DNA of 64,000 nt from Anthopleura xanthogrammica (Eukaryota; Cnidaria; Anthozoa; Actiniaria; Actiniidae), in the NCBI GenBank assembly GCA_964019055.1, contig OZ025212.1, forward strand, positions 1,316,157 to 1,380,156, in the 5' to 3' direction. Numbering within the stretch: the first letter of the stretch is position 1; every line of letters starts with the position of its first letter. The translations under genes were made by a program, and so were the position numbers. This document shows, in pieces, positions 1 to 64,000 of the stretch. Under the pieces are notes generated by a model that was given only the letters and a program-made list of their open reading frames with translations, was not told the origin of the DNA and ran no database searches.

Positions 1-274
1 GGTCCGAGCCAGGGTCCGAGCCAGGGTCCGAGCCAGGGTCCGAGCCAGGGTCCGAGCCAGGGTCCGAGCCAGGGTCCGAGCCAGGGTCCGAGCCAGGGTC
101 CGAGCCAGGGTCCGAGCCAGGGTCCGAGCCAGGGTCCGAGCCAGGGTCCGAGCCAGGGTCCGAGCCAGGGTCCGAGCCAGGGTCCGAGCCAGGGTCCGAG
201 CCAGGGTCCGAGCCAGGGTCCGAGCCAGGGTCCGAGCCAGGGTCCGAGCCAGGGTCCGAGCCAGGGTCCGAGCC
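1..274. repeat. 12-bp minisatellite at the start of unit 1
   Basis: About 23 nearly perfect head-to-tail copies of GGTCCGAGCCAG. The same repeat occurs at the start of unit 2 with only about four copies, followed by the same unique sequence, so it marks the left edge of the duplicated unit. The true left end of the array lies outside the window. No coding role is visible. Confidence 0.95.
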
Positions 275-1214
275 TGGATTTAGGCTTTTAGTATCATATT
301 ATGAGAAAATCTATCGTAAAAATGTGAAATAAAGTAAAGACCTTTGAAGAGAATTACTCAATTGTCGTGTGGTTAGATTTTGAAATCCAGTAGTTGAACA
401 TCTTATTTTTCGCTGTGACTATATGCTCGGCAGTCGGAAATGGTTTGACTTGATGGACACAACTATGCCCGGCAGTCCGAACTTTAATTCATTCGGCAAA
501 ACAACACAAGTAAACGCAATCCAATGAATTCGAAGCCCAGTGAGTGGAATCATCTTTCGTAAACGGGGTAAACTCCTCACCAGGCTGAAGTTAGCCGCAC
601 ATTCAGTCACACATTCGACTTTCGCTCATAAATCGCGAAATCGAAAGTAAACCCCACTCGAAAACCACCTAATATTGTGTAGAAAATTACCGGCTTCTTC
701 CTGATTAAAATAATATTTGGCACAAATCGGCTGGAAGCTCCCAGCATACTATAGCACTCGACACTTTTTCTGATTTTTTGATCGTTCGCCCGAATTACAA
801 TCATTTTTTTCAATCCTTAATAACTCATCTAAAATGTATTTGATTCCTGTGTAAATTGTAATTCTTTCAAATTTATTCGATTCCTCTAAAAATAGTAAAC
901 CAAATTGATGTTACCATTTCGAACAACAAGTTTTAAGATAACAATAATTTTGATGCAGCCTTGGAGTCGGCAAACAAACTCCGAGTTGCCTTTGAACGAG
1001 AATCAAATGCCGCCTATAAACTATCGAGAATTTGTAGAACATTTCTAAACGAATTTGTAAAGAATATCTGCTGATTTCACAGTATGAATAGAAGGAAGCA
1101 ATAATATTATAGGCTTGTTGCAAATAATCCTGACTCGGATCCTGGCTTTACTGCTAGTTTATCTGAAAATACAGATATCCCCCGAAGGGGTACTTGACCT
1201 CGATTCAGCACATT
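275..1214. other. non-coding 5' part of unit 1
   Basis: AT-rich sequence repeated almost unchanged at 26603-27487. Short open frames here lack splice context or any recognisable domain, and they look conserved only because the whole segment was duplicated recently. No gene, tRNA or clear repeat is seen. Confidence 0.6.
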
Positions 1215-1468
1215 ACTACCAAAACAGGTAGAGTGACAATCAGGCTTGAGAAAAACCAGTTGGGACAAGCGTTAAAGCTAGACACTTTTGATAACATTCC
1301 TGAGCCCTGAGCGGCTAGTTAGCTTTGAAGTTCACTTCTACTTGGATGGCATGTTCAAAGCCAATTCACCGCTCAGGGCTCAGGAATGTTATCAAAATTG
1401 TATATCTTTAATGCTAGTCACAACTGGTTTTTCTCGAGCCCGATTATCACTCTACCTGTTTTGGTAGT
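1215..1468. mobile_element. foldback MITE, about 254 bp (unit 1)
   Basis: The two ends are inverted copies: it begins ACTACCAAAACAGGTAGAGTG and ends with the reverse complement, with inner arms around GAGCCCTGAGCGG also paired. Arms of roughly 110-125 bp flank a short loop. There is no coding capacity. The equivalent copy in unit 2 lies at 29870-30123. Confidence 0.75.
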
Positions 1469-1752
1469 ATCATTCGGAAATATGCTATTAACTAAAAAAT
1501 TAATATTTAACCGATTAAAATAATAAACAAAATGTTGGGAATGTAATTGAAACAAATATATGAAGACGTACAACTTTTTGGCGAAAAAATTAATGTTCAT
1601 GTTTGGGTTGGTGGGTATTGAACTTTGAAATTCTTCATTCGTAATAGTTACGTCTTTTCTCGAACCCTCTTGTTAAAAGTGTTACCGACGCCACTCGATC
1701 AAACACAAATCAGTTATAGGTTTGTTCTGGTAAAAGTTAACATTCATTCTTA

Positions 1753-2517
1753 CAGCAATAACCGTTGTATCGCGATCCGCCGTTTCAAAACTTCATTTGG
1801 ATTTTGGTCTTTTGCGAGCCGTCAATCATCTTCGGCTCAAACAAGCCTTTGAACTCGCTCCTCTCAGCTTCGAAATCCCCATAAAATTAACACATTTTTT
1901 CGAAAATACAGTTCAAGAATATTCCAAGGAGTCGCCGCGATGAAGAGTTGTTTTGAAGTTAAAAGAAGGCTGATCAATAAGGAAATCCTGCATGAGTCAG
2001 CAAAACTACAATGACTGATGAATCTCAAATATCTCCCCGATCGTTTCATAATATTTTGAATTATAGAAACTAGCTCAAGACAATTTTAATTTGCAAACAA
2101 TTGCCTTAATCCCTATAATGATTTAGTTACGAAAAAAGTCAGAGGTTGCTGTCGAAACTTTAGAAGAAAGCTAAATATAATTTACCTCGTCCTTGTCAAC
2201 ATGCAGCTTGGGATCATGAAAAACTTTGTAGCACAATCCTGAAGTTTATGTGGATGATTAGCTCCAAGAATGGCTTGAATACTTGACAGAAAGAAGACTC
2301 GAAAAGCTCTCCATCACAACTCCTTGGAATATCTCCGAATCCATTTAGATTTTCGAAAAAATAAAATAAAATAAAACAAGATCGAAGTATGTGATGGCCG
2401 AATGAGCAAGCGTGCATAGACTAATTTGCAAAAATCCAAGATGATTGACGGCTCTCAAAAGACCAAAATTCAAACGAGGTTTTGAAACGGCGGATCGCGA
2501 TACAACGGTTATTGCTG
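1753..2517. mobile_element. 765-bp non-autonomous DNA element with about 80-bp TIRs, TA duplication (unit 1)
   Basis: The left end CAGCAATAACCGTTGTATCG and the right end are inverted copies for about 80 bp, flanked by TA on both sides. Unit 3 carries the undisturbed site near 59340, where the flanks join directly with a single TA. The interior encodes nothing recognisable. The superfamily is uncertain; the TA duplication fits Tc1/mariner-type elements but is not decisive. Confidence 0.75.
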
Positions 2518-2907
2518 TAATACATGTTCATCTAAATAAGATGTGTCTGGCTATTCTCGGAAATTATGTTGTTACCGTAGTCATCGGTATCAATTTACAG
2601 AGAACCGTATATATTTGGCATTCTTGATATTTGATAGCAGTTTAAAGAAAAAAATGTTTGTATTTCTTTTTCTTCTGCATATGGAGTTTACAGGTTTGAA
2701 ATTGTGTTTCAAAGTTAATATAAGTTGTAAGAATTTTTAAATAAAGTTTCGGTTGAGGGCGAAAGGAAGAAGAAACAAAATATACATGATATTGATTTCA
2801 AATTATTCAAATGTATTTAAACATCTCAAAAGTTTAAAAAAGTTTTTTTAAACAATCGTTTAGAATGTTGAAACCACATCAGTAAGGGTATATTTTCCCC
2901 CGTCCTG

Positions 2908-2915
2908 TATAAAAT
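2908..2915 (+). promoter_or_regulatory. TATA box of mucin-like gene 1
   Basis: TATAAAAT lies about 180 bp upstream of the main start codon. It is conserved in sequence and spacing in all three units (31556 and 59725), although unit 3 is clearly diverged around it. Transcription would be expected to start about 30 bp downstream, near 2938. This is inferred from sequence only. Confidence 0.55.
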
Positions 2916-2977
2916 AGCTTTTTTGGCTTGTTGTTGAAGCTTTTTACATCGTAATTATACTATTGCCTAAAGCAGTC

Positions 2978-3073
2978 ATGCTTCAGACTACACTCAAATC
3001 ACCTATATCAGCAATAGCATTTCGTGGAATCATTCAAAAGCGCACAGGTCAGCTCACGGCACGGCCGTTATGA
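2978..3073 (+). promoter_or_regulatory. upstream ORF 1 in the 5' leader of gene 1 (31 codons)
   Basis: An ATG-started frame of 31 codons whose TGA overlaps the ATG of upstream ORF 2 (ATGA). In unit 3 the frame survives a 6-bp length change (33 codons, 59788-59889). If it lies in the mature leader it would reduce translation of the main frame unless reinitiation occurs. Function is inference. Confidence 0.4.
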
Positions 3074-3093
3074 ATGAACCACTAATAATATGA
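3070..3093 (+). promoter_or_regulatory. upstream ORF 2 in the 5' leader of gene 1 (7 codons)
   Basis: A seven-codon frame, MNEPLII in unit 1, whose TGA overlaps the main ATG at 3090 as ATGA. It begins inside the stop of upstream ORF 1, so three start/stop junctions run in series. The arrangement is the same in all three units. Confidence 0.4.
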
Positions 3094-3159
3094 AAATACT
3101 GAAAATGTCTTGGAAGTCACTGGTTTTAGCCGTGATGCTGGTGACATTGTGTTCAACAG
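3090..3159 (+). CDS. gene 1 exon 1: signal peptide
   Basis: Encodes a Met-Lys start, a hydrophobic core ([12 protein letters not shown]) and a small-residue end, the form of a cleavable secretory signal. It ends in phase 1 at a GTAAC donor. The start is supported by conservation in three paralogs; an alternative in-frame Met at codon 6 exists. Confidence 0.8.
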
Positions 3160-6100
3160 GTAACATTATAACAATTAATTAAATTAATCCTTTAAATATT
3201 ATGATTATTGATTCCTAAACTATTATAAAAAATCCTTTGGCTCATATCTGATAGTTTTAAAAGTTTTGAATTTCTAGAGGATTCGAATTTCTTTCTACTG
3301 AGTTTATTCTCTATTTTAGACACTGACTTACTCTAAGCACAGTGATATGATTTTATGAGTATAACATTTGAAATTTTCATTGATTTATCCTCTACAATAA
3401 ACTGGAATCATTTGGGTTGAAGTTATGTTTTATACCGTCGGTCTTTGCATTATTTAGCGGACTCATTTACAGTAGCTCCAAACATCGAAATACTTGCTTG
3501 AAATATTTTGTAGGTTAATTCTATTCACCTGTTTGACCACCTACCAAGTTAACACGAATATTTACATCATTCGTAGCTCTAAGTTTTTAAAAATTAAGAC
3601 TTCCTGGGTGGTGGCGGCTTGCAGTGAAGTATGCACTTTAGTCAAAGATTTTAAATGTCATGTTTTTCTGAAATATTGCCCCTGTTTAATGGCTAAGCCC
3701 AAACGCCTAATAATTATCTAATTTATATTTAATAACTCGTATAGTATATTTTTGGCCTTTTTTAAAAACACATTCAACAAACACATTCCACAAACAAAGA
3801 ACAAGCAGCTTGATGACAAACAAATGTTTACATCTCTAAGTAAAACACAAAAACAACATAATATTTAAACGAATAAGTTGTTTACTGCCGGAAAAAGGTT
3901 GAAACTGAAAGTGGTGGAATCGTCCATAAACGTCCATATTTTATTTCACACGAAATACGAGCGCAGCATTTTTGTACACATCTTCAGTTTGTATTTCACT
4001 TTTAAAGTACTTAAAGTTTTAAAAAGTTTTTTTCGAATAATATCTCAATATTCATGAAGAAAATAGGTAAAACAACCAATTCTAAACTAAAATGACGACA
4101 ATAATGTCCCATTTATAAACGTTTTGCTCCATGGAACTCGAATAAATCAAAAAAATTATTACACAACAGTGTATATTGCGGACCCGACTTGATGTCTCGC
4201 CAGTAGTATAGAAGTAGCGGTTCTAAGCCACTTGTGCTTCTTGAGCAGGCCGGAGCAGGCCGGAGCAGGCCGGTGCTCTCCCCGTGGTTAGCGTTAGAGT
4301 CATATCTATTTTTAGATTCGAAGATTGCACCAAACAATGCAATGAAGGCTGACGTTTTTATTCATTGTAAATTATTTAATATTTTTCAAAAATATAAACT
4401 CCTTGACGGGGAATCGAACCCCGGTCACTTGCTCGACAGGCAAGTATACTAACCACTATACTACCAAGGATTTTGATGTTAGTTCTTCATCATGAAATAT
4501 ATTTGTCTCACGAGTCGGGATCGAACCAACGACCAACAGATGGCTGTTTTTTACACTACAGTCTGTCGCTCTACCAACTGAGCTATCATGAGATGTATAC
4601 TTTTACTCTTCATTAAAACCCTATATTAGAGGTTATCCAAATAATATAGACTGATTGATTATACATCATGAGTAAGGATGCTGTTTTGTTTCATCTTTCT
4701 TTATCTTGTTGGATTAGCCTTGGATTCATACCCCTACTCATTCCCTAGAATAAGCTAAAGCTACCTTTTTAATAAAATATGATGACCTTAATGGGATTCG
4801 AATCCATAACTTCTGATCTGGAGTCAGAGATGCTAACCATTACACCATAAGGTCCTTTTTGGTTCCAAACAGCTAAAATTCATAATTATGTTACTAGCCT
4901 GGATGGGAAGAGACTTTTCTGCAGGTGGTATTTCTAATTTGATTGTACACATTAATCTTCGAGATACTGATTTATTGTTCATTATGTACAAATAAATATC
5001 ACAGTGTACTTTACTTTGTTTAAGCAAACAAAAGCTATTGTTTCCATCAACACATGATGTTTATCTTGGATTTGTCAGAATCAATTTTGAATAAATTTGT
5101 TTTCGGAGGTTGTGTTTTGAGTGTCACTGGAAATATTTCTCTATGTTTCAGAGAAAAAATATGATCTTAATGGGAATCGAACCTATATAATCTTCTGATC
5201 TAGAGTCAGACGTGATAACCATTACACTATAATTGTCCTCGTAATAGACAATAACTACGCGATTTATTGTATGATTATATTTCTCGTTCAGTGGCAAAGC
5301 TTTTGTCAAGGTTCTTATTAATTTTGATCTCAATATTACAACTTAGAATTTTTCCCACTTGGGCAATGACTTGACCATGGCTTTCAGTCTTTGTGAACGA
5401 CGTGGAGGCTCTAAGACTACATCTTTGTATTTATGGGCGTCCTGATAACTAATCCACTTGATGGGTTTTTCTTTACTTGATGGGGGAGTGGGTGGAAAAT
5501 TAAGTGGGGTTGGAAGAGATCGTGTTTTAGGGGTGCTGGAAGAAGAGGGTTGATCAAAACCCGTCGTGGTTTTTAAGGGAGTAGAAGGAACCTCGGCTAT
5601 ACTGGGTTCAAAAGAAGGGGTTCTAATTTTAGAGGTTAGTCGCTCTAGGAGGGAAGGGGTCTTGTGTTTAGGCGTTACATGGCTATAGCCACTGTCACTG
5701 GTGAGACTTATTGAGGGAACGTTTTCTGGAGTTGTTGCATTAGTGGGAAGCCTAGGACCAGCTGATGGTGGTGTCTGTAATGTTTGCACCATTTCCAACC
5801 TTGATTTGTGTGGCAAACTACTTCGTTGAAGCTGCTGTTCTAGAACGAGGTATCGATTGTAGAGTTGCGTATACTCTTTGAATTTTAGCTCCGCAGGGAC
5901 ATTGGGTTCCTTTAGAATACTAGCCATATGCTCCTCTAAATTCTGCAGTATTTTGAGTATGGGTGACTGTAAATAGCTCTGACGTTCGAAATAGTTGGCA
6001 ATAGATTGCATGACTTCTGATTGTCCACCATGCTGTGATGTTGTCGTATGGTTCGACTGTAAAACAACATGATCACTAGGGAGAACATTGGTTCGAAGTC

Positions 6101-9100
6101 TGCACTCCTCTTGAGTATTGGGTTTGAGATCCACAAACAGATATCCGTAAGGTCGTTGGACAGCGGCCTCGTACTTTTGAATAAACTGTTCTATTTTTCC
6201 CGGGTACATCTGTTTCCCCAAAGTCATCATTTGTAGCTTGTCTCTTGGGTTTTTAAATAGAACAAGGTACGCAGCGTTCAGACTCAAAGTTCGCATGATT
6301 TTTCCTTGGAAATAAAGGTTTTGTAGGAGGAAGATGACAGTGAGGTTGCGATGGTGAGATCCTTTGGTGAATAAATTCATGATTGTTTTGTCGTTGGACG
6401 TTTCGGTCATTTGGTCATCAATCACGATCACATTATTAATTTGAGGGTCAAAATAACTATCTTCATCTAAGTCGTACGGTATGCCTTTAACAAACTCTAT
6501 GCCTGGCACTGTCTGTAACATGTCTTCATAAGCAGGTTGCCATTGGGAATAACTCCAAACGATTCGTTGTGGTGGGGTGTTATTACTTTTCTCGCACGTT
6601 CGAGCAGATTCTGTACCCAAATTGTTTTACCTGATCCAGTCATTCCTGCCACTATGGCCGTAAAGGGGTGTAGCAATTGAAACCTGTCGCATTCTATGTC
6701 TTCAACATTTCGAGTCTGAGGGTAGGGACTAAACCGCTGACCAATTGTTTGCATGTGTTTTCCTTGAAGTAAGAGTGCTCGCTCTGGACCACTGATCTTG
6801 TGGACACGAATTAAATGAGACCATACATGTTGCACGGACTTGCCACAAATAGGACACAACCGCCCCATCTCGTGTCTTTGAAGAATGAGACTAATTCTTG
6901 AAGGAGACGCTATTTTATGATAGACCTTGCTCGGCTCTTAGGCTCGGAGCCTAAGGGCTCAGCTCGATCGTAGGCTCGGCTCGGCTCGTATAGGCTCGGA
7001 GCCTAAGGGCTCAGCTCGATCGTAGGCTCGGCTCAGCTCGTATAGGCTCGGAGCCTAAGGGCTTGGCTCGTAGCTCGGCTCGGCTCGTATAGGCTCGGAG
7101 CCAAAGGGCTTGGCTTGTAGGCTCGGCTCGACTAGGCTAGGCTAGGTTAGGTTGAGATGTATGCCATTCTGCGAACCCAATTTTGTTTCAAAGGGTAAAT
7201 CATGAATACACTCTCTTTCGTGACGTGCAAGATTAGGTTGGTACAATATAGGTTGGTATAATATAGGTTGGTATAATAAACTAGAATAAATAGTAGATGC
7301 ATCTCAGATAATTTACTATTTCAACACGTCTTTCGAGGAGAGAACATGAGTCGACTACTTGTTGATAATTTTGGTTATTTGCATTTTTTAGTTCGTTGTC
7401 CTGAACCTCAGAGAAACGTCTTGCTCGCTACTGCCACTCCTGAACAAGTTCATGTAGTGTGCGAGGTCTGTCATAATCTATTGAAAGGAGTTATTCCACT
7501 TACTTACTCTCAAAAAGAAACATTGAGATCTCATGCTAATGACATCAGAACGCTAGCAGACTCATCAGTGCCTTTCAAAACAAAGAAAATAATTTTGGCC
7601 CAAAAGGGCGGCAGATTTGTAAAAGATATTGCATCACCTTTGGCTGGGGATGTATTCTTGCTATAAATAGTCCTTCGTAATCCCTCGATATTCATTTGGA
7701 TCTTGTTAAGACATTAGTGATCATCATGAAGCGAAGATATTCTGAAAATTCCAAGGAAGACGTATCAGACTCCGAGGCCTCTAGTGAGGAGGAGCCTTTG
7801 GACAATGAAATTGATCAGATGGTACAGGAGCTTTCCAAAAGCATACCCAGGGAGAAGGTACTAAATGTACTCCACAGTATGGCCGCTTCTAAGGACATTT
7901 TGTATTGGAATTCGCATGGAAAAATGACTTATCATCAACGACGAATCCCAGTCACAAGCATGAAGGAATTAGTTGAATATGCTTTATTACCTTACAACCC
8001 AGATGTTAGACCACCCAGAGGTTTAAAAACGTTTACTAATGGATTGGTAGAACTGGGCATTAACAAACATCTAATTGGCAATCAGAATTTGTTGGTAGAT
8101 CTTGTTGCTACGCAACCGGAAGATGAAGACACAGATGAGAGTGAGACTGAAAGTCAGTCAACTGATGATCAATCCCATAATCATGAACCGCATGATGAAG
8201 AAGAGGAAGAACAAAGTAGTGATGATGAAGAGGGGGAACAAGAGGAAGAACAAAGCATGGACGAGGAATCGAATTCTGATGAAGAAGAACAAAGACAGTG
8301 TCACGTTTGTCAAGAACCCCGACAGTTTCTCAAGATATCTGTAGTGCGGTGCCCAACTTGCCATTGGCATGAAGGTCACTCTGGTCATCTAAACGATGTA
8401 GTTCACTGTGACATTTGTTCAACCGTTTTCCCAGCTAATCTACAGAACACAAAGAAAACATTTTACTGCTGTAATGACTGCGATTCTATTCACCAGATGT
8501 CGTTAAAGTCAAACAGATTGAAACTCATTGTACCAAAACATGAAGACGAACAAATGGAAGAAGAGGGAAACCACGGAACGGATCTCGAATACTTTCCTTC
8601 ATTACCCAAGTGGGAAAAATTCTAAGTTGTAATATTGAGATCAAAATTAATAAAGAACCTTGATAAAAGCTTTGCCACTGAACGAGAAATATAATCATAC
8701 AATAAATCGCGTAGTTATTGTCTATTACGAGGACAATTATAGTGTAATGGTTATCACGTCTGACTCTAGATCAGAAGATTATAGGTTCGATTCCCATTAA
8801 GATCATATTTTTTCTCTGAAACATAGAGAAATATTTCCAGTGACACTCAAAACACAACCTCCGAAAACAAATTTATTCAAAATTGATTCTGACAAATCCA
8901 AGATAAACATCATGTGTTGATGGAAACAATAGCTTTTGTTTGCTTAAACAAAGTAAAGTACACTGTGATATTTATTTGTACATAATGAACAATAAATCAG
9001 TATCTCGAAGATTAATGTGTACAATCAAATTAGAAATACCACCTGCAGAAAAGTCTCTTCCCATCCAGGCTAGTAACATAATTATGAATTTTAGCTGTTT

Positions 9101-12100
9101 GGAACCAAAAAGGACCTTATGGTGTAATGGTTAGCATCTCTGACTCCAGATCAGAAGTTATGGGTTCGAATCCCATTAAGGTCATCATATTTTATTAAAA
9201 AGGTAGCTTTAGCTTATTCTAGGGAATGAGTAGGGGTATGAATCCAAGGCTAATCCAACAAGATAAAGAAAGATGAAACAAAACAGCATCCTTACTCATG
9301 ATGTATAATCAATCAGTCTATATTATTTGGATAACCTCTAATATAGAGTTTTAATGAAGAGTAAAAGTATACATCTCATGATAGCTCAGTTGGTAGAGCG
9401 ACAGACTGTAGTGTAAAAAACAGCCATCTGTTGGTCGTTGGTTCGATCCCGACTCGTGAGACAAATATATTTCATGATGAAGAACTAACATCAAAATCCT
9501 TGGTAGTATAGTGGTTAGTATACTTGCCTGTCGAGCAAGTGACCGGGGTTCGATTCCCCGTCAAGGAGTTTATATTTTTGAAAAATATTAAATAATTTAC
9601 AATGAATAAAAACGTCAGCCTTCATTGCATTGTGTGGTGCAATCCTCGAATCTAAAAATAGATATGACTCTAACGCTAACCACCCCCTCCCCCTACGGGC
9701 CGGGAGAGGGGCCCGGGGAGAGCACCGACCTGCTCCGGCCTGCTCCGGCCTGCTCCGGAGCACAAGTGGCTTAGAACCGCTACTTCTATACTACTCTCGC
9801 CGCGCCTCGGTTGACTAGATGAAATCATTGCATTTCTCAGAAAAGATTCAGAAACTACTCAGCCGAAGCGCGGCGAGACATCAAAACTGATATAAAAAGT
9901 ATTTTTACAGCAACTTCTGTCACCAATGTCACAACCACAGTCCAGCTACCCACAACCAGTGGGGCAACCACGCAGCCACCTACCACTAGTGGGGTAACCA
10001 CGCAGCCACCTACCACCAGTGGGGCAACCACACTGCCACCTATCACTAGTTGGGTAACCACGCAGCCACCTACCACCAGTGGGGCAACCACACTGCCACC
10101 TATCACTAGTTGGGCAACCACGCAGCCACCTACCACCAGTGGGGCAACCAAGCAGCCACCTACAACTACTACGACCATGGTGCAACCCACAATCATTCCC
10201 AGTAAGTTTGGTATTGCTAATTTATATATGAAATAGTGCGAGTGCGAATATAAAGTTGCATAGTACCTGACAGCATGACTTGAGTCATTGAAAGTTTATG
10301 ACCTTTATGTTTTAATAGCACCACCAGTTGATCCAGTCATGTATCCCTATGGTCTACAAGCATTCGATACAAAGTATAACAGGAACGAATGGTACTGGTG
10401 GACCTGCCCACGAGTTGACCTTGATTTTCGTGGAGTTCCTTTTTTTGGAAGAAAACATTATCATATTCACGTAAGTGTAAAAAAAAAAATACGCTGTATC
10501 AGTGCCTCATTTAAAGTGCGTACTCTTCTATTTTCTGCTATTATATTCCTTTTACGGTAATAAAAAAATAAAAACCCACCAAATTGAATCAAACCCTGAA
10601 AAGAAAAACCCTGGGATGATCTAATAAGAAAGGGCACGGCTAATTCACAGACAGAATTGTAATTTAGCTTAAAGTGGGAAGACGATGAAAATTGAACCTT
10701 TTCCTAAAGAGATTATTTCGATGATAATTTATAAAATCATAGCTAAAATTCTGAGTTGAATTGTCTAAGAATATCGTCCGCCATTAATCCATCTGGTTCC
10801 TACCCGTGACGTCAGTCACTCAACGCTTTGCTTTTAGTGTCCAAGTTTAGGACTTATTGCTACATCGTTGCTCCAAATAGCGTCTTCCTGAAATTATTTT
10901 CAACAAAGAAACCTCAACTACAGAATATTCATATATGACAACAAGCCATGAGGGTTATCAATGTTGAGTAACTAACGTCACAAAGGGACACGTTTGAATA
11001 ATGGCGAGAAAAGAAATCCAAGAAATAGAACTTGTTTTGAGGACGTTCCCTTTATCGTACCACAAAATAGCTTTAGAATATTAGTGTGAATGATATTAGT
11101 ATGTCAAAAATGCAAAAACATTAACTACGTTCATTTCGTTATCATATTCGTATCATATTCGTTCCACTTTAATTGAAAACCCAATTTAATGAAGAAAACC
11201 CCCCAATCAATGGAGAGACCTAACAAACTCTACCACATGTGATACGAAGTCGATTCAAGAATCGAAACCCAGAGGTTAGATCGAGGCAAGTGCACTACTG
11301 CTAAACAAACACTGATTCGGTTCTCAGTTTAATATGTTTTCTTTCTCGATATCAGGTCTGCCCAAATGGTTTAATGTCTTTCGATTCGTCCTGGTTCCGA
11401 CGGTGGCCGTACAATTTTGGTCAATACTACTGGTTCGATAGATACGCTATGCTTGCACCTTACTGGTCTTTAGTTGATGTTTATGACTCCTTTGCTAACG
11501 ACATATCTCAGATGTACTACCATGCATACCGAGAATACGATGGAAATCCTGCAACAGAAAGAATACTGCAAAGGGCTACAAACGATGTGAACAGGCACAC
11601 CAGGAACAATCCGCTGCCAACCGAATTTACTAAAGCCACATATGTGTTGGTGGTGACGTGGGTTAGGTTACGTCACTGGTATTCAAGGTGGAGGACGGTT
11701 ATGCGAGACAAGGTGAGACTTAAAGAAATAGAAGGAAAAGAATGGGTGGGTGGGTGGGTGGATGGATGGATGGATGGCTCTATAGATGGACGAGTGAGCG
11801 AGCTAACGAGGAAGGGAGAGAAAGAGCGAGGGAGAGAAGGAGCGAGGTGTAGCAGTGTTGTCATACAACCGCTAAGGCAAAAATCGCAATTCAGAAAGCA
11901 CAAAGATCTTTGATGGAATTAGAGCAGACTTGCTAGAGATAGAAAAATTAGGCAGGGCAATGATTCTTCTTCACTTCCAAGCAGCCAATATAAAATCACC
12001 GAACGTGTTGCATAAATATTATGATGCTGGGTATTAGATATAGCATAGCACAATGCTCTTATAATTTGCATGTGATCTGAGACATTCATTTCACGTTAAT

Positions 12101-15100
12101 ATTAATGAGATGACATTTTGATACCTTTGGTCGGATCCACAGTTCAACACATTCCAAGCAGTGCTCATAACAGATGGTGTGTACTCGTTCGTGTTGTACA
12201 ACTATCCTCAAAACGGCATCCAGTGGTCCGTTCCTGATGAAACGTAAGGAAATATTATAAGAATAAGAGAAACCATGTTTGTTATGTTTGTGTGGTAATG
12301 GACAACAAAGTCAATAAACGGGTACCATTGCATTGCAATTGGGCAAGCAAAAATGCTGTCCGTTACTTTGACCACTCCGCGTGCGTTTTAAGAAGTAAAA
12401 ACCACCTCTACTCATTGTGAACATGAGATCTTTTTTAGGTGGAAAATGCGCTTTTTTTGCGGCACGCTACTGTGCATTAACCTAAAATAATGACTAGCGA
12501 TGGTTAACTGACGTGTTTTTTCTTTCATAGTCGATATTACTATCGATACTGGTATGACCGTGCGCTTCCAGTGGTTGGGATCAACGCGGGAGACATCAGA
12601 AGAAACTATTACAATCATCCACGGTACGTTCAAGCAGATTTCCTTGACATAGTGACGTTTGACATTTGCACTCGGTTCTAGTCAAGAAATAAAACAGCTT
12701 TTTGCGTGCTATGTTCAGTAATACAGCACGCAGGAAGTGACGCGAAAACACGAAAGAAGTGTGAAGAGAAGCACTAGCCGTAGAATATAGTACATACAAA
12801 CAAATTGGTGCAGTTTTCAGTTTCAATGCGGTTTTCTTACACTTCTTTGCAATGCATGCGGTCTGCGCACATTTCTTTGACTAATCAGAGCACAAGTAGC
12901 GAGGTGTGTATACAATAATTAAGTTTGGAATGAAACTGGTTGGAATTGCAATTAGAAGGATTTGAGAACGAGTTTCACGTGATAACATTTCATAAACGTG
13001 GATAACGGAAAATAAAATGACTTGGCATGGAGCTGATGTAAACTAGAAATAGGATGAACAAGCACTGCTCAACATCTATTGCGATGTTAATAGAAAGCAC
13101 AAGCAAACGTGGCCTATGTAAGGCAATTCTGCTGTTTATGAATTTGCATTTAATATATACCATCAATTTTGATTCTATCTAGCTCTGGCAGGGTCCCCAT
13201 CGTAGATATTGATCAAATAGAAGGGTTGAATGCCATCAAATCGTCTGGCGACTTGAACTTCCGACAAACCTCAAGTGGGATTCGCGGTAGACTCTTTATC
13301 CGTCTAGAAGACTCTCCAGGAGGATTGAATGCCATGGTAAAGTGCGCCAAGTGGTATGCAAAAGATATTTGGGAGCTGAGCTTTCCAGGGTTGCAGTTTT
13401 ATCTCAACGCATTGCAACCCTGTCCCTGTACGTACTGGCAGGCTCGGAGAGACAGGAGATTCAGGTTTGATTCAAGAAAATGGCCAGTCTACTGCCTTGT
13501 TTCACGGTTCCCTTCTATGTACGGATGGGGACAGAAGTGCTGTTACGAGTTCATTAGGACAAGAGGATGGTGGTGGGGCTGGTGGTGGTGGTTTCCTCTG
13601 TTGACACGTGGATTTCCTAGTGGAGGCAATCCTCAAAGGTTAGTAAGCAGTTAGAGAATCAAGGGTGCAGTAGTGGTATAATGCAAGTCGCCTCTCACCT
13701 CTGAGATCTCGGGTATGATTCCTGGACTCGGTATCCCTTGAGCGTTAGATTTGTTAGGTCTCTTCCTTGATTGCAGGGTTTTTTTCCAGGTTCTCTGCAT
13801 GGTTTTCCTCCCTCTGTAAAAACAATGCGAACTTTAAATTAACCGTGAACTGACTGCATGAGATAATCCTAGAGGTTGTTTCTGGGTTCGATAAAGTTCG
13901 AATGATTTTTTTAAGCAAATAAAGTTGTAGAAAATTTGTATTTTAAGGTGAACTAAAAATTCCCCTGATCTTATTTTTTAGATATCACCAACGGTGGAAT
14001 CAATATAATTGGGTGCAGAATGACTACAGAGCGTACCAACACTGTTGCGTCTACAGCAACCTTTGTTGGATGTATCAAGAAAGACGTCCATCTGACACAT
14101 GTGCACGTTACATCCCACCAAGATGGAGTAAGTTAACATAACTAGATTGATATAATATGATATCTTGCAAATACATCGAACCCAAACCCTGGGCTGACAA
14201 TGAATACGTAGCCTCTATAGTGAACCCAAATGAATTCATATTGAAAGTTTAACAAAGATTGAAAGCAAGTTGACGTGACTCGACCCGAAAATACGTGGCG
14301 ATTAACTTGTCCAGATTTCAGAATACTCTAGTAACGAACGCAAAGCGTTTACGTTACCTCTCCATAGTAAATAAATGCGAATTTTATAATCTTTTAACTT
14401 ACAGCATGGTTTTGGGGTGATCCTCACTTCGTCACACTGGACAGCCAAAACTACACGTTTAACGGTCTTGGAGAGTACGTCATGCTGGATGCCAAAGATG
14501 GTTACTTTCAGCTGCAAGCTCGAACAAGGCTTGCTAAGGGAGATGGCACTGCTACTGTGTTCAGCGGAGCTGTAGCCAAAGAGAATAATTCCGTTGCAGT
14601 TCAAGTTACCTTGCCATATGATAATGGTAAATTGGGTTTAAAACTTTTTTTAAAGGCGCGATTACGTTGCGTTGCGACACAAGTTGCATGGAGCATTGCG
14701 GCTGGTAACCTACAGTGCAATTTGGAAAATGTTGCGAGACAAGTTGTAGCAATCGTTACGAAAAGCAAAATTCGTTTCTACTTTTGGCATCGATTGCGTC
14801 TTCGTTGCACCGTGAAAACCCTCTTGTAACCTGTGTCGCAAAGTCATTGCAAGACAAGCTGCAGAGAAAACTGCTCCCTGTAAATATTGTGTCTTTATGT
14901 TCCCAGCTCGGCCTTCAGAGATTTTGATCTCAAGAATTTATCATCGATGCATATATCACCGCACTCCCCTTTAAGATTTGCTTTTGATTGATCAAATTCG
15001 GATGCGCGCGCGAACTGAAAAGCACTGCTCTTTTAGGATTGATCTATTTCTACCCACTTTTTTCTTATAATATATCAATTGTTTCAACAACCTTGAAAGT

Positions 15101-18100
15101 TATGAATTTATAACCGAGCTTTCGGACTAAGCGCCCATCAGCAGGGTACAATATTTGGAGCGACGTTCAACGGTTCAACTTATGTTAATATTTTTACACT
15201 TTTTCAAAGAAACAATGGAAGTTCTCGTAGATGGAAACCCTTTTGACTTCAAAAGCCTGACAAATGAACCTATTGATCTCAATAACGGTTCTGTCGCGGT
15301 ATCAAAGCCTGAGAAACAATGCTTCGAGATGAGCTTCCAGTCAGGAATGTCAGTAACAATATGCGAAAAACAGAACATGCTTTCCATCGTCACTGCTGCT
15401 CCAAACTCATTCAAGAACAAGACGAAAGGTCTTCTTGGAACATGGAATGGAAATGCAGAGGATGATTTTACTTTACCTAATGGAACAGTACTCCCTCACG
15501 ATATGTCCAGCAGAGATATTCACTATAACTTTGGATTATCGTGTAAGTTTTCTAAAAAAAAAAATTCAAAACGCTTTATGGGAATGGAGAAGGAAAAAAC
15601 CTAGTTCCATTCTCCAGATAGAAAGCTATCTTTTTGTCCGCTTTTTTATACAAAATTGAACAAAAACTATTGTCTGTTTTAGGGCAAGTGAACTCCAATA
15701 CCTCATTATTCACGTACAAGCCAGGCGAAAGTTTGTCTACATTCGTCAACTCATCGTTCAAACCGATGTTCATTGAAGACATCAAATGGGGAAACGATTC
15801 TCTCAGACAGCAGGCAGTAGCAGCTTGTAATGGTGACATTAGCTGTCTGTTTGATGCAGCTTCGACTAGAGACCTTTCTGTTGGCCTGAGTACACGTCAA
15901 ATAGGATCACAGTTGGTGAATGACTCTAACAAAATGAGTAAGGAAGAAAATCAGTAATATTCAATAGTTTATGCGAATTTGGCGGGAAAGTTTCGCGCCA
16001 AAACGCGGGCGCTCACGTCCAGCCTCGACCTGGAACCATCGCTTTGGGGTTTCAAGCAAATTATCGGGAAAAGTAATTTTTATGAAGATAATTTAGCTAA
16101 TACTGATGAAGTTTATGTTAATTTAGCGGGAAAGTTTGGCGCCAAAACGCGCATGCTCAAGCAAAACCGAACTCAAATCCAAAATCGGAAAAATACTTTT
16201 ATGGAGGTTTACATTACTGGTGATTGTTTCTTCAGGTAATGAGGCACCCAAGTTCTCAAACAGCTCTTCAGTGATCTACTTAAATATCAACACAACAGTC
16301 ACCGTTCTGATCAATGCTACTGATGATGATGGTGATGACATCACATTCAATGTCAGCGGTCTTCCTGATAGCACTAGCCAGGAAACCACTCCAACATATG
16401 TGTCTCTGACTTGGAAAGTCACCATGGAAAAAGTAGGTCGTAAAGTATCCGTAAAAAAGCTCGCGATCAAAAGATGTAATTTCATTTTTTCTTCTTTTCT
16501 TTTTCTTCTTGTTCGACTTCTTGTTCTTCTTTCTTGTTCTTCTCTTTCTTGTGTACTATTTTCTTCCATTTTTTCTTCCTCATTTTTACTGATTTTCTTT
16601 CCTTTCTTCCTGCTATGCACAATACTCCGGAAGAATAGTCAGCTGTTGCAAATTCCCCTTCATGACGTACTAATACACACACTTTGCATTTCAGTTTGAG
16701 CTTGTAGTCATAGCAGCAGACAGCAAGGGCGCTTCTACAGTCTTTAAACCCACTGTGTACATCTGCGCATGCCACAACAATGGAACATGTGAGAAACCAG
16801 ACAAACTAGCCAATCAGACGCTTGCAGATCCAGGAAAAGCAAGGTTCTTTATTATGTCTTGTCAATGCGTGGATGGATACACTGGACAGTACTGTGAGTC
16901 CGATATTGATGCTTGTGAAGCTAACTCAAATCCTTGCTATCCTGGAGTTACTTGTATAGATTTGCCACCACCAGCGAATATGACGAGTGGATACAAGTGT
17001 GGTCCTTGCCCTAGTGGATATACTGGAAATGGTGCGAACTGCACAGGTAGGGCAAACATGACAGATACTTGGGGAAAAGATGCAAACATTTAATGCTATT
17101 TGAATTCCCTTTGAATGTAGATGTCGATGAGTGCGCAGGAGTTAACGACTGTGAACAGATATGTGGTAACACTCCAGGCTCGTACGTGTGTGACTGCAAC
17201 AATGGATACAAACTAAAAGTAGACAAGAAAAAATGCGAAGGTAAGAAGTATATTGTGAACCTTATAAACCGTGTCATAAGTCTAGCATTACTATCACTGA
17301 TCATCACACGACCATATCATGAATAGATTATCAAAATTTCTTATTATTTTCCTGTAGATATCAACGAGTGTGATCCTGTTAGTGACTGTATGCACAACTG
17401 CACAAACGATCCTCCTGGTAGCTACACTTGTTCCTGTAACAAGTATTTCAAGGTTAATCCTGACAATCCAAAGGAATGTATACGTAAGTGAATATATATA
17501 TATCAAACTCAATATTATACCTGTCTATAAATTGAGATATGACATTCCTTCAATCATATCATCTTACGGCCCTGATATTGATAAAAAGCCTCCAAATTTT
17601 ATCTCTGTGTAACTTAAGCTTTAAATGCCCTTAAAACTGAGTACTGAAGAAGAGAGGGGTTGAAGTACGCACTATCGGCCTCCATTGATAACATCTGAAC
17701 TTCAACTGAAGTAGCTACAACGTTAACATTACGGATACAGTTAGTTACTTTTTTTGCTACTGCTCTGGTTTTTACAGCTTTCACCATTTACTGTGTCTTT
17801 TTTAACTTCAGGAAGGCAAATATTTAATTCTTAATGCAATTTATTTTCTGTTTGCAGCTGAGACTCCATGTACAAGTAACCAGGGCTGCGCACACACATG
17901 TTATGTTGCAGATGGAGTGGAAAAGTGCGCATGTAACCAAGGTTACGAACTAGCCGACGACGCAAAGACCTGTAAAGGTGCGATGGATTATTGAATCACT
18001 ACAACCAATTTTATATAGTTTGACGGAGGGCTTTTGCGTGACGGATATAGATTAGATTTGTATAACTGTGAAACGGCACGGCTCCACTCTAAACTCCAGA

Positions 18101-21100
18101 GCCCTGTCATTCTTACTGCGCATGCTCGACGAAATTCGCTAGGGTTTGCTAGCGTCATTCAGTCGAGCATGCGCAGTATGATTGAAAGGGCTCTGGGGTC
18201 CGAGAGTGGCACGAAAGATACCAGAAAAAATTAGCGTACATGTTGATGAACAACTGCAAGTTTGCAAATGTTTTATGTTCGAAGAAGAACGGAAGAGTCA
18301 TGCGCAGTTCTAATTGTCCCTTATAACAGCATTCAAAAAAAAAAATTTTTCTTATACTTTTTAAAGACATTGACGAGTGCGCCAAGAATCTCTACCGATG
18401 CCAGCAGAAGTGTCACAACACTATAGGAAGCTACCGCTGTTCCTGTTTCGATGGATTTGAGCTCGCATCTGATAATGTGACGTGTAATGGTATGTCACAT
18501 CCTGTATGTCTAAATATGGTAACCTCGCACAATCACGTGACGTTGATACATAGTTCCTTTTTTATGCCTTCAGATCTCTTAACAAAGTTGCTCTAGTCCA
18601 GATAGTCTATATTGACTAAAAGAATTGCTTTTCCCGAGAGTTGATCATGAAAACATTTTCTTTTTTAAATGATATAATTTTCACTCTTTTTAAGGCTCTA
18701 GACTAGGGACTTCATGATGTCACATGCCAAGGGAACTATAGACCCCTTGCACGTGACGTCAAAGCAGCTCAATTTGGAGAACAAAATAAAAGAATTTCAA
18801 TCACCTGACAATTGGAACCTGTTGTTTTGTCCTCCAAATTGAGCTGCACTCTGCGGACGTGCTGCAAGGGGTCTTTACCCCTTCTAATTAAGTCCTTGAC
18901 AATATTTCTTGACTAATACGTTATTGTTGTACAGATATCAATGAATGCATGCGTTGGACGTTCAACTGCAGCGACCCGTCCCAGTTATGTATGAACACAG
19001 AAGGATCGTACAAATGTGAATGTGGAGCAGGACTGTACTGGATTGAAAATAAGTGTAGAGGTTAGCCTATAAAATTGATCTATTAGACCTATCATCTACT
19101 GCATGTCCATCATCTATTGTTTGTCGGTGAAAATACAAAAGGCCTCTACTTCGCGCAACAAAGAAAATTTGTTGTGTGCTTTTTTAAGGCGCGCTAATTC
19201 GGGTAACAAGGTCGTAATGCGCGCTGCAGTGCGAATGCTGCTCACACAAAGCGCGCAACAGATTCTTTACGCGCAGAGAAGTAATATAAAAAAATATTCT
19301 TCTTGGAATTAGTGCGCAGCCAGTTACATATACCGCACGTGTTACCGAGGAAGTGGGGTTTAAATATAGTTTATTTCTTTTTTGTTTTCAGCTCTGAGAA
19401 AAGACGAGCCAACACCAACTCCGCCTCCTGCACCAACACCAAAAACACCAACCGACAACGAATTAGAGAACGCAGTTATCATAAAACTGGAAAATCTTGA
19501 CCTTTCAAAGGTGACATTTTGTTATCAATAAGCAATAACGTACTGCCGAAACATGTCTTGTTTTGAAATAGCAGTCTTATTTCTTAAAATAAGCAATGCA
19601 ATATTAGATTTTTAGAGTTAATTTTTGCATTTATATTCCAGTGGAATAAAGAAACCGAAGACAAGTTCAAAGAAGCAGTAGCAAAAGCTGTGACTGAGTA
19701 CTGCGCAAACAATGACTGCGGCGTAAGGTAGGTTTCAAGATCAAGATGACGTCGCAATGACGTTTTGTATGACGTCATTAGTATAATGTATTTTCATAAC
19801 GTTTATCAAAAAAAATGATTATAAGATCTAGATAAACTCTTCTGACTTCTGATTGGGTGCGGTCTTCGTGGTGTATAACACTACATATTATAGTCTCTGT
19901 AGTATATTATTCCATAGACTATACGTTTTGAAAATGCAAAATTTTAAAGTATATTGGACGAAATTAATGTTTAATAATTAAGGGGAGTGAGCACACTTTT
20001 TGACGTAAACAAATTACAATTTTTGTTTTTTATGCACCGCTGACCAAGTTCATCTCGTCCCTGACTTCTCGAAAAAGAACCCAAATTCTTTAGCATTCTA
20101 CGTCAACTACCCTCCTAGTGTTGCTCAGCCAGGGAAGACTACAATACACAGAGATACTTTGGTCAAGATCATTCAAGCTCGTAAAAACGATATTGGGAAA
20201 TCCCTCAATACGAAAATTACCGACGTACGACCTTATAAGGAACCAGCTCCAGGGCCAAAAGAGACTGATTATCTACCAATCATCATTGGGTCTGCTATTG
20301 GATTGGTTGTACTTCTGTTACTTATAATTTTGGCATTGTGGTAAGTAATGTGCTTGCTTAAGAAATAGTGGATACAATTTCAGAACTGCTTGATCTGGAT
20401 TGAAAGTTCTGATTAATAACGGAATTCTCTTAATGAATGGACCGGTCAGTCCGGCCAGTTCCGACTATTGGAAAGCGCCGAGGTTTTAGTATTATTGAGA
20501 ATATTGTCATACTCACTCGACCAATCAGCAATCAGTATTTCAATGCTCTATATCCCAGAGAGAAACTTAGGTGTCAAGTGGTAGGGACCTTGAAGCACAG
20601 GGAAAATAGGGGGTTATTAATTAGTATTCTCTAAGTTATACACTAGTATTGTCTTACTAATAAGGCCTTCTACTATTCAAAACCGTGAATATCAAGAGGC
20701 GCTTGTCGACTCTAATGACGTCGGCGATAATTTATTCTGAATCGGTGAATTTACTAAATCACGAACTACTAACTTTGAATCTTCAAATTTCTATGACAAC
20801 CTTTTTCCAAGTAGGTGTATATATTTCTTTGACACTTGTATTTTGCAAATAAACCGAAACAAACAGATACTCTTCGTCAAATGTAGCGATGTAATTTTTA
20901 CGATATTTGGCTCAATTATACAAGAAACGAATTGCATCGTCCCTTTTCCGCCCTGATCGAAATATCAACTTTTGGAGGCATTTCTGTGATTTCTTTGAGT
21001 CGATTCTGGATCACGTCTTAATAATAAACTTTATAAATGTGTCAGAAATTCCTAGCTTGCACTCAGTGCAAGCTAATTGGGACACCAATATTCAGCATTT

Positions 21101-22871
21101 AAGCGGCAAATATTCGCGTTCTTCGACGTATTACTATTTTAGATAAGTTTTGGTTTCTTACCGGCGTATAAACATGGCATTGGAGTAGAATTTTGGACAC
21201 TGTTATGGACATACTATACGGTCTTTTTCATTCGCTCTTACATCTAGTCAAACTGTAATTCGAAATAAATATATATTAACATTTTATCAGACATGCCTTA
21301 TAATTAAGCAAAACTCAAATAGCGTGGTGTTTTCTTTTTTTCAAAACTGGTACTTACAATTTTGTCTTGAAATTATAATGAAGCTTGTCGACAGAAACCT
21401 TAGCCGCTTGTCATGGTCTCTTCATGTTACAACGTACTGGGTATGCAAATTCTTGATTAAAATTCTTAAGTCTCGGGGGACAGCAGATCATCACATATTC
21501 TTCAGCTTACTGCGATTCTCAATATTCTGCGAACTCAGACATTTCAACGGCTTGCTATGAAATTGGTTTTTCACTGTCGTCAATCAAAACTAATCAGTCA
21601 GTATAGTACCTTTTATATTTTTGACTGGCGCCAGCGAAAAACCAAATTCCAACGGGAAACTCGCAACTACCGAGTTCGCAGAATATTGAGAATCGCAGTA
21701 ATGAACAGAACACGCCATTTCATTTCTTTTATTTCAAAGCTAACAAAATATGACATTGTCGTATAATACTTTTATTATTTAGATTTATTTTCTCTTGGGA
21801 GAAGAACAAAAAAACGTAGGAATTAAAGGGGCACTTGGATGAAAATCGACGAAAATTGGAAATGCCTTGAAACTTGGTTGAACTAATCTATATGGCCCCA
21901 ATAGTAGCCAAGCAACATATTTTCTTCACAGTCAAAATTTGCGGATAAAAATTATATATATTTTTCAGCATCTAAATTGTGAGTAAATGACGTCATTTAC
22001 TCAACCCTATTGTTCTTTTAGTTTTTAAACCAAAATTTCTCAACTGCGAGTGGCTCCCAGGCTAAAATGTTTGCCAATCTGGTTTTCATAATCATGATCG
22101 AGTCATATTATTCTTAAATACTTGAACTATTCGGACTTTGAAAATATGGGGCGTTTTCATCCAAGTGCCCCTTTAAACAAATGCATACAAACAATGGTCT
22201 TGTGAGTAAGACTTTATATTCTAAATCGGTTAGAGAATAAACACTCGTGCTTTATGGGATTTAAAGCTCCTCGCAATGATGCATTTATTCTCTAACTCTT
22301 ACTTAGTATTATTTATTTTATTAAAAGAACACAGCTTTTTCATGAGCGCTTATTCAGTTCTAACTCAAACTTCATTGGTTGCATGATCCGTTTCTTTTAA
22401 TGTCAATTCTCTTTCTTGACGTCATCAATGGATTTCTTCCATTGTGTGTGTCATCCAAGATGACGAAACATAATCACCTGATCCAGGTTTCTATATGTGC
22501 TTTTGACCATCTACATTCATATGCTCTTCATACCGAGTTTATTGAATTCTTCGTTTGCACATGATTTTCAGTGAATTCTTTGCTTATATCTTCCAACATG
22601 GCGGCCATTGCTTTTGATATTTTACTCCCTTTGGAATGATTGCTAACCAAGAATAAACTGGTGGTGTAAGTGATAAAACACAGGAATTATTTCTCTTTTT
22701 CTCAGGTGGTTTCATCGACGCAGATCCAAAGTGGCCTCGGCAGCCAATTGCAACGGCGAACCGCTGACAGAGAAGGAAATAGAACAGATCAAACACTTTC
22801 CTTTTGAAGAACTGGAAATGCAAACTGAGATTCCCAGGGTAAATCTTGAAAACCACTTATCATTCACGTGA
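3090..22871 (+). CDS. mucin-like (MUC4-like) gene 1, 22 exons, exon 21 damaged
   Basis: Split gene for a secreted or membrane adhesion protein of NIDO-AMOP-VWD-EGF type. Exons: 3090-3159, 9911-10201, 10319-10470, 11356-11712, 12143-12243, 12531-12623, 13183-13638, 13982-14127, 14405-14626, 15210-15542, 15683-15937, 16236-16432, 16695-17046, 17121-17240, 17358-17483, 17858-17977, 18367-18489, 18935-19060, 19392-19510, 19642-19727, (20035-20340 damaged), 22706-22871. All used junctions are GT-AG and phases agree. Exon 21 has lost its acceptor and first bases, so the membrane anchor is probably missing. Exon 21 is phase 2-2, so skipping it keeps frame. Intron 1 holds the tRNA-bearing mobile element. 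It may be a gene for a soluble product, or a decaying copy. Confidence 0.8.
4399..4470 (-). tRNA. tRNA-Asp (GTC), left arm, copy 1
   Basis: 72-nt cloverleaf with acceptor TCCTTGG against TCAAGGA (one G-T wobble), D arm, anticodon stem CTTGC/GCAAG with loop CTGTCGA, and T arm with TTCGATT. The anticodon is GTC. T-runs follow the 3' end. It differs at many positions from a typical animal tRNA-Asp, including G rather than A after the anticodon. Confidence 0.85.
4506..4592 (-). tRNA. tRNA-Tyr (GTA) with 14-nt intron, left arm, copy 1
   Basis: 87-nt gene. Acceptor CTCATGA pairs with TCGTGAG, the D arm reads TAGCTCAGTTGGTAGAGC, and the anticodon stem is ACAGA/TCTGT with anticodon GTA. A 14-nt intron follows position 37, the normal eukaryotic place, and contains ACAG, which can pair with CTGT of the loop. 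Removing it leaves 73 nt. Confidence 0.88.
4783..4854 (-). tRNA. tRNA-Trp (CCA), left arm, copy 1
   Basis: 72-nt cloverleaf with a fully paired acceptor (GACCTTA/TAAGGTC), anticodon stem TCTGA/TCAGA, loop CTCCAGA (anticodon CCA) and T stem ATGGG/CCCAT. The anticodon arm matches the usual eukaryotic tRNA-Trp, but the D and T arms are AT-shifted, so it is not a fresh host copy. A TTTT run follows within about 10 nt. Confidence 0.85.
5162..5237 (-). tRNA. tRNA-like gene with anticodon CTA (UAG-reading), left arm, copy 1
   Basis: Related to the adjacent tRNA-Trp: same anticodon stem TCTGA/TCAGA but loop CTCTAGA, giving anticodon CTA. The D arm and T loop are recognisable and a six-T run follows. 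The acceptor stem pairs poorly, and this copy has an extra TA just before the T arm that the other three lack. It could be a relic or an unusual suppressor tRNA. Confidence 0.55.
5343..6868 (-). pseudogene. Polinton-type packaging ATPase (A32/FtsK-HerA), frameshifted
   Basis: The family is the DNA-packaging motor ATPase of Polintons, adintoviruses and poxvirus A32 relatives. The N-terminal part (6497-6868) starts at an ATG and has a C2H2-type finger (C5, C8, H18, H23) and an intact Walker A, GMTGSGKT, around residues 75-82. One G is missing from a G-run at 6574-6577 relative to the second copy. That shifts the frame and separates Walker A from Walker B (VIVIDDQM), which lies in the second frame (5343-6620). 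The C-terminal third is Pro/Ser/Thr-rich and ends LPKWEKF inside the left arm. Family recognition is strong; activity of this copy is unlikely. Confidence 0.8.
6928..7155. repeat. central GC-rich tandem repeat between divergent genes, copy 1
   Basis: About four imperfect copies of a unit of roughly 52 bp built on GGCTCGGAGCC (itself palindromic) and GGCTCGGCTCG. It sits between the leftward ATPase and the two rightward genes, near the midpoint of the element. It could be a shared promoter region or replication centre; that is inference. Confidence 0.8.
7232..7279 (+). promoter_or_regulatory. AT-rich direct repeats upstream of the 106-aa gene, copy 1
   Basis: Three copies of a 15-16 bp unit, TAGGTTGGTATAATA, end about 65 bp before the start codon of the 106-aa gene. 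Copy 2 has only two. The TATAATA-like core and position suggest a promoter; nothing else supports it. Confidence 0.35.
7346..7666 (+). CDS. small basic protein of the Polinton-like element, 106 aa, copy 1
   Basis: ATG start, TAA stop, no introns. It has a conserved-looking N-terminal half with Cys18, Cys39 and Cys42, and a basic Gly-containing stretch near residues 78-91 ([14 protein letters not shown]) followed by a short hydrophobic tail. That tail resembles small basic proteins I associate with Polinton/adintovirus-like elements of invertebrates, but I cannot assign a function. It differs from copy 2 by only two residues (6 and 24) and is intact. Confidence 0.6.
   Translation: MSRLLVDNFGYLHFLVRCPEPQRNVLLATATPEQVHVVCEVCHNLLKGVIPLTYSQKETLRSHANDIRTLADSSVPFKTKKIILAQKGGRFVKDIASPLAGDVFLL
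7726..8625 (+). CDS. acidic zinc-ribbon protein of the Polinton-like element, 299 aa, copy 1
   Basis: The start is the ATG at 7726; an in-frame TTG lies further upstream. N-terminal domain about residues 26-126, with the motif [19 protein letters not shown] Glu/Asp/Ser-rich linker spans about 131-188. Then come four CxxC pairs (C192/195, C209/212, C228/231, C249/252), enough for two zinc sites. The last eight residues, SLPKWEKF, lie in the right arm and equal the end of the ATPase. A nucleic-acid or packaging role is plausible but unproven. This copy looks intact. Confidence 0.65.
   Translation: MKRRYSENSKEDVSDSEASSEEEPLDNEIDQMVQELSKSIPREKVLNVLHSMAASKDILYWNSHGKMTYHQRRIPVTSMKELVEYALLPYNPDVRPPRGLKTFTNGLVELGINKHLIGNQNLLVDLVATQPEDEDTDESETESQSTDDQSHNHEPHDEEEEEQSSDDEEGEQEEEQSMDEESNSDEEEQRQCHVCQEPRQFLKISVVRCPTCHWHEGHSGHLNDVVHCDICSTVFPANLQNTKKTFYCCNDCDSIHQMSLKSNRLKLIVPKHEDEQMEEEGNHGTDLEYFPSLPKWEKF
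8732..8805 (+). tRNA. tRNA-like gene with anticodon CTA (UAG-reading), right arm, copy 1
   Basis: 74 nt with the anticodon arm TCTGA-CTCTAGA-TCAGA. The T arm has one mismatch. Most acceptor positions do not pair with the 3' strand TAAGATC. Followed by TTTTTT. Probably derived from the neighbouring tRNA-Trp by duplication and a CCA-to-CTA change. Confidence 0.55.
9113..9184 (+). tRNA. tRNA-Trp (CCA), right arm, copy 1
   Basis: Same 72-nt sequence as the left arm gene, complete cloverleaf with perfect acceptor and T stems, anticodon CCA, TTTT shortly downstream. Confidence 0.85.
9375..9461 (+). tRNA. tRNA-Tyr (GTA) with 14-nt intron, right arm, copy 1
   Basis: Same 87-nt gene as in the left arm, with the intron after position 37 and all stems intact. 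The following sequence has only TTT, a weak Pol III stop. Confidence 0.88.
9497..9568 (+). tRNA. tRNA-Asp (GTC), right arm, copy 1
   Basis: 72 nt, anticodon GTC, all stems intact (TCCTTGG with TCAAGGA), followed by TTTATATTTTT, a usable Pol III terminator. Confidence 0.85.
9911..10201 (+). CDS. gene 1 exon 2: Thr/Pro mucin repeat
   Basis: Phase 1-1 exon after TTTTTACAG. It codes for about seven 10-residue units of the type [10 protein letters not shown], with variants ending LPP and ITSW, framed by NVTTTVQ and TTTTTMVQP. Such Thr/Ser/Pro runs are sites for dense O-glycosylation. It is 60 bp (two units) longer than in gene 2, and gene 3 has almost none. Confidence 0.8.
10319..12623 (+). CDS. 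gene 1 exons 3-6: NIDO domain
   Basis: Exons 10319-10470, 11356-11712, 12143-12243, 12531-12623. The translation has the NIDO pattern: an NG-LMSF step, [13 protein letters not shown], an acidic/aromatic [26 protein letters not shown], and [18 protein letters not shown]. Known NIDO domains occur in nidogen, MUC4 and related adhesion proteins. Introns have GTAAGT-like donors. The 885-bp intron 3 holds nothing I recognise. Confidence 0.82.
11741..11855 (+). repeat. simple repeat in intron 4 of gene 1
   Basis: GGTGGGT and GGAT runs followed by a GAGA-rich purine tract just after the exon 4 donor. Also present in unit 2 (about 40499-40602). No function visible. Confidence 0.75.
13183..14127 (+). 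CDS. gene 1 exons 7-8: AMOP domain
   Basis: Exons 13183-13638 and 13982-14127. Cysteine layout fits [36 protein letters not shown], then [21 protein letters not shown] followed by a PP before the VWD exon. AMOP is an extracellular adhesion-associated domain found between NIDO and VWD in MUC4. Between the CCYE and the end lies the very Trp-rich WWWGWWWW. Confidence 0.82.
13657..13915 (+). repeat. tRNA-derived SINE-like repeat in intron 7 of gene 1
   Basis: The head has tRNA-like promoter boxes (GTAGTGGTATAATGC and GGGTATGATTCC) but no cloverleaf. The body with TTTTCCTCCCTC and TCCTAGAGGTTGTTTCTGGG recurs, diverged, at 63225-63330 and in unit 2 at about 42447-42705. SINE identity is inference. 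Confidence 0.5.
14405..15542 (+). CDS. gene 1 exons 9-10: VWD domain
   Basis: Exons 14405-14626 and 15210-15542. It starts with the VWD signature [19 protein letters not shown] and continues to [21 protein letters not shown], the usual C-terminal VWD motif. VWD domains are disulphide-rich extracellular modules of mucins and von Willebrand factor. Both exons are phase 1-1. Confidence 0.85.
15683..15937 (+). CDS. gene 1 exon 11: region after VWD
   Basis: 85 residues, phase 1-1. Pattern [44 protein letters not shown] resembles the region after VWD in MUC4/SUSD2-type proteins. No separate named domain seen. Confidence 0.8.
16236..17046 (+). CDS. gene 1 exons 12-13: Ig/cadherin-like segment and EGF
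   Basis: Exons 16236-16432 and 16695-17046. The first half has NEAPKFS, an [17 protein letters not shown] core and a terminal [17 protein letters not shown] strand pair, as in cadherin-like or Ig-like folds of extracellular proteins. Then [25 protein letters not shown] and a second cysteine set CYPGVTC...[15 protein letters not shown] give two EGF-like modules. The intervening intron is strongly pyrimidine-rich (TTCTT runs). Confidence 0.75.
17121..19060 (+). CDS. gene 1 exons 14-18: five EGF domains, mostly calcium-binding
   Basis: Exons 17121-17240, 17358-17483, 17858-17977, 18367-18489, 18935-19060, each phase 1-1 and one domain long. Four begin D-[VI]-[DN]-E-C, the calcium-binding EGF start; the third (PETPC) lacks it. 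Exon shuffling of symmetrical EGF exons is typical for metazoan extracellular proteins. Confidence 0.85.
18084..18209. mobile_element. palindromic MITE in intron 16 of gene 1
   Basis: Ends CCACTCT...CAGAGCCCTG and CAGGGCTCTGG-type inverted match ending GAGAGTGG, with inner paired GCATGCTCGAC/GTCGAGCATGC. Also present in unit 2 (46881-47011). No coding. Confidence 0.7.
18741..18873. mobile_element. palindromic MITE, GACCCCTTGCACGTGACGTC ends, intron 17 of gene 1
   Basis: The ends GACCCCTTGCACGTGACGTC and the inverted form are joined by paired CAATTTGGAG/CTCCAAATTG. A second copy lies at 25272-25404. Unit 2 has a different palindromic element at the matching intron position. Confidence 0.75.
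19392..19727 (+). CDS. gene 1 exons 19-20: Pro/Thr linker and start of SEA-like domain
   Basis: Exons 19392-19510 and 19642-19727. [14 protein letters not shown] linker follows the last EGF, then a helix-rich segment ([22 protein letters not shown]) like the first half of SEA-type domains near the membrane of mucins. The last exon ends in phase 2. Confidence 0.75.
20035..20340 (+). pseudogene. gene 1 exon 21 remnant: SEA-like end and transmembrane segment, acceptor lost
   Basis: Matches gene 2 exon 21 from its seventh to eighth codon onward, including a transmembrane stretch ([20 protein letters not shown]). About 30 bp covering the polypyrimidine tract, the AG acceptor and the first bases of the exon are missing; the sequence reads TTTTTTATGCACCGCTGACC. 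The nearest downstream AG would put the frame into an early stop. Skipping the exon (phase 2-2) would keep frame and remove the membrane anchor. Confidence 0.75.
21510..21698. mobile_element. 189-bp MITE, TA duplication, unit 1 only
   Basis: Perfect ends CTGCGATTCTCAATATTCTG and its inverse, flanked by TA. Unit 2 has the site without it near 53540. The same family is inserted elsewhere in unit 2 (58441-58625), so it moved after the unit duplication. Confidence 0.85.
21827..22172. mobile_element. 346-bp piggyBac-type MITE, TTAA target site, unit 1 only
   Basis: Ends AGGGGCACTTGGATGAAAA and the inverted match, flanked by TTAA on both sides (21823-21826 and 22173-22176). Unit 2 has the empty site with a single TTAA near 53666. 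TTAA duplication is characteristic of piggyBac elements. No transposase inside. Confidence 0.88.
22706..22871 (+). CDS. gene 1 exon 22: cytoplasmic tail and stop
   Basis: Starts after TTTTTCTCAG in phase 2 and ends with TGA at 22869. Codes for a stop-transfer-like WFHRRRSK followed by an acidic tail of about 45 residues ending LSFT. It differs from gene 2 by a 6-bp in-frame length change and several substitutions. Confidence 0.8.
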
Positions 22872-23732
22872 AGTGATTCGATCAATTTTTTTGACACATC
22901 GATTTTGCAATGGATTAGTTGGCTAGTTAGAACTGGTTTCGAATAGGTATACCTGTGGTAATAGACTGAGAGAGAGACTGGTAGAGGTAACCAGGTAACC
23001 CCGTAGTAGCCCCGCACGTTGTTACATCAACACTTTAGGAAATTGAGATAAAAGTTTCAAAAAACATCGCGTAGTAAAGAAGCGCATTAAGTGATCACAG
23101 TTGCAGACCTACGTACACCAGCTTATTTGAATTTCACTCGAACTACCACATAATTTAATTTCCATTTTTATCACATACAGCAACATATTTCAATTTCTGG
23201 TCAAAAATTATATTTATGTTAAATTTATATGCAAAATTTTATAATATAATTGCAATTACGAGCATTAAATAAACGATATGTTTAAAAAATAACTTGTACC
23301 TTAATAAATCTTTGGCGGATTGGAGTTGCGGAGTCAATTGCGGTAAAAAAAAAATAATTCAGAAATTGATGCACTTTGTAGATATCGATCTTAGATGGAA
23401 GTTTGTTTTGCGGCATTCAGACCTCGTTTCATTCCTTTTTCTTTGTTTCATTTGCATTCAAACAAAGAAATGATACTCAAGGGAATGACACGTGGTATGA
23501 AATGGGCAAAACATTGTGCCCAAGGTAAAGATGTCTATTCAAGAAAAGATTTTCTGTATGTTTTATATCAAGCAACATGACTTCCTGTTCTTTCGTTATT
23601 TCCTCCTACAAACCACCCATGCCATAATAGACAAGCTTTATACTTAGTAGTCTAGTATCTCTGGGATCATCTCGATCAGTTTTATCCATGATCAAAATAT
23701 GCCCTTGGCGGGACTCGAACCTACGTCTGGTA
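22872..23732 (+). other. 3' untranslated and flanking region of gene 1
   Basis: AT-rich, non-coding, with an AATAAA at 23268-23273 in a conserved context (unit 2 at 54749-54754) that could be the polyadenylation signal. Short frames here have no support. The start of a tRNA-like repeat follows at about 23697. Confidence 0.45.
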
Positions 23733-24045
23733 TACACGCATCAAGCATTCCGCGCTACTGCTCTAAGCGCATGCTCAGGGGATTAAAAAGTGGGATAATA
23801 TATTTTGTAAAATATGCAATTTTTTGGTATATTTGACTCAAAATTCGCTTAACGGTACGTGATCTTGAATATTTAATGAAAATTGTGTTTAACAAGAAAA
23901 AATGCAACTAAAATATAACATGTTTTACAAAATATTATCTCACTTTTTAATCCCCTGAGCATGCGCTTAGAGCAGTAGCGCGGAATGCTTGATGCGTGTA
24001 TTCTAGTCTGACGCGTTAACCACTACGTATACACCACAAGGACCG
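23697..24045 (-). repeat. tRNA-like repeat split by a palindromic MITE (unit 1)
   Basis: Left piece CTTGGCGGGACTCGAACC is an inverted tRNA B-box region. The right piece, near 24001-24043, is the inverted front half (TTAACCACTACACCACAAGG-like). Between them lies a foldback MITE (23733-24000) with arms of about 70-90 bp that begins TACACGCATCAAGCATTCCG. Unit 2 equivalent at 55187-55490. The original tRNA identity is not recoverable. Confidence 0.55.
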
Positions 24046-24374
24046 ACCACGCTGGCAACGCAGCCGAGCAATGATGATATAGGGCAACCGGTGGGGATCC
24101 CAGGACGATATTTTTCTAAGTTTGCCTTTATTATGTTTGGGACAGAAATTAAAAAAGATTTTCGACTACATGATATATTTCAACGAACTTAACATTTTAA
24201 TGCAAAAGTCAATTTAGCCCTCAATCTCAAATATCAACTTGTTAGTTTTTCTATTTTTGTAATTGTAATCAATATTCTTTATTGCTATTTCATGAGAATA
24301 CTGAGGAATTAAACAAAAAATTATGTAATAATTATCAAACGTATAAATAAAATCATTCATTCATTATTAATTAA

Positions 24375-24519
24375 TTCGTTCGTTCGTTCGTTCGTTCGTT
24401 CGTTCGTTCGTTCGTTCATTCGTTCGTTCGTTCGTTCGTTCGTTCGTTCGTTCGTTCGTTCGTTCGTTCATTCGTTCGTCCGTCCGTCCGTCCGTCCGTT
24501 CGTTCGTTCGTTCGTTCGT
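24375..24519. repeat. TTCG tetranucleotide microsatellite (unit 1)
   Basis: About 36 units of TTCG with interspersed TTCA and a block of CCGT variants. The same locus in unit 2 has about 320 pure units. Confidence 0.95.
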
Positions 24520-25271
24520 ATAATAATAAACTTTAATAGCTATTAAACTCCTCGTGAGGCTTTTCAGAAACTTTTTAGAATAATCCAATAAGATAGACAT
24601 TATAAGAAGAAAGACGTAATAAGATAACCTAGGTTAAATAAAGAAAATTACTTAATAAATATGATGTATTACACTAATTTTAAAACAAACGCAAGTTACA
24701 AATTGCTCTGAGCATGTAAGTATTCCTTCGTTGAAGCCTTGAAGGTTTTGAGAGAAGTATTTTCCTTATATAATACTCTTATCTAGATTGTTCCATATAT
24801 TTACAGCTCTATAATTAAAGGTGCGTTTGCCTGCAGCTGTTTTGTACAGAGGTCGGTAATTGAAGTGAGTCACGCTTACGTGTAAAACGATCGTGAACAT
24901 TGGAGCGCTTGCGAAATTTGCAAAGATAGCTTGGGGTGAGGTTGTTTAAGCATTTATATGCCATTACTGCGTCTCCATAAACCAAAAGTTACATGATCGT
25001 ATTTTCTAGAATTCGAGACTATTTTGCTAGTGAAATTTTGTATTGACTGGAGCTTATTCATGTAAGAAAAAATAAACAAACGTATTTGACCATACTGTAG
25101 AGCATACTGTAGAGAAATAGAGCAGTTTACTAAAAACTAGAGATGTAATCATTAGCAGGAGTGTTTTTGAGTCAAAACTTGCTTTAACTCGATTAATCTG
25201 ACATATAAACTTAGCAAAACAAGAAGATACCACTCTTGAAATGTGGCTGTCATACGTTAGGTGAGAGTCTA
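24520..25271. other. non-coding 3' part of unit 1
   Basis: AT-rich. The part from about 24690 to 25230 matches unit 2 at 58385-59128, in which a MITE is inserted. No gene or RNA seen. Confidence 0.55.
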
Positions 25272-25404
25272 GACCCCTTGCACGTGACGTCAGAGCAGCT
25301 CAATTTGGAGGACAAAACAAAATAATTTTAATCTCCTGAGAATTGGAACCTATTGTTTTGCCCTCCAAATTGATTGAGCTGCATTCCGGCGTGCTGCAAG
25401 GGGT
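25272..25404. mobile_element. palindromic MITE, same family as 18741-18873
   Basis: Same GACCCCTTGCACGTGACGTC end and paired CAATTTGGAG/CTCCAAATTG core, ending GTGCTGCAAGGGG. No coding. Confidence 0.75.
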
Positions 25405-26263
25405 TTATAATTACGAGTCTAAAAATGCAACGCGTGTTTTTTTGGTTTCTATGTCAGAAGTTGTACTTCGGAAACTCTTCGGAAAGTCCGAAGATGTCAC
25501 GAAGTACGTAAATCGCCGTACGAGGCAGCCTGGGAACGACTAGCGCATGCGTACTTTGTGAAAGCGAATTTCCAGCGTGGTTTTCCACAAATACTGAATG
25601 AAACACAATATAAAGCCAAGAAAGATGTCTTCTTCTGCTGTTTTATGTACGCTCTCTTTACATACAAACGCACACACTCTTCGCGGTAGGTCTACACTAA
25701 AGATGTCGAGCGTTTTCGAAACAGACCGGTCCGCAAACACAATTATGAGAGAAGATTTACGAGTGGATCTTATCGAGAAACTTATTGTGAAACTAATCGT
25801 GAAACTTATCGTGAACTTATCGAGAATTATGCTTCAATTCAGCTATCTTTATTCTTGTACTATAAAAAACTAGCACAACTAGCTATTTATGGAGAATGTA
25901 CTTCTACAAGTTGCTCTGGATACATTAACAATGGTGACAACTGTACTTCTGGAGTGGCTGGAGTTGATGGAGTGATATATCGCTTTAGAAGACACACACA
26001 CACACACAATGCAACTAAACTGCTTAGCCCAGTTTTCGACAGATTTTGTTTATAATTGACATTGACATTGATGCTGATCATAACATTGATACTGACCGCG
26101 TACTACTGAGCTGTGACAAACAGATACTAAGTATTTGTTATTATTACGGACTACGATGGCCTCAAGATATTTTTCTATCCAACGAAAATAAACACCATAC
26201 GCGGAAATAACACACGAATAACAACATATTCGCGGTCTTTTATTTTGTATGCTAGTTAATTCA
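25405..26263. other. unit 1-specific region with a short diverged repeat
   Basis: Contains a stretch near 25598-25800 whose plus-strand frame (TNAHTLRGRSTLK) resembles a frame in the unit 2 insertion near 27697 (TNTNAVRGRHTLK). It also has short GTGAAACTTATC tandem copies. No complete gene. Confidence 0.4.
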
Positions 26264-26427
26264 GGATTGCCTTACACCGTACCGGACGAATTTTTACCCG
26301 TTCAAAATTTTCACCAGTTTATACCATTTACACGGAACTTTCTCTTTAAGAATTTTCGTCCGGATATCAAATTTCCGCGTAAACGGAACGTGGAAGAATT
26401 CTTCCGGTACCGTGTATAAGGCCAGCC
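26264..26427. mobile_element. 164-bp MITE with CCGTACCGGA/TCCGGTACCG ends
   Basis: Left CTTACACCGTACCGGACGAA and the right end TTCCGGTACCGTGTATAAG are imperfect inverted copies over about 30 bp. Non-coding. It lies just before the start of unit 2. Confidence 0.6.
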
Positions 26428-26551
26428 TCAAACGAAAATAAACACGCTGGAATATACTATAAACAGCTTGAGTTTCAGAGCGTTGTAGCACGTATTAATT
26501 AATTATTCAGGGTAAGAATAAGATTGAAAATGCGAGGATACCTATCTTTCA

Positions 26552-26602
26552 AGCCAGGGTCCGAGCCAGGGTCCGAGCCAGGGTCCGAGCCAGGGTCCGA
26601 GC
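26552..26602. repeat. 12-bp minisatellite at the start of unit 2
   Basis: About four copies of the GGTCCGAGCCAG unit, followed by the same unique sequence as after the array at 1-274. Marks the junction between units 1 and 2. Confidence 0.92.
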
Positions 26603-27487
26603 CTGGATTTAGGCTTTTAGTATCATATTATGAGAAAATCTATCGTAAAAATGTGAAATAAAGTAAAGACCTTTGAAAAGAATTACTGAATTGTCGTGTG
26701 GTTAGATTTTGAAATCCAGTAGTTGAACATCTTATTTTTCGCTGTGACTATATGCTCGGCAGTCGGAAATGGTTTGACTTGATGGACACAACTATGCCCG
26801 GCAGTCCGAACTTTAATTCATTCGGCAAAACAACACAAGTAAACGCAATCCAATGAATTCGAAGCCCAGTGAGTGGAATCATCTTTCGTAAACGGGGTAA
26901 ACTCCTCACCAGGCTGAAGTTAGCCGCACATTCAGTCACACATTCGACTTTAACTCATAAATCGCGAAATCGAAAGTAAACCCCACTCGAAAACCACCTA
27001 ATATTGTGTAGAAAATTACCGGCTTCTTCCTGATTAAAATAATATTTGGCACAAATCGGTTGGAAGCTCCCAGCATACTATAGCACTCGACACTTTTTCT
27101 GATTTTTTGATCGTTCGCCCGAATTACAATCATTTTTTTCAATCCTTAATAACTCATCTAAAATGTATTTGATTCCTGTGTAAATTGTAATTCTTTCAAA
27201 TTTATTCGATTCCTCTAAAAATAGTAAACCAAATTGATGTTACCATTTCGAACAACAAGTTTTAAAATAACAATAATTTTGATGCAGCCTTGGAGTCGGC
27301 AAACAAACTCCGAGTTGCCTTTGAACGAGAATCAAATGCCGCCTATAAACTATCGAGAATTTGTAGAACATTTCTAAGCGAATTTGTAAAGAATATCTGC
27401 TGATTTCACAGTATGAATAGAAGGAAGCAATAATATTATAGGCTTGTTGCAAATAATCCTGACTCGGATCCTGGCTTTACTGCTAGT

Positions 27488-29812
27488 TACTGGGTTGCTA
27501 TGGTAGCAAACCAGTCTTAAAATGAGATCCGTTTTTCAGGCGTCAGGTAGACCATAATTTCACACGTCATGATTGGTCGAGAACTTGTAAACAATGTCCA
27601 ATGTCCAATGAAGTTGCCACACGACATCGATGTATTTATAGTTTTTAGTGTTGTGTCACCATTAATTCATTCGTTCAGGGTTCGTGAAGTACTAGTTTGT
27701 CTGTAGGCATGTTGCGTACTATTGTCTTTAGGTTTTTTAACGCTACGCTTAAACTACTTACAAACACAAACGCCGTACGTGGTAGACACACACTAAAAGA
27801 TGTTATTGAGCAATTTTGGAACGGGTTGGTCCACATACTCAAAGAGAGAAGTCTGAGAATCTATGAGCTATCTTTGAGAATCTATGAGCAAACTACGGTA
27901 TGAGAATCGTAGAACTAGACAAACTAGTCAAAATAGACTAAGAGAATCTATAAACTACCTAGCTATGATCAAACTAGATCTTACCAGATCTCAGATACAA
28001 AAAATATACTGAGACAAACTACAGAACGAGAGACAAACTACAAAACGAGTGACAAACAAAGCTTTGATGAAAGCTGACTCCAAGAACTTTTAGAAGTCAG
28101 ACGAGCTGATAGTGATCTACAAGAAAGCGAACTGCCAAGACTCCTTGTTGAATATTTCCATTTATGAAAATACAGAAAACAAAAACTGAGGGGAAAACAA
28201 ATGACCAGTTAAACACATTTTGGCTAAGAGTATTTACATTGATAAAACGTTTGTTTTGCAGCGAACAGTTTCGATACTGAAATAGATATGTTTATTTCAT
28301 CAGCTAGTCTTGAAAGGTACTCTAGTAGATCAAGTAGAAATATAATATGCGTTGACAAGTCAGTAACGCAACACTAATGTCTTACTAGAATTTAAAATGT
28401 TTTTAATAAAGGGGGACTTTGAACCCAAAAGGAACACTTTGGTAAGAAATAATAGAGTATATAGAGGCTTTGCACCATCACGTGACTCGCGTAGCGTCGG
28501 TTAGCAACGGTTAGCAACGGTAACTACGCCGCCATGACAGGAGGCATGTAAACCATAACAAAGTATAGTAACGAACGCGATTAGAAAAGTTTTTTGTGTT
28601 GTTGGATGTTGAAAACGCTCTGAAAGAGACACAAATGTCAGAATTTTAAACGTTCCGAAGCAGATCAAGCATTAAAGCTAAAAAACAAGATGGATTTTAA
28701 AGCGAAGACGAAAAAAATGGCTTGGAAAAATACGACGAGAGGCTGTTTCGAAAGGGCAAGTTAAGAACCCAATGGTTTGGTCGCTTCATTTTCACCAAGT
28801 TGTTTTTAAAGTGCAGCTAGCTTATTCCTTCAAATAAATTGAGTGGTACAAATTATTCGAGATCGATGTTTTTTTGCTTTGTTTATCTAGGAGAACCAGC
28901 AAAAGCCTACGACGAAACTCACTGGACTCCTAAATCGATCGCGATGGGTCACGCGCATCTTGTTCTGTTTCTCAATCAGCCAAAGTGTCTTCGCTAAAAA
29001 GGCACAACCGTTCGATGGAAAGATCTTTGAAAAATGCCAATGCACACTTTGAACAAGCCCTGGTTAACAGTAATAAAGAAAATCTATGTTGCAATCAGTT
29101 GCAGATTCGAGTTGTCCGAACTCCTCCATCTCTGTCTCTTGCACGCGTTTCTTTGGGAAAGTTTGTATGAATATTTTATGTATTACTGTTAACTAGGGCT
29201 TGTTCAAAGCGCAGTCGCCTTTTCAAAGATCTTTCCATCGAACGGTTGTGCCTTTTTGTCCTTTTTAGCAATGGAACTTTGGCTGATTGAAAAACAGAAC
29301 AAGATGTGTGACCCATCGTGATCGATTTAGGAGCCCAGTCTTGATGAGTTTCGTCGTAGGCTTTTGCTGGTTCTCCTAGATAAGCGAAGCAAAAAAACAT
29401 CTCGAATTGTACCACTCAATTTATTTGAAGGAATAAGCTAGTTGCACTTTGAAAACAACTTGGTAAAAATGAAGCGACCAAACCATTGGGTTCTTAACTT
29501 GCCCTTTCGAAACAGCCTCTCGTCGTATGTTTCCAAGCTATTTTTTCGTCTTCGCTTTAAAACCTCTCTTGTTTTTTCGTCTTGATGCTTGAACTGCTTC
29601 GGAACGTTAAAAAATCTTACATTTGTATCTCTTTCAGAGCGTTTTCAACATCCAACAACACAAAAAACTTTTCTAATCGCGTTCGTTACTATACTTTGTT
29701 ATGGTTTACATGCCTCCTGTCATGGCGGCGTAGTTACCGTTGCTAACCGACGCTACGCGAGTCACGTGATGGTGCAAAGCCTCTATAGGATTGGTGAGTG
29801 GGCGAGCTCTCG
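27488..29812. mobile_element. 2.3-kb insertion in unit 2 (composite)
   Basis: Absent from unit 1, where the flanks join near 1157; GTT is present at both junctions. It opens with the hairpin-like ACTGGGTTGCTATGGTAGC. A short frame (27697-27903) codes for a protein with TNTNAVRGRHTLKD, similar to one in unit 1. The right half is the foldback element 28460-29787. No known transposase. Confidence 0.7.
28460..29787. mobile_element. 1.33-kb foldback element with about 610-bp arms
   Basis: The arm 28460 to about 29077 is the inverted copy of about 29181 to 29787, with ends TATAGAGGCTTTGCACCATC and its inverse. The loop is about 100 bp. Arms differ at scattered positions. Both arms pass through CGTAGTTACCGTTGCTAACC. 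No coding region recognised. Confidence 0.88.
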
Positions 29813-29869
29813 TTTATCTGAAAATACAGATATCCCCCGAAGGAGTACTTGACCTCGATTCAGCACATT

Positions 29870-30123
29870 ACTACCAAAACAGGTAGAGTGACAATCAGGC
29901 TTGAGAAAAACCAGTTGGGACAAGCGTTAAAGCTAGACACTTTTGATAACATTCCTGAGCCCTGAGCGGCTAGTTAGCTTTGAAGTTCACTTCTACTTGG
30001 ATGGCATGTTCAAAGCCAATTCACCGCTCAGGGCTCAGGAATGTTATCAAAATTGTATATCTTTAATGCTAGTCACAACTGGTTTTTCTCGAGCCCGATT
30101 GTCACTCTACCTGTTTTGGTAGT
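29870..30123. mobile_element. foldback MITE, about 254 bp (unit 2)
   Basis: Unit 2 counterpart of the element at 1215-1468, with the same ends. Confidence 0.75.
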
Positions 30124-30407
30124 ATCATTCGGAAATATGCTATTAACTAAAAAATTAATATTTAACCGATTAAAATAATAAACAAAATGTTGGGAATGTA
30201 ATTGAAACAAATATATGAAGACGTACAACTTTTTGGCGAAAAAATTAATGTTCATATTTGGGTTGGTGGGTATTGAGCTTTGAAATTCTTCATTCGTAAT
30301 AGTCACGTCTTTTCTCGAACCCTCTTGTTAAAAGTGTTACCGACTCCACTCGATCAAACACAAATCAGTTATAGGTTTGTTCTGGTAAAAGTTAACATTC
30401 ATTCTTA

Positions 30408-31165
30408 GAGCAATAACCGTTGTATCGCGATCCGCCGTTTCAAAACTTCATTTGGATTTTGGTCTTTTGCGAGCCGTCAATCATCTTCGGCTCAAACAAG
30501 CCTTTGAACTCGCTCCTCTCAGCTTCGAAATCCCCATAAAATTAACACATTTTTTCGAAAATACAGTTCAAGAATATTCCAAGGAGTCGCCGCGATGAAG
30601 AGTTGTTTTGAAGTTAAAAGAAGGCTGATCAATAAGGAAATCCTGCATGAGTCAGCAAAACTACAATGACTGATGAATCTCAAATATCTCCCCGATCGTT
30701 TCATAATATTTTGAATTATAGAAACTAGCTCAAGACAATTTTAATTTGCAAACAATTGCCTTAATCCCTATAATGATTTAGTTACGAAAAAAGTTGCTGT
30801 CGAAACTTTAGAAGAAAGCTAAATATAATTTACCTCGTCCTTGTCAACATGCAGCTTGGGATCATGAAAAACTTTGTAGCACAATCCTGAAGTTTATGTG
30901 GATGATTAGCTCCAAGAATGGCTTGAATACTTGACAGAAAGAAGACTCGAAAAGCTCTCCATCACAACTCCTTGGAATATCTCCGAATCCATTTAGATTT
31001 TCGAAAAAATAAAATAAAATAAAACAAGATCGAAGTATGTGATGGCCGAATGAGCGAGCGTGCATAGACTAATTTGCAAAAATCCAAGATGATTGACGGC
31101 TCGCAAAAGACCAAAATTCAAACGAGGTTTTGAAACGGCGGATCGCGATACAACGGTTATTGCTG
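30408..31165. mobile_element. non-autonomous DNA element with about 80-bp TIRs (unit 2)
   Basis: Counterpart of 1753-2517, 7 bp shorter by an internal deletion and with a changed first base (GAGCAATAACCG). Confidence 0.72.
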
Positions 31166-31555
31166 TAATACATGTTCATCTAAATAAAATGTGTCTGGCT
31201 ATTCTCGGAAATTATGTTGTTACCGTAGTTATCGGTATCAATTTACAGAGAACCGTATATATTTTGCAGTCTTGATATTTGATAGCAGTTTAAAGAAGAA
31301 AATGTTTGTATTTCTTTTTCTTCTGCATATGGAGTTTACAGGTTTGAAATTGTGTTTCAAAGTTAATATAAGTTGTAAGAATTTTGAAATAAAGTTTCGG
31401 TTGAGGGCGAAAGGAAGAAGAAACAAAATATACATGATATTGATTTCAAATTATTCAAATGTATTTAAACATCTCAAAAGTTTTAAAAAGTTTTTTTAAA
31501 CAATCGTTTAGAATGTTAAAACCACATCAGTAAGGGTATATTTTCCCCCGTCCTG

Positions 31556-31563
31556 TATAAAAT
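31556..31563 (+). promoter_or_regulatory. TATA box of mucin-like gene 2
   Basis: TATAAAAT in the same context and distance from the start codon as in genes 1 and 3. Confidence 0.55.
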
Positions 31564-31625
31564 AGCTTTTTTGGCTTGTTGTTGAAGCTTTTTACATCGT
31601 AATTATACTATTGCCTAAAGCAGTC

Positions 31626-31741
31626 ATGCTTCAGACTACACTCAAATCACCTATATCAGCAATAGCATTTCGTGGAATCATTCAAGAGCGCACAGGTCAG
31701 CTCACGGCACGGCCGTTATGAATGAGCCACTAATAATATGA
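31626..31741 (+). promoter_or_regulatory. two chained upstream ORFs of gene 2
   Basis: A 31-codon frame (31626-31721) whose stop overlaps the ATG of a 7-codon frame. That frame's TGA (31739-31741) overlaps the main ATG at 31738. Same ATGA-ATGA chain as in gene 1. Confidence 0.4.
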
Positions 31742-31807
31742 AAATACTGAAAATGTCTTGGAAGTCGCTGGTTTTAGCCCTTATGCTGGTGACATTGTGT
31801 TCAACAG
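31738..31807 (+). CDS. gene 2 exon 1: signal peptide
   Basis: As gene 1 exon 1, with VAV changed to LAL in the hydrophobic core. Phase 1 donor GTAAC. Confidence 0.8.
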
Positions 31808-34800
31808 GTAACATTATAACAATTAATTAAATTAATCCTTTAAATATTATGATTATTGATTCCTAAACTATTATAAAAAATCCTTTGGCTCATAAAAGTT
31901 TTGAATTTCTAGAGGATTCGAATTTCTTTCTACTGAGTTTATTCTCTATTTTAGACACTGACTTACTCTAAGCACAGTGATATGATTTTATGAGTATAAC
32001 ATTTGAAATTTTCATTGATTTATCCTCTACAATAAACTGGAATCATTTGGGTTGAAGTTATGTTTTATACCGTCGGTCTTTGCATTATTTAGACTTATTT
32101 ACAGTAGCTTCAAACATCGAAATACTTTTAAATCAATTAATTATTGGTTGCAAATTCAACATTTTTACTATCGAAATACTTGCTTGAAATATTTTGTAGG
32201 TTAATTCTATTCACCTGCTTGACCACCTACCAAGTTAACACGAATATTTACATCATTCGTAGCTCTAAGTTTTTAAAAATTAAGACTTCCTGGGTGGTGG
32301 CGGCTTGCAGTGAAGTATGCACTTTAGTCAAAGATTTTAAATGTCATGTTTTTCTGAAATATTGCCCCTGTTTAATGGCTAAGCCCAAACGCCTAATAAT
32401 TATCTAATTTATATTTATTAACTCGTATAGTATATTTTTGGCCTTTTTTAAAAACACATTCAACAAACACATTCCACAAACAAAGAACAAGCAGCTTGAT
32501 GACAAACAAATGTTTACATCCCTAAGTAAAACACAAAAACAACATAATATTTAAACGAATAAGTTGTTTACTGCCGGAAAAAGGTTGAAACTGAAACGGC
32601 TAAGTGGTGGAATCGTCCATAAACGTCCATATTTTATTTCACACGAAATACGAGCGCAGCATTTTTGTACACATCTTCAGTTTGTATTTCACTTTTAAAG
32701 TACTTAAAGTTTTAAAAAGTTTTTTTCGAATAATATCTCAATATTCATGAAGAAAATAGGTAAAACAACCAATTCTAAACTAAAATGACGACAAGAATGT
32801 CCCATTTATAAACGTTTTGCTCCATGGAACTCGAATAAATCAAAAAAATTATTACACAACAGTGTATATTGCGGACCCGACTTGATGTCTCGCCAGTAGT
32901 ATAGAAGTAGCGGTTCTAAGCCACTTGTGCTTCTTGAGCAGGCCGGAGCAGGCCGGAGCAGGCCGGAGCAGGTCGGTGCTCTCCCCGTGGTTAGCGTTAG
33001 AGTCATATCTATTTTTAGATTCGAGGATTGCACCAAACAATGCAATGAAGGCTGACGTTTTTATTCATTGTAAATTATTTAATATTTTTCAAAAATATAA
33101 ACTCCTTTACGGGGAATCGAACCCCGGTCACTTGCTCGACAGGCAAGTATACTAACCACTATACTACCAAGGATTTTGATGTTAGTTCTTCATCATGAAA
33201 TATATTTGTCTCACGAGTCGGGATCGAACCAACGACCAACAGATGGCTGTTTTTTACACTACAGTCTGTCGCTCTACCAACTGAGCTATCATGAGATGTA
33301 TACTTTTACTCTTCATTAAAACCCTATATTAGAGGTTATCCAAATAATATAGACTGATTGATTATACATCATGAGAAAGGATGCTGTTTTGTTTCATCTT
33401 TCTTTATCTTGTTGGATTAGCCTTGGATTCATACCCCTACTCATTCCCCAGAATAAGCTAAAGCTACCTTTTTAATAAAATATGATGACCTTAATGGGAT
33501 TCGAATCCATAACTTCTGATCTGGAGTCAGAGATGCTAACCATTACACCATAAGGTCCTTTTTGGTTCCAAACAGCTAAAATTCATAATTATGTTACTAG
33601 CCTGGATGGGAAGAGACTTTTCTGCAGGTGGTATTTCTAATTTGATTGTACACATTAATCTTCGAGATACTGATTTATTGTTCATTATGTACAAATAAAT
33701 ATCACAGTGTACTTTACTTTGTTTAAGCAAACAAAAGCTATTGTTTCCATCAACACATGATGTTTATCTTGGATTTGTCAAAATCAATTTTGAATAAATT
33801 TGTTTTCGGAGGTTGTGTTTTGAGTGTCACTGGAAATATTTCTCTATGTTTCAGAGAAAAAATATGATCTTAATGGGAATCGAACCTATAATCTTCTGAT
33901 CTAGAGTCAGACGTGATAACCATTACACTATAATTGTCCTCGTAATAGACAATAACTACGCGATTTATTGTATGATTATATTTCTCGTTCAGTGGCAAAG
34001 CTTTTGTCAAGGTTCTTATTAATTTTGATCTCAATATTACAACTTAGAATTTTTCCCACTTGGGCAATGACTTGACCATGGCTTTCAGTCTTTGTGAACG
34101 ACGTGGAGGCTCTAAGACTACATCTTTGTATTTATGGGCGTCCTGATAACTAATCCACTTGATGGGTTTTTCTTTACTTGATGGGGGAGTGGGTGGAAAA
34201 TTAAGTGGGGTTGGAAGAGATCGTGTTTTAGGGGTGCTGGAAGAAGAGGGTTGATCAAAACCCGTCGTGGTTTTTAAGGGAGTAGAAGGAACCTCGGCTA
34301 TACTGGGTTCAAAAGAAGGGGTTCTAATTTTAGAGGTTAGTCGCTCTAGGAGGGAAGGGGTCTTGTGTTTAGGCGTTACATAGCCACTGTCACTGGTGAG
34401 ACTTATTGAGGGAACGTTTTCTGGAGTTGTTGCATTAGTGGGAAGCCTAGGACCAGCTGATGGTGGTGTCTGTAATGTTTGCACCATTTCCAACCTTGAT
34501 TTGTGTGGCAAACTACTTCGTTGAAGCTGCTGTTCTAGATCGAGGTATCGATTGTAGAGTTGCGTATATTCTTTGAATTTTAGCTCCGCAGGGACATTGG
34601 GTTCCTTTAGAATACTAGCCATCTGCTCCTCTAAATTCTGCAGTATTTTGAGTATGGGTGACTGTAAATAGCTCTGACGTTCGAAATAGTTGGCAATAGA
34701 TTGCATGACTTCTGATTGTCCACCATGCTGTGATGTTGTCGTATGGTTCGACTGTAAAACAACATGATCACTAGGGAGAACATTGGTTCGAAGTCTGCAC

Positions 34801-37800
34801 TCCTCTTGAGTATTGGGTTTGAGATCCACAAACAGATATCCGTAAGGTCGTTGGACAGCGGCCTCGTACTTTTGAATAAACTGTTCTGTTTTTCCCGGGT
34901 ACATCTGTTTCCCCAAAGTCATCATTTGTAGCTTGTCTCTTGGGTTTTTAAATAGAACAAGGTACGCAGCGTTCAGACTCAAAGTTCGCATGATTTTTCC
35001 TTGGAAATAAAGGTTTTGTAGGAGGAAGATGACACTGAGGTTGCGATGGTGAGATCCTTTGGTGAATAAATTCATGGTTCTTTTGTCGTTGGACGTTTCG
35101 GTCATTTGGTCATCAATCACGATCACATTATTAATTTGAGGGTCAAAATTACTATCTTCATCTAAGTCGTACGGTATGCCTTTAACAAACTCTATGCCTG
35201 GCACTGTCTGTAACATGTCTTCATAAGCAGGTTGCCATTGGGAATAACTCCAAACGATTCGTTGTGGTGGGGGTGTTATTACTTTTCTCGCACGTTCGAG
35301 CAGATTCTGTACCCAAACTGTTTTAGCTGATCCAGGCATTCCTGCCACTATGGCCGTAAAGGGGTGTAGCAATTGAAACCTGTCGCATTCTATGTCTTCA
35401 ACATTTTGAGTCTGAGGGTAGGGACTAAACCGCTGACCAATTGTTTGCATATGTTTTCCTTGAAGTAAGAGTGCTCGCTCTGGACCACTGATCTTGTGGA
35501 CACGAGTTAAATGAGACCATACATGTTGCACGGACTTGCCACAAATAGGACACAACCGCCCCATCTCGTGTCTTTGAAGAATGAGACTAATTCTTGAAGG
35601 AGACGCTATTTTATGATAGACCTTGCTCGGCTCTTAGGCTCGGAGCTTTAAGGCTCGGCTCTTAGGCTCGGAGCTTTAAGGCTCGGCTCTTAGGCTCGGA
35701 GCTTTAAGGCTCGGCTCTTAGGCTCGGAGCTTTAAGGCTCGGCTGGGCTCGTATTGGCTCGGCTCGGCTCATATAGGCTCGGAGCCTAAGGGCTCAGCTC
35801 GATCGTAGGCTCGGCTCGGCTCGTATAGGCTCGGAGCCTAAGGGCTCAGCTCGATCGTAGGCTCGGCTCGGCTCGTATAGGCTCGGAGCCTAAGGGATTG
35901 GCTCGTAGCTCGGCTCGGCTCGTATAGGCTCGGAGCCAAAGGGCTTGGCTTGTAGGCTCGGCTCGACTAGGCTAGGCTAGGTTAGGTTGAGATGTATGCC
36001 ATTCTGCGAACCCAATTTTGTTTCAAAGGGTAAATCATGAATACACTCTCTTTCGTGACGTGCAAGATTAGGTTGGTACAATATAGGTTGGTATAATAAA
36101 CTAGAATAAATAGTAGATGCATCTCAGATAATTTACTATTTCAACACGTCTTTCGAGGAGAGAACATGAGTCGACTACTTGCTGATAATTTTGGCTATTT
36201 GCATTTTTTAGTTCGTTGTCCTGAACCTCAGAGAAAAGTCTTGCTCGCTACTGCCACTCCTGAACAAGTTCATGTAGTGTGCGAGGTCTGTCATAATCTA
36301 TTGAAAGGAGTTATTCCACTTACTTACTCTCAAAAAGAAACATTGAGATCTCATGCTAATGACATCAGAACGCTAGCAGACTCATCAGTGCCTTTCAAAA
36401 CAAAGAAAATAATTTTGGCCCAAAAGGGCGGCAGATTTGTAAAAGATATTGCATCACCTTTGGCTGGGGATGTATTCTTGCTATAAATAGTCCTTCGTAA
36501 TCCCTCGATATTCATTTGGATCTTGTTAAGACATTAGTGATCATCATGAAGCGAAGATATTCTGAAAATTCCGAGGAAGACGTATCAGACTCCGAGGCCT
36601 CTAGTGAGGAGGAGCCTTTGGACAATGAAATTGATCAGATGGTACAGGAGCTTTCCAAAAGCATACCCAGGGAGAAGGTACTAAATGTACTCCACAGTAT
36701 GGCCGCTTCTAAGGACATTTTGTATTGGAATTCGCATGGAGAAATGACTTATCATCAACGACGAATCCCAGTCACAAGCATGAAGGAATTAGTTGAATAT
36801 GCTTTATTACCTTACAACCCAGATGTTAGACCACCCAGAGGTTTAAAAACGTTTACTAATGGATTGGTAGAACTAGGCATTAACAAACATCTAATTGGCA
36901 ATCAGAATTTGTTGGTAGATCTTGTTGCTACGCAACCGGAAGATGAAGACAGGGATGAGAGTGAGACTGAAAGTCAGTCAACTGATGATCAATCCCATAA
37001 TCATGAACCGGATGATGAAGAAGAGGAAGAACAAAGTAGTGATGATGAAGAGGGGGAACAAGAGGAAGAACAAAGCATGGACGAGGAATCGAATTCTGAT
37101 GAAGAAGAACAAAGACAGTGTCACGTTTGTCAAGAACCCCGACAGTTTCTCAAGATATCTGTAGTGCGGTGCCCAACTTGCCATTGGCATGAAGGTCACT
37201 CTGGTCATCTAAACGATGTAGTTCACTATGACATTTGTACAACCGTTTTCCCAGCTAATCTACAGAACACAAAGAAAACATTTTACTGCTGTAATGACTG
37301 CGATTCTATTCACCAGATGTCGTTAAAGTCAAACAGATTGAAACTCATTGTACCAAAACATGAAGACGAACAAATGGAAGAAGAGGGAAACCACGGAACG
37401 GATCTCGAATACTTTCCTTCATTACCCAAGTGGGAAAAATTCTAAGTTGTAATATTGAGATCAAAATTAATAAAGAACCTTGACAAAAGCTTTGCCACTG
37501 AACGAGAAATATAATCATACAATAAATCGCGTAGTTATTGTCTATTACGAGGACAATTATAGTGTAATGGTTATCACGTCTGACTCTAGATCAGAAGATT
37601 ATAGGTTCGATTCCCATTAAGATCATATTTTTTCTCTGAAACATAGAGAAATGTTTCCAGTGACACTCAAAACACAACCTCCGAAAACAAATTTATTCAA
37701 AATTGATTTTGACAAATCCAAGATAAACATCATGTGTTGATGGAAACAATAGCTTTTGTTTGCTTAAACAAAGTAAAGTACACTGTGATATTTATGTGTA

Positions 37801-40800
37801 CATAATGAACAATAAATCAGTATCTCGAAGATTAATGTGTACAATCAAATTAGAAATACCACCTGCAGAAAAGTCTCTTCCCATCCAGGCTAGTAACATA
37901 ATTATGAATTTTAGCTGTTTGGAACCAAAAAGGACCTTATGGTGTAATGGTTAGCATCTCTGACTCCAGATCAGAAGTTATGGGTTCGAATCCCATTATC
38001 ATATTTTATTAAAAAGGTAGCTTTAGCTTATTCTGGGGAATGAGTAGGGGTATGAATCCAAGGCTAATCCAACAAGATAAAGAAAGATGAAACAAAACAG
38101 CATCCTTTCTCATGATGTATAATCAATCAGTCTATATTATTTGGATAACCTCTAATATAGGGTTTTAATGAAGAGTAAAAGTATACATCTCATGATAGCT
38201 CAGTTGGTAGAGCGACAGACTGTAGTGTAAAAAACAGCCATCTGTTGGTCGTTGGTTCGATCCCGACTCGTGAGACAAACATATTTTATGATGAAGAACT
38301 AACATCAAAATCCTTGGTAGTATAGTGGTTAGTATACTTGTCTGTCGAGCAAGTGACCGGGGTTCGATTCCCCGTAAAGGAGTTTATATTTTTGAAAAAT
38401 ATTAAATAATTTACAATGAATAAAAACGTCAGCCTTCATTGCATTGTTTGGTGCAATCCTCGAATCTAAAAATAGATATGACTCTAACGCTAACCACCCC
38501 CTCCCCCTACGGGCCGGGAGAGGGGCCCGGGGAGAGCACCGACCTGCTCCGGCCTGCTCCGGCCTGCTCCGGAGCACAAGTGGCTTAGAACCGCTACTCT
38601 CGCCGCGCCTCGGTTGACTAGATGACATCATTGCATTTCTCAGAAAAGATTCAGAAAAGATTCAGAAACTATTCAGCCGAAGCGCGGCCAGACATCAAAA
38701 CTGATATAAAAAGTATTTCTACAGCAACTTCTGTCACCAATGTCACAACCACAGTCCAGCCACCCACAACCAGCGGGGCAACCACGCAGCCACCTACCAC
38801 TAGTGGGGTAACCACGCAGCCACCTACCACCAGTGGGGCAACCACGCAGCCACCTACTACCAGTGGGGCAACCACGCAGCCACCTACCACCAGTGGGGCA
38901 ACCACGCAACGACCCACAACTACTACGACCACGGTGCAACCCACAATCATTCCCAGTAAGTTTGGTATTGCTAATTTATATATGAAATAGTGCGAGTGCG
39001 AATATAAAGTTGCATAGTACCTGACAGCATGACTTGAGTCATTGAAAGTTTATGACCTTTATATTTTAATAGCACCACCAGTGGATCGAGTCATGTATCC
39101 CTATGGTCTACAAGCATTTGATACAAAGTATAACTGGAACCGATGGTACTGGTGGACCTGCCCACGAGTTGACCTTGATTTTCGTGGAGTTCCTTTTTTT
39201 GGAAGAAAACATTATCATATTCACGTAAGTGTAAAAAAAAAATACGCTGTATCAGTGCCTCATTTAAAGTGCGTACTCTTCTATTTTCTGCTATTATATT
39301 CCTTTTACGGTAATAAAAAAATAAAAACCCACCAAATTGAATCAAATCCTGAAAAAAAAAAAAAAAAGGGATGATCTAATAAGAAAGGGCACGGCTAATT
39401 CACAGACAGAATTGTAATTTAGCTTAAAGTGGGAAGACGATGAAAATTGAACCTTTTCCTAAAGAGATTATTTCGATGATAATTTATAAAATCATAGCTA
39501 AAATTCTGAGTTGAATTGTCTAAGAATATCGTCCGTCATTAATCCATCTGGTTCCTATCCGTGACGTCAGTCACTCAACGCTTTGCTTTTAGTGTCCAAG
39601 TTTAGGACTTATTGCTACATCGTTGCTCCAAATAGCGTCTTCCTGAAATTATTTTCAACAAAGAAACCTCAACTACAGAATATTCATATATGACAACAAG
39701 CCATGAGGGTTATCAATGTTGAGTAACTAACGTCACAAAGGGACACGTTTGAATAATGGCGAGAAAAGAAATCCAAGAAATAGAACTTGTTTTGAGGACG
39801 TTCCCTTTATCGTACCACAAAATAGCTTTAGAATATTAGTGTGAATGATATTAGTATGTCAAAAATGCAAAAACATTAACTACGTTCATTTCGTTATCAT
39901 ATTCGTATCATATTCGTTCCACTTTAATTGAAAACCCAATTTAATGAAGAAAACCCCCCAATCAATGGAGAGACCTAACAAACTCTACCACATGTGATAC
40001 GAAGTCGATTCAAGAATCGAAACCCAGAGGTTAGATCGAGGCAAGTGCACTACTGCTAAACAAACACTGATTCGGTTCTCAGTTTAATATGTTTTCTTTC
40101 TCGATATCAGGTCTGCCCAAATGGTTTAATGTCTTTCGATTCGTCCTGGTTCCGACGGTGGCCGTACAATTTTGGTCAATACTACTGGTTCGATAGATAC
40201 GCTATGCTTGCACCTTACTGGTCTTTAGTTGATGTTTATGACTCCTTTGCTAACGACATATCTCAGATGTACTACCATGCATACCGAGAATACGATGGAA
40301 ATCCTGCAACAGAAAGAATACTGCAAAGGGCTACAAACGATGTGAACAGGCACACCAGGAACAATCCGCTGCCAACCGAATTTACTAAAGCCACATATGT
40401 GTTGGTGGTGACGTGGGTTAGGTTACGTCACTGGTATTCAAGGTGGAGGACGGTTATGCGAGACAAGGTGAGACTTAAAGAAATAGAAGGAAAAGAATGG
40501 GTGGGTGGGTGGGTGGATGGATGGATGGATGGCTCTATAGATGGACGAGTGAGCGAGCTAACGAGGGAGGGAGAGAAAGAGCGAGGGAGAGAAGGAGCGA
40601 GGTGTAGCAGTGTTGTCATCCAAGCGATAGCAATTGCAAAATGTCCATTTCCCAATAATGACAACCGCTAAGGTAAAAATCGCAATTCAGAAAGCACAAA
40701 GATCTTTGATGGAATTAGAGCAGACTTGCTAGAGATAGAAAAATTAGGCAGGGCAATGATTCTTCTTCACTTCCAAGCAGCCAATATAAAATCACCGAAC

Positions 40801-43800
40801 GTGTTGCATAAATATTATGATGCTGGGTATTAGATATAGCATAGCACAATGCTCTTATAAATTGCATGTGATCTGAGACATTCATTTCACATTAATATTA
40901 ATGAGATGACATTTTGATACCTTTGGTCGGATCCACAGTTCAACACATTCCAAGCAGTGCTCATAACAGATGGTGTGTACTCGTTCGTGTTGTACAACTA
41001 TCCTCAAAACGGCATCCAGTGGTCCGCTCCTGATGAAACGTAAGGAAATATTATAAGAATAAGAGAAACCATATTTGTTATGTTTGTGTGGTAAATGGAC
41101 AACAAAGTCAAGAAACGTGCACCATTGCATTGCAATTTGGCAAGCAAAAATGCTGTCCGTTACTTTGACCACTCCGCGTGCGTTTTACGAAGTAAAAGCC
41201 ATCTGTACTCATTGTAAGTTGCCTTTTAGGTGGAAATGCACTTTTTTTGCGGCACGCTACTGTGCATTAACCTAAAATAATGACTAGCGATGGTTAACTG
41301 ACGTGTTTTTTCTTTCATAGTCGATATTACTATCGATACTGGTATGACCGTGCGCTTCCAGTGGTTGGGATCAACGCGGGAGACATCAGAAGAAACTATT
41401 ACAATCATCCACGGTACGTTCAAGCAGATTTCCTTGACATAGTGACGTTTGACATTTGCACTCGGTTCTAGTCAAGAAATAAAACAGCTTTTTGCGTGCT
41501 ATGTTCAGTAATACAGCACGCAGGAAGTGACGCGAAAACACGAAAGAAGTGTGAAGAGAAGCACTAGCCGTAGAATATAGTACATACGAACAAATTGGTG
41601 CAGTTTTCAGTTTCAATGCGGTTTTCTTACACTTCTTTGCAATGCATGCAGTCTGCGCACATTTCTTTGACTAATCAGAGCACAAGTAGCGAGGTTTGTA
41701 TACAATAATTAAGTTTGGAATGAAACTGGTTGGAATTGCAATTAGAAGGATTTGAGAACGAGTTTCACGTGATAACATTTCATAAACGTGGATAACGGAA
41801 AATAAAATGACTTGGCATGGAGCTGATGTAAACTAGAAATAGGATGAACAAGCACTGCTCAACATCTATTGCGATGTTAATAGAAAGCACAAGCAAACGT
41901 GGCCTATGTAAGGCAATTCTGCTGTTTATGAATTTGCATTTAATATATACCATCAATTTTGATTCTATCTAGCTCTGGCAGGGTCCCCATCGTAGATATT
42001 GATCAAATAGAAGGGTTGAATGCCATCAAATCGTCTGGCGACTTGAACTTCCGACAAACCTCAAGTGGGATTCGCGGTAGACTCTTTATCCGTCTAGAAG
42101 ACTCTCCAGGAGGATTGAATGCCATGGTAAAGTGCGCCAAGTGGTATGCAAAAGATATTTGGGAGCTGAGCTTTCCAGGGTTGCAGTTTTATCTCAACGC
42201 ATTGCAACCCTGTCCCTGTACGTACTGGCAGGCTCGGAGAGACAGGAGATTCAGGTTTGATTCAAGAAAATGGCCAGTCTACTGCCTTGTTTCACGGTTC
42301 CCTTCTATGTACGGATGGGGACAGAAGTGCTGTTACGAGTTCATTAGGACAAGAGGATGGTGGTGGGGCTGGTGGTGGTGGTTTCCTCTGTTGACACGTG
42401 GATTTCCTAGTGGAGGCAATCCTCAAAGGTTAGTAAGCAGTTAGAGAATCAAGGGTGCAGTAGTGGTATAATGCAAGTCGCCTCTCACCTCTGAGATCTC
42501 GGGTATGATTCCTGGACTCGGTATCCCTTGAGCGTTAGATTTGTTAGGTCTCTTCCTTGATTGCAGGGTTTTTTTTCCAGGTTCTCTGCATGGTTTTCCT
42601 CCCTCTGTAAAAACAATGCGAACTTTAAATTAACCGTGAACTGACTGCATGAGATAATCCTAGAGGTTGTTTCTGGGTTCGATAAAGTTCGAATGATTTT
42701 TTTAAGCAAATAAAGTTGTACAAAATTTGTATTTTAAGGTGAACTAAAAATTCCCCTGATCTTATTTTTTAGATATCACCAACGGTGGAATCAATATAAT
42801 TGGGTGCAAAATGACTACAGAGCGTACCAACACTGTTGCGTCTACAGCAACCTTTGTTGGATGTATCAAGAAAGACGTCCATCTGACACATGTGCACGTT
42901 ACATCCCACCAAGATGGAGTAAGTTAACATAACTAGATTGATATAATATGATATCTTGCAAATACATCGAACCCAAACCCTGGGCTGACAATGAATACGT
43001 AGCCTCTATAGTGAACCCAAATGAATTCATATTGAAAGTTTAACAAAGATTGAAAGCAAGTTGACGTGACTCGACCCGAAAATACGTGGCGATTAACTTG
43101 TCCAAATTTCAGAATACTCTAGTAACGAACGCAAAGCGTTTACGTTACCTCTCCATAGTAAATAAATGCGAATTTTATAATCTTTTAACTTACAGCATGG
43201 TTTTGGGGTGATCCTCACTTCGTCACACTGGACAGCCAAAACTACACGTTTAACGGTCTTGGAGAGTACGTCATGCTGGATGCCAAAGATGGTTACTTTC
43301 AGCTGCAAGCTCGAACAAGGCTTGCTAAGGGAGATGGCACTGCTACTGTGTTCAGCGGAGCTGTAGCCAAAGAGAATAATTCCGTTGCAGTTCAAGTTAC
43401 CTTGCCATATGATAATGGTAAATTGGGTTAAAAACTTTTTTTAAAGGCGCGATTACGTTGCGTTGCGACACAAGTTGCATGGAGCATTGCGGCTGGTAAC
43501 CTACAGTGCAATTTGGAAAATGTTGCGAGACAAGTTGTAGCAATCGTTACGAAAAGCAAAATTCGTTTCTACTTTTGGCATCGATTGCGTCTTCGTTGCA
43601 CCGTGAAAACCCTCTTGTAACCTGTGTCGCAAAGTCATTGCAAGACAAGCTGCAGAGAAAACTGCTCCCTGTAAATATTGTGTCTTTATGTTCCCAGCTC
43701 GGCCTTCAGAGATTTTGATCTCAAGAATTTATCATCGATGCATATATCACCGCACTCCCCTTTAAGATTTGCTTTTGATTGATCAAATTCGGATGCGCGC

Positions 43801-46800
43801 GCGAACTGAAAAGCACTGCTCTTTTAGGATTGATCTATTTCTACCCGCTTTTTTCTTATAATATATCAATTGTTTCAACAACCTTGAAAGTTATGAATTT
43901 ATAACCGAGCTTTCGGACTAAGCGCCCATCAGCAGGGTACAATATTTGGAGCGACGTTCAACGGTTCAACTTATGTTAATATTTTTACACTTATTCAAAG
44001 AAACAATGGAAGTTCTCGTAGATGGAAACCCTTTTGACTTCAAAAGCCTGACAAATGAATCTATTGATCTCAATAACGGTTCTGTCGCGGTATCAAAGCC
44101 TGAGAAACAATGCTTCGAGATGAGCTTCCAGTCAGGAATGTCAGTAACAATATGCGAAAAACAGAACATGCTTTCCATCGTCACTGCTGCTCCAAACTCA
44201 TTCAAGAACAAGACGAAAGGTCTTCTTGGAACATGGAATGGAAATGCCGAGGATGATTTTACTTTACCTAATGGAACAGTACTCCCTCACGATATGTCCA
44301 GCAGAGATATTCACTATAACTTTGGATTATCGTGTAAGTTTTCTAAAAAAATAAATTCAAAACGCTTTATGGGAATGGAGAAGGAAAAAACCTAGTTCCA
44401 TTCTCCAGATAGAAAGCTATCTTTTTGTCCGCTTTTTTATACAAAATTGAACAAAAACTATTGTCTGTTTTAGGGCAAGTGAACTCCAATACCTCATTAT
44501 TCACCTACAAGCCAGGCGAAAGTTTGTCTACATTCGTCAACTCATCGTTCAAACCGATGTTCATTGAAGACATCAAGTGGGGAAACGATTCTCTCAGACA
44601 GCAGGCAGTAGCAGCTTGTAATGGTGACATTAGCTGTCTGTTTGATGCAGCTTCGACTAGAGACCTTTCTGTTGGCCTGAGTACACGTCAAATAGGATCA
44701 CAGTTGGTGAATGACTCTAACAAAATGAGTAAGGAAGAAAATCAGTAATATTCAATAGTTTATGCGAATTTGGCGGGAAAGTTTCGCGCCAAAACGCGGG
44801 CGCTCATCTTCAGCCTCGACCTGGAACCTGGAACCATCGCTTTGAGGTTTCAAGCAAATTATCGGGAAAAGTAATTTTTATGAAGATAATTTAGCTAATA
44901 CTGATGAAGTTTATGTTAATTTAGCGGGAAAGTTTGGCGCCAAAACGCGCATGCTCAAGCAAAACCGAACTCAAATCCAAAATCAGAAAAATACTTTCAT
45001 GGAGGTTTACATTACTGGTGATTGTTTCTTCAGGTAATGAGGCACCCAAGTTCTCAAACAGCTCTTCAGTGATCTACTTAAATATCAACACAACAGTCAC
45101 CGTTCTGATCAATGCTACTGATGATGATGGTGATGACATCACATTCAATGTCAGCGGTCTTCCTGATAGCACTAGCCAGGAAACCACTCCAACATATGTG
45201 TCTCTGACTTGGAAAGTCACCATGGAAAAAGTAGGTCGTAAAGTATCCGTAAAAAAGCTCGCGATCAAAAGACGTAATTTCATTTTTTCTTCTTTTCTTT
45301 TTCTTCTTGTTCGACTTCTTGTTCTTCTTTCTTGTTCTTCTCTTTCTTGTGTACTATTTTCTTCCATTTTTTCTTCCTCATTTTTACTGATTTTCTTTCC
45401 TTTCTTCCTGCTATGCACAATACTCCGGAAGAATAGTCAGCTGTTGCAAATTCCCCTTCATGACGTACTAATACACACACTTTGCATTTCAGTTTGAGCT
45501 TGTAGTCATAGCAGCAGACAGCAAGGGCGCTTCTACAGTCTTTAAACCCACTGTGTACATCTGCGCATGCCACAACAATGGAACATGTGAGAAACCAGAC
45601 AAACTAGCCAATCAGACGCTTGCAGATCCAGGAAAAGCAAGGTTCTTTATTATGTCTTGTCAATGCGTGGATGGATACACTGGACAGTACTGTGAGTCCG
45701 ATATTGATGCTTGTGAAGCTAACTCAAATCCTTGCTATCCTGGAGTTACTTGTATAGATTTGCCACCACCAGCGAATATGACGAGTGGATACAAGTGTGG
45801 TCCTTGCCCTAGTGGATATACTGGAAATGGTGCGAACTGCACAGGTAGGGCAAACATGACAGATACTTGGGGAAAAGATGCAAACATCTAATGCTATTTG
45901 AATTCCCTTTGAATGTAGATGTCGATGAGTGCGCAGGAGTTAACGACTGTGAACAGATATGTGGTAACACTCCAGGCTCGTACGTGTGTGACTGCAACAA
46001 TGGATACAAACTAAAAGTGGACAATAAAAATTGCGACGGTAAGAAGTATATTGTGAACCTTATAAACCGTGTCATAAGTCTAGCATTACTATCACTGATC
46101 ATCACACGACCATATCATGAATAGATTATCAAAATGTCTTATTATTTTCCTGTAGATATCAACGAGTGTGATCCTGTTAGTGACTGTATGCACAACTGCA
46201 CAAACGATCCTCCTGGTAGCTACACTTGTTCCTGTAACAAGTATTTCGAGGTTAATCCTGACAATAAAAAGGAATGTATACGTAAGTGAATATATATATA
46301 TCAAACTCAATATTATACCTGTCTATAAATTGAGATATGACATTCCTTCAATCATATCATCTTACGGCCCTGATATTGATAAAAAGCCTCCAAATTTTAT
46401 CTCTAACCCGCGTATCCTGAGCTCTAAATGCCCTTAAAACTGAGCACTGAAGAAGAGAGGGCTTGAAGTACGCACTATCGGCCTCCATTGATAACATCTG
46501 AACTTCAATTGAAGTAGCTACAACGTTACGGATACAGTTAGTTTACTTTTTGTGCTCTAGTTTTTACAGCTTACACCACTATTTACTGTCTTTTTCTAAC
46601 TTCAGGAAGGCAAATATTTAATTCTTAATGCAATTTTTTTTCTGTTTGAAGCTGAGACTCCATGTACAAGTAACCAACTGGGCTGCACACACACGTGTTA
46701 TGTTGCAGATGGAGTGGAAAAGTGCTCATGTAACCAAGGTTACGAACTAGCCGATGACGCAAAGACCTGTAAAGGTGCGATCGATTATTGAATCACTACA

Positions 46801-49800
46801 ACCAATCTTATATAGTTTGACGGAGGGCTTTTGCGTGACGAATATAGATTAGATTTGTATAACTGTGAAACGGCGCGGCTCCACTCTAAACCCCAGAGCC
46901 CTGTCCTTCTTACTGCGCATGCTCGACGAAATTTGCTAGGCTTTCTCAGAGTCCCTGGCATTTAGTCGAGCATGCGCCGTAAGAATGAATGGGCTCTGGG
47001 GTCGAGAGTGGCACTAGTCCAGAACTGGACCCACCTTTCTCACTAACTTATTAATTTATATAACAAAAATAAAATAAAAACAAGCGCGCGCACGAAATGC
47101 AAAGAAGAATGAGAAAAGTGGGTCCAGCTCTGGACTAGAATGGCACGAAAGACACCGGATTTTTTTTTGATGGCTCGAAACCATTTTCAAGAGAATAGAA
47201 AAGGAAGACATGGCAGCCATGTTGCTGGTATTAACAAAGAAGGGTATTAAAATACCACCAACATGGTGGCGAAGTGCGTAGTGTACACGTTGATGCCACA
47301 AACAAACTGCAAGTTGGCAAAAGTTTAACGTTCGAGGAAGAAGGGACGCGCCATGCGTAGTTCTAAAAAAAAATTTCTTATATTTTTAGACATTGACGAG
47401 TGCGCCAAGAATCTCTACCGATGCCAGCAGAAGTGTCACAACACTAAAGGAAGCTACCGCTGTTCCTGTTTCGATGGATTTGAACTCGCATCTGATAATG
47501 TGACGTGTAATGGTATGTAATGTGACGGGTAATGGTACGTCACATCCTGTATGTCTAAATATGGTAACCTTGCATAATAACGTGACGGCGTTAGTCCATC
47601 AATCAAGGCGAATTTGTCTATATCAACTGAAAGAATTGCTTCTCCTGGGAGTCGAAAACTTTTTTTTAGATAAATTTTTTATTCTCTTTTAAATTCTAAG
47701 CCCATGACTTCATGACGTCACATCCCAAGGGATCCATACCCCCATATGATAGACCGTTTTCACGTGACATCAGAGCGGCCATATTGGTGCACCTTTAAAC
47801 AATACGTTTTCAATCCTCCAGGAATTGAACTCTATTTTTGTGCAAAAAGTGTTCTGTTGCTTGGTTCACCAATATGAGCGCCTTGTGAAGTGAGTGAAAA
47901 CGATATATAGTCCTTGAGAATATTTCTTGACTAACACGTTATTGTTGTACAGATATCAATGAATGCATGCGTTGGACGTTCAACTGCAGCGACCCGTCCC
48001 AGTTATGTATGAACACAGAAGGATCGTACAAATGTGAATGTGAAGCAGGACTTTACTGGATTGAAAATAAGTGTAGAGGTTAGCCTATAAAATTGATCTA
48101 TTAGACCTATCATCTACTGTAATCTACTGCATGTCCATCATCTATTGTTTGTCGGTGAAAATACAAAAGACTTCTACTTCGCGCAACAAAGAAAATTTGG
48201 TGTGCGCTTCCTATGGTGCGCTAATGCGGGTAACAAGATCGTAAACATTTGTCGCATTGCAAGGTGCTGTGCGAATGCTGCTCATACTATTAACAAGTGC
48301 GCAACAGAAAACTTATTTGCGCCCGGAGTAGTAATATGAAAACTGTTCTTCGTGGAAACAGTGCGCAGCCAGTTATATATACCGCACGTTTTAACGAGAA
48401 AGTGGGTTTTAAATATAGTTTAATTTTTTGTTTTCAGCTCTGAGAAAAGGCGAGCCAACACCACCTTCTCCTCCTGCACCAACACCAAAAACACCAACCA
48501 ACAACGAATTAGAGAACGCAGTTATCATAAAACTGGAAAATCTTGACCTTTCAAAGGTGACATTTAGTTATCAATAAGCAATAACGTACTGCCGAAACAT
48601 GTCTTGTTTTGAAATAGCAGTCTTATTTATTAAAATAAGCAATGCAATAATAGATTTTTAGAGCTAATTTTTGCATTTATATTCCAGTGGAATAAAGAAA
48701 CCGAAGACAAGTTCAAAGAAGCAGTAGCAAAAGCTGTGACTGAGTACTGCGCAAACCATGACTGCGGCGTAAGGTAGGTTTCAAGGTCAAGATGAAGTCA
48801 CAATGGCGTTTTGTATGACATCATTAGTATAATGTATTTTCATGACGTTTATCAAAAAAAATGATTATAAGATCTAGATAAACTCTTCTGACTTCTGATT
48901 GGGTGCGGTCTTTGTGGTGTATAACACTACATATTATAGTCTCTGTAGTATATTATTCCATAGTCTATACGTTTTGAAAATGCAAAATTGTAAAGTATAT
49001 TGGACGAAATTAATGTTTAATTATTAAGGGGAGTGAGCACACTTTTTGACGTAAACAAATTACAATTCTTGGTTTCCATTCAGGGATCAAAACAGCGTCA
49101 TTACGTACACCGCTGACCAAGTTCATCTCGTCCCTGACTTCTCGAAAAAGAACCCAAATTCTTTAGCATTCTACGTCAACTACCCTCCTAGTGTTGCTCA
49201 GCCAGGGAAGACAACAATACACGGAGATACTTTAATCAAGATCATTCAAGCTCGTAAAAACGATATTGGGAAATCCCTCAATACGAAAATTACCGACGTA
49301 CGACCTTATAAGGAACCAGCTCTAGGGCCAAAAGAGACTGATTATCTACCAATCATTATTGGGTCTGCTATTGGATTGGTTGTACTTCTGTTACTTATAA
49401 TTTTGGCATTGTGGTAAGTAATGTGCTTGCTTAAGAAATAGTGGATACAATTTCAGAACTGCTTGATCTGGATTGAAAGTTCTGATTAATAACGGAATTC
49501 TCTTAATGAATGGACCGGTCAGTCCGGCCAGTTCCGACTATTGGAAAGCGCCGAGGTTTTAGTATTATTTAGAATATAGTCATACTCACTCGACCAATCA
49601 GCAATCAGTATTTCAATGCTCTATATCCCAGAGAGAAACTTAGGTGTTAAGTGGTGGGGCCTTGAAGCACAGGAAAAATACGGAGTTATTAATTAGTATT
49701 CTCTAAGTTATACACTAGTATTCTCTATATAGAGAATCATTCTCTATATAGAGACTCTATATAGACTAATAAGGCCTTCGTTTTCCTTTGTTTCAAGGTC

Positions 49801-52800
49801 TTATTAGTATTCTCTATGTAAGGCCGGAATACTAATGTCTAACTTAGAAAATACTAATTTATAAATATGTATTTTCCCTGAGATTCAAGGCTCTTTCCAT
49901 TGGACGTATTGAGTTATAATTTCTCTATACAGTCCTAGTCCTAGCGATTTAAATCATCTTTGAAATATCAGTAATCTTTTGTTTACCAAAAAAATCACTG
50001 TAGGCTAAGAATTAAGGGATATATGTCAAAGTCGTAGAATTTGCAAGCATACAGTGAGTTTCTTAGGCCCGGTTTAGACGTCGAATTTCACATGTGCCGA
50101 CTCTAATGCAAATGAATTCAAACAATAGTTTTTGCTCATTTGCATTAGATTCGGCACATGTGAAATTCGACGTCCGGGTCTTATTGTAATAATGCCACGG
50201 TGAAATAAATTCCATGATTCCGCTCTCAAAGCTTTAGGCTTTAGGCTTTTTTCATGCACAACGTAAATTGAATTAGCCATAGATTACAACAGTCTTCATT
50301 AATTGACAAGTAAATCTTAACAGCCAGTAACTTAGTATATATTTATGTCTTTATCTCAGTGTCACTAAATATGGAAAGGCACTGCACTGCCTGAGCTGCG
50401 TTTGCTGGGCAAGGAAAAAACACACACACCCTTTTCTTGCGTAAAATGGCTTGGGGGAATAACCCCCAGCCGTTTATTGATGTAAACAATTAACTTTTAA
50501 TTTTTACAAATGCAGATTGTTCTGCCCAGTAAAGGTGCGGGCATCAAAACGCCACAAGCATGATTGCATTTGCAATGCAATAATGCTGCCCCACCCCAGG
50601 CAGTGCAGTGCAAAGAACAAAACAAAATATAAAATTGAGGGAGAGAAAATGGTATTGATGGTCCGCTGCCCTTGCAGGTCAAACCACATTACCCGATAAA
50701 CTTAACCTAATAAGACTTAATGCAGTTGGGAACTGCCGCCCCTACAGGCAATTCCCAAGAGAATGTTGCACGAATAATAAGAATATAGTGATAGAATGCT
50801 GCCCCTGCAGAACATTCACCCTACTTCATAAACTATAACAGGGTGATAAACATATAAAATAATTAATGCAGTTGGGAACTGCTGCCCCTGCAGGTCAATT
50901 CCCAAAAGAATGCTGCATGAATAATAATAGATATAATGACGGAATGCTGCCCCTGCAGAACATTCACATTTACTTATTGTTGCTCCAACTGATACCAGTG
51001 TAAAAATCAAAGAACTTAATTATTAATACTTTTAACACGAATATATTTCAAGAATGCATTAGACTTCCATCGACCTAAGATGCGGATTTGAGCATCTGAC
51101 AAGCCTTTTTCGGCCGCATGTGAAGCCGCACCAATTCGAAAACTATGTCCTTTATATCGAGTAGGATCTAAACCACAATGGGATAAGTTGGTTGAAAGTA
51201 AAGTGCAAAACATGTCTCGTGATACAGGAGTCCCGGAATCAGTAACAAAAAGAGGTCCAGGTTTGGGACCACGGAATTTCAAATAATCCAAAATGATATC
51301 AACTGGACAACAAATTTGCTGACGTGAAATAGTAAGTGAAAATGAGGGCTGGTTGTAACTATGCTTATAGTCCCTGAAAATGAGTTTAAGCGCCTGAACC
51401 GAATTGCCAGTGTCGACTAGTCGGGTGAGTTGCTGGAGCTGTAAGGGAATCCCCGAACTACTTGAGACTGATGAGATTTCCACTCTCAGGAATGCATAAA
51501 ATGCTAAGGAGCACATTGCCCTGAACAAAGATCGTTCATATGATGTATTGTACTTAGAGAAGTCGAGACAAAGCAGTTTTTGTAAAATGGGCAAAGTAAT
51601 AGGTAACCGACTGTCTAAACGAAATCCCACTTTTTTGTAGCCTTTGAGCATTTGCAAAACAAAAAATGCTTTAGATGGATCTGGTAGGAGATAAAGCTTA
51701 TGGGAATACCCTATTGCAGAAACATAGGTATGCACTGTAGAGGGTGCATAACTCCTATCAAAAAGAAAAGCTATAAAAAGAGCTAGCAAGGTAGGGGAAA
51801 TGCGTAAGGAAAACACAGCACGCTGAATGTATGTACTTAAAAAGAGTTGGAACAGACCCCATGCCCTCTTATATACAAGGATGGAAGATGGCTGAAGGCT
51901 TGACTTAATAAGGGTGGAGACTATATCACCCAATGCTGCGGTAGAAGATGCGGAGGGATCTCTGTGGGATGCGGATGTATGGAAGCTGGGGCCATCTGCT
52001 TGAAAGCTGAAACCTGCAGGCGAGATAAAGCATCAGCCAGTGGGTTGTGAACACCAGGGACATGTTTAGCTTTAAACATAATGTTCTCTCGAAGGCAAAT
52101 AGAGACCAGCTTTCTAACAAAAAACATTAGCGACTTGTCTCTGCAGGACTGTTTGTTGATGACGTGGACTAGTGCCTCATTATCCGTAAAAAATAGAACA
52201 CACTGATTGCGAAGCTTAGCACCCCAGAGGTATAGACTTAGCACAATGGGATAAAATTCTAAGATTGCAATATTTCTCCCAATCCAATTATCAGGCCATT
52301 TACCTTAGCACCAGTGGTTGCCAAATAAGGCACCAAAGCCGAGAGAGCCAGCAGCATCTGTATACAAACTAAGTTTAGTGGAAGTGGCCCAGGTGTCCTC
52401 CAGAAAGAAAGACTTACAATTATATGACATGAAAAAAGAATGCCAAACTCTCAAATCTTCCTTTACGGATTGATTAAGTCTAATAAAATGATGTGGAGAA
52501 TGAACACCCAAAGTTAAATCAATTAGACGACGCAAGAAAGCTCGACCTGGGACAATGATAGAGCAAGCAAAATTCAAATGGCCAACAAGAGTTTGAATTT
52601 CCCGAAGATTAACTTTCTTCCGTCTGAGGAATTCCTCCAGGTCAGAACCACAGCTGACAATCGATCTTCAGTCAGTGACAACTAGAAGGTGAATGACCCT
52701 CGCGACTGTTAGGCCACGTGACCAACGCATCGCCTTAGAGGGGGTATGCCTTATCCCTCAATCTTTTTACCCCGTCATGGGCTATGTAATTTATTACACT

Positions 52801-54362
52801 GGTGTTTAGGATATATCAAAAACTTCTATAAGACATAAAAATCCTATTTGCAAGCAAATATTTCCTATTTCTTTGACACTTGTATTTTGCAAATAAACCG
52901 AAACAAACAGATACTATTCGTCAAATGTAGCGATGTAATTTTTACGATATTTGGCTCAATTATACAAGAAACGAATTGCATCGTCCCTTTTCCCTGATCG
53001 AAATATCAACTTTTGGAGGCATTTCTGTGATTTCTTTGAGTCGATTCTGTATCACGTCTTAATAATAAACTTTATAAATGTGTCAGAAATTCCTAGCTTG
53101 CACTCAGTGCAAGCTAATTGGGACACCAATATTCAGCATTTAAGCGGCAAATATTCGCGTTCTTCGACGTATTACTATTTTAGATAAGTTTTGGTTTCTT
53201 ACCGGCTTATAAACATGGCATTGGAGTAGAATTTTGGACACTGTTATGGACATACTACGGTCTTTTTCATTCGCTCTTACATCTAGTCAAACTGTAATTT
53301 GAAATAAATATATATTAACATTTTATCAGACATGCCTTATAATTAAGCAAAACTCAAATAGCGTGGTGTTTTCTTTTTTTCAAAACTGGTACTTACAATT
53401 TTGTCTTGAAATTAGAATGAAGCTTGTCGACAGAAACCTTAGCCGCTTGTCATGGTCTCTTCATGTTACAACGTACTGGGTATGCAAATTCTCGATTAAA
53501 ATTCTTAAGTCTCGGGGGACAGCAGACTATCACATATTCTTAATGAACAGAACACGCCATTTCATTTCTTTTATTTCAAAGCTAACAAAATATGACATTG
53601 TCGTATAATACTTTTATTATTTAGATTTATTTTCTCTTGGGAGAAGAACAAAAAAACGTAGGAATTAAACAAATGCATACAAACAATGGTCTTGTGAGTA
53701 AGACTTTATATTCTAAATCGGTTAGAGAATAAACACTCGTGCTTTATGGGATTTAAAGCTCCTCGCAATGATGCATTTATTCTCTAACTCTTACTATTAT
53801 TTATTTTATTAAAAGAACACAGCTTTTTCATGAGCGCTTATTCAGTTCTAACTCAAACTTCATTGGTTGCATGATCCGTTTCTTTTAATGTCAATTCTCT
53901 TTCTTGACGTCATCAATGGATTTCTTCCATTGTGTTTGTCATCCAAGATGGCGAAATATAATCACGTGATCCAGGTTTCTATATGTGCTTTTGACCATCT
54001 ACATTCATATGCTCTTAATTATATGATCATAGCCGCCATGTTGAAAGAATTTGACAACAGATTTTCAGTGAATTCTTTACTTATATCTTCCAACATGGCA
54101 GCCATGGCTTTTGATATCTTACTCCATTGGGAATGATTGCAAACCAAGAATAAAATGGTGGTATAAGTGATAAAACACAGGAATTATTTTTCTTTTTCTC
54201 AGGTGGTTTCATCGACGCAGGTCCAAAGTCGCCTCGGCAGACAAGGGCGAACCGCCGACAGAGAAGGAAATAGAACAGATCAAACACTTTCCTTTTGAAG
54301 AACTGGAAATGGAAACTGAGATTCAGAGGGCAAATCCTGAAAACCATTTATCATTCACGTGA
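31738..54362 (+). CDS. mucin-like (MUC4-like) gene 2, 22 exons, predicted 1425 aa
   Basis: Complete by splice phase: exons 31738-31807, 38725-38955, 39073-39224, 40111-40467, 40939-41039, 41321-41413, 41973-42428, 42773-42918, 43196-43417, 44001-44333, 44474-44728, 45034-45230, 45493-45844, 45919-46038, 46156-46281, 46652-46774, 47390-47512, 47953-48078, 48438-48556, 48688-48773, 49084-49413, 54203-54362 (4278 nt). Rough residues: signal 1-24, Thr/Pro repeat 25-100, NIDO 101-335, AMOP 336-535, VWD 536-720, Ig/cadherin-like 806-885, EGFs 890-1194, SEA-like 1195-1340, transmembrane about 1345-1372, tail to 1425. Expected at the cell surface or shed into mucus or matrix. Family by domain order; exact role unknown. 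Confidence 0.85.
31808..32894. other. intron 1 of gene 2 before the mobile element
   Basis: AT-rich non-coding sequence matching 3160-4201 of unit 1 and, more distantly, 59976-60560 of unit 3. A short frame at 32144-32407 has no domain. Nothing else recognised. Confidence 0.5.
33102..33173 (-). tRNA. tRNA-Asp (GTC), left arm, copy 2
   Basis: As in copy 1, but the 3' acceptor strand reads TAAAGGA, leaving one acceptor mismatch opposite G6. The same change is in the right arm of this element. Confidence 0.8.
33209..33295 (-). tRNA. tRNA-Tyr (GTA) with 14-nt intron, left arm, copy 2
   Basis: Identical in structure to the copy 1 genes, all stems and intron intact. Confidence 0.88.
33486..33557 (-). 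tRNA. tRNA-Trp (CCA), left arm, copy 2
   Basis: Complete 72-nt cloverleaf, anticodon CCA, all stems paired. Confidence 0.85.
33865..33938 (-). tRNA. tRNA-like gene with anticodon CTA, left arm, copy 2
   Basis: 74 nt, loop CTCTAGA, same poor acceptor as the others, no extra TA. Confidence 0.55.
34044..35564 (-). CDS. Polinton-type packaging ATPase, 506 aa, Walker A altered
   Basis: Uninterrupted frame. N-terminal C2H2-like finger (C5, C8, H18, H23). Walker A region at 75-82 reads GMPGSAKT: the invariant glycine before Lys81 is Ala, so nucleotide binding is probably lost. Walker B VIVIDDQM has its acidic pair at 151-152. The downstream [18 protein letters not shown] and [15 protein letters not shown] blocks are typical of the Polinton/A32-like ATPases. 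Residues after about 270 are Pro/Ser/Thr-rich, and the end SLPKWEKF lies in the left arm. Known family role: moving viral DNA into a capsid. No capsid gene is in the element. Confidence 0.82.
   Translation of the reverse strand: MGRLCPICGKSVQHVWSHLTRVHKISGPERALLLQGKHMQTIGQRFSPYPQTQNVEDIECDRFQLLHPFTAIVAGMPGSAKTVWVQNLLERARKVITPPPQRIVWSYSQWQPAYEDMLQTVPGIEFVKGIPYDLDEDSNFDPQINNVIVIDDQMTETSNDKRTMNLFTKGSHHRNLSVIFLLQNLYFQGKIMRTLSLNAAYLVLFKNPRDKLQMMTLGKQMYPGKTEQFIQKYEAAVQRPYGYLFVDLKPNTQEECRLRTNVLPSDHVVLQSNHTTTSQHGGQSEVMQSIANYFERQSYLQSPILKILQNLEEQMASILKEPNVPAELKFKEYTQLYNRYLDLEQQLQRSSLPHKSRLEMVQTLQTPPSAGPRLPTNATTPENVPSISLTSDSGYVTPKHKTPSLLERLTSKIRTPSFEPSIAEVPSTPLKTTTGFDQPSSSSTPKTRSLPTPLNFPPTPPSSKEKPIKWISYQDAHKYKDVVLEPPRRSQRLKAMVKSLPKWEKF
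35624..35985. repeat. central GC-rich tandem repeat, copy 2
   Basis: Same family as 6928-7155, with an extra block of about four 27-bp units (CTCGGAGCTTTAAGGCTCGG) on the ATPase side. Confidence 0.8.
36166..36486 (+). CDS. small basic protein of the Polinton-like element, 106 aa, copy 2
   Basis: Intact; differs from copy 1 at residues 6 (V to A) and 24 (N to K). Same basic [14 protein letters not shown] stretch. Function unknown. Confidence 0.6.
   Translation: MSRLLADNFGYLHFLVRCPEPQRKVLLATATPEQVHVVCEVCHNLLKGVIPLTYSQKETLRSHANDIRTLADSSVPFKTKKIILAQKGGRFVKDIASPLAGDVFLL
36546..37445 (+). CDS. acidic zinc-ribbon protein of the Polinton-like element, 299 aa, copy 2
   Basis: Start taken at the ATG at 36546. 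Same domain plan as copy 1, but Cys228 of the third CxxC pair is Tyr, which should break one zinc site. Ends SLPKWEKF inside the right arm. Confidence 0.65.
   Translation: MKRRYSENSEEDVSDSEASSEEEPLDNEIDQMVQELSKSIPREKVLNVLHSMAASKDILYWNSHGEMTYHQRRIPVTSMKELVEYALLPYNPDVRPPRGLKTFTNGLVELGINKHLIGNQNLLVDLVATQPEDEDRDESETESQSTDDQSHNHEPDDEEEEEQSSDDEEGEQEEEQSMDEESNSDEEEQRQCHVCQEPRQFLKISVVRCPTCHWHEGHSGHLNDVVHYDICTTVFPANLQNTKKTFYCCNDCDSIHQMSLKSNRLKLIVPKHEDEQMEEEGNHGTDLEYFPSLPKWEKF
37552..37625 (+). tRNA. tRNA-like gene with anticodon CTA, right arm, copy 2
   Basis: 74 nt, loop CTCTAGA, followed by TTTTTT; acceptor poorly paired as in the other arms. Confidence 0.55.
37933..38001 (+). pseudogene. broken tRNA-Trp (CCA), right arm, copy 2
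   Basis: The 5' acceptor strand, D, anticodon and T arms are intact, but 6 bp containing the 3' acceptor strand are deleted (CCCATTATCATA instead of CCCATTAAGGTCA). It cannot form an acceptor stem. Confidence 0.85.
38189..38275 (+). tRNA. tRNA-Tyr (GTA) with 14-nt intron, right arm, copy 2
   Basis: All stems and the intron intact, same as the other three copies. Confidence 0.88.
38311..38382 (+). tRNA. tRNA-Asp (GTC), right arm, copy 2
   Basis: Anticodon GTC. Carries the TAAAGGA acceptor change and one further change making a T-G pair in the anticodon stem (CTTGT/GCAAG). Confidence 0.78.
38725..38955 (+). CDS. gene 2 exon 2: Thr/Pro mucin repeat
   Basis: Five 10-residue units of [10 protein letters not shown] type, more uniform than in gene 1 and two units shorter. 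Phase 1-1. Confidence 0.8.
39073..41413 (+). CDS. gene 2 exons 3-6: NIDO domain
   Basis: Exons 39073-39224, 40111-40467, 40939-41039, 41321-41413. Same NIDO motifs as gene 1. Exon 3 has several substitutions (for example VDP to VDR and NRNEW to NWNRW), while exon 4 looks identical. Confidence 0.82.
41973..42918 (+). CDS. gene 2 exons 7-8: AMOP domain
   Basis: Exons 41973-42428 and 42773-42918, essentially identical to gene 1, with [23 protein letters not shown] and the WWWGWWWW run. Confidence 0.82.
43196..44333 (+). CDS. gene 2 exons 9-10: VWD domain
   Basis: Exons 43196-43417 and 44001-44333. [10 protein letters not shown] start and [14 protein letters not shown] end, as in gene 1; one residue (P to S) differs in exon 10. 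Confidence 0.85.
44474..44728 (+). CDS. gene 2 exon 11: region after VWD
   Basis: 85 residues, same as gene 1, phase 1-1. Confidence 0.8.
45034..45844 (+). CDS. gene 2 exons 12-13: Ig/cadherin-like segment and EGF
   Basis: Exons 45034-45230 and 45493-45844 with the same [11 protein letters not shown] and [13 protein letters not shown] motifs as gene 1. Confidence 0.75.
45919..48078 (+). CDS. gene 2 exons 14-18: five EGF domains
   Basis: Exons 45919-46038, 46156-46281, 46652-46774, 47390-47512, 47953-48078. Exon 16 has one extra codon compared with gene 1 (NQLGC against NQGC), and its acceptor is TTTGAAG. Differences from gene 1 cluster in these modules. Confidence 0.85.
46881..47011. mobile_element. 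palindromic MITE in intron 16 of gene 2
   Basis: Counterpart of 18084-18209 with CCACTCT...GAGAGTGG ends. Confidence 0.7.
47015..47140. mobile_element. 126-bp MITE, TGGCAC duplication, unit 2 only
   Basis: Ends TAGTCCAGAACTGGACCCAC and the inverted CTGGACTAGAA, flanked by TGGCAC (47009-47014 and 47141-47146). Unit 1 has the empty site near 18207. Confidence 0.75.
47754..47902. mobile_element. palindromic element with CCGTTTTCAC ends, intron 17 of gene 2
   Basis: CCGTTTTCACGTGACATCAG with an inverted GTGAAAACG end and paired CCATATTGGTG/CACCAATATG. It sits where unit 1 carries the unrelated GACCCC MITE. Confidence 0.6.
48438..48773 (+). CDS. gene 2 exons 19-20: Pro/Thr linker and start of SEA-like domain
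   Basis: Exons 48438-48556 and 48688-48773, with a [14 protein letters not shown] linker and the same helix-rich segment; phase 2 end. Confidence 0.75.
49084..49413 (+). CDS. gene 2 exon 21: SEA-like end and transmembrane helix
   Basis: Acceptor TTCCATTCAG is intact. Codes for [15 protein letters not shown], a Lys-rich juxtamembrane part and a membrane helix [20 protein letters not shown]. Phase 2-2. This is the exon damaged in gene 1. Confidence 0.8.
50066..50180. mobile_element. 115-bp MITE with TTA duplication
   Basis: Arms of about 45 bp (GACGTCGAATTTCACATGTG and inverse) flanked by TTA (50063-50065 and 50181-50183), typical of PIF/Harbinger-type targets. It lies in the unit 2-specific segment. 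Confidence 0.75.
51016..51933 (-). CDS. tyrosine recombinase of DIRS-like element, 305 aa
   Basis: Phage-integrase-type fold with the catalytic set R150, H263-x-x-R266, W289 and Y297 ([32 protein letters not shown]). The first codon used here is TTG; the frame is open a little further upstream, so the real start or a frameshift from pol is uncertain. It overlaps the RNase H frame by 13 bp. The catalytic residues look intact. Confidence 0.8.
   Translation of the reverse strand: MGDIVSTLIKSSLQPSSILVYKRAWGLFQLFLSTYIQRAVFSLRISPTLLALFIAFLFDRSYAPSTVHTYVSAIGYSHKLYLLPDPSKAFFVLQMLKGYKKVGFRLDSRLPITLPILQKLLCLDFSKYNTSYERSLFRAMCSLAFYAFLRVEISSVSSSSGIPLQLQQLTRLVDTGNSVQALKLIFRDYKHSYNQPSFSLTISRQQICCPVDIILDYLKFRGPKPGPLFVTDSGTPVSRDMFCTLLSTNLSHCGLDPTRYKGHSFRIGAASHAAEKGLSDAQIRILGRWKSNAFLKYIRVKSINN
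51921..52640 (-). pseudogene. DIRS-like reverse transcriptase end and RNase H, with an internal stop
   Basis: Same frame on both sides of a single TAA at 52305-52307. Upstream: the RT thumb region ([20 protein letters not shown], then [14 protein letters not shown]) and the first RNase H strand [12 protein letters not shown]. Downstream: [16 protein letters not shown] and [12 protein letters not shown], the later RNase H motifs. The catalytic core of RT is missing, so it is a truncated, inactivated pol. Confidence 0.78.
54203..54362 (+). CDS. gene 2 exon 22: cytoplasmic tail and stop
   Basis: WFHRRRSK stop-transfer followed by an acidic tail ending LSFT and TGA. Two residues shorter than gene 1. 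Confidence 0.8.
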
Positions 54363-54748
54363 AATGATTCGATCAATTTTTTTGACACATCGATTTTGCA
54401 ATGCATTAGTTGGCTAGTTAGAACTGGTTTCGAATAGGTATACCTGTGGTAATAGAATGAGAGAGAGACTGGTAGAGGTAACCAGGTAACCCCGTCGTAG
54501 CCCCGCACGTTGTTACATCAACACTTTAGGAAATTGCGATAAAAGTTTCAAAAAGCATCGCGTAGTAAAGAAGCGCATTAAGTGATCACAGTTGCAGACC
54601 TACGTACACCAGCTTATTGGAATTTCACTACCACATAATTTGATTTCCATTTTTATCACAGCAACATATTTCAATTTCTGGTCAAAAATTATATTTATGT
54701 TAAATTTATATGCACAATTTTATAATATAATTGCAATTACGAGCATTA

Positions 54749-54754
54749 AATAAA
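54749..54754 (+). terminator. possible polyadenylation signal of gene 2
   Basis: AATAAA about 390 bp after the stop in a context shared with unit 1 (23268-23273). Use is not proven. Confidence 0.35.
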
Positions 54755-55186
54755 CGATATGTTTAAAAAATAACTCGTACCTTAATAAATCTTTGGCGGA
54801 TTGGAGTTGAAAGTCAATTGCGGTAAAAAAAAAATTCAGAAATTTATGCACTTTGTAGATATCGATCTTAGATGGAAGTTTGTTTTGCGGCATTCAGACC
54901 TCTTTTCATTCCTTTTTCTTTGTTTCATTTGCATTCAAACAAAGAAATGATACTCAAGGGAATGACACGTGGTATGAAATGGGCAAAACATTGTGCCCAA
55001 GGTAAAGATGTCTATTCAAGAAAAGATTTTCCGTATGTTTTATATCAAGCAACATGACTTCCTGTTCTTTCGTTATTTCCTCCTACAAACCACCCATGCC
55101 ATAATAGACAAGCTTTATACTTAGTAGTCTAGTATCTCTGGGATCATCTCGATCAGTTTTATCCATGATCAAAATATGCCCTTGGC

Positions 55187-55490
55187 GGGACTCGAACCTA
55201 CGTCTGGTATACACGCATCAAGCATTCCGCGCTACTGCCCTAAGCGCATGCTCAGGGGATTAAAAAGTGGGATAATATTTTGTAAAATATGCAATTTTTT
55301 GGTAACGGTACGTGATCTTGAATATTTAATGAAAATTGTGTTTGACAAGAAAAATACAACTAAAATATAACATGTTTTACAAAATATTATCTCACTTTTT
55401 AATCCCCTGAGCATGCGCTTAGAGCAGTAGCGCGGAATGCTTGATTCGTGTATTCTAGTCTGACGCGTTAACCACTACACCACAAGGACC
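55187..55490 (-). repeat. tRNA-like repeat split by a palindromic MITE (unit 2)
   Basis: Counterpart of 23697-24045, with a shorter loop. The right piece ACCACTACACCACAAGG is cleaner here than in unit 1, where GTATAC is inserted. Confidence 0.5.
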
Positions 55491-55816
55491 GACAACGCTT
55501 GCAACGCAGCCGAGCAATGATGATATAGGGCAACCGGTGGGGATCCCAGGACGATATTTTTCTAAGTTTGCCTTTATTATGTTTGGGACAGAAATTAAAA
55601 AAGATTTTCGACTACATGATATATTTCAACGAACTTAACATTTTAATGCAAAAGTCAATTTAGCCCTCAATCTCAAATATCAACTTGTTAGTTTTTCTAT
55701 TTTTGTAATTGTAATCAATATTCTTTATTGCTATTTCATGAGAATACTGATAAATTAAACAAAAAATTATGTCATAATTATCAAACGTATAAATAAAATA
55801 ATTCATTCATTATTAA

Positions 55817-57094
55817 TTCGTTCGTTCGTTCGTTCGTTCGTTCGTTCGTTCGTTCGTTCGTTCGTTCGTTCGTTCGTTCGTTCGTTCGTTCGTTCGTTCG
55901 TTCGTTCGTTCGTTCGTTCGTTCGTTCGTTCGTTCGTTCGTTCGTTCGTTCGTTCGTTCGTTCGTTCGTTCGTTCGTTCGTTCGTTCGTTCGTTCGTTCG
56001 TTCGTTCGTTCGTTCGTTCGTTCGTTCGTTCGTTCGTTCGTTCGTTCGTTCGTTCGTTCGTTCGTTCGTTCGTTCGTTCGTTCGTTCGTTCGTTCGTTCG
56101 TTCGTTCGTTCGTTCGTTCGTTCGTTCGTTCGTTCGTTCGTTCGTTCGTTCGTTCGTTCGTTCGTTCGTTCGTTCGTTCGTTCGTTCGTTCGTTCGTTCG
56201 TTCGTTCGTTCGTTCGTTCGTTCGTTCGTTCGTTCGTTCGTTCGTTCGTTCGTTCGTTCGTTCGTTCGTTCGTTCGTTCGTTCGTTCGTTCGTTCGTTCG
56301 TTCGTTCGTTCGTTCGTTCGTTCGTTCGTTCGTTCGTTCGTTCGTTCGTTCGTTCGTTCGTTCGTTCGTTCGTTCGTTCGTTCGTTCGTTCGTTCGTTCG
56401 TTCGTTCGTTCGTTCGTTCGTTCGTTCGTTCGTTCGTTCGTTCGTTCGTTCGTTCGTTCGTTCGTTCGTTCGTTCGTTCGTTCGTTCGTTCGTTCGTTCG
56501 TTCGTTCGTTCGTTCGTTCGTTCGTTCGTTCGTTCGTTCGTTCGTTCGTTCGTTCGTTCGTTCGTTCGTTCGTTCGTTCGTTCGTTCGTTCGTTCGTTCG
56601 TTCGTTCGTTCGTTCGTTCGTTCGTTCGTTCGTTCGTTCGTTCGTTCGTTCGTTCGTTCGTTCGTTCGTTCGTTCGTTCGTTCGTTCGTTCGTTCGTTCG
56701 TTCGTTCGTTCGTTCGTTCGTTCGTTCGTTCGTTCGTTCGTTCGTTCGTTCGTTCGTTCGTTCGTTCGTTCGTTCGTTCGTTCGTTCGTTCGTTCGTTCG
56801 TTCGTTCGTTCGTTCGTTCGTTCGTTCGTTCGTTCGTTCGTTCGTTCGTTCGTTCGTTCGTTCGTTCGTTCGTTCGTTCGTTCGTTCGTTCGTTCGTTCG
56901 TTCGTTCGTTCGTTCGTTCGTTCGTTCGTTCGTTCGTTCGTTCGTTCGTTCGTTCGTTCGTTCGTTCGTTCGTTCGTTCGTTCGTTCGTTCGTTCGTTCG
57001 TTCGTTCGTTCGTTCGTTCGTTCGTTCGTTCGTTCGTTCGTTCGTTCGTTCGTTCGTTCGTTCGTTCGTTCGTTCGTTCGTTCGTTCGTTCGTT
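55817..57094. repeat. expanded TTCG tetranucleotide array, about 1.28 kb (unit 2)
   Basis: About 320 uninterrupted TTCG units. Because the unit is four bases long, two minus-strand frames stay open through it and give a meaningless Asn-Glu-Arg-Thr polymer. The matching array in unit 1 is only about 145 bp and impure. Confidence 0.97.
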
Positions 57095-57871
57095 TAATAA
57101 CAAACTTTAAGGTGGCTCGACCCAATACTTTTTCGTGAGTACCGTCCGCGTTTGAAGCTCCAGTATAAAAACGCGTTGGGTTCGATTTCAAATCCACTTG
57201 AACACATTTCTTTTATAAAGATTGAATTATGATTTAGCATGTTTTTTGGAGAAATCGGACATCATTTCAATTGATTATTACGAAATATATGTTTTAGCCT
57301 TGAGTCCAATATTAGCCTTTAAAAGCACTCTCTAGCAAAATGCTTCATGCTGCTTACACCTTGAATCTTTGTCCCCAGTTGTGGAAAGTTTTATCAAAAT
57401 TTGTAAGGCAGATTGCGAGATATCGAAGATTGTTTAAATAAAGTGGATAATTTACTCAAAATCTAAACAATAGATTTTGCATCGAAAAATTTATTATTTC
57501 TTGGGTATCTTTTAGCAAAAAACATCGTTCGTTCTTTTCTCCTATATCTCTTGCTCACTATATGGCAATTAAAGAGCAATCGAGCCATACGATCTTCTCA
57601 AAACGTAAAATATATGAGCCGGACCAAAAATTCAATGTTTACTTTTGGTCGCGGTTTTGTATACAATTTCACCAAAATACGAAAATCATAAAAGTTGTCT
57701 ATTTGTTTCTTAAAAAAACTTCATGGGGGCTTCAAGCTATTAATGTTTCGTAAAGTCTCTGATTTTCATGTTCATTGGGAAGTTTTTAAGGTAGTTAATG
57801 TAGACGCAAAGTTGAGTAATATTGAGATACCGCTCAAAGATTTTGTGCTCTGGGAGTCTATTGTTTAAGGA
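57095..57871. other. unit 2-specific non-coding region after the TTCG array
   Basis: Starts GGTGGCTCGACCCAATAC, AT-rich, no counterpart in unit 1. No coding or RNA feature recognised. Probably part of an inserted element, but its other end is not clear. Confidence 0.4.
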
Positions 57872-58159
57872 TTGGCACAACAAGACATTCCTTCCCACCA
57901 TTTGCTTGATTTCACCACGCTTGGCTGCCCTACGAATCATTTCCGAAGTATGGTAATATATATATCTTATTGATCGCTTTCTTTTCTTTTCTTTCCTTTT
58001 CTTTTCTTTCCTTTATGTTTCCATCTCTTTCTTTTGAAACGCACACGGTAACGTTAACGAAATATCTATATATTACTATACTTCGGAAATGATTCGTAGG
58101 GCAGCCAAGCGCGGTGAAATCATGCAAATGGTGGGAAGGAATGTCTTGTTGTGCCAATA
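57872..58159. mobile_element. foldback element with about 90-bp arms and a CTTTT loop
   Basis: TGGCACAACAAGACATTCCT at the left returns inverted at the right end. Arms also share GGCTGCCCTACGAATCATTT. The loop has a TTTTC microsatellite. No coding. Confidence 0.75.
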
Positions 58160-58440
58160 GAAGATGTTTCCCACCACTATGAAAAGAGTTTGTTTTGAAT
58201 CCTTCTGTCGTGTATCCGTCTGTCTTGAATAGAAATCTCTAATTTCACGAGAATAAAACTAAAATATGAAGATTGAAACTTTTAAACGGGAAAAAACTTT
58301 GCGTGACCGCGCTGTGATCAAACACATAAACTTTCCAGACATATTTTAGGTGTTCACGGTTTTCTTAGTTTGACTGTAAACTAATTCTAAAACAAACACA
58401 AGTTACAAATTGCTCTGAGCATGTAAGTATTTCTTCATTA

Positions 58441-58625
58441 CTGCGATTCTCAATATTCTGCGAACTTAGACATTTCAACGGTTTGTTGTTAATTTGTGTT
58501 TTTCGCTGCCGTCAATCAAAACTAATCAGTCGGTACCTTTTATATTTTTGACTGGCGGCAGTGAAAAACCAAATTCCAACGGGCAACTCGCAACTACAGA
58601 GTTCGCAGAATATTGAGAATCGTAG
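58441..58625. mobile_element. 185-bp MITE, TA duplication, unit 2 only
   Basis: Same family as 21510-21698 (ends CTGCGATTCTCAATATTCTG). The matching unit 1 site near 24735 lacks it. Confidence 0.82.
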
Positions 58626-59224
58626 TAAAGCCTTGAAGGTTTTGAGAGAAGTATTTTCCTTAATACTCTTATCTAGATTGTTCCATATATTTACAGCTCT
58701 ATAATTAAAGGTGCGTTAGCCTGCTGCTGTTTTGTACAGAGGTATTTGAAGTGAGTCACGCTTACGTGTAAAACGATCGTGAACATTTGAGCGCTTGCGA
58801 AATTTGCTGCAATGATAGCTTGGGGTGAGGTTGTTTAAGCATTTATATGCCATTACTGCGTCTCTATCAACCAAAAGTTGTCTGACAGGAAGCCAGTTAC
58901 GCTGGCGGAGTTACATGATCGTATTTTCTAGAGCTCGTGACTATTTTGCTTGCGAAATTTTGTATTGACTGGAGCTTATTCATGTAAGAAAAAATAAACA
59001 TACGTATTTGACCATACTGTAGAGCATACTGTAGAGAAATAGAGCAGTTTACTAAAAACTAGAGAGGGTTTTTGAGTCAAAACTTGCTTTACCTCGATTA
59101 ATCTGACATAACTTAGCAAAACAAGAAGTCAGGTCAGAAGGAGTCAGAGTGAATAATGAACTCAATATTTGAATAATAAATTCATTAATGGATTCTAGGG
59201 TGTACGTTTGAGCCGTTTTGACTG

Positions 59225-62200
59225 TAATATTTTTTCTCGAACCCTCTTGTTAAAAGTTACCGGGACTGCCACTCGATCAAACTCAAATCAGTTATAGGAT
59301 TGTTCTGGTAATTTCCCTGCTAAAAGTCAACAGTCATTCTTAATACATGTTCATCTAAATAAGATGTGTCTGGCTATTCTCGGAAATTATGTTGTTACCG
59401 TAGTCATCGGTATCAATTTACAGAGAACCGTATATGTTTACAGTCTTGATATTTGATAGCAGTTTAAAGAAGAAAAACATTTTCTTTTTCTTCCCCATAT
59501 GGAGTTTACAGGTTTGAAATTGTGTTTCAAAGTTAATATGAGTTGTAAGAATTTTTAAATAAAGTTTCGGTTGAAGGCGAAAGGAAGAAGAAACAAAATA
59601 TACATGATATTGATTTCGAATTATTCAAATGTATTTAAACATCTCAAAAGTTTAAAAAAGTTTTTTAAACAATCGTTTAGAATGTTGAAACCATATCAGT
59701 AAGGGTATATTTTCCCCCGTCCTGTATAAAATGATTTGTTTTGGCTTGTTGAAGCTTTTTGCATCGTAATTATTGCCTAAAGCAGTCATGCTTCAGACAA
59801 TACACCCACTCAAATCACCTATATCAGCAATAGCATTTCTTGGAATCATTCAAAAGCGTCCAGGTCAGCTCATGGCACGGCCGTTATGAATGAACCACTA
59901 ATAATATGAAAATACTGAAAATGTCTTGGAAGTCGCTGGTTTTAGCCGTGATGCTGGTGACATTGTGTTCAACAGGTAACATTATAACAATTAATGAAAT
60001 TAATCCTTTAAATATTATGATTATTGATTCCTAAACTATTATAAAAAATCCTTTGACTCATATCTGATAGTTTTAAAAGTTTTGAAATTCTAGAGGATTC
60101 GAATTTCTTTCTACTGATTTTATTCTCTATTTTAGACACTGACTTACTCTAAGCACAGTGATATGATTTTATGAGTATAACATTTGAAATTTTCGTCGGT
60201 CTTTGCATTATTTAGACGTATTTACAGTAGCTTCAAACTTCGAAATACTTGCTTGAAATATTTTCGTGTAGGTTAATTCTATTCACCTGTTTGACCACCT
60301 ACCAAGTTAACACGAATATTTACATCATTCGTAGCTCTAAGTTTAAATTAAGATTTCCTGGGTGATGGCGGCTTGCAGTGAAGTATGCACTTTAGTCAAA
60401 GATTTTAAATATCATGTTTTTCTGAAATATCGCCTGTTTTATAGCTCAGCCCAAATGTGTAATAAATATCTTATTTATATTTAATAACTCCTATAGGTTT
60501 TTTTTGTGGTATTTTTCGAAAAAAAAAAAACATTCAACAAACAAAGCAAGTAGCTTAAGGTAACAGGATATGATTTGGACCCCTATACGCGCTACCTCAA
60601 ATTTCGCACGGACTTTACAATATTTTGCCATAAAAGTATACGTTTTCTGAAAGCTAAATAAATGTAGTTTTCGAATATCTATTTATAAATTCTACCTCAC
60701 TTCATTCGACGATGAGCTTCAAAACGGTGTCTCAGATTATTGATATTGTTTTTAGATCGTGCGCAATGATACGCGTTAAATCTGGAAGTTTGAAATTTCG
60801 GTGGTTATGATTGCAAAATAGACAATATCTTTTGAATGAAAAAACATTTAATAAAACTGAGACACAGGTTTTTAGATCGTATTGTCATTTATCATAATCC
60901 AAGTTTCAGTTCGATCCAATGTAATACGAAAGAGCTACAATGTTTTTAAAACAAATGATTTACTCCATGGAAGTCGAATAAATTGAAAAAGTTTATTTGC
61001 GGTTTATTAGAAGTGTATATAAGCTTTTTTAATAAATCATACGATGCTTTATTTTCCGCGTTTGACATCAAATTTTTTCTTTTCAATTTCATAAAAAAAG
61101 GAAAAATTCAAAAGAATAAATTTGACGTCAAACGCGGAAAATAAAGCATTGTGGGATTTATTAAGGTGTTTCCTTCCTGTTTCAAACAAGCGTACCGAAC
61201 ATCTTTGAACGGCCGTTAAACTAACTTTCTTTAGTTCGATTATTTTGAAATTCACAGAAAATATTTCACTTAGATTGAAGTTTATAAAAATGTAAAATTT
61301 AAAGAAATTAACTTTAAGATAGCGGCGATAAACAAGAATCGTTGATTTCCACTAAACCTAAATTCTGAGTGATTACGAAATAACTAACCAATCAGATAAC
61401 ACCTAAAAACAATGACATACATTCCAACAAACACTGTCTGGGCCAATCAGCTTTAAGAATTCGCTACTGGTATTTTTACAAAGTTTTGGTCTAGAATTTA
61501 CTATATTATCGTTTGAAATTTGGGCCATTCTTCGAAGACAGGAGGACAGAAAATATTTCCTATATCAACTTGGGATAAGTAAACCTTTCATAACTGCGTT
61601 TTCAACAGAAATGACACTCAATTTCGATGAGGTTTCGTGTTCTGCTGTTCGTGTTTACCTAATTAATGCTAAATGGCCGTGAGAACGTGATGATCTGATT
61701 GGCTAATACGATTATCAGTTCAATCTCTGTCTAGTGATCCTCACTGTTATTAGCACGCTCCGTCGAGTTTCAATTGCATTTGATTTTAGGTGAATTTATT
61801 ATTACTGGGTTACCTGTGGTAAACCAGTCATAAAATACCTTCGTTTTTTTTTCTTTCTGATTCCTTCGCGACAAAATGGCAAAGTTGCGCAATACTACCC
61901 AGAGGGTCATTGCGGCCTTACCCAACAGTCCTTAGTGGGCATCTGATACAGGGTTCCTGTCTATAGTCCAACAATTAGCATGTGCCAACTGTCAATCAAT
62001 GTCACTACGTTGCCAACTAATTAAGAGAGGGCGGAGCTAGCGTATCACGTGACATAAATTAATGTCTACGCATGCTCTATTTCGTTGACTGCTGTAATTA
62101 AAGAGTGAGCCGAGTCAGAAATTTTAATTTATTCGTAAACAAGGATAATTCTAATCTTAAGAATTTGCATTGCTCACGGCAACTCCGCTAACTTTGATTA

Positions 62201-64000
62201 ACTACTCGTGCTTTGACTCAGCTATCTAAAGCAGTATTATCTGTAGTACCAGTACAAAAGGTAAAAGCTAGCCGTGGCCGATATTTAATTCTTGTATTAA
62301 AGAATTTCTACGCGCTCCAAGCTAACTCAAACCGATGGGACGTCCTGACTTCATTCGAGTTTTACCGACCCGATTCTCGGATGCTATATTTAATGGTTGA
62401 CTCAACAAGACTACTACAAATAAACATGAGGTACAACGAAGTTTATTTGGGCTTTCATTTTGATATTAAGAACTGAAGAGTAATGAGAAATATTGTTAAA
62501 TCGAACGCATGGATTTTGACTCTCAGATCGATCTCTTATATAAAAGTCATTCAACTCGCGACTCACTCGTTAAACATTTACGAACTGTCGATTGATTTAC
62601 AAATATATACGAAAATAGAAAATTGTAAGATGTAAAGCAATTCTGAGGGTAGTTTTGAGCAATTATTTGCTCGTCTTACCGTTCTAAACGAAGGATTCAT
62701 GTGGTAAACAAATAATGCTGACCTCAAGCAAACATGTCTCCGTCAGCTCGCTTTGCCGACTTTCCGTCTGCGACTTAATTACGTATGATAAAACTCGGAC
62801 TGGAATCGGAATTAAGGATATGGAAGTTGGACTTCACCAAAATGGGTATTTTCGATGATTTAGTTTTTGATTTAACTTTTTTTTCCAAAATGGCTTTCAC
62901 TGTACATTTATAGTAGGCAGTCTCTCACTGTCTTTTGAAAAACGACGAAAAAAGAAAACGAGGGCCTCGACAGTACGATACATCAGAAACATTAAAAACC
63001 AAATTACAGTCAGCTTATTTTATAATTGATCACTCTTTTTCCACAAAGGGTGGGTCAAGGGCACCCTAGGACCCCTCCCCCTGCCCCTGTCCCTGGTCTC
63101 ACCCGGTCCAGGTAACCCAGTCTACCCTGCCCGCAGGGTCTTGTTTAATTTGATCATCATAAACTGTTTATAGATGCAGCTTCGAAAGTTTATCATATGT
63201 GAGTAGAGTATGTTAGGTTGCTCACTTTATCCGAGAGCTTTTCTCCGGATCTCCGGTTTTCCTTCCTCCCCAAAACCTAACACTCAATCCTAGAGGATGT
63301 TTCTGGGAATCGATAAAATTTGAAATTTTGAAAAGTTTATGCATATGTATATTCTTGATATGATAAATCAGTATTTTCTTACAACAGGTTCAGTGTCTTC
63401 CACCAATGTCACAACCACGGTGCAACCAACCACAAACGTTTCCAGTAAGTATAGTATTGACACTGTGTAAGCCGTTTCCATATCGAGCAAGGGATTGAGT
63501 ACAAGCGTGCTCCCAGAAAATACAACCCCATTTCATGGAAGCCGAGTAGCGTAAGAAAAGCTTGTTGACCAAGTGTTAGAACGTTTCCCTAAATAGAAAC
63601 AATTCTATGTTGCTCGATATGGAAACAGCTAATAATTAAGAAATATTTTAATATAATTGCCGTAGTGCAGGTGCAAACTGAAAGTAGCATAGTGCCAACA
63701 GCAGGAACGTTCATGTTTACAATTTTTTATTTCAAACGTAAATATTCGTAAAGTTAGAAGATTTGCGCACTATTTAAAAAAAATACATAATTTAAAAAAG
63801 ATTTCGCGTAATTTATAAAGCATCCGTAATTCACGGTAAATACTGTATCAGTAAAACGAAGTCAATTAGAAAGAAAATTAAACTCAAACAATATAAGCAA
63901 AGAAGGTTAAGCTGAAAATAAAACGAAAAAAAACATCAAAAACACAAGATTTCTGAGATAAAATGATCACTGAATGTCAAGTTCAAGTGTTGGGTGAAAC
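59225..64000 (+). CDS. mucin-like gene 3, 5' part (exons 1-2), continues outside
   Basis: Third paralog. Exon 1 59906-59975 codes the same signal peptide as gene 1. Exon 2 63388-63444 (phase 1-1, after ACAACAG) codes a short [18 protein letters not shown], with no tandem mucin repeat. Intron 1 lacks the Polinton-like element but has its own insertions. The promoter-proximal homology begins near 59225; coding starts at 59906. Confidence 0.7.
59725..59732 (+). promoter_or_regulatory. TATA box of mucin-like gene 3
   Basis: TATAAAAT conserved with genes 1 and 2 although the surrounding sequence has diverged. Confidence 0.55.
59788..59908 (+). promoter_or_regulatory. two chained upstream ORFs of gene 3
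   Basis: 33 codons (59788-59889) then 7 codons, overlapping as ATGA with each other and with the main ATG at 59906. The first frame has a 6-bp insertion relative to genes 1 and 2 that keeps it open. Confidence 0.4.
59976..61032. other. intron 1 of gene 3, first part
   Basis: Matches intron 1 of genes 1 and 2 up to about 60550, then unique AT-rich sequence. No gene recognised. Confidence 0.45.
61033..61164. mobile_element. 132-bp palindromic MITE in intron 1 of gene 3
   Basis: AATAAATC...GCTTTATTTTCCGCGTTTGA and the inverted copy ending GGGATTTATT, with paired GACATCAAAT/ATTTGACGTC. Non-coding. Confidence 0.7.
61804..63121. mobile_element. 1.3-kb element with ACTGGGTTACCTG inverted ends, intron 1 of gene 3
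   Basis: Begins ACTGGGTTACCTG and ends with its exact inverse. The left end also forms a hairpin with ACCAGT nearby. No clear target duplication. It resembles the opening of the unit 2 insertion at 27488. The short frame near 62213-62476 has no recognised domain. Confidence 0.5.
63225..63330 (+). repeat. SINE-like tail fragment
   Basis: Shares CCGGTTTTCCTTCCTCC and TCCTAGAGGATGTTTCTGG with the SINE-like repeat in intron 7 of genes 1 and 2. Only the 3' part is present. Confidence 0.4.
63445..64000. other. intron 2 of gene 3 (partial)
   Basis: Contains an inverted pair around TTTCCATATCGAGCAA/TTGCTCGATATGGAAA (63476-63628), probably another MITE, then AT-rich sequence to the window end. No gene seen. 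Confidence 0.45.

Follow-up and report, generated by a model that had tools for sequence, protein, structure and literature searches.

Animal Polinton/Maverick elements, as described in the main text of PMC8097293, have (AGT)2//(ACT)2 ends, 6-bp target duplications and long terminal inverted repeats, and they encode an rve integrase, a protease, an ATPase and a double-jelly-roll capsid protein. The elements described here share the termini, the duplications and the repeats, and their 11.3-kb relatives share the integrase, ATPase and capsid protein and have a candidate protease. Unlike the elements in that main text, they are shorter, no polymerase B was found in them, and their arms carry tRNA genes; the form found in the window, i.e., the whole 64-kb stretch of DNA analysed, is without integrase, protease and capsid. 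The word tRNA is absent from the main text of the Polinton/Maverick paper (PMC8097293).

tRNA genes are known in related small DNA viruses, the PLVs and virophages of protists, with 558 Rfam tRNA matches in one PLV/virophage genome collection (PMC12220804; PMC10741620). In the portions consulted, neither paper places the protist tRNAs in terminal repeats, presents them as a Tyr-Asp-Trp set of fixed composition, or assigns them to animal elements (PMC12220804; PMC10741620). Several viral tRNA genes are also found in murine gammaherpesvirus 68, where, in the portion of the account consulted, eight tRNA-miRNA genes are transcribed by host Pol III (PMC12239594). There the tRNAs are joined to pre-miRNA hairpins (PMC12239594), whereas here an immediate T-run follows in 25 of 29 contexts; no kinship with that virus is claimed. 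A search of the literature on Polintons, adintoviruses or Mavericks together with tRNA or Pol III found no report of an animal Polinton whose inverted repeats hold a set of tRNAs. The VA RNAs of adenovirus, a virus distantly related to Polintons, are transcribed by Pol III from promoter boxes that resemble those of tRNAs, but they are not cloverleaf tRNAs and are not located in inverted repeats.

All coordinates given here are those of the window, taken from contig OZ025212.1 of Anthopleura xanthogrammica (GCA_964019055.1). The initial annotation had placed at 4202..9795 an element with long inverted arms carrying tRNA genes, and the ends, the CTCGCC duplication and the tRNA matches in the arms confirm it. 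The layout of this element, copy A, is as follows.

4202..9795, unstranded: element copy A, 5,594 bp, AGTAGT / ACTACT ends
4196..4201, unstranded: left target-site duplication, CTCGCC
9796..9801, unstranded: right target-site duplication, CTCGCC
4202..5369, plus strand: left terminal inverted repeat
8599..9795, minus strand: right terminal inverted repeat
5343..6620, minus strand: C-terminal part of the interrupted A32-like ATPase frame
6497..6868, minus strand: N-terminal part of that interrupted A32-like ATPase frame
7346..7666, plus strand: 106-aa ORF, homologue of a 112-aa ORF in the 11.3-kb elements
7696..8625, plus strand: 309-aa ORF (299 aa from ATG), acidic, with a Cys-rich end

The terminal inverted repeats (~1.2 kb) are 96% identical overall and include a 904-base gap-free core at 100%. 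In copy A the ATPase frame is split into two ORFs. The 106-aa ORF, compared using the version in copy B, shares 36% identity with its 112-aa counterpart in the 11.3-kb elements. The window ATPase has a Pox_A32 match at E 0.0039, below the curated cut-off, and many of its full-length database relatives carry PF04665.

The tRNA loci of copy A point outward in both arms, as follows.

4399..4470, minus strand: tRNA-Asp(GTC), left arm, Rfam 62.6 bits, T5 run downstream
4505..4592, minus strand: tRNA-Tyr(GTA) with 14-base intron, left arm, Rfam 55.5 bits
4783..4854, minus strand: tRNA-Trp(CCA), left arm, Rfam 61.5 bits, T4 run downstream
5162..5234, minus strand: CTA locus (decayed copy of the Trp tRNA), left arm, Rfam 42.7 bits with no match at the acceptor ends
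8735..8805, plus strand: CTA locus (decayed copy of the Trp tRNA), right arm, Rfam 49.3 bits
9113..9184, plus strand: tRNA-Trp(CCA), right arm, Rfam 67.5 bits
9375..9462, plus strand: tRNA-Tyr(GTA) with intron, right arm, Rfam 55.5 bits
9497..9568, plus strand: tRNA-Asp(GTC), right arm, Rfam 62.6 bits

ARAGORN reports 15 tRNA genes in the window; in each arm of copy A these are Asp(GTC), Trp(CCA), the CTA locus and one unnamed gene, which in the left arm (locus L034) proves to be Tyr(GTA) with a 14-base intron once introns are allowed. No T4 run occurs within 60 bases of this left-arm tRNA-Tyr. Of the Rfam matches in the window, 16 exceed the gathering score, and the arms of copies A and B hold every one of them, which rules out chance cloverleaves. 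Their scores are 42.7–67.5 bits against a cut-off of 29. The Asp, Tyr and Trp genes of copy A have a cloverleaf, a complete acceptor stem and the correct anticodon, and the Tyr intron is at the canonical place; complete acceptor stems and a correctly placed intron also rule out insertions of tRNA-derived SINEs.

The CTA locus is of another kind. It is identical at 63 of 73 bases to an intact Trp tRNA of related elements and keeps the D, anticodon and most T-stem pairs, but four of seven acceptor pairs and one T-stem pair are broken, so that it lacks the features of a functional tRNA; by its sequence it is a degraded Trp copy, a pseudogene. The four tRNA loci per arm that had been counted thus come down to three intact genes, Asp, Tyr with its intron and Trp. 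A role for the CTA locus as an amber suppressor was rejected, since its acceptor and T stems are broken and TAG ends only one of the 12 element ORFs examined.

A second copy in the window has the following features.

32895..38598, unstranded: element copy B, 
derived from copy A by segmental duplication, with an identical target sequence
33102..33173, minus strand: tRNA-Asp, left arm (ARAGORN, Rfam)
33208..33295, minus strand: tRNA-Tyr, left arm (ARAGORN, Rfam)
33486..33557, minus strand: tRNA-Trp, left arm (ARAGORN, Rfam)
33865..33935, minus strand: CTA locus, left arm (ARAGORN, Rfam)
34044..35564, minus strand: A32-like ATPase, 506 aa, frame open
36166..36486, plus strand: 106-aa ORF
36516..37445, plus strand: 309-aa ORF
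37555..37625, plus strand: CTA locus, right arm (ARAGORN, Rfam)
37933..38001, plus strand: tRNA-Trp, right arm, truncated by a 6-base loss near the 3′ end (Rfam)
38189..38276, plus strand: tRNA-Tyr, right arm (ARAGORN, Rfam)
38311..38382, plus strand: tRNA-Asp, right arm (ARAGORN, Rfam)

Positions 223–24519 of the window are duplicated at 26552–55965 with 92–99% identity and an offset of ~28.7 kb at the element. Because the duplication is segmental and the target sequence is shared with copy A, copy B is not a second insertion; the sixteen tRNA loci counted in the window are there, but they represent one insertion doubled.

Independent insertions are found elsewhere in the genome. Exact 6-bp target duplications, of 13 different sequences, flank 13 of the 16 genomic copies examined; of the other three, copy B repeats copy A’s site by duplication, C79 matches at 5 of 6 bases and C2s could not be resolved. 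AGTAGT begins 12 of the 16 copies and also the left end of copy B, while C12b and C79 begin AGTAGA (the C2s end being the unresolved one). In many independent insertions the tRNAs lie inside the element borders, where tRNAs outside the borders would have spoken against their belonging to the element. The Polinton kinship proposed from the termini, the 6-bp duplication and the A32-like ATPase is likewise supported by the (AGT)2//(ACT)2 ends and by duplications in many copies.

The same tRNA arms are common to 5.6-kb and 11.3-kb elements, the arms having been read in three of eight elements whose capsid protein is at least 87% identical (87–88% in the other five). Recombination of arms occurs, and it can spread the cassette and inflate similarity. 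The 11.3-kb relatives encode an rve integrase (E 9.8e-15) with a chromodomain (E 5.9e-10), a packaging ATPase, a candidate adenovirus-type cysteine protease (Peptidase_C5, E 5.3e-4, 20.2 bits, below the 21.3 cut-off) and a double-jelly-roll major capsid protein, the AlphaFold model of which (pLDDT 81.5) has the Sputnik capsid as its best match (E 1.2e-16). A 250-aa ORF of these relatives gave no significant match in family searches; by its position, it is a candidate minor capsid (penton) protein. Among the ORFs of copies A and B there is no rve integrase, protease or double-jelly-roll capsid. No ORF for a protein-primed DNA polymerase B was found in the 5.6-kb or 11.3-kb elements, and none of the 21 genome matches to PF03175 lies inside them (91 of 92 candidates scored). 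A 94% integrase fragment and a polymerase B fragment, around C7:11216700–11222000, may belong to one element. The reported absence of polymerase, integrase and capsid stands for the window element, but its 11.3-kb same-arm relatives have integrase and capsid. It follows that the window element derives, as a satellite-like form, from Polintons that encode a capsid. Searches of viral contigs with three proteins and two tRNA patterns returned no relatives, and PHROGs and NCBIfam returned nothing useful except transposase-type integrase matches. Close relatives of the ATPase or the capsid protein are present in Actinostola, Exaiptasia and other anemones.

The tRNAs had been called diverged from usual animal sequences, and they are clearly unlike the host’s own Asp and Trp. 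The element Asp tRNAs are 81–84% identical to the canonical Asp query, against 96% at best for host copies (40 of 68 candidates scored). Canonical Trp gave 29 matches (29 of 29 candidates scored), from which the window-type Trp is absent; the other element type of Trp aligns with it at 84–88%, over just 47–55 bases. Divergence in these two tRNAs, to which the host comparison refers, rules out recent capture from the host. In the genome-wide scoring, all 34 Tyr candidates were scored, as were 40 of 76 for Asp and 40 of 67 for Trp, so that the Asp and Trp counts are lower bounds; Rfam was applied to 16 of the 25 loci L009–L033.

Between the two arm types, the tRNAs differ at 5 of 230 sites (2%) and the spacers at 44 of 463 (10%; p 2e-4). 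Six further arms give p values from 5e-5 to 3e-3, although these arms are related and amount largely to one contrast. In the further local alignments, with those under ~85 bases excluded (9 of 20 rows, several being cross-matches of Trp and the CTA locus), the odds ratio is below 1 in 11 of 11, with p < 0.05 in six. Among copies of one arm type the tRNA/spacer difference is not significant. Asp shows changes at 2 of 72 sites when families are compared whose ATPase genes have diverged at 72 of 166 fourfold sites. Compared with canonical animal tRNAs, five stem pairs have changed in Asp, four of them on both sides, and eight in Trp, five on both sides; none is left unpaired. Covariation inside each single tRNA alignment is weak. 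The pairing of the Tyr intron with the anticodon is kept in all six sequences. Of 29 distinct contexts, 25 have a run of at least four T within 0–7 bases 3′ of the tRNA; identical contexts were merged, and a tRNA-Ser prediction at window position 55177, outside the elements, was excluded. To summarize, Asp, Tyr and Trp look selected as tRNAs, to judge from these comparisons.

The cassette has also been lost. Four related elements have no intact Asp, Tyr or Trp gene; their arms are nonetheless 99.8–100% identical and three of the four have clean target duplications; C5c has lost Asp and Tyr, and in the C21/C1/C19 families Tyr is gutted. Some copies, then, evidently moved after tRNA loss. Asp, Tyr and Trp make up 5.2, 3.9 and 1.1% of the residues of the 11.3-kb class proteins and 5.2, 3.0 and 1.0% of those of copy B; taken by themselves, with no host control, the element proteins do not clearly over-use them.

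The reading that we favor, with somewhat better than even confidence, is that of a short Polinton satellite with a selected, outward-facing Pol III-type Tyr-Asp-Trp cassette, most likely serving translation in a virus-like phase. Anatomy, mobility, conservation and compensatory change are observed in the elements; from them we infer transcription, charging, translational use and mobilization in trans. The 5.6-kb form, left with the ATPase and two small proteins, would move with the integrase and capsid proteins of the 11.3-kb form, the polymerase being supplied from elsewhere. Selection would have kept the tRNAs as tRNAs while the elements were mobile. The tRNAs would be transcribed, processed (Tyr also spliced) and charged by host enzymes, and once charged would feed translation in the virus-like phase; having two arms would double the dose, and a copy that lacks tRNAs could draw on those made by others. 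Among the uses first proposed for the tRNAs, a putative use of the mature tRNA fits best.

A more demanding version, which we regard as unlikely, is a multi-part system in which 11.3-kb capsid/integrase units and 5.6-kb ATPase units share tRNA ends, have no polymerase of their own, both depend on charged terminal tRNAs in replication, and borrow the polymerase from another Polinton or the host.

Also unlikely, in our view, is the proposal that the tRNA genes serve as Pol III promoters or yield small RNAs (uncharged tRNAs or pieces of tRNA) and have no part in decoding. It would account for their terminal, outward position in both arms, for the T-runs downstream, and for the decayed CTA copy, which retains D, anticodon and most T-stem pairs despite a broken acceptor. 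As a precedent, those murine gammaherpesvirus 68 tRNAs that were tested were, in the portion consulted, not detectably charged (PMC12239594). Against this, the Pol III promoter boxes of tRNA genes are in the D and T arms, yet the stems of acceptor and anticodon are preserved too, as is the intron pairing, and compensatory changes are seen; in 25 of 29 contexts there is no room for a downstream hairpin because the T-runs begin only 0–7 bases past the tRNA.

Losses in several lineages, the decay of the CTA copy and recombination of arms could instead mean that the cassette is a functionless passenger, captured once and copied with the arms by terminal-repeat homogenization; tRNA divergence below that of adjacent spacers between arm types and in further alignments, and compensatory stem changes relative to animal tRNAs, would then be unexpected, and we find the idea improbable. 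That the genes act in cis as DNA, as chromatin boundaries, open-chromatin ends or replication-end structures, would suit their outward-facing place in both terminal repeats, but it is very unlikely, as full tRNA folds would be unnecessary and a cis need would forbid the four elements that have no intact Asp, Tyr or Trp gene, whose near-identical arms and mostly clean duplications weaken the earlier suggestion of a replication or priming function as well.

As larger relatives with matching ends carry capsid genes, it seems that a virus-like lineage of animals has retained tRNAs of its own. To judge from the literature searches, no animal Polinton lineage has been described that has its own set of tRNAs in duplicate, one in each terminal repeat. 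The paired large and small forms resemble a virus with satellites in one animal genome. Compensatory changes have carried the cassette away from animal tRNAs, and part of it persists in families whose silent sites are strongly diverged; it thus offers a testable case for small integrated animal viruses that may profit from tRNAs of their own.

All 16 Rfam tRNA matches of the 64-kb window sit in the arms, i.e., the terminal inverted repeats, of two Polinton-like elements, copy A and copy B (32895–38598). The features of copy A are as follows.

4202–9795: element copy A, with CTCGCC on either side
4202–5369 and 8599–9795: the arms of copy A, inverted repeats

In the left arm of copy A (L034), ARAGORN with introns allowed reads Asp(GTC), Tyr(GTA) with a 14-base intron, Trp(CCA) and a CTA locus. 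All arm tRNA loci are oriented for outward transcription, toward the nearer element end. The target sequence is identical for copies A and B, and both belong to a tandem segmental duplication that is 92–99% identical and, at the element, displaced by about 28.7 kb. The window thus shows only one insertion event. The sixteen tRNA loci of the initial annotation stand as a count but not as the content of two independent insertions, copy B being a segmental duplicate, and independent evidence must come from the remainder of the genome. The insertion target site (window 4183–4201 and 9796–9886) is within a hairpin-like inverted repeat (TTGATGTCTCGCC ... GGCGAGACATCAA), beside a 30-bp minisatellite. 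A satellite with a period of 8 bp occupies window 55817–57094.

In the 290-Mb genome, where the window is C7:1316157–1380156, the arm has at least 64 matches (40 of 117 candidates scored), and stretches were read at 20 places outside the window. An exact 6-bp duplication is found in 13 of the 16 copies with ends printed, as 13 different sequences. Of the other three (copy B, C79 and C2s), copy B repeats the duplication of copy A and C79 agrees in 5 of the 6 bases.

The copies fall into two size classes, both bearing the tRNA arms. The short class, of about 5.6 kb, has ORFs for a 506-aa ATPase and for proteins of 106 and 309 aa. The long class, with three copies of about 11.26–11.30 kb at C100, C9 and C5 and arms of 2.1 kb, encodes a protein of 187 aa, an integrase with chromodomain (358 aa), proteins of 250 and 134 aa, a major capsid protein (428 aa within the locus, whose edge truncates the start), a protease (151 aa), an ATPase (281 aa), and proteins of 112 and 261 aa. 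The integrase matches rve (E 9.8e-15) and a chromodomain (E 5.9e-10), with integrase structures as further evidence; the protease and ATPase domain matches are slightly under curated cut-offs. No Pfam family matches the capsid protein itself. Its AlphaFold model (pLDDT 81.5) matches double-jelly-roll capsids, with Sputnik the best (E 1.2e-16; a viral library was also searched), and its 1493 database relatives include anemone proteins 71–85% identical. The nearest named relatives are in the sea anemone Actinostola for the ATPase, and in Actinostola and the anemone Exaiptasia for the capsid protein, which indicates a sea-anemone-like host. By its position, the 250-aa protein is a candidate Polinton minor capsid protein. 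Integrase and capsid genes, described earlier as absent, are indeed missing from the window element, but the 11.3-kb relatives with the same arms encode both. The long copies are about 0.1% apart, so the lineage has moved recently.

Just inside one arm, the 11.3-kb elements carry a 135-base copy of the outer terminus, 87–89% identical (L020:3667–3801 and the corresponding stretches of L022 and L025), which resembles the fossil of an older end. The C12 copy contains an unrelated integrase-type ORF, by sequence apparently from a retroelement (L016:41–1321). In the C2:6460000 region, one tRNA-armed copy has 5S rRNA genes about 0.2 kb beyond its end (L027:263–381 and 1–68).

The short and long forms are related. 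In C5a, a 5.6-kb copy, the outer arm, Asp, spacer, Tyr and spacer are 100% identical to the 11.3-kb arm and Trp is 99% identical, followed by 92% with gaps, while the inner arm and ATPase are of window type (99% and 97%). This mosaic reflects an exchange of ends between the classes. The 106-aa and 112-aa proteins are homologous (36%, E 6e-17); the relation of the 309-aa and 261-aa proteins is weak (E 0.029). We infer that the short form would be mobilized in trans.

No polymerase B was found among the ORFs of either class. The search for full-length relatives with PolB, integrase and capsid thus yielded the last two, in the 11.3-kb form, but not the first. PF03175 has 21 matches in the genome (91 of 92 candidates scored). 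At C9:7.47 Mb, a polymerase, an integrase, an ATPase and a capsid match of 31% identity form a tight cluster, which shows that the genome contains a complete Polinton; of the 36 capsid matches, this one alone has a PF03175 match within 20 kb when the two match lists are compared. A terminus search (26 of 26 candidates scored) showed that this Polinton does not share the termini of the tRNA-armed elements. A polymerase fragment at C7:11221032 has a 93% terminus next to it and an integrase fragment of 94% identity at a distance of 2.4 kb. Capsid elements without polymerase may be common in this genome. Several further lineages have capsid proteins 42–88% identical, with integrase at many of the same places and no PF03175 nearby.

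Tyr tRNA copies outside element borders would have spoken against the arms as their home. Among the 34 genome matches (all 34 candidates scored), none was seen except possibly C7:6905551 and C2:11268656: 27 are in arms read or in the window, two have an element terminus at most 0.3 kb outside (C3:5934403, C13:3915895), and three are at most about 3 kb from an ATPase match. In the 77% families, outward Asp genes bracket the ATPase at C21:9553059/9557152 and C1:19777963/19782948; Tyr has lost its middle in C21, and its 3′ end is all that aligns in the right arms of C1 and C19. Host Asp and Trp tRNA genes are partly in large tandem arrays, with periods of about 161 bp (Asp) and 285 bp (Trp), at C1:22551889–22568689 and C13:8948271–8951482. 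Seven dispersed copies of a related Trp type have a common flank of about 170–181 bases.

C12:10231400, C6:15864891, C3:14133116, C1:24919358, C21:4955898, C10:5229331, C21:5983992: dispersed Trp tRNA copies

No inverted pairs were seen among these seven (40 of 93 candidates scored). The window CTA locus derives from this type.

Between the arm types, the tRNAs have diverged less than their spacers. The window left arm departs from an 11.3-kb arm at 5 of 230 tRNA sites and at 44 of 463 spacer sites (p 2e-4); for six more arms of 11.3-kb type or with its outer part, p ranges from 5e-5 to 3e-3. The arms compared are related, and this is largely one contrast. Within either arm type, none of seven comparisons, including copies diverged only after insertion, is significant (copy A left/right, 1/231 tRNA versus 3/500 spacer; p at least 0.20 in the rest). 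With more distant copies, all 11 alignments have an odds ratio below 1 and six have p < 0.05; nine shorter rows were dropped, and some of the copies are near-identical to one another. Between the window and C21 families, the ATPase differs at 72 of 166 fourfold sites and the Asp tRNA at 2 of 72.

The tRNAs have diverged from usual animal sequences, as first noted. Compared with canonical animal references, to which host genes reach 96% identity for Asp and 97% for Trp (bases 6–72), Asp has five changed stem pairs (four on both sides), window-type Trp eight (five on both sides) and a second element-type Trp seven (four on both sides), and none is unpaired. Pairing between anticodon loop and intron in pre-tRNA-Tyr is kept in six of six sequences despite varying intron length; covariation within single tRNA alignments is too weak to decide alone. 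A T-run of four or more starts 0–7 bases past the tRNA in 25 of 29 distinct contexts (Asp 9/11, one miss being cut by the locus end; Tyr 4/5; Trp 10/11; CTA 2/2), the Tyr exception being copy A and its like. Positions 37–38 of the element Asp tRNA (window 4399–4470 and relatives) are GA in 11 of 12 aligned Asp tRNAs, versus AC in canonical animal Asp; in other animals, Dnmt2 methylates C38.

Intact Asp, Tyr and Trp are missing from four short elements (C9:11.06, C15:5.17, C10:6.84 and C2:15.26 Mb), and C5c retains Trp only. The arms of the four are 99.8–100% identical and three have clean duplications, so not every mobile copy needs the cassette of Asp, Tyr and Trp genes. Such dispensability is compatible with a trans-acting product and hardly with a cis function. 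Amino-acid use, viewed in the element proteins alone, gives no clear reason for needing Asp, Tyr and Trp. The exhaustive Tyr search did not return the other five elements with 87–88% capsid protein, so perhaps only part of the lineage has the cassette.

PMC12220804 and PMC10741620 describe tRNAs in protist Polinton-like viruses and virophages. Vertebrate Mavericks (PMC8097293) share the end motif and duplication length of these elements; the word "tRNA" is absent from that paper's main text. In the literature on Polintons, adintoviruses or Mavericks with tRNA or Pol III (including PMC10675990; mostly open papers), we found no report of a tRNA set in animal Polinton arms.

Translational use of the arm tRNAs is the leading, though unproven, explanation. 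The tRNA-armed Polinton lineage is real and recently mobile, and it comprises a long form that encodes a capsid protein and a short form that resembles a satellite.
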